In this document: positions 1 through 33,779 of the stretch, one piece after another
Layout of the letters: every line of letters begins with the position of its first letter
Position numbering within the stretch: the first letter of the stretch is position 1
DNA from: an uncultured Lachnospiraceae bacterium
GTDB taxonomy: Bacteria > Bacillota > Clostridia > Lachnospirales > Lachnospiraceae
Assembly: GCA_900314255.1 (NCBI GenBank)
Contig: OMUP01000216.1
Location: 1 to 33,779 of the forward strand
Length of the DNA: 33,779 nucleotides
Reading direction: 5' to 3'
The notes under the pieces: generated by a model
Told to the model about the DNA's origin: nothing
Seen by the model: the letters and a program-made list of their open reading frames with translations, nothing else
Database searches by the model: none
Position numbers and translations under genes: made by a program

Positions 1-746
1 AGCGACAGGCTCTTGGAAAATGAATAGCAGGACAGTGTGTTGTCATAGAACTTGCTCGGATACGGGCTGTCGGCACCTTCAAACACGATTTCCCGGTATG
101 GCTCGTCGGAAATCAGGAAGATATCGTGTCCGTACTCCTCCTGCTTTGCGCGCAGGATATCAGCCAGCTTCTGAATCGTCTCCGTGCTGTACGCGATGCC
201 GGACGGGTTGTTCGGGGAATTGATGAGAACCGCCTGTGTCTTCGGATTCAGTGCCTTTTCAAACTCGGCAAAGTTGATCTGGAAATTTTCCGTGTCGGCT
301 GGAACCAGCTTCATGACGGCGCCGGTGCGGCGGATGTACTCTCTGTACTCCGGGAAGAACGGTGCAAACACGATGATCTCATCGCCCGGCTGCGTAACCA
401 GGCGGAATGCATGGGCAAGAGCGCCCGCAGCACCGATGGCCATGAAGATATGCTTGGTCTCGTAATTCATGCCGAAACGCTTGTTCAGACTCTGTGCCAC
501 CGCGCTGCGCACGGACTCGATGCCCAGCGACGGGCTGTAGCCGTGAATGTAATTTGACGGCTCCGTCTTGTACATGTCAATGACCACATCTGTGTAATCC
601 TGCGGGCACGGAACGCTCGGGTTGCCGAGCGAATAGTCAAATACGTTCTCGTATCCGATTTCTTTTCCGCGCGCCGTGGCGTACTCGCTCAGCTCACGGA
701 TGACCGACTTGCCCTGAAGCATTTCCTTGTAAGACTGGTTAATCAT
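1..746 (-). CDS. PLP-dependent class I/II aminotransferase, C-terminus cut by window edge
   Basis: This is an aspartate-aminotransferase-like fold-type I enzyme that transfers an amino group between an amino acid and a 2-oxo acid, in the cytoplasm. About 248 N-terminal residues are present. They include the substrate-side start (SYKEMLQGKSVIRELSEYA), a glycine-rich cofactor segment (FMAIGAAGALAHAF), the conserved INSPNNPSG asparagine loop, the ISDEPYREIVF segment whose Asp contacts the pyridine nitrogen of PLP, and SFSKSLS just at the edge, which carries the Schiff-base lysine. The start is the ATG at 746, preceded by GGGAGG. That ribosome site lies inside the last codons of the dehydrogenase upstream, one base separates its stop from this start, and the two are surely cotranslated. 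An aminotransferase paired with a 2-hydroxyacid dehydrogenase suggests amino acid to oxo acid to hydroxy acid conversion. The substrate cannot be told from the sequence. Confidence 0.92.
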   Translation of the reverse strand, partial: MINQSYKEMLQGKSVIRELSEYATARGKEIGYENVFDYSLGNPSVPCPQDYTDVVIDMYKTEPSNYIHGYSPSLGIESVRSAVAQSLNKRFGMNYETKHIFMAIGAAGALAHAFRLVTQPGDEIIVFAPFFPEYREYIRRTGAVMKLVPADTENFQINFAEFEKALNPKTQAVLINSPNNPSGIAYSTETIQKLADILRAKQEEYGHDIFLISDEPYREIVFEGADSPYPSKFYDNTLSCYSFSKSLS

Positions 747-747
747 T

Positions 748-1740
748 TCAAAGTACCTCCCTGTTGCAGATATGGCCCGGCTTTCCGCCGTTCTCTAATT
801 TTTGTATGTCATCCCATATCATGGCGTATCCCCGCTTCATCGAAGAAGTCGTGATTCCGCCGATGTGACAGCTGAACACTATTTTGTCGAGCACCTCGTC
901 ACCCAGGCTGAAAATCTTGTTGTCTGATGTGACTGGTTCTCCTTCCACACAGTCAAGCCCCGCTCCTGCGATCTTTCCGGCAGCAATCGCGCGGCCAAGA
1001 GCCTCCGTGTCCACCAGCTCGCCGCGGGACGTGTTGATCAGATAGGAGCCATTCTTCATCCGGTCAAAGAATGCATCATTTGCCATGTGCACGGTATCCG
1101 GCGTGACAGCCACGTGCAGACTCACGATGTCCGACGTCTCCAGCAGTTCGTCCTCCGGCATGTATGTCACGCCGAGCTCTTTCTCCAGCTCTTCGCTGCG
1201 GCGGTGCCGGCTTGTATAGACCACCCGGCAGCCGAATGCGGCAAGAAGCTTTGCCGTCGCCTGGCCGATGTCGCCCAGTCCGATGATGCCCACCTGACAG
1301 TCGGCCAGCTCGCCGAGCCCTGTCATAAAATAGGCTTCCTTCACCTGGATCTGCCGGCCTTCCCGAAATGCTCTGTCGTCGTGAATGACGTGTTTTACGC
1401 AGCCCAGCATCAGCAGAACTGCCTGTTCGGCCACCGCTGTGGAATTCATGCCTTTGCAGTTGCAGACATACACGCCGTGCTCCGAGGCCGCCTTCACATC
1501 GACGCCCTGGAAGCCCACGCCCTCCGAGTGAATCATCTTCAGATTCGGCATTCCGTCGATGAGCTTACTGCTCACCTTTCCGATCGCATCCACGACAATG
1601 ATGTCGGCATCTTTTCCGGACGCCAGAATCTCCTCATCCGGTGTTCCCAGCGGAACGTACGTGTATGTGTGCCTTGCATACACCGCCGGGTCCGCGTGAG
1701 ACTGAAGTCTCCCCTCCTTGCCGATAACAAGTATCCGCAT
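748..1740 (-). CDS. D-isomer-specific 2-hydroxyacid dehydrogenase
   Basis: This is an NAD(P)-dependent reductase interconverting 2-oxo acids and D-2-hydroxy acids, of the D-lactate/phosphoglycerate/hydroxypyruvate reductase superfamily, 330 residues long. The Rossmann motif is G154-L-G156-D-I-G159. The family catalytic triad is visible as Arg239 in NTSRG, Glu266 or Glu268 in the GLDCVEGEP segment, and His292 in CHIGG. The start at 1740 (MRILVIGKEG) was chosen because AGGAGGAG precedes it; an upstream in-frame ATG at 1794 has no ribosome site. The gene follows the Crp/Fnr regulator after 96 bases and overlaps the aminotransferase ribosome site. There is no regulatory ACT domain, so serine-pathway SerA of the long type is unlikely. 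Which oxo acid it reduces is open. Confidence 0.9.
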   Translation of the reverse strand: MRILVIGKEGRLQSHADPAVYARHTYTYVPLGTPDEEILASGKDADIIVVDAIGKVSSKLIDGMPNLKMIHSEGVGFQGVDVKAASEHGVYVCNCKGMNSTAVAEQAVLLMLGCVKHVIHDDRAFREGRQIQVKEAYFMTGLGELADCQVGIIGLGDIGQATAKLLAAFGCRVVYTSRHRRSEELEKELGVTYMPEDELLETSDIVSLHVAVTPDTVHMANDAFFDRMKNGSYLINTSRGELVDTEALGRAIAAGKIAGAGLDCVEGEPVTSDNKIFSLGDEVLDKIVFSCHIGGITTSSMKRGYAMIWDDIQKLENGGKPGHICNREVL

Positions 1741-1816
1741 TGCTCCTCCTTCCTTCCGGTCCGATTCATCTGTTATTGATGACAACTTTATCACGTTGAA
1801 TCCAAAGAGTCACCAG

Positions 1817-1864
1817 AAAAAAGGCAATTGTCGGATTTACGGCATTTGCCCTTCGACAAATGCC
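1817..1864 (-). terminator. Two overlapping hairpins at the end of the Crp-family gene
   Basis: A perfect 8-bp stem (GGCATTTG 1841-1848 with CAAATGCC 1857-1864) spans the stop region of the regulator gene. A competing 5-bp stem (1823-1827 with 1846-1850) uses part of the same bases and on the minus strand is followed directly by six T (1822-1817). The second form resembles a weak intrinsic terminator and the first would prevent it. Downstream, before the dehydrogenase, TGAT and ATCA half sites occur with a 9-base gap (1777-1793), loosely like a Crp/Fnr-type site. Confidence 0.35.
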
Positions 1865-2505
1865 TGCAGTCCCGCGCGGTCGATCACCTGCACCTTGCCG
1901 TATCCGCAGAATATCCAGCGCTTCCGGTCGAAATATTTCAGCACCTCCGAGACTGTGGTCCGGTTGAGTCCCAGTGCCGCCGCCAGCTGGCTGTGCGTGT
2001 ACGGGACATTGCCGCCGAGCGTCCCCTTCTCCTTTGACTGGACCGCCGTAACGTCCAGCAGATAGCTTGCCGTCTTGCCGTAGCGGTCCAGTAAACACTG
2101 CTCTTCCAGGCGTCTGGTCAGACGGTCCATACTGTCCGAGCAAAGCTGCAGCAGATGAAGCAGAAGCTGCGGCGCTTCTTCTGAGGCCGCGCCAAGCCGC
2201 GCAGCCGGCAGCCGCACCAATACCGTGTCCGTCACCGTCATCACATTGATCGGCCTCGGTGTCTTCTCCTTACTTCCAGAAAATGCCGATTCGCCGAAAA
2301 TGTGTCCGGTCTCGATCACGTCCACCGTAACCTCCCGGCCCGAAGAAAATTCGTCATAAATCCGGACTCTTCCGGACTTGATGTAGTACATGCAGTCGGA
2401 CGCGCTGCCCTTGCGGTACACAATCTGCCCCGCAGCCAGCTCAAATTCCTGACCGAAATGCCCGATCGCCTTGATTTCGCTTTCCGTAAGTCTTCTGCTG
2501 CTCAT
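1837..2505 (-). CDS. Crp/Fnr family transcriptional regulator
   Basis: This 222-residue protein has an N-terminal cyclic-nucleotide-binding-type beta barrel (about residues 15-115, with the IFGESAFSG turn), a long dimer helix (about 120-145) and a C-terminal winged helix (about 150-218) whose recognition helix reads LGLNRTTVSEVLKYF. There is no N-terminal cysteine cluster, so it is not an FNR-type iron-sulfur oxygen sensor; the effector is unknown. The start at 2505 is preceded by AAAGGAGC at good spacing, while an upstream ATG at 2526 is not. The gene heads the dehydrogenase/aminotransferase cluster and probably controls it and itself. Confidence 0.88.
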   Translation of the reverse strand: MSSRRLTESEIKAIGHFGQEFELAAGQIVYRKGSASDCMYYIKSGRVRIYDEFSSGREVTVDVIETGHIFGESAFSGSKEKTPRPINVMTVTDTVLVRLPAARLGAASEEAPQLLLHLLQLCSDSMDRLTRRLEEQCLLDRYGKTASYLLDVTAVQSKEKGTLGGNVPYTHSQLAAALGLNRTTVSEVLKYFDRKRWIFCGYGKVQVIDRAGLQAFVEGQMP

Positions 2506-2526
2506 ACACCCGCTCCTTTTCCTCAC

Positions 2527-2535
2527 ATCATAGCA
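2527..2535 (-). promoter_or_regulatory. Extended -10 promoter of the Crp-family gene
   Basis: The minus strand reads TGCTATGAT, a TGn-extended -10 (TATGAT 2532-2527), just beyond the terminator T-run at 2545-2551. There is no good -35. Transcription would start near 2520, leaving a leader of only about 15 bases that holds the ribosome site. Confidence 0.4.
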
Positions 2536-2544
2536 GACAACGTC

Positions 2545-2574
2545 AAAAAAAGCCCCTGCCTGATCCGGCAGGGG
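2545..2574 (-). terminator. Intrinsic terminator upstream of the Crp-family gene
   Basis: The stem CCCCTGCC (2553-2560) / GGCAGGGG (2567-2574) has a 6-base loop and on the minus strand is followed by C and seven T (2551-2545). It ends any transcript arriving from the right, for example readthrough of the noncoding RNA. Between it and 2745 I see no convincing gene. A 13-codon frame starting near 2641 has only a poor ribosome site. Confidence 0.85.
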
Positions 2575-2742
2575 TTTAAAAGAGGGGGAAAGTATGAAAT
2601 GTTTTTAGGGACGAACGCGTTTGGGGGGAACGCTTTTGTTGTTCATCCTTATGTCTGATACTATACGGCAGATTTGTGAATCAAATTTGTCAGAGCTCTT
2701 CATCTTTTGTGAAACTGGAAAAGAATTGCTGTTGTTTTGATT

Positions 2743-2780
2743 AACAAAAAATAAAGCGGGGTTCCGCTCCCTCACCCGCT
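2743..2780 (-). terminator. Terminator of the large noncoding RNA
   Basis: On the minus strand AGCGGG (2780-2775) can pair with CCCGCT (2760-2755), and a smaller AGCGG/CCGCT stem (2768-2764/2759-2755) is an alternative. Both are followed by TTATTTTTTGTT. This sets the 3' end of the RNA near 2745. Confidence 0.6.
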
Positions 2781-3284
2781 CATCACGTTTCAGCACAATA
2801 TGAAACGACCGCTACTCGCTGAATGCAAATAACGGCCGCTTCACTTTTCAGAACTATTCACTTGTTACTACCTCTCGTCTTCCTGTTGCTTCCCGGGAAG
2901 ACCTTTTGGTTTTGGAAGGATGCCAACCTTCCTGTTACTTGGCGCTGCAACTTGCTTTCGCATTTGAATTTAAGGACAGGCATTTTTGAAAAAACTCTGG
3001 GGAAATTTTACGTTGGTGCATTTCCTTCGATGTTTTCTCGTCCTGCAGAACCCTACTTTTTCTGTCCCCTTTGGTTATCTTTTTCGTTCCGACCAGCTGT
3101 TATCAGAACCAAACCGTTTTAACAATCGTTTGTTCCAAAGGTTTTCGACGCTGCAGCTTCAGGTTCTGCTGCTTTCCAGGTCAGTATCATTAAACGGCAA
3201 CGGTACCAACCTCCTTTCAATGGAATCTGAGCCTTCTTTCGATGAAAAGCGGCTGCCTTTCGAAGGTCCCTTGTTCCTTTGACT
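2745..3284 (-). ncRNA. Large structured noncoding RNA candidate, about 540 nt (ROOL-like?)
   Basis: This stretch has no ORF with a ribosome site. It is bounded by a near-perfect sigma-A promoter (3291-3319) and a U-tailed hairpin (2743-2780). Read on the minus strand it is purine-rich, with A-rich linkers between short stable hairpins: CCTT/AAGG (3256-3259/3263-3266), GCAGC/GCTGC (3153-3157/3168-3172), GGAAGG/CCTTCC (2914-2919/2927-2932) and CGTTTCA/TGAAACG (2786-2792/2801-2807). The size, single-RNA architecture and free-standing position fit the large ornate RNAs known from Firmicutes such as ROOL. I cannot confirm that class by eye. I do not see the conserved elements of tmRNA, RNase P RNA, SRP RNA or 6S RNA. 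Confidence 0.6.
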
Positions 3285-3290
3285 GATTAT

Positions 3291-3319
3291 AAGATACCAT
3301 GCTCTTCATTATTTGTCAA
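3291..3319 (-). promoter_or_regulatory. Strong sigma-A promoter of the large noncoding RNA
   Basis: The minus strand has a perfect TTGACA -35 (3319-3314), a 17-base spacer and a TATCTT -10 (3296-3291) preceded by TGG, an extended -10. Predicted start is about 3284. No ribosome site or coding frame follows, which supports a noncoding product. Confidence 0.75.
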
Positions 3320-3395
3320 TACTATTTTGAAAATTAACGCAAAAATATTTTATTTGTCGCTGTTATATGTTAATTATTCTGAATATTTGCATTAT

Positions 3396-3431
3396 AAAAA
3401 TCCGGCTTCCCGGGCCAGTGCCGGAAAGCCG
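3396..3431 (-). terminator. Terminator of the metal-efflux operon / TetR gene
   Basis: The stem CGGCTT...AAGCCG (3403-3408/3426-3431) continues as CCGG/CCGG (3410-3413/3421-3424) with one mismatch. On the minus strand five T follow (3400-3396). It separates the TetR gene from the noncoding RNA promoter. Confidence 0.85.
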
Positions 3432-3442
3432 AATATTCAGAA

Positions 3443-4096
3443 TTATTCATTGTTCTGTTTGGTCGCGTTTTTTTCCGCTTCCATCACCTGTGTCAGAGAC
3501 GGCGAAGGCTTTTCATCGCCCGCGTCAAACGGCCCTTTGCCGCCGGCGACTTCTTTCAGAGTCTGCTGCATATGGATGATCCGGGCGGCTTCCTTCATCA
3601 GATAGTGGTCCGTTTCGATCAGTTCCTCCGCCGAAATATTTGTCATCAGCCAGTCCTTGATCATGGAGGCCACGCCGCCGCAGAAGAAGTAGGATCCGGT
3701 CCGGATCACCCGGTCGTCGCAGGCCGGAAACAGGATCTCCGCATAGCACTCCACCAGAGGCATCATACTCTCAATAAATGTATCCTTGAAAGAATTCTGG
3801 CCGCTGTAGGAAAAGACGGACCGGTAGTACGTGCGCTCCGAGGCCAGATATTTGAGCAGCGCATCAATCATGTTCATGAAGTTCTTGTATCCGACTTCTG
3901 CCGCCTTGTCCATGAATTCATTCCGGAAGATCCAGCTGACGAGATCGTATTTGTCACGGAAATGATAGTAAAAACTCTTGCGGGTGATGCCGCAGTTTTC
4001 GCAGATCTCCCCGACGGAAATTTTCTCGAATTCCTTGCCCTCGGTCAGCTTTTTCAGGCTTTCCGCAATCGCTTCTCTTGTATTGCCTTTTTCCAT
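3443..4096 (-). CDS. TetR/AcrR family regulator (DhaS-like)
   Basis: The protein has 217 residues. The N-terminal helix-turn-helix (about residues 8-55) contains EKISVGEICENCGITRKSFY followed by YHFRDKYDLVSWIF, the typical TetR signature. The remaining all-helical part resembles the C-terminal domain of the DhaS subgroup, and the ligand is unknown. It starts 7 bases after the stop of the P-type ATPase (weak GTGAGG ribosome site), so it is the last gene of the metal-efflux operon. It may be a general regulator carried along rather than the metal sensor, since a proper ArsR sensor heads the operon. The C-terminal tail is charged and not conserved-looking. Confidence 0.87.
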   Translation of the reverse strand: MEKGNTREAIAESLKKLTEGKEFEKISVGEICENCGITRKSFYYHFRDKYDLVSWIFRNEFMDKAAEVGYKNFMNMIDALLKYLASERTYYRSVFSYSGQNSFKDTFIESMMPLVECYAEILFPACDDRVIRTGSYFFCGGVASMIKDWLMTNISAEELIETDHYLMKEAARIIHMQQTLKEVAGGKGPFDAGDEKPSPSLTQVMEAEKNATKQNNE

Positions 4097-4103
4097 ACAC
4101 GCC

Positions 4104-5993
4104 TCACTTTACCCGGAGCATCCGCATAGCATTCAGAATGCAGATCACCGAAACACCGACATCCGCAAATACTGCCTCCCACATGTTGGCCACGGCAAAC
4201 AGGCTCATGACCATAACCGCAATCTTCACCACAAGAGCAAAGGTGATGTTCTCATAGACAATCCGCATCGTCCGGCGGGCCAGCCACACGGTCTTGGAGA
4301 CCTTGCGGGTGTTGTCATCCATCAGTACGATGTCGGCCGCCTCGATCGCGGCGTCGCTTCCCATGCTCCCCATGGCAAATCCCACATCAGCCCGCGTAAT
4401 GACCGGCGCATCGTTGATGCCGTCCCCGACAAATGCCAATCTGCTCTTCTTATCTTCTTTTGACAGAAGTTCTTCGACCTTTCCGACCTTGTCTGCCGGA
4501 AGCAGATCGGTGTACACCTCATCGATCCCGAGTTCTTCGGCCACGGCCTCGCCGCTCGCCTTTCTGTCGCCGGTGAGCATAACCGTCTTCGCGACCCCTG
4601 CCTCATGCAGTTCCCGGATGGCTTCTTTTGCCTCCGGCTTCACGATATCCGAGATGACAATCGCTCCGAGATACTTTCCTTCCTCGGATACATACACGAC
4701 CGTGCCGGCCGTTTCCACCGGCGGTACCGCAACACCTTCGGCATCCATCAGCTTCCGGTTTCCGGCGCAGATCTTCTGTCCGTTCACGACAACCGACACA
4801 CCGTGCCCGGCTGTCTCTGTATTTTCGCTGATTTCGGAAGCGTCAACAGCGGCAGGATCATTTCCCGTCTGCGCATATGCCCGGCGGATCGAATCCGCCA
4901 CCGGATGCGTAGAGTAATGCTCCGCGCACGCCGCTTTCTTCAGAAGTTCCTCTTTGCTTACTTCTCCGGCCGGCAGAATCTGCGTTACGGAGAATTCGCC
5001 GCGGGTCAGAGTTCCGGTCTTGTCGAACACGACTGTTTTCAGCTTTGCCGCAGCCTCAAGGTAGTTGCTGCCCTTGATCAGAATTCCCATGTGAGACGCC
5101 GCGCCGATCCCGCCGAAAAATGTAAGCGGCACCGACAGAACAAAAGCGCATGGACAGGATACAACCAGGAAAATGCAGGCGCTCTTCAGGCCCTGCTGCC
5201 AGGACACGCCGGTGAGCAGCGGAAGCAGGATCGCCACGGCGACCGCGGCAAATACCACGACCGGCGTGTAGTACCTGGCGAACCGTGTCACGAAATTCTC
5301 GGTGCGGGCCTTGCGGTCGGAAGCATTTTCCACAAGGTCGAGAACCCGGCTGACGGTTGAATCTTCGTAGGCTTTTTCGGCGCGGATCTTGAGCACGCCG
5401 TCTCCGTTCACGCAGCCGCTGATGACTTCATCGCCGGTGTGAACGGAACGGGGAACCGATTCGCCGGTGAGCGCCGCCGTGTCGAGCATCGAGCTTCCTT
5501 CCGTGACTACGCCGTCAAGCGGCACTCTCTCGCCCGGGCGGACAACAAAGATGTCGCCGACCTTCACTTCTTCCGGATCAATCTGCGTGAGCTTCCCGTC
5601 CCGCTCCACATTGGCATATTCCGGTGCGATATCCATCAGCTGTGTGATAGACCGGCGGGAGCGGCCAACGGCGAAATCTTCGAAGAACTCGCCGACCTGG
5701 TAGAACAGCATGACGGCGACGGCCTCGGAGTACTCGCCGATCGCCAGCGCGCCGAACGTCGCCACCATCATCAGGAAATTCTCGTCAAATACCTGGCCGT
5801 GACTGATGTTGATGATCGACTTCCGGATTACTTTCCACCCGACCATGCAGTACGGGATCAGGAAAAGAAGGAAGTTCACCGGAAAGACATTAAGTGAAGC
5901 GCCGGGCCCGATGTGCAGAATGATCAGAATCAGCGCATACAGCGCGCCGGTCAGACAGATCCATCTCAACTGTTTTTTCTGTTTTTCGTCCAT
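4104..5993 (-). CDS. Heavy-metal translocating P1B-type ATPase (Zn/Cd/Pb class)
   Basis: This is a membrane pump that exports divalent soft metals using ATP, 629 residues long. Visible are the TGES actuator loop (176-179), the CPC metal site (280-282) in FLVVSCPCAF, the phosphorylation site DKTGT (Asp324), the HP locus (STHPVA, His363), GDGINDAP, and the end K...ADVGVSVICILNAMR. A lysine in transmembrane helix 7 and an aspartate in helix 8 together with CPC are marks of the P1B-2 (ZntA/CadA) subgroup rather than copper pumps. The N-terminal metal-binding domain that many relatives carry is absent. A free 69-residue HMA protein encoded just upstream takes its place. The ribosome site GGAGG precedes the ATG at 5993. 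Confidence 0.95.
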   Translation of the reverse strand: MDEKQKKQLRWICLTGALYALILIILHIGPGASLNVFPVNFLLFLIPYCMVGWKVIRKSIINISHGQVFDENFLMMVATFGALAIGEYSEAVAVMLFYQVGEFFEDFAVGRSRRSITQLMDIAPEYANVERDGKLTQIDPEEVKVGDIFVVRPGERVPLDGVVTEGSSMLDTAALTGESVPRSVHTGDEVISGCVNGDGVLKIRAEKAYEDSTVSRVLDLVENASDRKARTENFVTRFARYYTPVVVFAAVAVAILLPLLTGVSWQQGLKSACIFLVVSCPCAFVLSVPLTFFGGIGAASHMGILIKGSNYLEAAAKLKTVVFDKTGTLTRGEFSVTQILPAGEVSKEELLKKAACAEHYSTHPVADSIRRAYAQTGNDPAAVDASEISENTETAGHGVSVVVNGQKICAGNRKLMDAEGVAVPPVETAGTVVYVSEEGKYLGAIVISDIVKPEAKEAIRELHEAGVAKTVMLTGDRKASGEAVAEELGIDEVYTDLLPADKVGKVEELLSKEDKKSRLAFVGDGINDAPVITRADVGFAMGSMGSDAAIEAADIVLMDDNTRKVSKTVWLARRTMRIVYENITFALVVKIAVMVMSLFAVANMWEAVFADVGVSVICILNAMRMLRVK

Positions 5994-6041
5994 GCTTTTC
6001 CTCCGTCCTTTATTCCGGTTTCGGCTGCACCAGGGCTGCTT

Positions 6042-6251
6042 TTATTTTCTGATCTCAAACTCCGGCTCGATTTTTCTCGCTGTCTTAAGCGCCTTGTCAA
6101 GGAGCGCATCATCGATCATATCCGCTTCCAGTGTCATCTTCTGCGTCATGAAATTCACCTGTGCCTTTACTCCCGGCATCTCATTCAGCGCATTTTCGAC
6201 CTTGGCCGCACAATTTGCGCAGTCTACCGCGATGTTGAACTTCTTTCTCAT
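6042..6251 (-). CDS. Small heavy-metal-associated (HMA) domain protein
   Basis: This is a 69-residue ferredoxin-like HMA domain. It has the metal site C-A-N-C in NIAVDCANCAAKVENAL, the loop NEMPGV and the strand QVNFMTQKMTLE. It probably binds the metal that the pump next to it exports and may deliver it, acting as a detached N-terminal domain of that ATPase. The start at 6251 follows GAGGAAAAG. A longer in-frame start at 6332 would overlap the ArsR gene and lacks a ribosome site. It lies 10 bases after arsR and 48 bases before the ATPase. Confidence 0.9.
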   Translation of the reverse strand: MRKKFNIAVDCANCAAKVENALNEMPGVKAQVNFMTQKMTLEADMIDDALLDKALKTARKIEPEFEIRK

Positions 6252-6261
6252 GTTCTTTTCC

Positions 6262-6558
6262 TCACTTTCCGCTCTCTGCCTCGCGCACATGTTCAAGTCC
6301 CATAAAGAGAATCGTCCGCACATGGTCATCATCCAGCGCGTAAAAGATCTGCTTCCCGTCGCGCCGGCTCCTCACCAGTCTGGAATCCCGCAGGATCCGC
6401 AGCTGATGGGACACCGCCGACTGGGTCATGTCCATTCTCTCCGCAATGTCACTCACGCTGAACTCGCCTTCCATCAGAAGTCCCAGAATCCGCACGCGGG
6501 TCGGATCGCCGAATATGCGGAACACATCGGCGACATTTTTCACCTCCTGATCGTCCAT
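6262..6558 (-). CDS. ArsR/SmtB family metal sensor, zinc/cobalt (CzrA/SmtB) type
   Basis: This is a 98-residue winged-helix repressor. The core reads FGDPTRVRILGLLMEGEFSV, then the recognition helix MTQSAVSHQLRILRDS. The last helix carries D77-x-H79-x10-H90-x2-E93, exactly the alpha-5 zinc-site pattern of SmtB/CzrA. The cysteine pair in the recognition helix used by ArsR/CadC sensors is missing, so zinc (or cobalt/nickel) is more likely than arsenic or cadmium/lead. It is the first gene of the efflux operon and would be released from the inverted repeat at 6582-6613 when metal binds. Confidence 0.93.
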   Translation of the reverse strand: MDDQEVKNVADVFRIFGDPTRVRILGLLMEGEFSVSDIAERMDMTQSAVSHQLRILRDSRLVRSRRDGKQIFYALDDDHVRTILFMGLEHVREAESGK

Positions 6559-6581
6559 GGAAGATCCTCACTTTCTGTAAT

Positions 6582-6640
6582 TTGAACATATGCTTATCTG
6601 TTCATATGTTCAATATAGTGTTCTATGTGGCAAATGTCAA
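6582..6640 (-). promoter_or_regulatory. Metal-efflux operon promoter with ArsR-type operator
   Basis: The minus strand has a perfect -35 TTGACA (6640-6635), a 17-base spacer and the -10 TATATT (6617-6612). A perfect 11-bp inverted repeat, TTGAACATATG (6582-6592) and CATATGTTCAA (6603-6613), separated by 10 bases, begins on the last two bases of the -10 and covers the start point near 6605. This is the expected place for a repressor of the ArsR/SmtB family, whose known operators contain similar ATATGAACA-type half sites. Confidence 0.88.
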
Positions 6641-6727
6641 GTACAGGATGCAGGAAATGGCTTGCCTGCGGCAAAAATGTCATCGGAAGCTGCAAGCAAC
6701 TTGCTTTTTGCTGAGTGGCCAGCCTTC

Positions 6728-6890
6728 GCGCATAAGCCTCGCGCTTCGTGCTCCCGCAGCGCAACGAAAACCCGCATTCCCGTCACGCTTCGCGTGACTC
6801 CATGCGGGTTTCCGTTGCCGTGCCTGAAGCCATCCCGGATCGGACTGCAAGCAGTCCATCCGGTCCTGGCTTCGGCACTGGCTTATGCGC
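6728..6890. repeat. Branched palindromic element (closing stem plus two long arms)
   Basis: A perfect 11-bp closing stem, GCGCATAAGCC (6728-6738) with GGCTTATGCGC (6880-6890), encloses two long inverted repeats. Arm A (6761-6818) has 16 paired bases with one mismatch (6761-6777/6802-6818) and a 6-bp TCACGC/GCGTGA tip (6783-6788/6792-6797). Arm B (6820-6878) has GTGCC/GGCAC, GAAGCCA/TGGCTTC, CCGGAT/ATCCGG and GGACTGC/GCAGTCC stacked with small bulges. A smaller stem is possible at 6741-6762. No ORF with a ribosome site is present. It lies between the mrp terminator and the efflux promoter and its role is unknown. Confidence 0.7.
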
Positions 6891-6932
6891 TAAAAGAAAC
6901 GCAGAGGAGCTGTGTTTCGGGCTCTTCTGCGT
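6889..6932 (-). terminator. Terminator of mrp
   Basis: A 12-bp stem with one mismatch (6899-6910 / 6921-6932) and a 10-base loop is followed on the minus strand by TTTCTTTTA. It lies 26 bases past the mrp stop and directly abuts the branched palindrome. Confidence 0.85.
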
Positions 6933-6958
6933 CTTTGGCTTTTATTTAGTTGTTCTGC

Positions 6959-7768
6959 TTATTCTCCGAAGATCAGGTCGGAGATTTCTTTCAGGGCTGA
7001 GGTGTCCAGCGATTCCACGTTTCCGGCGTCCACTGCAGATGCGACCTTCGGGTCGATCGGAAGTTTTGCCACGGCGCCGATGCCGTTCTTTTCGGCGATC
7101 TCATCCACATGGCTCTCGCCGAAGATCGCGTGTTTCTGACCGCAGTTCGGGCAGACGAAATACGACATGTTCTCCACGATTCCAAGAATCGGCACGTTCA
7201 TCATCTTGGCCATGTTTACAGCTTTCTCCACAATCAGGGACACCAGATCCTGCGGAGACGTCACCACGACAATTCCGGCTACCGGGACAGTCTGAAACAG
7301 CGTAAGCGGAACATCGCCGGTTCCCGGCGGGCAGTCCGCAAATACATAGTCGGTCTTTCCCCAGACCGTCTTGGTCCAGAATTCACCGACCGTTCCGGAG
7401 ATGATCGGGCCTCTCCAGATGACCGGCTGCTCCTCGCCGATCAGAAGGTTCATGGAGACAACTTTGATGCCGGTGCGGGTTTCAGCAGGAATCAGTGCCG
7501 TGCCGTCTGCATTTGCCAGAAGGCGGCCGTGAAGGCCGAATGACTTCGGGATGGACGGTCCTGTGATATCAATGTCCATGATGCCGGTCGAGTGGCCTCT
7601 GCGGACTGACTCCACCGCGAGCATCGACGTGATCAGCGACTTGCCGACGCCGCCCTTGCCGGACACAACGGCGATGACTTTGCCGACGTCCTTGTTGTTT
7701 TCCGTTCTTTCCTTGCGGGGATCCTTGTACGGAACTCTCGCCTTCTTTGCGGTCTTTTCCTCGGCCAT
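6959..7768 (-). CDS. mrp: Mrp/NBP35 family P-loop ATPase, Fe-S carrier type
   Basis: This is a 269-residue cytoplasmic ATPase of the ApbC/Mrp/Nbp35 group, which binds and transfers iron-sulfur clusters. It has the deviant Walker A GKGGVGKS (residues 37-44), MDIDITGPSIPK, the DCPPGTGD loop and, near the end, the CPNC cysteine pair (SYFVCPNCGQKH) that holds the bridging cluster in this family. The start at 7768 has AGGAGGAG ten bases upstream. Only 25 bases separate the start from the T-run of the tRNA-cluster terminator and no promoter fits there, so transcription may depend on readthrough from the tRNA operon. It ends before a strong terminator. Confidence 0.94.
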   Translation of the reverse strand: MAEEKTAKKARVPYKDPRKERTENNKDVGKVIAVVSGKGGVGKSLITSMLAVESVRRGHSTGIMDIDITGPSIPKSFGLHGRLLANADGTALIPAETRTGIKVVSMNLLIGEEQPVIWRGPIISGTVGEFWTKTVWGKTDYVFADCPPGTGDVPLTLFQTVPVAGIVVVTSPQDLVSLIVEKAVNMAKMMNVPILGIVENMSYFVCPNCGQKHAIFGESHVDEIAEKNGIGAVAKLPIDPKVASAVDAGNVESLDTSALKEISDLIFGE

Positions 7769-7793
7769 ATCTTTTCAACTCCTCCTGCGATAT

Positions 7794-7830
7794 AAAAAAA
7801 GCTCACATACACCCACGGGTGAATGCGAGC
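7794..7830 (-). terminator. Terminator of the tRNA cluster
   Basis: The near-complementary arms 7801-7814 and 7817-7830 form a long hairpin with a tight tip, followed on the minus strand by seven T (7800-7794). It lies 11 bases beyond tRNA-Lys and only 25 bases before the mrp start. Confidence 0.85.
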
Positions 7831-7841
7831 ATTCTTTGTAA

Positions 7842-7914
7842 TGAGCCCACCGGGGTTCGAACCCGGGACACCTAGATTAAAAGTCTAGTGCTCTACCGGC
7901 TGAGCTATGAGCCC
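7842..7914 (-). tRNA. tRNA-Lys (TTT)
   Basis: This is a 73-nt cloverleaf with anticodon loop CTTTTAA, T-loop TTCGAAC and acceptor GGGCTCA/TGGGCTC with G-U pairs, discriminator A. CCA is not encoded. It is the last tRNA of a six-gene cluster. Confidence 0.97.
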
Positions 7915-7983
7915 AATCAGACCATCAGGCACCTTTACAGCAGGCACTTTCTTCTTCCGTTCGCATCCCAGCCCGGTTTATAG

Positions 7984-8055
7984 CTGGGCTAGTTGGATTC
8001 GAACCAACGAATGCAGGGATCAAAACCCTGTGCCTTACCGCTTGGCGATAGCCCA
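7984..8055 (-). tRNA. tRNA-Gln (TTG)
   Basis: This is a 72-nt cloverleaf with acceptor TGGGCTA/TAGCCCA, anticodon loop TTTTGAT in a CAGGG/CCCTG stem, T-loop TTCGAAT and discriminator G. CCA is not encoded. Confidence 0.97.
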
Positions 8056-8068
8056 AAAACGGTCCAAG

Positions 8069-8143
8069 GGTGGGTAATGGGACTCGAACCCACGACCTTC
8101 AGAGCCACAATCTGACGCGCTAACCAACTGTGCTACACCCACC
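8069..8143 (-). tRNA. tRNA-His (GTG)
   Basis: The anticodon loop is TTGTGGC in a CAGA/TCTG stem and the T-loop is TTCGAGT. The extra 5' G (-1) opposite C73 that marks tRNA-His is encoded and included. Confidence 0.97.
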
Positions 8144-8173
8144 ATAATATGAAGCATCCAAAGATGCAAAAAG

Positions 8174-8247
<74 letters not shown>

Positions 8248-8251
8248 ACAG

Positions 8252-8322
8252 AGCGGGTGATGGGAATCGAACCCACGTATCTAGCTTGGAAGGCTAGTGT
8301 TCTACCATTGAACTACACCCGC
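8252..8322 (-). tRNA. tRNA-Gly (TCC)
   Basis: This is a 71-nt cloverleaf with acceptor GCGGGTG/CACCCGC, anticodon loop CTTCCAA in a CTAGC/GCTAG stem, T-loop TTCGATT and discriminator T. Confidence 0.97.
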
Positions 8323-8334
8323 ACAATAGACGGA

Positions 8335-8409
8335 TCGGGGTGACAGGATTTGAACCTGCGGCCTCTTGATCCCAAATCAAGCGCTCTAGCCAAGCTGAGC
8401 CACACCCCG
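8335..8409 (-). tRNA. tRNA-Pro (TGG)
   Basis: This is a 75-nt cloverleaf with acceptor CGGGGTG/CACCCCG, anticodon loop TTTGGGA in a CTTGA/TCAAG stem, T-loop TTCAAAT and discriminator A. It is the first gene of the cluster. Confidence 0.97.
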
Positions 8410-8465
8410 TAAACCCAAAATCCTGCGCATCACATCCGACATCGTTTCTGTGAAACGCAAGATGT

Positions 8466-8495
8466 ATTATATTATACGTCCGTCCCCGATGTCAA
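8466..8495 (-). promoter_or_regulatory. Promoter of the six-tRNA cluster
   Basis: The minus strand has TTGACA (8495-8490), an 18-base spacer and TATAAT (8471-8466). A second TATAAT overlaps five bases upstream. The -35 overlaps the stop codon of the phosphodiesterase gene. The start would be near 8459, about 50 bases before tRNA-Pro. Confidence 0.8.
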
Positions 8496-8977
8496 CCCAA
8501 TTCTTTGAGTGCAAACGATAAATTTTTCCCGTCCGCCAGGATCACGGCATACGAGGGCCGGTGGTCCATCTGTCTGGGATAGGAGAGGCTTCCCGGATTC
8601 AGAACCGTGAGGCCGCCGTCATTTTCATCCAGGACCGGGCGGTGCGTATGTCCGTACATGACTATGCCGCAGCCCCGCGCCCTGGCCTCATCCCGCAGGA
8701 TCTCATCGCCCACGGACACGCCGTAGTCATGCCCGTGTGTCAGAAACACCTTGTGACCGGCCAGCCATATCTCCTCTTCCCGGGGAAGCGCAGAGAAGAA
8801 GTCGTTGTTTCCTTTCACCATCTCCACCGGGCAGCCGGCCAGACTCCGGATCTCCTCCTCGTCACCCTCGATGTCGCCGAGATGGATCAGCAGATCGACA
8901 GGCTTTTCCGCCGCCAGGGCCCGCTTGAGACTCTCCAGTTTCCTGTGCGTATCGCTTACTACGAGTATCTTTTTCAA
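8492..8977 (-). CDS. YfcE/MJ0936-type metallophosphoesterase
   Basis: This is a 161-residue calcineurin-like phosphodiesterase fold. The metal-binding motifs are in order: SDTH, HLGDIEGD, GNNDFF, LTHGHDYGV and YGHTHRP. Relatives hydrolyse phosphodiesters with manganese or nickel; the natural substrate is uncertain. The start is TTG at 8977 with GAGAGG eight bases upstream. The nearby ATG at 8984 is out of frame and would encode only three codons. It begins 12 bases after the rdgB stop, so the pair is one unit. Confidence 0.92.
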   Translation of the reverse strand: MKKILVVSDTHRKLESLKRALAAEKPVDLLIHLGDIEGDEEEIRSLAGCPVEMVKGNNDFFSALPREEEIWLAGHKVFLTHGHDYGVSVGDEILRDEARARGCGIVMYGHTHRPVLDENDGGLTVLNPGSLSYPRQMDHRPSYAVILADGKNLSFALKELG

Positions 8978-8989
8978 GTTTTCATCCTC

Positions 8990-9586
8990 TCAGACGCAGA
9001 GAAGCCTGAGTTCCCTCACCAGTTCCCGCAGAGCCTTCCCGCGGTGGCTGATCCGGTTTTTCTCGTCTTCCGTGAGCTGCGCCGAAGTTTTGCCGAACTC
9101 CGGCAGATACAGGATCGGATCATACCCGAAGCCGTTGCTGCCCTCAATCCGGTCCGCAATCACGCCTTCCATCGTCCCGCGGGTCGTGATCTCCCGGCCG
9201 TCCGGCAGAATTGCCGCCATCGCGCACACAAAGCGCGCGGAGCGGTCCGCTCCCCTGACATTCTTCATCTTCTCCAGAATCGCCGCGTTCTTGATGTCGT
9301 AGCTTGTGTCATGCCCCATGAAACGCGCGGAGTACACACCCGGCTCGCCGTTCATCCAGTCGATCTCCAGGCCCGAGTCATCGGCAATTGTCAGCTCGTG
9401 TGTCACGTTGTACACCGCCCGTGCCTTGATCAGGGCATTCTGCTGAAACGTGGTGCCATTCTCCTCGATGTCCATGTCAATTCCCGCTTCCTTCATCGAG
9501 AGGACTTCAACATCCGGGTCCGCCAGCATGTCCTTGACTTCCCGGATCTTCCCCTGATTATTGGATGCAAAAATGATTTTTTTCAT
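8990..9586 (-). CDS. rdgB: RdgB/HAM1 non-canonical purine NTP pyrophosphatase
   Basis: This house-cleaning enzyme hydrolyses XTP, ITP and dITP to the monophosphates and keeps deaminated purines out of nucleic acids. The 198-residue protein has FASNNQGKIREV at the N-terminus, the catalytic ADDSGLEID segment, GVYSARFMG, and GSNGFGYDPILY plus SHRGKAL near the C-terminus, all family hallmarks. The ATG at 9586 gives the usual MKKIIFASNN start; an in-frame GTG at 9595 is an alternative. Neither has a strong ribosome site. It sits between the RNA methyltransferase and the phosphodiesterase with short gaps. Confidence 0.95.
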   Translation of the reverse strand: MKKIIFASNNQGKIREVKDMLADPDVEVLSMKEAGIDMDIEENGTTFQQNALIKARAVYNVTHELTIADDSGLEIDWMNGEPGVYSARFMGHDTSYDIKNAAILEKMKNVRGADRSARFVCAMAAILPDGREITTRGTMEGVIADRIEGSNGFGYDPILYLPEFGKTSAQLTEDEKNRISHRGKALRELVRELRLLCV

Positions 9587-9613
9587 AGTCTTCACTTTAT
9601 CACTTTCTGTACT

Positions 9614-10756
9614 TTATTTGTGTACTGGCTTAGGCCCTTCGAAAGAATAAAAGTAAGTGCGGATCATGCCGTTATAGACTTTCCGGTTTTTCGTCGCCTT
9701 CCGTCCGAACGCCTTCTCGATGTCCGCATATGGTGTGATCACATAGCAAGACCAGCTGTCAAGAGCCGCGAACCGGCTTCCCAGCGTGCGGTACAGTCCG
9801 GCCAGTTCATCTTCACTTCCCATGCGCTCACCATAGGGCGGATTCGTTATGATGAAACCATACTTCTTCGCGTGATGCAGCTCCGCCACATCCCGCTGCT
9901 GGAAGTGTATGAACGAATCCACGCCGGCCCGCGCCGCATTGGCTCTCGCATATCGCAGCACATCGGCATCGATGTCGTACCCCTGAAGGTCGCCCATGTC
10001 CGACAGATCCTCCAGATCCTCCGCCTCTTCCACCGCATCGGTGAAGCAGTTCTTCGGTATCAGCCCTGTCCACTTTTCAGCCGTAAAATCCCGCGTGAGC
10101 CCCGGCGCGCGGTTTGCCGCCATGAGGGCCGCCTCGATGAGAAATGTCCCACTCCCGCAGAACGGATCGACGAGAATCCGTCCGCGCTTAAAGCGCGTCA
10201 GCCCGATCAGAGCCGCCGCAAGTGTCTCGGAAATCGGCGCGCCGCCGGCCTCTGTGCGGTATCCCCGCTTGTGAAGCGACGGCCCGCTCGTATCAAGGCA
10301 GATGGCGAATTCATCTTTGCGCCCCCGCACGCGGATCGGATACTCCTCCCCGTCCTCCGGGAACCAGGCGGTGTGATACTTCTCCTTCAGCCGTTCGACG
10401 ATGGCCTTTTTGACAATCGACTGGATATCCGAAGGAGAATACAGCTGGCAGTTCACGGCACTTGCCTTGGTGACCCAGAATTTTCCGTGAAGCGGAATAA
10501 ACGCCTCCCAGGGAAGCGCCTTGACGTTCTCAAATAATTCGTCGTAGGTGCGCGCATTCACCCGCCCCACCTCCAGAAGCAGCCGCTCCGCCGTGCGCAG
10601 CCAGATGTTGGCGCGCGCCACCGCTTCGGCGTCTCCGGTGAAGCTGACTTCACCGTCCCGCACCTGTGTGATGTCGTAGCCAAGATCATATATTTCCCGC
10701 TTCAGAACCGATTCCAGTCCGAAGTGACAGGGTGCCGTCAGTGTCCAGGTCTCCAT
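9614..10756 (-). CDS. THUMP-domain class I SAM-dependent RNA methyltransferase (RlmL-N/YpsC-like)
   Basis: The protein has 380 residues. An N-terminal ferredoxin-like plus THUMP RNA-binding region (about 1-150) includes the PCHFGLESVLKREIYDLGY start. The Rossmann methyltransferase domain follows, with the SAM loop DPFCGSGTFLIEAALMAANRAPG, the GYDIDADVLRYARANA acidic segment and the catalytic ITNPPYGERMG motif typical of N2-guanine methylation. The length fits the Firmicute YpsC group related to the N-terminal half of RlmKL, acting on 23S rRNA. AAAAGGAGCGGCG precedes the ATG at 10756. It has no visible promoter of its own after the tRNA-Arg terminator. Confidence 0.92.
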   Translation of the reverse strand: METWTLTAPCHFGLESVLKREIYDLGYDITQVRDGEVSFTGDAEAVARANIWLRTAERLLLEVGRVNARTYDELFENVKALPWEAFIPLHGKFWVTKASAVNCQLYSPSDIQSIVKKAIVERLKEKYHTAWFPEDGEEYPIRVRGRKDEFAICLDTSGPSLHKRGYRTEAGGAPISETLAAALIGLTRFKRGRILVDPFCGSGTFLIEAALMAANRAPGLTRDFTAEKWTGLIPKNCFTDAVEEAEDLEDLSDMGDLQGYDIDADVLRYARANAARAGVDSFIHFQQRDVAELHHAKKYGFIITNPPYGERMGSEDELAGLYRTLGSRFAALDSWSCYVITPYADIEKAFGRKATKNRKVYNGMIRTYFYSFEGPKPVHK

Positions 10757-10777
10757 CGCCGCTCCTTTTCAACGGAT

Positions 10778-10810
10778 AAAAAAAGCCGTATCCGACTACT
10801 CGGATACGGC
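10778..10810 (-). terminator. Terminator of tRNA-Arg(ACG)
   Basis: A perfect 11-bp stem (GCCGTATCCGA 10785-10795 with 10800-10810) has a 4-base loop, followed on the minus strand by seven T (10784-10778). Confidence 0.93.
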
Positions 10811-10819
10811 CTCAAGTGA

Positions 10820-10893
<74 letters not shown>

Positions 10894-10929
10894 ATGATTC
10901 ATCTGGGATTGCTCCCACGTGCAGAGTAA

Positions 10930-10959
10930 ATAATATCACTTCCATCCCGCGACTGTCAA
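10930..10959 (-). promoter_or_regulatory. Promoter of tRNA-Arg(ACG)
   Basis: The minus strand has TTGACA (10959-10954), an 18-base spacer and TATTAT (10935-10930). The rest of the gap to 11011 holds only a short GGCGC/GCGCC hairpin without a T-run. Confidence 0.75.
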
Positions 10960-11011
10960 GCACATTTTTGCATGGGAGGCGCAATCAAGAGAGCGCCCCA
11001 TCATAAACAGA

Positions 11012-11036
11012 GCCTGCCCGCATATGGCGGGCAGGC
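11012..11036 (-). terminator. Terminator of the transketolase/transaldolase operon
   Basis: A perfect 10-bp stem GCCTGCCCGC / GCGGGCAGGC (11012-11021/11027-11036) has a 5-base loop and lies 25 bases past the transaldolase stop. The following minus-strand tail TCTGTTTAT is only moderately T-rich. Confidence 0.7.
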
Positions 11037-11061
11037 ACTTATCTGGCTTAAATCAGCCGGC

Positions 11062-11718
11062 TCATTTGCCGAAGACTGACTCGTAATCCTTCTTGAAACG
11101 GGCGATGCCGATGTCGGTGAGCGGATGCTTCGTCATCTGCATCAGAACCTTGTACGGTACCGTCGCGATGTCGGCTCCGGTCTTCGCGCACTCCACAATG
11201 TGCATCGGATGGCGGATGGATGCGCAGATCACCTGCGTCGTGATATCCGGATACATCTCGAAGATCTGCATGATGTCCTCGATCAGCGTGATGCCGTCGG
11301 TAGAGATGTCATCGAGTCTTCCCAGGAACGGGGATACATATGTGGCGCCGGCTCTGGCCGCCAGCAGTGCCTGCGACGCAGAGAACACAAGCGTCACATT
11401 GGTGTGAATGCCTTCCGCCGTGAGAACCTTGACAGCCTTCAGGCCTTCCGTGGTCATCGGGATCTTCACGACCATGTTCTTGTGGATCTTTGCGATCTCG
11501 CGCCCTTCTGCGATCATGCCCTCGGCGGTCGTGGTGCTCGCCTTGACCTCACCCGAAATCGGCCCGTCCACGATGTCGGTGATCTCCTTCAGCGTCTTCA
11601 TGTAATCCTTGCCCTCTTTGGCAATGAGGGATGGATTGGTGGTTACGCCGGAGATAATTCCCATGTCCCAGGCTTCTCTGATCTCGTCTACATTGGCTGT
11701 GTCGATGAAAAACTGCAT
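11062..11718 (-). CDS. tal: Transaldolase of the TalC/FSA subfamily
   Basis: This short (218-residue) TIM-barrel aldolase transfers a dihydroxyacetone unit between sugar phosphates in the non-oxidative pentose phosphate route. Asp6 (FIDTANV), the GVTTNPS loop and the Schiff-base Lys85 in VVKIPMT are present. Two positions that separate real transaldolases from fructose-6-phosphate aldolase read Glu57 and Phe131 (YVSPF). E. coli FsaA has Gln and Tyr there, so transaldolase activity is favoured. It is the last gene of the operon, 11 bases after the cupin gene, with AAAGGAG upstream. A role on a less common substrate is possible because of the operon context. Confidence 0.93.
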
Positions 11719-11729
11719 ATCAAACTCCT

Positions 11730-12128
11730 TTATTTTGCCAGTTCCTGAACCGTCTTAATCTGCTCCGGTGTCAGTTCGCGGACATCGCTGTTATCGTTGC
11801 CGGTGGACACATCCTCAATGAGGAACATCTTCGTATCCTTCACGGTAATTGTATTGTGCCACAGAGACTGCGGTATCACATACAGTTTACCCTTTTCCAT
11901 CTTTACAGCGTGGAACTCAAGATCCTTTCCTTTTTCCTCCGCGTAGATCAGGGTGCACTTTCCCTCAACCAGCACAAACAGTTCATCCGTCTTATTGTGG
12001 CGCTCGATATTTGTAATGCCGGTAATATCATTCGCCGGCTTCCAGTTCTTGATTCCGACCGTCCACTTCTCATTTTCATACACACGCTGCATTCCAGCGC
12101 CTGTAAATTCGTAATCCAGAATCTTCAT
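11730..12128 (-). CDS. Small cupin-domain protein
   Basis: This is a 132-residue single-domain cupin. Motif 1 is [21 protein letters not shown] and motif 2 is [12 protein letters not shown], giving at least His, Glu and a second His as possible metal ligands. Such proteins include sugar isomerases, epimerases and metal-dependent binding proteins; no specific function can be assigned. Its place between the transketolase and transaldolase genes suggests work on a sugar or sugar phosphate of the same pathway, for example isomerisation. AGGAGAATGAGAG precedes the ATG at 12128. Confidence 0.8.
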
Positions 12129-12151
12129 CTCTCATTCTCCTAATTGACAGT

Positions 12152-13075
12152 TCACAGAAGTTTCTTCGCTTCTTCTACCACATGCTCTGATGTCAGGCCA
12201 TATTCTCTGAACAGGTCTTCCGGTTTGCCGGACTTGCCAAATTTATCGTTAATGCCGACTCTCGTAAACTTTGCGCCAGCCTTTCCGGCAAGTACTTCTG
12301 CAACTGCCGAGCCGAGTCCGCCGATAACGGAGTGCTCCTCGAATGTAAGGATCGCTTTGCACTTCTGATTATACTTGAGGATCGTATCAGCATCGATCGG
12401 CTTGATTGTATGCATGTTCACAACAGCAGTGGATATGCCCTGTTCTTCCAGTACTTTTGCTGCTTCCAGCGCCGGCTTGACCATCAGACCGCATGTGATG
12501 ATGCAGACATCATTGCCATCCTTAAGCACATTGGCTTTGCCCGGGATAAACGGATCATCTGCGTTTGTAATATCATCCACAACCGGTCTTGCCACACGAA
12601 TATAAACCGGCCCGTCAATGTCTATTGCTGCCTTGACCGCTTTCTTCGTCTCAGTCGGATCACACGGAACCAGAACGGTCATATTCGGCATCTCGCGCAT
12701 CAGTGCGATATCTTCAATCGACTGATGGCTGCCGCCATCCTCTCCTACGGAAAGACCAGAATGAGAAAATGCAAATTTGACATTCAGATTGATATACGCA
12801 ACTGAATTGCGGATCTCTTCATAAGCCCTGCCTGATCCAAACAGCGCAAATGTGCTGACAAATGGGATATATCCCGTATGAGCAAATCCGGCCGCCACAT
12901 CGACCATGTTGCCTTCCGCAATGCCCATGTCAAAGAATCTGTCCGGGAATTTATCACGGAAGAATCTGGTCTGTGTTGCATTAGCGAGGTCCGCGTCCAG
13001 AACAACAATTTTTTTGTTAACATCGCCCAGCTCTGCAAGGGCTTCACCATAGGCTACTCTTAATGACTTTCCCAT
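12152..13075 (-). CDS. Transketolase, C-terminal subunit
   Basis: This 307-residue protein is the second half of a split thiamine-diphosphate transketolase and contains the pyrimidine-binding and C-terminal domains. The catalytic glutamate that activates the cofactor is in FFDMGIAEGNM. The loop SHSGLSVGEDGGSHQSIED matches the family phosphate-binding region. It works with the N-terminal subunit encoded immediately upstream, with a 4-base gap and its ribosome site inside the end of that gene. Two-carbon ketol transfer between sugar phosphates is the expected reaction. A specialised substrate such as apulose 4-phosphate or a sulfosugar cannot be excluded. Confidence 0.95.
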   Translation of the reverse strand: MGKSLRVAYGEALAELGDVNKKIVVLDADLANATQTRFFRDKFPDRFFDMGIAEGNMVDVAAGFAHTGYIPFVSTFALFGSGRAYEEIRNSVAYINLNVKFAFSHSGLSVGEDGGSHQSIEDIALMREMPNMTVLVPCDPTETKKAVKAAIDIDGPVYIRVARPVVDDITNADDPFIPGKANVLKDGNDVCIITCGLMVKPALEAAKVLEEQGISTAVVNMHTIKPIDADTILKYNQKCKAILTFEEHSVIGGLGSAVAEVLAGKAGAKFTRVGINDKFGKSGKPEDLFREYGLTSEHVVEEAKKLL

Positions 13076-13079
13076 TATC

Positions 13080-13877
13080 TCAAACCTCCTGCTCAGCCAG
13101 AGCTTTCTCGAATTGTTCTTTATTCATTGGGCTGCCATGCCACTGATACTGATCTTCCATGAACGACACGCCTTTGCCTTTAATGGTATGGCAATTGATA
13201 AAGAGTGGCTTTCCATCATGCGGGGTGCGCAGCGCCGCATCAATTTCCTGAATGTTATGACCATCAACATCAACGGTTTCAAAGCCAAATGCTCTGAACT
13301 TCGCATTGATATCGCCAAGGCTCATAACCTGATCATTGGATCCGTCAATCTGAAGATGATTGTAATCCAGCATGAATGTGAGATTATCCAGCTTATAATG
13401 TGCTGCTGCCATTGCAGCCTCCCATACAAGCCCTTCCTGGCATTCTCCGTCTCCCAGGACCGTATAAACCTTATAAGTCTTCTTGGAAAGTTTAGCCGCC
13501 ATTGCGAGGCCAACCGAAATAGATGCACCCTGTCCGAGTGATCCGGTATTCACATCGACGCCCGGCGTTTTTCTGCAGTCCGGATGTCCCTGAAGATAGC
13601 TGTGAATCTGGCGGAGGGAAAGGAGATCTTCGCGCGGAAAATATCCGAGGTCCGCAAGAATCGCATAAAGTGTCGGGCAGGCATGGCCCTTGCTCAGAAC
13701 GAAGCGGTCACGATCTGGATCCATTGGATTTTTCGGATCAATTTTCATGGTATCGTAATAGAGTGCCATCAGCATCTCCACGCAGGAAAGCGACCCGCCC
13801 GGGTGTCCTGACTGGCATGCATACAGCATCTTTAAAATGTCAGCGCGAATTTGTTTCGCTTTCTTTTCGTAATCCAT
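13080..13877 (-). CDS. Transketolase, N-terminal subunit
   Basis: This 265-residue protein binds the pyrophosphate half of thiamine diphosphate. Visible motifs are SGHPGGSLS (23-31), LSKGHACP, TGSLGQG (111-117) and GDGECQEG (142-149) followed about 25 residues later by the Mg-binding asparagine in LDYNHLQIDG. The start at 13877 is preceded by AGAGGAGG. An in-frame start at 13946 would extend into the gap after the permease and lacks a site. Seventy-eight bases separate it from the permease gene, with no terminator visible, so it belongs to the ABC transporter operon. Confidence 0.95.
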   Translation of the reverse strand: MDYEKKAKQIRADILKMLYACQSGHPGGSLSCVEMLMALYYDTMKIDPKNPMDPDRDRFVLSKGHACPTLYAILADLGYFPREDLLSLRQIHSYLQGHPDCRKTPGVDVNTGSLGQGASISVGLAMAAKLSKKTYKVYTVLGDGECQEGLVWEAAMAAAHYKLDNLTFMLDYNHLQIDGSNDQVMSLGDINAKFRAFGFETVDVDGHNIQEIDAALRTPHDGKPLFINCHTIKGKGVSFMEDQYQWHGSPMNKEQFEKALAEQEV

Positions 13878-13955
13878 TGTTGTCCTCCTCTTTATCATTG
13901 CGCAGCTCTTTTCAGCAGACGCCAATTTCAATGAATTCATAATCAATTTCAGCCA

Positions 13956-14789
13956 TCAGCCCTTGACAGCTCCGGCTGTGAGTCCCTCTACAAGCCTCTT
14001 CTGTGCGAAGAAGAACATGATACATACCGGGATGATCGTCAGGATTCCGCCAGCCGTGAGCAGATCCCACTGTACTCCGAGTTGTCCGATAAGACTCTTC
14101 AGAGCAACCGGTATCGTTCTGGTTGCTGTGTTTGTAAACATCATGGCAAATGTGTACTCGTTCCAGGACTGCATGAATATGTACACGCCCGTCGCAACGA
14201 TTGACGGATTCAGCAGCGGCAGGATAATCTTGATAAACGCCTTGCCGCGGGTACAGCCATCAACTTGAGCAGCTTCTTCCAGCGACATCGGCAGGTCATT
14301 GATAAATCCAAGTAACAGCCACACTGAGAACGGAATCGTAAACGTCGTATAGGCAAGAATCAGAGATCCAGGCGTGAACAGAAGATGCAGTTTTCTCATA
14401 ATGGTATAGAGCGGGATGAGAAGGAGCACCGTCGGGAACATATTGTTGCAGAGGAATATGCTCATCAGCGCTTTTCTGCCCGGAAAATCATATCTTGAAA
14501 ACGCATACGCTGCCATCGTTGAAACGCAGAGGGTAACCAGTGTTGTTGAGACTGCCACAATGAGGCTGTTTCCCATTGCCGACAGAAAGTTCACTGTTGT
14601 TGTAAAAAGATTCTTGTAAGCCTCGAACGTCGGATGAACTGTGAAATATGTGACAGTATCGCCATACAATTCATTTTCCGGTTTGATGGATGTCAGAAAC
14701 GTCCAGTAGAACGGAAACAGAATGAACACGAGCATTACAATCAGGAGAATGAGCCGCAGGACTTTTGTGCCAGGCTTTTCATATTTCAT
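13956..14789 (-). CDS. Carbohydrate ABC transporter permease (MalG type)
   Basis: This is a 277-residue inner membrane permease with about six transmembrane helices. The EAA loop, LEEAAQVDGCTRGKAFIKIILPLLNPS, docks the ATPase. The C-terminus is typical of the CUT1 family MalG/LacG group. It overlaps the other permease by four bases (ATGA) and has AAGGAGGAG inside that gene. No ATP-binding subunit is encoded anywhere in the operon, so a shared MsmX/UgpC-like ATPase elsewhere is probable. Confidence 0.95.
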   Translation of the reverse strand: MKYEKPGTKVLRLILLIVMLVFILFPFYWTFLTSIKPENELYGDTVTYFTVHPTFEAYKNLFTTTVNFLSAMGNSLIVAVSTTLVTLCVSTMAAYAFSRYDFPGRKALMSIFLCNNMFPTVLLLIPLYTIMRKLHLLFTPGSLILAYTTFTIPFSVWLLLGFINDLPMSLEEAAQVDGCTRGKAFIKIILPLLNPSIVATGVYIFMQSWNEYTFAMMFTNTATRTIPVALKSLIGQLGVQWDLLTAGGILTIIPVCIMFFFAQKRLVEGLTAGAVKG

Positions 14790-15664
14790 GACTTCTCCTC
14801 CTTAAAGTTCATTCTCAGATACGGGATTACTACAACCAGCAGCATGAGCGCAAGGCAGATCGCCATCGCCGATGCATATCCGAGATTCAATGCATTTGCC
14901 TTGTTATAAATATAAACACTTAACGTCTGTGTCGAATAAGCCGGTCCGCCCTCTGTCATGTTGAAAATGACATCGACAGAGTTCGCAACCCAGATAATTC
15001 TCAGGAGTCCTGTGACATAGATCGTATTTTTGATCGAAGGGATCGTAATATAGAACAGTTCCTGAGCCTTTGTTGCCCCGTCAATCTCTGCCGCTTCATA
15101 AAGGTCCCTTGAGACCCCCTGCAGAGCAGCGAGAATCATCAGTGCAAAAAACGGAATTCCCTGCCAGATAATTGTCACAATTACCCCGGGAAACGCTGTC
15201 GATTTTTGGGACAGGAACGGGATTGCCGTATCAATAATATGCAGTTTTAGCAGAATATCGTTCAGAACACCGAAATTGCCATCATAGATCCACCGCCACA
15301 TAAGGCCGATGAGAACACCCGGCGTGACCCACGGGATCATACTGACAGCACGGATTGCTCCTCTGCCTCTGAACTGCCGGTTCAGCAGCAGAGCCAAAAC
15401 GAAACCAAGAATAAACTGAAATCCCACACCCAGAACAACCCAGATGACTGTGCGAAGTACTGCATTCAGGAACTGAGTGTCCGTGAATGCCTCGATATAG
15501 TTTCCAAGCCCTATAAATTTGATTGCATTCGGCCTTCTCAGATCATAGCTCTGAAAGCTCATGAGAATAGCCTGGATAACAGGAATAAATACTACGCAGA
15601 CAATAATGATTGTAGCCGGCGCCACCAGAAGATATGGCGCGATAGAACGCTTTTTTGTTTTCAT
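14786..15664 (-). CDS. Carbohydrate ABC transporter permease (MalF type)
   Basis: This is a 292-residue permease with about six transmembrane helices beginning YLLVAPATIIIVCVVFIPV. The EAA motif is LYEAAEIDGATKAQELFYI. It forms the translocation pore with the MalG-type partner translated next. Family CUT1 carries oligosaccharides, glycosides, glycerol phosphate and similar compounds. The gene follows the binding-protein gene by 69 bases. Confidence 0.95.
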   Translation of the reverse strand: MKTKKRSIAPYLLVAPATIIIVCVVFIPVIQAILMSFQSYDLRRPNAIKFIGLGNYIEAFTDTQFLNAVLRTVIWVVLGVGFQFILGFVLALLLNRQFRGRGAIRAVSMIPWVTPGVLIGLMWRWIYDGNFGVLNDILLKLHIIDTAIPFLSQKSTAFPGVIVTIIWQGIPFFALMILAALQGVSRDLYEAAEIDGATKAQELFYITIPSIKNTIYVTGLLRIIWVANSVDVIFNMTEGGPAYSTQTLSVYIYNKANALNLGYASAMAICLALMLLVVVIPYLRMNFKEEKS

Positions 15665-15733
15665 GGAACAGCCTCCTCAAAATCACTGTGAGGAGCCAGA
15701 CGGCCCCTCACAGCCGTGAAACATCACTTGAGA

Positions 15734-17107
15734 TTACTTGCCATAGAGGCCTTCCTGCAAAGTCTTCATGCAGTCTTCCGTGCTGATTTCTCCTGTCAGA
15801 GCCTGTGCGACAGTGTTCGGCCAAGTTGTGCTGATCCACTCCGTTGTTGTATCAAGGATCGGGAGAATACCGGCATAGCTCTCGCCTTCAAGAGAAGCTT
15901 TCATGAAGCGGTTATTCTGGAAGAAGTCGCCCTGTGAAACCGTCTTGGATACCGGAACATTCCCGGTGCCTTCGCACCACATCTTCTGCCCCTCGCCAGT
16001 CGCGAGATAGGAAACCCACTCAAACGCCGCTTCCGGATGTTTGCAGGACTTGAAGATTACCGTTTCTGTATCGCCCATCGACGTCCACTGGCCCTTTCCG
16101 GCCGGGAACGCAAATGCCGATACATCATCACCAAACGTAGCTTCCATGTCCTTAGAAGATCCTGTGTGGTGAATTGTCATGGCAGTAAGGCCAGACTTGA
16201 AATTGGCAATGATTTCATTAAATCCATCCGATGTAGCGGTTGGCGGAACATACCCATTTTTATACAGATCGATGAAGTCCTGCATTCCCTGAACCGAACC
16301 AGCCGATGTCAGATCGTCAAAAGATCCGCCCTCACCGTAGATGAAGGAGCCCCAGGGTTCCTGGCCGCCCTTTGCGCCGCGCATGCCAAATCCGTAAACA
16401 TCGGTCTTCCCGTCGCCATCTGTGTCCATCGTGCACTTCTTGATATCGTCAAGGAATTCCTGATATGTAGTCGGCGTGTGATCAATGCCTGCCTTTTCAA
16501 AGATTGAAGGTCTGTAGTACACGTACAGGACCTGAATATTCCACGGCATCACATAGATCTTGGAATTGTCACCGCCCGCCTGCTTCATGACATTATAAAT
16601 GTTATCTTCGATATCACCCTTCTTATCCCACTTGTCAATATACGGAGTCAGATCCAGAAGGAGATCGTTGTTTACATACAGCGGCGTAGAGGTGAGTTTC
16701 CATGTCGATACATCAACATCGCTGCCACCCATCTTTGCATTAAAGAGGTTCTCCGAATATGCACCGCCATCCCACGGCTGCTCTTCGCCAACGACAGTGA
16801 TATTCTTGCCATTCGTTTCATTGAACTTTTTGATGATGTCCTGCATCAGCTGCGAATAATCGGTATTATCAGCCCAGTACTGGAACTTGATTGTAACCGG
16901 TTCCGCCGATCCGGATGCCGCCTTCGTTGTTGCAGCGCCCGCTGCAGCTTTCGTCGTTGCCGCGGCTGTCGAAGCGCCTTTCGTTGTTGTTCCTCCTGCT
17001 GTCGTCGTGCCGGACGCTGCGCCTCCGCAGCCCGCAAGCAGCCCTGCGGCCATCGTAGAAGCCGCAAGAATCGATGCAGCTTTTCGTGTGACAGGATGTT
17101 TCTTCAT
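15734..17107 (-). CDS. Extracellular sugar-binding lipoprotein of the ABC transporter
   Basis: This 457-residue family 1 solute-binding protein captures the sugar outside the cell and hands it to the two permeases. The signal peptide ends in the lipobox LLAGC (Cys about residue 27), so it is lipid-anchored. A Thr/Ala/Gly/Lys-rich low-complexity linker of about 40 residues separates the anchor from the folded domain, which begins EPVTIKFQYWADN. The start at 17107 has AGGAGG upstream. The in-frame start at 17149 would lie inside the regulator gene. The regulator stop and this start overlap as ATGA. Confidence 0.94.
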   Translation of the reverse strand: MKKHPVTRKAASILAASTMAAGLLAGCGGAASGTTTAGGTTTKGASTAAATTKAAAGAATTKAASGSAEPVTIKFQYWADNTDYSQLMQDIIKKFNETNGKNITVVGEEQPWDGGAYSENLFNAKMGGSDVDVSTWKLTSTPLYVNNDLLLDLTPYIDKWDKKGDIEDNIYNVMKQAGGDNSKIYVMPWNIQVLYVYYRPSIFEKAGIDHTPTTYQEFLDDIKKCTMDTDGDGKTDVYGFGMRGAKGGQEPWGSFIYGEGGSFDDLTSAGSVQGMQDFIDLYKNGYVPPTATSDGFNEIIANFKSGLTAMTIHHTGSSKDMEATFGDDVSAFAFPAGKGQWTSMGDTETVIFKSCKHPEAAFEWVSYLATGEGQKMWCEGTGNVPVSKTVSQGDFFQNNRFMKASLEGESYAGILPILDTTTEWISTTWPNTVAQALTGEISTEDCMKTLQEGLYGK

Positions 17108-17808
17108 AAATTTCCCTCCTTGATATCTATATCCTGTTTGGTTTCCCAAATATGACGTTCTGTTAAAAACTTTGCCTTCATGTAATCGTTTGCAGCAATA
17201 GCCTCATATATTTCTCTGTGCCGCTTCTTGGCTCTCTGGAAACTTTCAAGATCTTCTGCTGTCTTGCTATGGCCCCGCCGTATTGATTCGACAATGATTG
17301 GCAGGACTCTGATCAGCACATCGTTATGGGTACATCTCGCAACACAAGTGTGAAACTTAACATCCATCTCCTCGGTTTGTTCCGTGTTGACCGCCATTTT
17401 TTCCATTTCTTCGACAGTATTGCGAAGTTCTTCCAAGTCCTGTGCAGACGCCCGATGCGTCGCCAGTTCAGCGATTCCAGGCTCGATCAGAACACGGGTC
17501 TCAAGAAGATTGTTGAGAAGATTCTTCTGATTTGTAAAATGCAGTCCAAGGGGATCTTCTCCGATCCCGGTCTCATGGCTCACATATGTTCCACTTCCGC
17601 GTCTTTGTGTGATTACATTCTCTGCTTTTAAAACCTTTAGCGCTTCCCGAAGAGTGGATCTTGAAACGCCAAAGCGCTGCATCATTTCCTTTTCTGTCGG
17701 AAGCTTGTCGCCCGGTTCCATATGTCCTTTCACGATCATCTCTTTAATCTTCTGAGAAGTCGTCATATGCAGGCTGTCTTCCGTATTCGGCAGTAAAAGA
17801 GATGCCAT
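17104..17808 (-). CDS. GntR-family regulator, FadR subfamily
   Basis: The protein has 234 residues. The N-terminal winged helix (about 15-80) contains PGDKLPTEKEMMQRFGVSRSTLREALKVL and the wing RRGSGTYVS. The C-terminal all-helical FCD domain carries the D/H metal and ligand residues (EEMDVKFHTCVARCTHNDVL, later KRHREIYEAIAANDYMKA). It likely senses a sugar or organic acid and controls the operon it heads. The start at 17808 follows GGGAGGCGCAC; the longer frame to 17919 would run over the promoter. The operator candidate TTGTCTGACTA lies between the promoter elements at 17871-17881. Confidence 0.93.
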   Translation of the reverse strand: MASLLLPNTEDSLHMTTSQKIKEMIVKGHMEPGDKLPTEKEMMQRFGVSRSTLREALKVLKAENVITQRRGSGTYVSHETGIGEDPLGLHFTNQKNLLNNLLETRVLIEPGIAELATHRASAQDLEELRNTVEEMEKMAVNTEQTEEMDVKFHTCVARCTHNDVLIRVLPIIVESIRRGHSKTAEDLESFQRAKKRHREIYEAIAANDYMKAKFLTERHIWETKQDIDIKEGNL

Positions 17809-17859
17809 GTGCGCCTCCCTGCTATAGCCCTCGCAACACGTGTCAAATTTGTTAGCTTT

Positions 17860-17888
17860 ATAATAGTACTTTGTCTGACTAATGTAAA
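17860..17888 (-). promoter_or_regulatory. Sugar-operon promoter with internal FadR-type operator
   Basis: The minus strand has TTTACA (17888-17883), a 17-base spacer and TATTAT (17865-17860). The spacer holds TAGTCAGACAA (17881-17871), which fits the known FadR-subfamily half-site pattern TNGTNNNACNA. Binding there would block the polymerase. From 17889 to 18048 the sequence is AT-rich with no gene. Confidence 0.75.
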
Positions 17889-18048
17889 TAGGAAATTTGT
17901 GCATATTATCATTTTTCAAGTATGTTTATGCATGATTTTTATATCTAATTTGTAATTAATTAAGTAAATAGCCATATGCGCAGCGCTTGGATTTAATGAT
18001 TTGTATGATTATTTTGAAATATTTGTATGTAAACTATAGAAATTATCA

Positions 18049-18079
18049 AATAAAAAACTGGCCGTTCCAGAGCCAGTTT
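18049..18079 (-). terminator. Terminator of the toxin-antitoxin unit
   Basis: An 8-bp stem AAACTGGC/GCCAGTTT (18055-18062/18072-18079) is followed on the minus strand by a T-rich tail. A second possible stem, GGGATTC/GAATCCC (18108-18114/18132-18138), lies between it and the toxin stop. Confidence 0.75.
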
Positions 18080-18163
18080 ATAAAAATATGCGGTTGAAAA
18101 CAGAGCCGGGATTCCGCTTATGTAAATTCTCGAATCCCTCATATTGATTTCAATCAGATACGA

Positions 18164-18478
18164 TCACCGGACAAGCCAGCTATACTCTTTACGGCAATCG
18201 AGGATATAATCCACATAAACCGTATCATCACGGACTTGATAAAGAATAAGGTACCACTTTGCAACGAACATCTTATGATATTTATCAGCCGGTATATACG
18301 CCTCTTCAAAAAACGGGAAGCGCTGTGGCATGCGTTCTAAAGAACGCATCGCGTTCACAATCTCTTTCTTCTTGGCTCTGGCAGCCTCTTTATTAACCTG
18401 TGCCATAAAACGGATATGTGTTCCGAGCATCCGCTTTGCTCTGTCGGAAACAATGACAGTATATTTTTTATCCGACAT
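18164..18478 (-). CDS. RelE/ParE-family toxin
   Basis: This 104-residue protein of the ParE/RelE fold starts YTVIVSDRAKRMLGTHIRFM. The middle reads MRSLERMPQRFPFFEEAYIP and it ends YILDCRKEYSWLVR, the arrangement of the plasmid-stabilisation toxin family. Members either cut mRNA on the ribosome or poison gyrase; which applies here is not clear. It begins 3 bases after the antitoxin stop, as is usual for type II modules. Confidence 0.88.
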   Translation of the reverse strand: MSDKKYTVIVSDRAKRMLGTHIRFMAQVNKEAARAKKKEIVNAMRSLERMPQRFPFFEEAYIPADKYHKMFVAKWYLILYQVRDDTVYVDYILDCRKEYSWLVR

Positions 18479-18481
18479 TGG

Positions 18482-18748
18482 CTATGCCTCTGTGATCGCA
18501 TCGTCAAGATACGTGTCAAGCTCATCAAGTGTGCATCCGTTTCTTCCTGCCAGTCTGTCTTCTTCAACAGCAAGCAGTTCTTCTCTCAGCTTCAGCATTT
18601 TTTCCCGACGATTGTAGGTTTCAATATCCATAACAACCAAATCACCCTCGCCGTTCTTTGTAAGGAATACCGGCTCTGCCGTTTTGCGGCACATATCTGC
18701 AATCTCATTGTAGTTCTGGCGGATTGCCGCTGATGGACGAATATTCAA
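18482..18748 (-). CDS. Phd/YefM-type antitoxin
   Basis: This 88-residue protein has an N-terminal DNA-binding Phd fold (IRPSAAIRQNYNEIADMC, then PVFLTKNGEGDLVVMDIETYNRR) and a charged C-terminal helix that should wrap the toxin. The start is TTG at 18748 with a strong AGGAGGTGCAAG ribosome site. It is the first gene of the pair and probably represses it. Confidence 0.88.
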   Translation of the reverse strand: MNIRPSAAIRQNYNEIADMCRKTAEPVFLTKNGEGDLVVMDIETYNRREKMLKLREELLAVEEDRLAGRNGCTLDELDTYLDDAITEA

Positions 18749-18791
18749 ACTTGCACCTCCTTGAAATCATTGTTGTAGTAAAATTCTAACC

Positions 18792-18822
18792 ATATTATGC
18801 TCATATGTTACAATAATGTCAA
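18792..18822 (-). promoter_or_regulatory. Promoter and possible operator of the toxin-antitoxin pair
   Basis: The minus strand has TTGACA (18822-18817) and a -10 of CATAAT at 17 bases (18799-18794) or TAATAT at 19 bases. A short inverted repeat, CATAT/ATATG (18791-18795/18803-18807), overlaps the -10 and could be the autoregulatory operator. Confidence 0.55.
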
Positions 18823-18970
18823 CAGGAATGCCATATCGAATTGGCTCATATACGTACTCACTCGCTCTGCCGGAAGCCTTGCAAGCAATTGTACAGTGAC
18901 CGTATTAAAAGCTTTGGGTAATCTGGTTGGCATTTAATTTCATCGTATTAAACTGTTACCATATTAAATT

Positions 18971-19066
18971 CACGCAAAGAGGCGTGATTATAGCACTGCA
19001 AAATGTCCGTGAATGAGGGCACGGGCTTTGAAGCCGGATCAGCAGCTGGGGAAACTGCCTTTTTTT
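18971..19066 (+). promoter_or_regulatory. Structured 5' leader with terminator-like end before the M20 peptidase gene
   Basis: The plus strand shows consecutive hairpins: CACGC/GCGTG (18971-18975/18982-18986), GTCCGTG/CACGGGC (19005-19011/19020-19026), the competing GGCTT/AAGCC (19024-19028/19031-19035) and a short GCAG/CTGC stem (19042-19045/19055-19058) followed by seven T (19060-19066). An alternative CAGCA/TGCTG pairing (19040-19044/19066-19070) would disrupt the last. The arrangement resembles a transcription attenuator or riboswitch. I do not recognise a known class. Upstream, CGTATTAAA occurs at 18901 and 18944 and CATATTAAA at 18960. Confidence 0.4.
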
Positions 19067-19106
19067 GCTGTCCACGGCTTGAAGAAAAGTGCAGGAGGAG
19101 GAAGTC

Positions 19107-20555
19107 ATGGAGCAAAAGGATGATCTGGATCTGATCCTGGATCATGCGAAGCAGCGGGCTGAAGCTATCTGCGAAATGAATCAGCAGATCTGGTCTTTTG
19201 CCGAGCCGGGCTACCGGGAATTCAAGAGCAGCAAAGCTCTGGAAGATGCCCTGGAGAAGGAAGGCTTTACGCTGGAGCGGGGCATCAGCGGCATGCAGAC
19301 GGCATTTCGCGCAACGTATGGCAGCGGAAGGCCTGTCATCGGCATCACCGGTGAGTATGATGCGCTCCCGGGACTGAGTCAGAAAAAAGGAGCCGCCGTA
19401 AAAGAGCCGGCAGACGGAAATGCTTTCGGGCACGGCTGCGGTCACTGTGCTCTTGGTGCGGGTGCGTTTGGTGCTGCGCTGCTGGTCAGAGACTGGCTTG
19501 CGGAATCCGGTACATCCGGGACAATCATTTTATTTGGAACTCCGGCGGAAGAGACCGGATACGGGAAAGTTTTTCTTGCGAGACAGCATGTGTTTGACAA
19601 ACTGGACATGCTGTTCACCTGGCACCCTGCCGACCGCAACTCAGCGATGGCAGGACGCTTGGTCGGCAATCTCTGTGCCCGGTTTGATTTTGAAGGGATC
19701 AGCTCTCACGCCGCGCTGTCCCCAGAACTGGGGCGCAGTGCTCTTGACGCCTGTGAACTGATGAACAGCGGCGTCAACTATCTCCGGGAGCACATCATCT
19801 CTCAGGCGAGAGTCCACTACGCATATCTTGACGCCGGCGGAAAAGCGCCGAATGTAGTGCAGTCGCACGCCTCCCTTCTGTATTTTGTCAGGGCGCCGAA
19901 GACCGCCCAGTGTCGGGAGATTTTAAACCGTGTTAATGACTGTGCAAAAGGAGCGGCCTTGATGACCGGCACCAGAGTGCACATGAAAATTGTAGGCGGT
20001 CTGTCAGATCTTATTCCAAACGAAACTGCACAGCAGATTCTCTCCGATGCGTTTCTGAAAACCGGGGCGGCAGACTACGATGAGGAAGACTATGCGGTTG
20101 CCCGGGAATTCCTCGCTATTCTGCCGGAGGAAAAGCGAAAGGAGATTGTAAAGCAGGGAGCTGCCGCCAATCATGTGTCCGCGGAAAGATTTGAAAAAGA
20201 ACCGCTTCTCAAAGCTATAACGCCTTTTGACAGGCGGGCAATGAATGTCTCCGTTCCGGTTTCCACCGATGTCGGTGACGTCAGCTATATTGTCCCGCAG
20301 GCGCAGCTGACCGCTGCCACATGCATACCGGGTACTGCCATGCACACCTGGCAGCATACGGCGATGGTCGGAACCGGGATCGGAGGCAAGGCCGCCGTTG
20401 CGGCCGCAAGGGCCATCGCATACGCGTGCACAGTCGTTTATCGGAATCCCGCTGTGTGCGACAAGGCAAAGCAGGAGCTTCTGGCCGAGACCGGAGGCAT
20501 CTATCAGTGCCCGATTCCGGACGATGTTACACCGGATGATGTAGTGACTGACTGA
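19107..20555 (+). CDS. M20 family amidohydrolase, AbgB-like
   Basis: This is a 482-residue cytoplasmic metallopeptidase/aminoacylase of the M20 group closest in layout to AbgB, which cleaves p-aminobenzoyl-glutamate. The motifs are GEYDALPG (82-89), GHGCGHC (108-114) with metal ligands Cys111 and His113, the catalytic PAEE (146-149) and the TWHPAD segment; a dimerisation lid follows. The C-terminal metal ligand region is in GTAMHTWQH. The ATG at 19107 has GGAGGAGG. It is the first gene of a three-gene plus-strand unit with two small membrane proteins, so its substrate probably crosses the membrane through them. The true substrate, whether an N-acyl amino acid, a dipeptide or a folate fragment, is not determinable here. 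Confidence 0.9.
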   Translation: MEQKDDLDLILDHAKQRAEAICEMNQQIWSFAEPGYREFKSSKALEDALEKEGFTLERGISGMQTAFRATYGSGRPVIGITGEYDALPGLSQKKGAAVKEPADGNAFGHGCGHCALGAGAFGAALLVRDWLAESGTSGTIILFGTPAEETGYGKVFLARQHVFDKLDMLFTWHPADRNSAMAGRLVGNLCARFDFEGISSHAALSPELGRSALDACELMNSGVNYLREHIISQARVHYAYLDAGGKAPNVVQSHASLLYFVRAPKTAQCREILNRVNDCAKGAALMTGTRVHMKIVGGLSDLIPNETAQQILSDAFLKTGAADYDEEDYAVAREFLAILPEEKRKEIVKQGAAANHVSAERFEKEPLLKAITPFDRRAMNVSVPVSTDVGDVSYIVPQAQLTAATCIPGTAMHTWQHTAMVGTGIGGKAAVAAARAIAYACTVVYRNPAVCDKAKQELLAETGGIYQCPIPDDVTPDDVVTD

Positions 20556-20577
20556 ACAATCCCAGGAGAATAATCAC

Positions 20578-21294
20578 ATGACATATTTTGGCATTTTCAA
20601 CAGCCTGCTGCTTTTTATTATGGTTATAGCAGCCATCGTTTTTATCTTTCTGTATTCGCTTATCACCTATATCACTGCCTACCGCCACGCGCTGGAGCTG
20701 GGGTACAAAAAAGAAAAACTGCAGGAAATCACGAAGAGCGCTCTCGTTTTCACCGTTGTACCGTCCATTGCCATCGTCATCGGTCTGATCACGCTCTCCG
20801 CCGTGATCGGGATCCCGTGGTCCTGGTTCCGTCTCTCGGTTGTAGGGTCGGTGACCTATGAATTAATGGCAGCTGACATGACCGCGACTGGCGCCGGTTA
20901 TGAGTCGATTGCCGCGCTCGCCCAGACAGGCGATCCGAAGCTGGTGGCAACAATTATGTTTGTCATGAGTTTCTGCATCGTCTGCGGAATTCTGGCGACT
21001 CTGTTCTTCAACAAAGGCTTCAACGGAGCCATCTCAAAGATGAACAATGCCGGCCCTGTCGGCGCACTGATTGTGTCTTCTCTGCTGCTTGCGCTCACGG
21101 TGAACATTCCGCTGCAGGTCGCAAAAGGTCCCGTGTACATTGCAACCATGATCACCTCTGCTCTCATCTCGCTTCTCTGCCGCGTACTGGCAAAGAAGAC
21201 AGGTCAGAAGTGGCTGAGCAGTTTCGAGATGGCCCTGTGTCTGATTCTAGGCATGGCGTCCTCTCTCGTGTGGGTACAGGTGTTCGGCGCATAA
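20578..21294 (+). CDS. DUF5058-like membrane protein, possible transporter subunit
   Basis: This 238-residue hydrophobic protein has about six membrane segments. After the first (about 8-28) a basic cytoplasmic loop ALELGYKKEKLQEITKSAL leads into VVPSIAIVIGLITLSAVIGIPWSWFRLSVVGSVTYELMA, a pattern I recognise as the DUF5058 family. Biochemical function is unknown. AGGAGAATAATCAC precedes the ATG. It is 22 bases after the M20 gene and 34 bases before the next membrane protein, so the two probably form one transporter that serves the peptidase. Confidence 0.8.
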   Translation: MTYFGIFNSLLLFIMVIAAIVFIFLYSLITYITAYRHALELGYKKEKLQEITKSALVFTVVPSIAIVIGLITLSAVIGIPWSWFRLSVVGSVTYELMAADMTATGAGYESIAALAQTGDPKLVATIMFVMSFCIVCGILATLFFNKGFNGAISKMNNAGPVGALIVSSLLLALTVNIPLQVAKGPVYIATMITSALISLLCRVLAKKTGQKWLSSFEMALCLILGMASSLVWVQVFGA

Positions 21295-21328
21295 ACGCCT
21301 GGATCAATGACAAATGAGGGAAAACACT

Positions 21329-22060
21329 ATGAAAAATACATATAAAGACAAAATTCACCGCATTGGCCGGATCGGGATCGTAATCGGCCTTCTGTTCATG
21401 TTTGGAATGCCTGCTGTCATCGGTCTGGTCTACGACCAGATGCCGACAATAGGCGACATCATGCGAATCGGAGGTGGACTGTTTGCCGTCTTTGCGCCGA
21501 TAGCCATCGTGGAGTTTTTAAGTTACACTCCGATCCTGGGATCCGCAGGCTACATTGCCTTCCTGACTGGTAATGTTCTGAATCTCAAGCTTCCCTGCGC
21601 CATCAGCGCCATGGAGCAGGCTGATGCTCAGCAGGGCACGGAAGAAGGTGACACCATCAGCGCAATGTCGGTCGCTGCCTCCTCCATGATGACAACCGTC
21701 ATTATCGCGCTGGGTGTCATCCTGCTGGTGCCGCTGCAGCCGATTCTGACCCTTCCGGCCGTCAAAACAGCAACGAACTACATGCTGCCTGCCATGTTCG
21801 GTGCCCTGTTCCTCGGCATGTTTGTCGGCGGCGGCAGAGCCGGCCGTTACAAAGTAAAAGGCAAGAACTGGATCATCGTCCCGGCGATCGTGGTCATCTC
21901 CGTGATTCACTTCTCCGGTGCATTCGATTTCTCCCGCAGCACAGGCCTCGCGATCTTTCTGGGCATCCTGATCATCTGTATCACAGCTCCCGTTTTCCTG
22001 AAGCTCGGCATCATTAAGATGACGCCGGCTGATGAAGGGACAAAAGCGGAGAAATCCTGA
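21329..22060 (+). CDS. Unknown membrane protein, likely partner of the DUF5058-like protein
   Basis: This is a 243-residue protein with about six or seven hydrophobic segments. The segment SYTPILGSAGYIAFLTGNVLNLKLPCAISAMEQA, rich in small residues and with a Pro-Cys turn, lies between the second and third hydrophobic blocks. A soluble loop with ADAQQGTEEGDT follows. I do not recognise a family. The start at 21329 has GAGGG upstream; the in-frame ATG at 21314 lacks a site. The operon ends at a strong terminator. A heteromeric transporter with the preceding protein is an inference from equal size, hydrophobicity and tight linkage. Confidence 0.75.
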   Translation: MKNTYKDKIHRIGRIGIVIGLLFMFGMPAVIGLVYDQMPTIGDIMRIGGGLFAVFAPIAIVEFLSYTPILGSAGYIAFLTGNVLNLKLPCAISAMEQADAQQGTEEGDTISAMSVAASSMMTTVIIALGVILLVPLQPILTLPAVKTATNYMLPAMFGALFLGMFVGGGRAGRYKVKGKNWIIVPAIVVISVIHFSGAFDFSRSTGLAIFLGILIICITAPVFLKLGIIKMTPADEGTKAEKS

Positions 22061-22085
22061 TCCTGTTTCTCGAATATGCAGCACG

Positions 22086-22119
22086 AAGCCGCCTCCGGTC
22101 CTCCAAGAGGCGGCTTTTT
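22086..22119 (+). terminator. Terminator of the M20/membrane-protein operon
   Basis: A 10-bp stem AAGCCGCCTC/GAGGCGGCTT (22086-22095/22107-22116) is followed by a run of T (five in all, two of them in the stem). Confidence 0.93.
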
Positions 22120-22132
22120 ATAGTGGACTGCG

Positions 22133-22162
22133 CCCCGCCTGTGCTGATGCGTTGAGGCGGGG
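22133..22162 (-). terminator. Hairpin after the GH2 gene
   Basis: A perfect 8-bp stem CCCCGCCT/AGGCGGGG (22133-22140/22155-22162) lies 35 bases past the GH2 stop. The minus-strand tail is not T-rich, so termination is likely but not certain. Confidence 0.45.
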
Positions 22163-22197
22163 AATCTCCTGCCCACGGCTTGTTAATAAGTCAAATA

Positions 22198-24459
22198 TTA
22201 CTCCTCCACGGGTATCTGGTTCAGCTCCGCGTTCAGCGCTTTCTGATCAATACCGGAAGAATCCCGGCTGAGGATGCTCTGCAGAGAAAGGCCGAGCGGG
22301 ATCACATCCCGTGTCGTCATAAGCCGGAAGAGGTCCGGCGCAAAACGCGCGATTACAGCCCGACTTCTGGCGTCACCCAGCAGGTCATTTGCCGTGTCTT
22401 TTATGGAGTAAAACCCTTCCCGGATAATGTCGTCATCTGAGAGAAACCAGTTCCGGACCGTCTTACCCGCACCGCTGTCCGGCAGTGTGTAGCTTTCATC
22501 CGGTGTGTCCGTCCGGATGAACACGCAGACATCCCGCAGGGCTCCGGATACCGCCTCGATGCGGTTTTCTCCCATGCGAAGCAGGACATCTTCAAAGACC
22601 ACCGTGCCGTTCCCGTCATTCACAGCTTCTCCGGCAGCGGTGCCATTTACCATGAGGGTAACCGTTTTCTGATTGGTGTACAGTCTGACGGCAATCGAAG
22701 GCTCTGTGCGGCGGACGAAACGCCTTGAGCAGATGTGGACAAATGGCTCATCCGACCACTGCGCCTTGTAATAATAGAAAGCGTCCTTGCGGATTTTCCG
22801 GTCAAACGTGACAAGTCCCTTCTGATTGCGATTCAATGTGCCGCCTTCCCGGCGCATCGGACTCGCGAAATCAAACATGTTCCAGACGAAGCTTCCCCAG
22901 AGATACGATTTACTTTTCAAGATCGGGTACACCGTCTCGTGAAACAGCGCCTGATATTCCTCGGAATAGTCCCGGACCTTCGGGTCCGCCGCATGAAGCT
23001 TCGGGTTTGCATCCACGCCGTACTCACTGATGCCAAGCGGCAGATTTGGCCGTTTCTCGTGCAGCCTGTCAAGGAAAGTGTCATAATCCTGCATCTTCCC
23101 GTAATACCAGCCGAAATAAATGTTGTAGCCGATCATGTCGGTGACGTCATTCAGACCGCTGCTTGCCTTCACCGTGTACAGATTGGCCCCGGTGACAAGT
23201 CTCTCCGGGTCCAGGCGCTTTGCCTCTGCCTTCAGCTGTCTCAGGGCATCATGCATGTACGGTGCGTCGTTAAACATTCCGATCTCATTCTGAATGCCCC
23301 AGCAGAAAACGGACGGATGATGCATATTCTGCAGAATCAGCTCCGCCAGCTGCTGCTTCGCATTTTCAAGAACTGCATCCGAGTGCGGCAGCTTTAACAT
23401 CGGAATCTCCGCCCAGACAACGTACCCTTTGCTGTCGGCCAGATCGTAAGCGTGCTGCGGGTGCTGGTAATGGGACAGACGGAGTGCATTGGCCCCGATT
23501 TCACCGATCAGCGTAAAATCCCTGTCAATGTCCTGTTCCCGCTTCGCGTTAAAGACTCCGTCCAGGTCATGATGACAGGCGACGCCGTTTATCCGGAGAG
23601 GTTGTCCATTCAGGAAGAATCCGTGTTCCGGGCTCAGGGAAACAGAGCGGAAACCTATGTGCTCTTCCATGCAGTCGGCCACCTGTCCCCCGGAGAGCAG
23701 CTCCGCCCGCAGGGTGTAGAGATACGGATCGTTCTTTCCATTCCACAGATGCGGACTGCTGATTTCCAGAATTTTCTCTTCTTCCGGGCCGCCCGTCACC
23801 TGTGCCTGTACTTCTCCGGAACCGTTTAGCAGAGTATAGCGCATAAACGCTGTCTCTTCCTGTCCCGCCTGCACATGCGGCGTCAGAAACACCCTGCCCG
23901 TCCCGTTTTCCGCCAGAGATGTGCGGGCCGTGACGCCGTTGGTTCCGTAATACAGGTAGTCAAAATGCGTCTTTCCGGCCACGATGAGATTCACGCCGCG
24001 GTACAGCCCGCCGTATACGGCAAAATCACCGGCGAGCGGCGAGATCGCATCATTTACCTCATTGGACACAAAGATCCGCAGCGTAAAGTGTCCCGCCCGA
24101 ATCATTTTCTCCGGGATTTCGCCGCGGAAGGCACTGTATCCGCCCTTGTGGTCGGCGATAAGCGTTTCGTCCGCAAAAATAAGCGCCTGCTGATCGGCTG
24201 CCGGAACATCCACAAAAAGGCATTCCCAGGAAGGGTCGGTACGCACTTCTTTTTCATACAGAGTCAGCCCACGGTACGCATCCTCATCCCGGTACCAGGT
24301 GTGCGGCAGGCAGACGGTTTCTGATATCCCGCTTCCGACTCTCTCCTGTATCTCCTGCGGCCACGCAGCCGTGCCATTGGCAGCCTCCCGCAGGGTTTGA
24401 ATGAAACAGCCCGGCAGTTTTACAAACTGCCAGGCATCATTCATTGCAATCCGGTTCAT
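22198..24459 (-). CDS. Glycoside hydrolase family 2 enzyme (beta-galactosidase/glucuronidase-like)
   Basis: This 753-residue retaining glycosidase has no signal peptide, so it acts inside the cell on imported glycosides. The N-terminal jelly-roll sugar-binding domain is about residues 5-170, the immunoglobulin-like domain about 175-275 and the TIM barrel about 280-560, followed by a C-terminal beta domain. The acid/base is Glu392 in WGIQNEIG and the nucleophile is Glu479 in GISEYGVD. Sugar specificity among galactoside, glucuronide, mannoside and others cannot be settled from the motifs. AAAGAGGAGATC precedes the ATG. It is divergent from a GPH symporter gene and probably hydrolyses what that carrier imports. 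Confidence 0.93.
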   Translation of the reverse strand: MNRIAMNDAWQFVKLPGCFIQTLREAANGTAAWPQEIQERVGSGISETVCLPHTWYRDEDAYRGLTLYEKEVRTDPSWECLFVDVPAADQQALIFADETLIADHKGGYSAFRGEIPEKMIRAGHFTLRIFVSNEVNDAISPLAGDFAVYGGLYRGVNLIVAGKTHFDYLYYGTNGVTARTSLAENGTGRVFLTPHVQAGQEETAFMRYTLLNGSGEVQAQVTGGPEEEKILEISSPHLWNGKNDPYLYTLRAELLSGGQVADCMEEHIGFRSVSLSPEHGFFLNGQPLRINGVACHHDLDGVFNAKREQDIDRDFTLIGEIGANALRLSHYQHPQHAYDLADSKGYVVWAEIPMLKLPHSDAVLENAKQQLAELILQNMHHPSVFCWGIQNEIGMFNDAPYMHDALRQLKAEAKRLDPERLVTGANLYTVKASSGLNDVTDMIGYNIYFGWYYGKMQDYDTFLDRLHEKRPNLPLGISEYGVDANPKLHAADPKVRDYSEEYQALFHETVYPILKSKSYLWGSFVWNMFDFASPMRREGGTLNRNQKGLVTFDRKIRKDAFYYYKAQWSDEPFVHICSRRFVRRTEPSIAVRLYTNQKTVTLMVNGTAAGEAVNDGNGTVVFEDVLLRMGENRIEAVSGALRDVCVFIRTDTPDESYTLPDSGAGKTVRNWFLSDDDIIREGFYSIKDTANDLLGDARSRAVIARFAPDLFRLMTTRDVIPLGLSLQSILSRDSSGIDQKALNAELNQIPVEE

Positions 24460-24558
24460 GATCTCCTCTTTTCGTCAATCGTCATCTTATTTTTATTAAC
24501 ACCCAGAGAATACCATTCTTCGGCAGCCATCATATAGAAATATAAAAGCTGAAATAGT

Positions 24559-24601
24559 ATTATATGTAAGTTTTCCATCATTTTTTCAGGTCATTCTGAC
24601 C
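24559..24601 (-). promoter_or_regulatory. Candidate promoter and activator site of the GH2 gene
   Basis: The minus strand has TATAAT (24564-24559) with a leader of about 90 bases. No -35 match occurs at 17 bases. A palindrome GGTCA-TTC-TGACC (24589-24601) lies immediately upstream of the -35 position, where an activator would sit. The nearby AraC regulator is the obvious candidate. Confidence 0.4.
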
Positions 24602-24711
24602 GGATTTCTTAAGAGAAAAGAAACGAAATCTCATACCGCAGACGGTCGTCACACAAAAGGCAGCTATATGGATTCCTTTAACAAATCCTTCTGATCCGCA
24701 ATGAATTTTTC

Positions 24712-24772
24712 TATACTTTGAATATGATTCTCCGTATGATGCAGACAATAAACCGATCGATGTCAATCGATC
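24712..24772 (+). promoter_or_regulatory. Candidate promoter and inverted repeat upstream of the GPH symporter
   Basis: The plus strand has TATACT (24712-24717) with a poor -35. In the predicted leader, a perfect inverted repeat GATCGAT-GTCA-ATCGATC (24755-24772) lies 28 bases before the start codon, a plausible regulator site. The remainder of the 341-base divergent gap shows no gene. Confidence 0.35.
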
Positions 24773-24800
24773 CGCTGGTCTGAAAGGAGATCCAGGAAAT

Positions 24801-26237
24801 ATGAAAAAAGGTAGTTCTGAAAGTCAGAAAGTATCCGCTCTGGAACAGTTCGGATATTTCTGCGGGGACTTCGGGGGAAGTCTCGTCAACCTGTATGTGA
24901 GTGCATTTTTCCTCACATTTTGCACGTACGTTCTGGGCATCGACCCGAAATGGATGGCCGGACTGATCCTGGTGGCCAAGATATGGGATGCCATCAACGA
25001 TCCGCTGATCGGCTCACTTCCCGATCATTTCCACATCGGAAAAACAGACGACAAGTTCAAGCCGTGGGTAAAGCTGTTCGTAGTGCCGCTCGCCGTATCC
25101 GGGCTGCTGTGCTTCACGGATGTCTCTTCGTTTCCTTCCCTTCTTAAGCACACCTGGGTTGCCGTTTCCTATATTCTTTACGGAATGGCGTACACGGGAA
25201 CTTCCATGCCGTATGGCGCCATGGCAAGTGTCATCACGACCGATCCTGTGGAAAGAACCAAGCTCTCCCGTGCGAGATCCTTCGGCGGCTTGGGCGTAGG
25301 CATTCTGTTTCTTCCGCTTGTCTCCCTGGCGATCTGGGATGCCAATAACAATCCGAATGCCGGCGGATATTTTCTGATGGCTGTCATCGCCGGAATCGGA
25401 ACAGTTATCTTCTACACGATGCTGATCATCTTTTCAAAAGAACGGGTGAGACAACCGCTCAAGTACTCCGCCAAGGCAGATGGAACAAAGGCGAAATTCA
25501 GCTTTTTCAAAGTCGTCAAAGAAGCATTTACAAACCGCCCGCTCGTGGGCGTCATGATCGCTTCGATTGGAAGCATGTTCTATACCTCCCAGAGTGTAAG
25601 CAGCTATCTGTTCCGGGAATACTACCATCAGCCGAAGGCCATGGCCGCCAGCTCGTATATCAGCCTTCCGATGATGTTCCTTGCTTTCTGGCTGGTTCCA
25701 CGCCTGTCCCAGAAGATCGGAAAGCGCTCCCTGATCCTCATCGGCTCTGTAATGAATCTGATCGGATATGGCCTTCTGCTTGCTTTTCCAATTGCAAATC
25801 CGTACGTGTTCATGTTTGCAAATACCGTTGCAAATTTTGGCGGCACGATTTTCATCATGCTTGTCTGGGCGCTGGTGACGGATGCCATCGACTATCAGGA
25901 ATACAAGAACGGTGAGCGGTCGGACGGCACACTCTACTCCGTGTATACCTTCTCCCGCAAGATCGGATCCGCTATCGTCAGCTCTATCACGTCATGGGCG
26001 ATCGGCGCCATCGGCTTCGTCAAAGGCGCATCCGTTCAGCCGGACTCCTTCGGCCCCAATGTCCGGATCCTGATGCTGGTTCTTCCGATGATCGGCGCAC
26101 TGATCATACTCGTGGGAATCGGTCTCATCTACAATCTGAATCAGAAAAAGGCTCAGGAAGTTCACGACGAACTGGAATCCCGCCGGAAAGCCGCGCAGGC
26201 AGACAGTGCAGCAAATGCCGGAGCGGACAAAGTATGA
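24801..26237 (+). CDS. GPH-family (glycoside-pentoside-hexuronide) cation symporter
   Basis: This 478-residue, twelve-helix major-facilitator carrier resembles MelB/XynB/UidB. The N-terminal signature YFCGDFGGSLVNLYVSAFFLTF and the loop DPLIGSLPDHFHIG-KTDDKFKPWV match the family. It should import a disaccharide, pentoside or glucuronide with Na+ or H+. AAAGGAG precedes the ATG. Its last codons overlap the esterase start as ATGA, so the two are one transcript, divergent from the GH2 gene. Confidence 0.93.
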   Translation: MKKGSSESQKVSALEQFGYFCGDFGGSLVNLYVSAFFLTFCTYVLGIDPKWMAGLILVAKIWDAINDPLIGSLPDHFHIGKTDDKFKPWVKLFVVPLAVSGLLCFTDVSSFPSLLKHTWVAVSYILYGMAYTGTSMPYGAMASVITTDPVERTKLSRARSFGGLGVGILFLPLVSLAIWDANNNPNAGGYFLMAVIAGIGTVIFYTMLIIFSKERVRQPLKYSAKADGTKAKFSFFKVVKEAFTNRPLVGVMIASIGSMFYTSQSVSSYLFREYYHQPKAMAASSYISLPMMFLAFWLVPRLSQKIGKRSLILIGSVMNLIGYGLLLAFPIANPYVFMFANTVANFGGTIFIMLVWALVTDAIDYQEYKNGERSDGTLYSVYTFSRKIGSAIVSSITSWAIGAIGFVKGASVQPDSFGPNVRILMLVLPMIGALIILVGIGLIYNLNQKKAQEVHDELESRRKAAQADSAANAGADKV

Positions 26238-27538
26238 AGACGATTGAAAAAGAAACCGGGTGCGGAAAAATTCTCGGACTGATCAGCGATGCAGGTGTCG
26301 CGGAATACCGGGGCATCCGGTACGCCACTGCAGAGCGCTGGAAATATCCGAAGCCGGTGGAGACTTGGGACGGCGTGTATGATGCCACGGCTTTCGGCGC
26401 TGCCTGCACACAGATGCGCACCTTTGACCGGGAGGCAGACAAGGATCCGGAACCGTTCTATTACCGGGAATTTCGGAAAAATATGGATTTTGACTACAGC
26501 GAAGACTGCCTGTTTCTGAACATCTGGGCTCCGGTCTATGCCAGCCACGCACCGGTCATCCTCTATATTCACGGCGGCGCGTTCATGGGCGGCTGCGGAA
26601 ATGAGATGCACATGGACGGCACGGAATTTGCAAAGCGCGGCGTGATCTTCGTGAGCATCAATTACCGGCTTGGGGTGTTTGGGTTCCTGTGCAGCCGCGA
26701 GCTGGAAGAAGAATCTGGTCATACCGGAAATTACGGCCTATATGATCAAGCTCTAGCGATCCGCTGGGTTCACCGCCACATCGCTTCCTTTGGCGGGGAT
26801 CCAAAGCGCATTACACTGTTCGGCCAGTCTGCCGGCGCCATGAGCATCCAGCAGCTGGTGCTTTCTCCGTCCGTAAAGCCGCTCATCGCAGGCGCCATCA
26901 TGAGCAGCGGCGGAGGAGTCGGCCATGAATTCGCTGCCGTGACTCCGGTACAGGACAGTCTGACGTACTGCAGCAAAATCACAAAGCTGCTCGGTGACAC
27001 ACCGCAAGAGTGGCGCCAGAAATCCGCAGAAGAAGTTCTCTCTGCGGTAAAATCCGCCGCTGACCGAAATCTCCTGAACCACCTCTGTCCGCACGTTGAC
27101 GGGCAGCTGATACCGGAAGACCCTGCAAAGGCTGTCTCGGAAGGGAAAATGGCTGACATCCCGTATCTTCTCAGCACCAATTCAGAGGATATGCTCCCGG
27201 AGATTCTGAGCCGGATGGCTGTGGATTTCTGTACGTCGGTCAACGCGCTGCACCGGAAACCGGCTTGGTACTTCCGGTTCTCAAGACAGCTTCCGGGCGA
27301 TGATTCCGGCGCTTTTCACTCGGCAGAGCTCTGGTATACCATGGGGACCCTCAGCCGCTGCTGGCGTCCGATGACGGAAAATGACTATGCCCTGAGCCAT
27401 GCGCTGGTGTCTGCGTTCTGCTGCTTTGCGCAAAGCGGCTCACCGGAAAGCACGGCGCTTCCCGCATGGCAGCCTATGGACAGCCCGTCGGGACCTTTCC
27501 TGGAATTTGGTGACATCGGCGTTCAGGTACGCCCATAA
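26234..27538 (+). CDS. Type-B carboxylesterase
   Basis: This 434-residue alpha/beta-hydrolase resembles PnbA and the cholinesterase group. The oxyanion loop is YIHGGAF (113-117), the nucleophile Ser199 is in FGQSAGA, a probable acid Glu318 is in STNSEDM and the general base His362 is in AFHSAELWY. No signal peptide is present. Coupling to a glycoside symporter and a GH2 enzyme suggests removal of acyl groups from imported glycosides. An upstream in-frame extension to 25994 is only the symporter gene read in another frame. The AraC gene converges with 24 bases between stops. Confidence 0.91.
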   Translation: MKTIEKETGCGKILGLISDAGVAEYRGIRYATAERWKYPKPVETWDGVYDATAFGAACTQMRTFDREADKDPEPFYYREFRKNMDFDYSEDCLFLNIWAPVYASHAPVILYIHGGAFMGGCGNEMHMDGTEFAKRGVIFVSINYRLGVFGFLCSRELEEESGHTGNYGLYDQALAIRWVHRHIASFGGDPKRITLFGQSAGAMSIQQLVLSPSVKPLIAGAIMSSGGGVGHEFAAVTPVQDSLTYCSKITKLLGDTPQEWRQKSAEEVLSAVKSAADRNLLNHLCPHVDGQLIPEDPAKAVSEGKMADIPYLLSTNSEDMLPEILSRMAVDFCTSVNALHRKPAWYFRFSRQLPGDDSGAFHSAELWYTMGTLSRCWRPMTENDYALSHALVSAFCCFAQSGSPESTALPAWQPMDSPSGPFLEFGDIGVQVRP

Positions 27539-27562
27539 ACGACGTTCATAAGATCCTGTAAC

Positions 27563-28753
27563 TTACACGCAGTACTTTTTTCTGTATTCTCTCGGTGTAC
27601 ATCCGTGGTATGCGCGGAACAGCTTGACAAAATAATTGCTGTCCGGTATGCCGCATTTCCCGGCGACAGCCCGTATGCTTTCTTCTGATGAGGTGAGCAT
27701 GCGGGCTGCCTGTTTCATCCGGATGTCCCGCAGATACTGTCCGGGTGTTTTCCCGGTTTCCCGGCGGAATTGCGCAATCATATAGCTCTCCGTTACTCCT
27801 ATCTCATCCGCCAGCTCCCGTTCGCTTTTGTCCTGATCGTATCCGGTTTCCAGCGCATACAGAACTGTCTGCACCAGAGCGGAGTACTTTCCGGATCTCA
27901 TGCGGGAAACCGCAAGGCAGAGCTCCTGCACCACTCTCTTCTGTTCCTTCCGGATTTCGTCAACCGTTTCCGCGGCTGTAATCCGCCTCGCACTGCCGGA
28001 AGTGATCCTGTGAATCAGGGGCGCCGGAACCCCGGCGCGGTAGGCGGCGATTCTGGCCATTGTCCGGCTCACGGCCGCCCCTGCTGCGCACATCTGAAGC
28101 CCTCCGGTATTCCAGAGCATCTGCGCATGGGTCTGCGTCTGTTGAAGATACCGCAAGGCGTCCCGGGCATTCCCCCTTCCGACTGCATCCATGTACATCA
28201 CTTCGATCCAGTAGTGATGTTCCAGTCCTTCACCGGCTATGCGGGCGGCCGTTTCCGGATCCTCCTGCTGTTCCCGGTTTCTGTCCGCATAGGAAACGGC
28301 GTGATCCTCCAGCTCGCTCAGTCCCAGCTTCCCGCAGAGTGCGGCAATCAGACGGTTCAGGATTTCCGCAGGAATCACCGGATACTTTCCGAAATAAATC
28401 AGGATATCTTCTACGGATATGTTCTGATCCGGATACCGGTGTTTTAAGGCTGTGCAGAATCCCCTGGAAACCGGTTCCGTGAGGAATGGTCCGATCAGAA
28501 CCGGCATATCTTCGTAATAAAAGAAAACCATATGAAGCCCGAGAGCATCCGTAAAGCGATAGCAGTATGTACGACGGGACTGTTCCAGAATCAGCTGGAG
28601 CGCCTGCGGATCAAGCCAGGTCTGCAGCGGATGAAAATAGTGTTCCCGGCTGAAGGCTTCCACCTTCTCCCTGGTATCCGCCAGTGTGAGCTTCAGGGAA
28701 AAGATCTCCTCCGTGTAGGAAGCCAGCAGATTGTATTTTTCGATATTTTCCAT
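27563..28753 (-). CDS. AraC-family transcriptional regulator
   Basis: The protein has 396 residues. The C-terminal 100 residues hold the two helix-turn-helix units: ELADEIGVTESYMIAQFRRETG then SIRAVAGKCGIPDSNYFVKLFR, ending HGCTPREYRKKY. The large N-terminal part (about 1-290) looks like a PAS/PocR-type sensing domain (YCYRFTDALGLHMVFFYYEDMPVLIGPF) and a helical middle. It likely senses the glycoside and activates the GH2 and symporter/esterase genes. The ATG at 28753 lacks a ribosome site but has TATAAT six bases upstream, suggesting a leaderless mRNA. The longer TTG start at 28870 would run across the neighbouring promoter. Confidence 0.88.
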   Translation of the reverse strand: MENIEKYNLLASYTEEIFSLKLTLADTREKVEAFSREHYFHPLQTWLDPQALQLILEQSRRTYCYRFTDALGLHMVFFYYEDMPVLIGPFLTEPVSRGFCTALKHRYPDQNISVEDILIYFGKYPVIPAEILNRLIAALCGKLGLSELEDHAVSYADRNREQQEDPETAARIAGEGLEHHYWIEVMYMDAVGRGNARDALRYLQQTQTHAQMLWNTGGLQMCAAGAAVSRTMARIAAYRAGVPAPLIHRITSGSARRITAAETVDEIRKEQKRVVQELCLAVSRMRSGKYSALVQTVLYALETGYDQDKSERELADEIGVTESYMIAQFRRETGKTPGQYLRDIRMKQAARMLTSSEESIRAVAGKCGIPDSNYFVKLFRAYHGCTPREYRKKYCV

Positions 28754-28800
28754 AAATATATTATACAAGGTCTCTTCATCCGGTACACATGTTTTATTTT

Positions 28801-28865
28801 GTTGCCATTGCAACGGAACTCCCGGCCAAAGCCGGGTACTATACTCATGGAATCTGACAAGGAGG
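28801..28865 (+). promoter_or_regulatory. Promoter region of the DUF438 gene with two inverted repeats
   Basis: A TATACT -10 (28840-28845) is followed by a leader of about 18 bases with AAGGAGG. A GC-rich hairpin CCCGGC-CAAA-GCCGGG (28821-28836) ends 3 bases before the -10, and a GTTGC-CATT-GCAAC repeat (28801-28814) precedes it. No -35 match exists. These repeats are candidate binding sites. Confidence 0.4.
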
Positions 28866-28869
28866 TCCA

Positions 28870-30441
28870 ATGATCATGAACAAGACAATTGATTTAAACC
28901 GCTCTGTATACGAGCTGGTGACAGAATACCCGGAACTTGCAGACATCATGGCAGACCTGGGATTTACCGAAATCAAAAAGCCGGCCATGCTTCACTCGGT
29001 CGGAAAGCTGATGACTCTTCCGCGCGGCGCGAAGATGAAGAACATTCCCATGGGAGATGTCATCGCCGCTCTGATGCAGCACGGATTTACGCTTGCCGGC
29101 TCCATGCCGGAAAAAGCCGCCGCGGCTGCCGGCTCCGCCGGAGATGATACACCGCAGACGTCTGCTGCCGGCGCACCGGCCGCATCTTCTGAAGCATCGC
29201 GCATGGCACTGCTCAAGAGCTATCTGCGTCGGCTCGCCGCCGGGGAGTCTCTGGAGAATGTCCGCGCGGATTTCGTCAGGAATTTCCGGGACGTAGAGGC
29301 TTCGGAGATCATGAAGGCTGAGCAGGAACTGATGAAAGAAGGAACGCCGCTGGCAGATGTACAAAAGCTCTGCGACATCCACTCCGCCCTCTTCCACGGC
29401 GCGACAAGGGAAGAACAGATCGCCAACGCCGAAGCAGAAGTAGCTGCCTCCATGCGGCGGGCGCAGGAAAAAGGCGCGCAGAAGGATTACAAGAACAAAA
29501 ATGAACGCGCCGCGATCCTCTCCGCCATTCCCGGTCACCCGCTGAACACGCTGAAAAAGGAAAACAAAGCGCTGGAAGGGCTGATCGCGCAGGCCAGGGA
29601 ACGGCTTGATGCCAGCGAAGAACTCGGCGGCATCCTGGACAGCATCCGGGAACTCTCCATTCACTACGCCAAAAAAGGAGATCTTCTGTATCCGCTGCTG
29701 AAAGTGAATTACGACATCTCCGGCCCTTCAGATGTCATGTGGACCGTCGACGACGAGATCCGGGACGAGCTTGCCTTTCTTGCCGGTCAGGAAGAGAGAA
29801 ACGCCGCATGGGAACAGCGTGTCCGCGCCGTGCTTAAGCGCGCGGAAGAGATGATCTACAAAGAGAATAACATTCTCTTCCCCATCTGCGCGGTCAACTT
29901 CACTGAGGAAGAGTGGATGAGCATCTACCGGGATTCAAAAGATTACGCCGACTGCCTTGGCGTGGTTAAGAAAACCTGGGCGAAGGCTGAGACGCAGGCG
30001 GCCGCACAGCTTAATACGGCTGCCCCGCTGAAGGCAACGGCAGCCTCCGACGGGGAGGAAGAGGTCGTGATGCCGGGCGGCCATATGAGCGTCAGCCAGC
30101 TAACGGCGCTTCTTAACACCATCCCGATGGAGATCACATTCGTCGACGCGGACAACATCAACCGCTTCTTCAACGAAGGGCCGAAAGTCTTCAAGCGCCC
30201 TGCCATGGCCATCGGCCGCGAAGTATTCTCCTGCCACCCGCCGAAGGTGGAGCCCATCGTCCGCTCCATCATCGAGGATTTCCGCGCCGGGAGAAAAGAC
30301 TGCGTCCCGATCTGGATGAAGAAGAACGGCCGCACCGTCTATGTAAACTACATGGCTGTACGCGACAAAGAGCACAACTATCTGGGCACTCTGGAAGTCG
30401 TACAGGACATGGAATTCGCAAGAGAGCACTTTGCGGATTGA
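28870..30441 (+). CDS. DUF1858-DUF438-hemerythrin-PAS protein
   Basis: The protein has 523 residues. An N-terminal DUF1858 domain (about 4-75) is joined by an Ala-rich linker (about 82-108) to DUF438 (about 110-185). A hemerythrin-like helical domain follows (about 215-360) with GHPLNTLKKEN (His223), SIHYAKKGDLLYPLLK (His265) and KENNILFP. The C-terminus is a PAS domain (about 408-518) with GREVFSCHPPK. The combination suggests sensing of oxygen, nitric oxide or redox state through bound iron and possibly heme; no output domain is visible. The ATG at 28876 is an equally possible start. It converges with the radical SAM gene across the palindromic array. Confidence 0.9.
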   Translation: MIMNKTIDLNRSVYELVTEYPELADIMADLGFTEIKKPAMLHSVGKLMTLPRGAKMKNIPMGDVIAALMQHGFTLAGSMPEKAAAAAGSAGDDTPQTSAAGAPAASSEASRMALLKSYLRRLAAGESLENVRADFVRNFRDVEASEIMKAEQELMKEGTPLADVQKLCDIHSALFHGATREEQIANAEAEVAASMRRAQEKGAQKDYKNKNERAAILSAIPGHPLNTLKKENKALEGLIAQARERLDASEELGGILDSIRELSIHYAKKGDLLYPLLKVNYDISGPSDVMWTVDDEIRDELAFLAGQEERNAAWEQRVRAVLKRAEEMIYKENNILFPICAVNFTEEEWMSIYRDSKDYADCLGVVKKTWAKAETQAAAQLNTAAPLKATAASDGEEEVVMPGGHMSVSQLTALLNTIPMEITFVDADNINRFFNEGPKVFKRPAMAIGREVFSCHPPKVEPIVRSIIEDFRAGRKDCVPIWMKKNGRTVYVNYMAVRDKEHNYLGTLEVVQDMEFAREHFAD

Positions 30442-30475
30442 CAGCGGCCGACGGGCGCAAGAAGACCGGCAGACG

Positions 30476-30971
30476 CATCGGAACTTGCGGAAAGTTGTGT
30501 TTCTGATGAACGACGGTCGTCCGTGCTCCGACCCATATTTGTTTCATGCATCGGGATTGATGGAAAGTGTTCAATCCCGATGCATATTTTTACGTCCCGC
30601 CAAACGGCTTTCATCGGAATTATCCCGAAGTCAGATATTCCGATGCTTTTAAAGGCTGATTTCAGGGCTGCCGTCATCGGAGCCCCCTCTCGTCCTGCTT
30701 TTCCGATGACAGAATCGCGAAAAAAAGGTTAAAAAAGCATCGGTTTTCTCATTTGAAATTCATTTCCGATGACAGCAGTCAGAAAACAGGACACAAAAGG
30801 CATCGGTTTTCTCATTTGAAATCCATTTCCGATGACAGCAGCCAAAAAGCAGGACACAAAAGACATCGGATTTCCCTTTTGAAATCTATTTCCGATGACA
30901 GCACCCAGAAAGCAGCCAGAAAACAGGACACAAAAGGCATCGGTTTTCCCATTTGAATTTCATTTCCGATG
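30476..30971. repeat. Phased array of 34-bp CATCGG...CCGATG palindromic units
   Basis: Seven units run from CATCGG to CCGATG and each is exactly 34 bp: 30549-30582, 30612-30645, 30675-30708, 30738-30771, 30801-30834, 30864-30897 and 30938-30971. Start-to-start distances are 63, 63, 63, 63, 63 and 74. A degenerate unit (CATCGG 30476, CTGATG 30503-30508, 33 bp) lies 73 bp before the first. The 22-base interiors of units 1-3 are unrelated; those of units 4-7 are near-copies, as are their 29-base (once 40-base) linkers, which contain CAGGACACAAAAG. No protein gene is supported. The array fills the gap between two convergent genes. Confidence 0.9.
30546..30590 (+). terminator. Terminator of the DUF438 gene, formed by array unit 1
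   Basis: Array unit 1 extends into a perfect 15-bp stem (30546-30560/30571-30585) with a 10-base loop, followed by ATTTTTA. It is a strong plus-strand intrinsic terminator about 105 bases past the stop. Units 4-7 end in C plus four to six T on the minus strand and could stop transcripts coming from the radical SAM gene. Confidence 0.8.
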
Positions 30972-30990
30972 ACAGGCCCGAAATATCCGA

Positions 30991-32139
30991 TTATATCCCT
31001 TGTCCGGTCTGCAAAGAATAGTCTGCGACCTCCTGCATCCTGTCTCCGCAGGCCGTGAAAAACGTCTGATACGACCGGCAGTACCGGCTGATGTACCCGC
31101 CTTCTCCGTCCGGTATGCGGTCTCTGCGGCAGCCTGTCCGGCAGAGTGTCCGGAAGCGGCAGCTCTCGCAGCGCCTGCTCCGCTGCCGGGCAGACCCACT
31201 GATAAAGGACTCGCTCTTCTCAGAGTTCACCAGTTTTGTAAGCGGCCCGGAACAGATATTCCCCAGCTTCCACTCGTCCAGGCAGTAGAAATCGCACGGG
31301 TACACGCTTCCGTCCGCCTCAATGACGCACTGCATGCTGCAGATCCCGTTCATTGCGCAGGACTCCGGCCGCCTTCCCATCAGAATTCCGATCCAGTTTT
31401 CAAACTCCCGGATGTACGGCGCCCGGTTCTTCTTCCAGTCTTTGTACCAGAGGTCAAACAAGGCGACGAGAAACTCTCCGTACTGCTCATCATTCAGCCA
31501 GATGCCGTGCTCCGGTCCTCCGCCAAGAGGATCGAGGCACGGTATGTACTGCTGGTACTTCCAGCCATTTGCCATGAAATAACGGTAGATCTCACGAATG
31601 TGAGATACTGTCCGGGACGTCACAACGGTCAGGATATTAAAGTCGCACCCCGCCTGCTCCAGAAGCCGGAGCCCCGACTCTACGCGGCCGGCCGTCCGTT
31701 CACCGCCCGCCGTCTTCCGGCACGCATCGTGCACAGCCTGCGGTCCGTCAAGCGACACGCCGACGAGAACATGATGCCTGGCAAAAAGCCGGCACCAAGC
31801 ATCCGTGAGCAGCGTACCGTTGGTCTGAACTGAGAAGTGCACTTCCGAGCCCTGCGTGTTGTATATTTCCGTCAGGCGGAAGAAATTCTCAAAGAAAGGG
31901 ATTCCGGCCAGCAGCGGCTCTCCGCCCTGGAAGGCAAAGGTGTACGTCCCCCGCCCCTGACCGAGAATCTTGCGCACAATGCACTCCGCCGTGTCCTCTG
32001 TCATCTTCCCGTAAGACGCTGTCCGACGGTTCCTTGCCTCGTCATGATAGAAGCAGTAGGTGCAGTCCAGATTGCACTGCGAAGAGGCCGGTTTTATAAG
32101 GGCCGATCGAATTGGATGAGTTTCTGTGCGCAGCTGCAT
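30991..32139 (-). CDS. Radical SAM/SPASM enzyme, anaerobic sulfatase-maturase (anSME) type
   Basis: This 382-residue enzyme carries the cluster motif C22-x3-C26-x2-C29 (CNLDCTYCFYHDE), AFQGGEPLLAG, VQTNGTLL and the SPASM cysteines: CSMQCVIEADGSVYPCDFYC, CESCRFRTLCRTGC and a final CRSY. The family oxidises a Cys or Ser of sulfatases to formylglycine under anaerobic conditions. No sulfatase gene is in the window, so the target must be elsewhere. GGAGGGGGAAT precedes the ATG at 32139. It follows queT by 15 bases and is probably cotranscribed. Confidence 0.9.
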   Translation of the reverse strand: MQLRTETHPIRSALIKPASSQCNLDCTYCFYHDEARNRRTASYGKMTEDTAECIVRKILGQGRGTYTFAFQGGEPLLAGIPFFENFFRLTEIYNTQGSEVHFSVQTNGTLLTDAWCRLFARHHVLVGVSLDGPQAVHDACRKTAGGERTAGRVESGLRLLEQAGCDFNILTVVTSRTVSHIREIYRYFMANGWKYQQYIPCLDPLGGGPEHGIWLNDEQYGEFLVALFDLWYKDWKKNRAPYIREFENWIGILMGRRPESCAMNGICSMQCVIEADGSVYPCDFYCLDEWKLGNICSGPLTKLVNSEKSESFISGSARQRSRRCESCRFRTLCRTGCRRDRIPDGEGGYISRYCRSYQTFFTACGDRMQEVADYSLQTGQGI

Positions 32140-32154
32140 ATTCCCCCTCCGATC

Positions 32155-32673
32155 TCACTCTGCCGGTTTCGTCCCCTTCTCGAAGCGGCTCGACAGGAAG
32201 ATCGTCTCTTTGTACTTTTTTAATACCGTATACAGACCGACGCCCAGGACGCCGCATCCGATGACCTCTCCGATCCCCACCGTCAGCATCATGACCGGAA
32301 TGGGAAGGAGCACGCCGTAGGCGAAGCGCAGGACAAGCGGGACAACAATGACATTGGAGAGGATCGGAGGAAGGGTGCAGACAATCGGATTCTTCTTTCT
32401 GAGGAGCCGGGTTCCGATCGCTCCGGCAAGTGTCGCAAGGCTTCCGAAGATGATGTCCGGAAGAACCGCGCCGCCGGTAATATTGCCGATCAGGCAGCCG
32501 ATGAACAGTCCGGGAACCGCTGCCGGTGTGAATACCGGAAGAATGGTCAGAGCTTCCGCGATCCGGATCTGGACCTGCCCGAAAGAAAATGCCGAGAAGA
32601 CATACGTCAGCACGACATAGACAGCCGCGATCATAGCGGCCTGCGTCAGGGTCAGGATCTTTTTGTTTTCCAT
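32155..32673 (-). CDS. queT: QueT-family queuosine-precursor transporter
   Basis: This is a 172-residue membrane protein of the COG4708/QueT group, thought to be the substrate-binding component of an energy-coupling-factor importer for preQ1 or a related queuosine precursor. The N-terminus LTQAAMIAAVYVVLTYVFSAFSFGQVQIRIAEALTILPVF and the GLFIGCLIGNITGG segment are typical. The start at 32673 has AAAGGAG; the longer frame to 32802 runs across the leader and promoter. A hairpin with an A-rich tail reaching the ribosome site suggests riboswitch control. Confidence 0.92.
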   Translation of the reverse strand: MENKKILTLTQAAMIAAVYVVLTYVFSAFSFGQVQIRIAEALTILPVFTPAAVPGLFIGCLIGNITGGAVLPDIIFGSLATLAGAIGTRLLRKKNPIVCTLPPILSNVIVVPLVLRFAYGVLLPIPVMMLTVGIGEVIGCGVLGVGLYTVLKKYKETIFLSSRFEKGTKPAE

Positions 32674-32685
32674 AATTTGTTCTCC

Positions 32686-32742
32686 TTTAGTTTTGTTTTT
32701 TCCGTCAGGAAGGTCTCGAACTGACGTGTGGCAAAGAGCCAG
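32686..32742 (-). promoter_or_regulatory. Structured queT leader, possible preQ1 riboswitch
   Basis: Read on the minus strand, TGGC-TCTTT-GCCA is followed by ACA and a 6-bp hairpin CGTCAG/CTGACG (32726-32721/32708-32703) with a 12-base loop TTCGAGACCTTC. Then comes an A-rich tail, GAAAAAACAAAACTAA, directly abutting AGGAG. A small hairpin plus an A-rich tail covering the ribosome site is how preQ1 class I aptamers look, and the ACACG-stem order recalls class II. The loop does not match either consensus closely. Confidence 0.4.
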
Positions 32743-32749
32743 CGGGCCT

Positions 32750-32758
32750 ATTATACCA
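32750..32758 (-). promoter_or_regulatory. Extended -10 promoter of queT
   Basis: TATAAT (32755-32750) is preceded by TGG on the minus strand, with a poor -35 (TGTGCC) at 17 bases. Transcription would begin near 32743, just before the leader hairpins. Confidence 0.65.
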
Positions 32759-32782
32759 CAGCAGGCCGATCCGGCACAGAGC

Positions 32783-32823
32783 AAAAAAGGCATCTGCCGC
32801 AATCAGACGGGCAGATGCCTTTT
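32783..32823 (-). terminator. Terminator of thrS
   Basis: A 10-bp stem GGCATCTGCC/GGCAGATGCC (32789-32798/32810-32819), extended by A-T pairs, is followed on the minus strand by a six-T run (32788-32783), of which the outer bases lie beyond the stem. It lies 31 bases past the thrS stop. Confidence 0.93.
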
Positions 32824-32853
32824 ATCCACAAGATTACCTGTGTGATGAAACCA

Positions 32854-33779
32854 TCAGAACTGGTTAACCAGCTCCAGCGTGCGCTCCTTGTTCTGCTTGT
32901 CGCAGGCCGCAACGAAGGCTTCTGCCGGAATACCGTGCAGCTGCTGCTTCTGGCCCCGGACGGTGACGGACACCGTGCCTTCTGCAACTTCCTTGTCGCC
33001 GATGACCAGGACGTACGGATCCTTGTAGGTGCGGAACGCCTTGATCTTCTCATTCATGTTCTTGTCGGCGTAGTCGGACTCCACGCGGATGCCCTTGTCG
33101 GCGAGCATCAGTTCAACCTTGCGCGCATACTCGTTGTGCTCGGTGCGGATCGGAACGATGCCGACCTGGAACGGAGACATCCAGAACGGGAAGGCGCCCT
33201 TGAAGTTCTCGATGAGGATGCCCATGAACCGCTCGATGGAGCCGAAGATGGCGCGGTGAATGACAACCGGCTGCTTGAGGCTGCCGTCCGGCGCCGTGTA
33301 AGTCAGGCCAAAATTGTGCGGAAGCTGGAAATCCAGCTGGATCGTGCCGGTCTGCCACTCGCGGCCCAGCGCATCCTTCATCTGCAGGTCGATCTTCGGG
33401 CCGTAGAATGCACCGTCGCCCTCATTGACCTCGTAGTTGCCCTCGCCGTACTTCTTGTCCAGGATCCGGCGAAGCGCCGCCTCCGCCTTGTTCCACACAT
33501 TGATGTCGCCCATGTAGTCATCCGGGCGGGTGGAAAGCTCGGCACGGTACGTGATGCCAAAGGTCTTGTAGATCTGGTCGGCGATATCCATGACATCATC
33601 GATCTCGGACTCGATCTGATCCTCCGTGACGAATGTGTGGTCATCGTCCTGACGGAACTCCTGAACCCGGAACAGTCCGTTGAGCTCGCCGGACTTCTCT
33701 TTTCTGTGGATGACGTCCAGCTCGTTGTAGCGGATCGGCAGTTCCTTGTAGGAGTGAACCGTTCTCTTGTAGGTCATCA
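32854..33779 (-). CDS. thrS: Threonyl-tRNA synthetase, C-terminal part (5' end beyond window)
   Basis: About 307 residues of this class II aminoacyl-tRNA synthetase are present. Motif 2 appears as LNGLFRVQEFRQDDDHTF, the substrate region as YEVNEGDGAFYGPKIDLQ, motif 3 as HRAIFGSIERFMGILIE, and the C-terminal anticodon-binding domain as VGIVPIRTEHNEYARKVELMLADKGIRVESD onward. The enzyme attaches threonine to tRNA-Thr in the cytoplasm. The catalytic core start, editing and TGS domains and any T-box leader lie outside the window. Confidence 0.96.
   Translation of the reverse strand, partial: MTYKRTVHSYKELPIRYNELDVIHRKEKSGELNGLFRVQEFRQDDDHTFVTEDQIESEIDDVMDIADQIYKTFGITYRAELSTRPDDYMGDINVWNKAEAALRRILDKKYGEGNYEVNEGDGAFYGPKIDLQMKDALGREWQTGTIQLDFQLPHNFGLTYTAPDGSLKQPVVIHRAIFGSIERFMGILIENFKGAFPFWMSPFQVGIVPIRTEHNEYARKVELMLADKGIRVESDYADKNMNEKIKAFRTYKDPYVLVIGDKEVAEGTVSVTVRGQKQQLHGIPAEAFVAACDKQNKERTLELVNQF

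Follow-up and report, generated by a model that had tools for sequence, protein, structure and literature searches.

REPIN-RAYT systems, in the account given in PMC3116915, comprise palindromic extragenic repeats that fall into several groups, each lying near a specific nuclease-family gene and recurring in further copies genome-wide. In BIME arrays, according to PMC2817692, REP palindromes recur at regular spacing and are bound by several proteins. In TIGR-Tas, as outlined in PMC12045711, an array lies up- or downstream of a gene that sometimes carries a nuclease, and the repeats are conserved within loci and different between them; the Tas proteins contain a Nop domain, and guide RNAs of 36 nt with variable spacers are made from the arrays. 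Repeats and a nuclease gene are also what type III toxin-antitoxin (ToxIN) loci, in the accounts available to us, share with the system described here. CRISPR arrays have partly palindromic repeats at regular spacing, and RAYTs are tyrosine (HUH) enzymes.

We analysed a stretch of 33,779 nt from a Lachnospiraceae genome (contig OMUP01000216.1; hereafter the window), in which a palindromic array lies between two genes (Table 1). This array probably represents a set of double-stranded sites for a stand-alone, predicted nuclease-family protein of about 270 aa, which is encoded elsewhere beside its own array; the sites are spaced by whole helical turns, and their arms are specific to the homolog.

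An exact pattern search returned seven CATCGG-N22-CCGATG units in the window, with five steps of 63 bp followed by one of 74 bp, and thereby confirmed the original prediction, which had been made from the letters of this DNA, in the number of units, the spacing of the hexamers, the starts and the steps; its degenerate upstream unit and its placement of the array between convergent genes also proved correct. With up to two mismatches allowed, the window contains 16 matches, compared with a mean of 2.32 and a largest count of 7 in 100 dinucleotide-preserving shuffles. Units 4–7 had been read as tandem copies and units 1–3 as separate, which was borne out with one amendment: the copies in the tandem family are 67–82% identical to the first over 90 nt, and units 1 and 2 stand outside it, but unit 3 joins by its right end only. 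We saw no link between either flanking gene and the array, and an Rfam search of window positions 30300–31100 gave no match up to E 1. Unit 1 lies inside a 15-bp perfect inverted repeat with a T-rich stretch next to it (30546–30592), and may, to judge by these letters, double as the terminator of the upstream gene; an automatic terminator scan, whose limit on loop length it exceeds, did not list it.

Table 1 Features of the phased array and its neighbours (positions in the window).
Feature	Position	Strand	Remark
Degenerate unit CATCGG-N21-CTGATG	30476..30508		73 bp before unit 1
Unit 1, CATCGG-N22-CCGATG	30549..30582		exact pattern search
Unit 2	30612..30645		exact pattern search
Unit 3	30675..30708		exact pattern search
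Unit 4	30738..30771		tandem relative of units 5–7
Unit 5	30801..30834		tandem relative of units 4, 6, 7
Unit 6	30864..30897		tandem relative of units 4, 5, 7
Unit 7	30938..30971		step of 74 bp from unit 6; linker enlarged from 29 to 40
Whole phased array	30476..30971		dispersed copy; gene of the presumed partner lies at another place in this genome (locus L087, G000:C15:28897-29694)
DUF1858/DUF438/hemerythrin/PAS protein gene, flanking bystander	28870..30441	+	convergent toward array
Radical SAM/SPASM protein gene, flanking bystander	30991..32139	-	convergent toward array

We then followed the CATCGG units across genomes. The window's genome (G000) contains two further units at C11:17515 and C11:17578, a step of 63 bp, and CATCGG recurs once more after another such step. 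It also carries two isolated exact units (C31:87-120 and C111:63169-63202), similar to ones in G001 or G008, which are possibly coding coincidences. Arrays occur in three of the 11 genomes of the genus when the window's genome is counted (two of the ten other congeners). Within the family, a three-half-site pattern matched in 10 of 397 genomes, many times in four (G000, G008, G222 and G373) and once in each of the remaining six; the latter matches (G050, G121, G224, G246, G269 and G276) look like chance and were set aside. The original prediction had held that the same hexamer spacing at many unrelated loci would speak against it, and on this point isolated, chance-like matches do exist (the two exact units of this genome and the single three-half-site matches of the six family genomes), but 387 of the 397 family genomes have no three-half-site match.

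A scan of contigs from 84,980 species for two linked units yielded 53 stretches in ten assemblies, nine from Lachnospiraceae (including G222, G373, G001 and G008) and one from Acidimicrobiia. The Acidimicrobiia match (L035, about 3960–4250) is an ordinary, unrelated tandem repeat overlapping long ORFs, and was excluded from the unit and linker totals. G222 contains 155 exact units. Only six of the 59 CATCGG arrays with at least two units have most of their length within an ORF of 250 aa or more, and the flanking genes, both seen for 40 arrays, are tandem in 23 cases, convergent in 11 and divergent in 6; the arrays are therefore mostly intergenic and, taken together, are not promoter elements. 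A distant blastn search of the window array against phages and plasmids gave no match. Arms and phase are kept across genera that have different interiors, which refutes the derivation of all units from one recent duplication.

Spacing between units was regular. Gaps of up to 60 bp from CCGATG to CATCGG fell, in 223 of 226 cases, into classes of 17–21 (n = 59), 27–30 (n = 155), 38–40 (n = 8) and 50 bp (n = 1), although the 226 gaps cannot be taken as independent, since many of the arrays are related copies. These classes sit one helical turn apart, and the three off-class gaps measure 2, 5 and 8 bp. The patterns used to retrieve the loci allowed gaps of 14–44, so the empty ranges within those limits were not made by the search; the interior, for which the search patterns favoured 22, was 22 in 271 of 300 hexamer pairs at most 60 bp apart. 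Beside homologs of the nuclease-family gene, the modal step at all 51 loci (some of them orthologs and not fully independent, with one locus that showed only double steps left out) was 52–54 (19 loci), 62–64 (19), 71–75 (8), 84–86 (4) or 94 bp (1), with a Rayleigh R of 0.857 at 10.35 bp and 0.855 at 10.5 bp, compared with a null maximum of 0.540 among 2000 random sets. Random spacing in relatives, named beforehand as the outcome that would count against the array, is refuted by gaps quantised in whole helical turns. Whole-turn gaps within and between genomes strongly support the proposed selection on spacing and, together with arms that resist substitution, the idea that the protein sites share a single DNA face. 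Such spacing speaks for a protein bound along one side of the helix without naming which protein, and we are highly confident that a protein acts on double-stranded DNA at these units.

The arms behaved as recognition sequence. Over 269 units the half site reads approximately D-CATCGG-R-A-W (DCATCGGRAW), the hexamer itself being fixed by how units were selected. Among 100 non-redundant units, the purines adjoining the two arms vary independently of each other (Watson-Crick in 46 of 100, 48 in shuffles). The base outside the arm (positions -1/34) matches across genomes (80 vs 39), but this apparent covariation was gone when we shuffled within genomes (80 vs 78), and the same within-genome shuffling left no excess pairing at 14 offsets beside the arms; the -1/34 pattern fits recognition specificities that would differ between hosts, not pairing. 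At four orthologous array pairs, differences affected 0/72, 0/24, 1/24 and 7/51 arm positions, against 38/412, 26/91, 41/194 and 79/239 other positions in the same order (8/171 vs 184/936 in total), and the arms thus resist substitution. An interior motif common to arm types was sought and rejected, since candidates such as AGCAAG, found in 5 of 62 families, did no better than column permutation, in which the most widely shared 6-mer reached 5–9 families.

Folded as RNA, 10 of 15 units reached z -2.8 or lower against shuffles, among them window units 1–3 (z -2.8 to -6.6) and four units of L075; complementary arms alone give part of this signal. The suggestion that the window array forms a chain of hairpins in RNA found no support overall: units 1–3 do fold better than shuffles, but units 4–7 fold little better than theirs (z -0.8 to -1.9), and the bases beside the arms vary independently.

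Clustering of ORFs near the arrays singled out one small protein, which adjoins arrays in four genomes; the cluster had one more member, a spurious ORF. The family is about 270 aa long and has homologs in all five CATCGG array-bearing genomes searched. Homologs are carried by 16 of 47 chosen genomes, including some array-free genomes of the family Lachnospiraceae; within the genus, they occur in 3/3 array-bearing species and in 0/8 array-free species. At E ≤ 1e-20, homologs turned up in 121 of the 396 Lachnospiraceae genomes that were at least 80% complete, the count per genome reaching six among at most six candidates scored. Eleven genomes matched in a phylum sample of 398, five Lachnospiraceae at full length and six outside the family over the C-terminal part only; the full-length family so far appears only in Lachnospiraceae. 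For the coding sequences, dN/dS was 0.06–0.22 in the eight closest between-genome pairs (dS saturated in four), and all 37 pairs of homologs within a genome are at most 61% identical.

Pfam scans of 23 homologs assigned no family and gave chance-level matches only (best E 0.013), and an NCBIfam search with two homologs also found none. PADLOC matches, obtained for two homologs, were partial and lay at the C-termini of long PDC-S68 profiles; PHROG matches of 23 homologs to resolvase and endonuclease families were weak. Six motif residues are identical in 102/102 homologs that lack stops and have at least 180 aa (7 of 109 dropped). An AlphaFold2 model, built from 12 sequences of which nine were only C-terminal pieces from viral loci, reached a pLDDT of 77.8 and a pTM of 0.51, and runs from a long helix through a beta-hairpin with an added strand and another long helix to an alpha/beta C-terminal domain. 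Complexes containing the Bax1 endonuclease or DrdV, a restriction enzyme, headed the Foldseek results, and both are PD-(D/E)XK enzymes. The best E was 0.015, and among 266 matches none had E ≤ 0.001. From the motif residues and this weak fold match, the C-terminal domain is predicted to be PD-(D/E)XK-like, and our guess is that the N-terminal part reads the arms.

Searches of mobile elements by tblastn returned three phage records, one with more than 80% coverage at 34% identity, and eight plasmid records with partial C-terminal matches, seven of which carry the annotation AAA ATPase or RecD-like helicase. Nine viral loci (L203-L211) match mainly the C-terminal end of open frames of 747–1138 aa. 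A viral or plasmid origin of the family was considered and rejected.

We investigated adjacency between gene and array with 109 distinct homologs, mostly the best-scoring ones, searching 1.2 kb on each side for any hexamer palindrome W-Nx-W' repeated with the same x. At least three exact units were present near 52/109 homologs but in only 1/191 control windows, which lay at least 3.5 kb from a homolog; the count was 50/107 after removal of L054 and L073, fetched only because of their arrays. Arrays of this size lie upstream of 45/104 homologs and downstream of 8/105, and at least two units are found upstream of 62/104 homologs versus 3/191 control windows. Contig ends explain few of the array-less homologs, because only 5 of 109 have less than 300 bp of upstream sequence. 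Neighbour clustering gave no other conserved neighbour, the next commonest families occurring in 6/99 loci. The presumed partner gene in the window's own genome has CAYCGG-type half sites on both sides, many at 62/63-bp steps.

Arms mostly differ between array-bearing homologs, and their similarity tracks protein identity (Mantel r 0.389 over 50 loci, 0/2000 permutations as high), with similar arms in 11/12 pairs at 60% identity or above versus 45/1213 pairs below; shared descent alone may make arms and proteins track each other in this manner. L101 (G373), with CATCGG arms, is only 34% identical to L083, whereas L085, L086, L088 and L111 are 43–48% identical to L083 yet have other arms; in G373 the CATCGG sites adjoin L101, the more distant of the two homologs, and the closer L088 has GCAACG arms. 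No homolog was found in the array-bearing stretches examined of the CADCOP, JAUNAN and JAUNDG assemblies. The homolog nearest the CATCGG type in G001 (L100, G001:C86:9932-10621) carries an in-frame TGA; no exact unit lies beside it, and G001 keeps CATCGG arrays elsewhere.

Dispersed arrays were also observed with other arms. In G189 (ACGGAC/GTCCGT) several contigs together contain 50 exact units, most of them spaced at 53-bp steps, and in the stretches examined 51 of its 56 linkers of up to 60 bp are exactly 17; such units are absent from G270 and G216, where the homologs come with different arms. The pattern GCATCA-N23-TGATGC occurs 15 times in G286, 9 times in G418 and 7 times in G129, and this one exact pattern has no match in G294, G209 or G215, the other three of the six genomes tried; the adjacent array of G294 has arms related, not identical, to the GCATCA type. 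In all, arrays dispersed through a genome and sharing the homolog-adjacent arms occur in G222, G008, G000 and G373 among the five CATCGG genomes searched, and in four genomes with other arms (G189, G286, G418 and G129).

The pairing of protein and sites rests on co-occurrence, adjacency, homolog-specific arms, whole-turn spacing, arm conservation and invariant candidate catalytic residues. The original interpretation of the array is upheld in part. Outside its view lay the likely partner, a gene of the nuclease family that has an array next to it and, at other homologs, different arms. We propose that each 34-bp unit presents two inverted half sites (about DCATCGGRAW) to which the predicted nuclease-family protein would bind. 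As the units are kept whole helical turns apart, bound proteins would align on one DNA face, where they could contact each other and bind cooperatively. The adjacent array would regulate, restrain or target the protein, and the dispersed arrays would provide further sites, spread or maintained through it. It is likely, in our judgement, that the cognate nuclease-family protein is the binder; that its activity spread the arrays is a more tentative proposal, which we doubt somewhat more than we credit, and simple autoregulation with incidental copies is unlikely.

The sites might instead bind a different protein, for example a nucleoid or transcription factor, with the nuclease gene merely one regulated gene. 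Such a reading would suit the position of most dispersed arrays, far from the nuclease gene, and the 57/109 homologs that have no array of at least three exact units within 1.2 kb. Arms differ, however, between paralogs of one genome (L085, L099 and L111 in G008; L088 and L101 in G373), and another binder would therefore have to diversify alongside the nuclease, whereas no second gene accompanies the family; we consider a different binder decidedly unlikely. Less probable still is a purely neutral origin, in which tandem or dispersed repeats arose by unequal crossing over or an unknown transposon and bind no protein. Tandem duplication is indeed evident in units 4–7 and in many gene-adjacent arrays, and aligned pieces of G222 arrays are about 68–92% identical to the gene-adjacent one, but repeats evolving neutrally would not keep clear of half-turn spacings in many types of arm, and their arms would not be protected from substitution; we give this origin very little credence.

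We assign an equally slight probability to a system acting at the RNA level, with units serving as hairpins in a transcript or as guides, as in type III toxin-antitoxin or TIGR-type arrays. Repeats upstream of a nuclease gene recall both systems, the folding of the units described above is in keeping with hairpins, in part through the complementary arms, and units of the G222 arrays, like window units 1–3, have differing interiors. Yet the spacing follows the B-DNA helix across unrelated arms, the bases beside the arms lack covariation, arrays are also found downstream of the gene or far away, and the units of one array often have almost the same interior, as guides do not; the window region has no Rfam match, and the Pfam scans found no Nop domain. 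The covariation results and helical spacing would argue in particular against a type III RNA-antitoxin role.

The preferred pairing of array and nuclease-family protein resembles REPIN-RAYT in having a single-copy gene, to judge by within-genome homologs that are at most 61% identical, with a repeat nearby and dispersed cognate repeats. It differs in that the homologs here have no Y1/HUH match in Pfam scans of 23, their motif residues and the weak fold search pointing to PD-(D/E)XK; in that REPINs have been characterised as hairpin structures of single-stranded DNA or mRNA, whereas the arms here do not covary as pairs; and in its multi-unit arrays with whole-turn spacing. By analogy, the best reading is of an organisation like that of REPIN-RAYT in what is probably an unrelated system. 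We know of no diversification of arms with such a partner nuclease in BIMEs, nor of a whole-turn rule. ToxIN repeats, in the accounts available, act as RNA with an endoribonuclease, whereas the present system has DNA-helix spacing and gene-free dispersed arrays. Unlike TIGR-Tas, the family lacks a Nop domain in Pfam scans and its arrays often have near-identical interiors; unlike CRISPR, only two short arms are conserved per unit, and clustering gave no recurrent second neighbour gene.

We rate this combination of features as categorically new, its separation from CRISPR being drawn from repeat layout and neighbour clustering, and among open-access articles in PMC we found no description of such a system. 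On balance we lean slightly towards a new bacterial chromosomal system, a double-stranded DNA counterpart of REPIN-RAYT, in which a restriction-like nuclease diversifies its DNA specificity and forms a helically phased lattice on its own dispersed arrays; the arrays may check or target the nuclease, and may be spread or maintained through it. About three in ten sampled Lachnospiraceae genomes carry the family, often with its own DNA sites. If the pairing is true, it offers dozens of natural protein-site pairs with differing specificities within one family, a system for studying the divergence of DNA recognition and the helical-phase control of assembly, and a means of asking why a bacterium keeps many nuclease sites in its own chromosome.

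Two further features accompany CATCGG arrays. In L018 (G222:C11), at about 280–530, 6180–6370, 6790–6900 and 11290–11470, a second, G+C-rich repeat (around CGCGCAAGCAGGC) occurs together with them. At L005, L049, L023 and L070, which come from three congeners and from UBA1753, a member of a different genus, CATCGG arrays sit inside or next to a gene cluster that by eye presumably encodes a chelatase and an ABC transporter for a metal or corrinoid.
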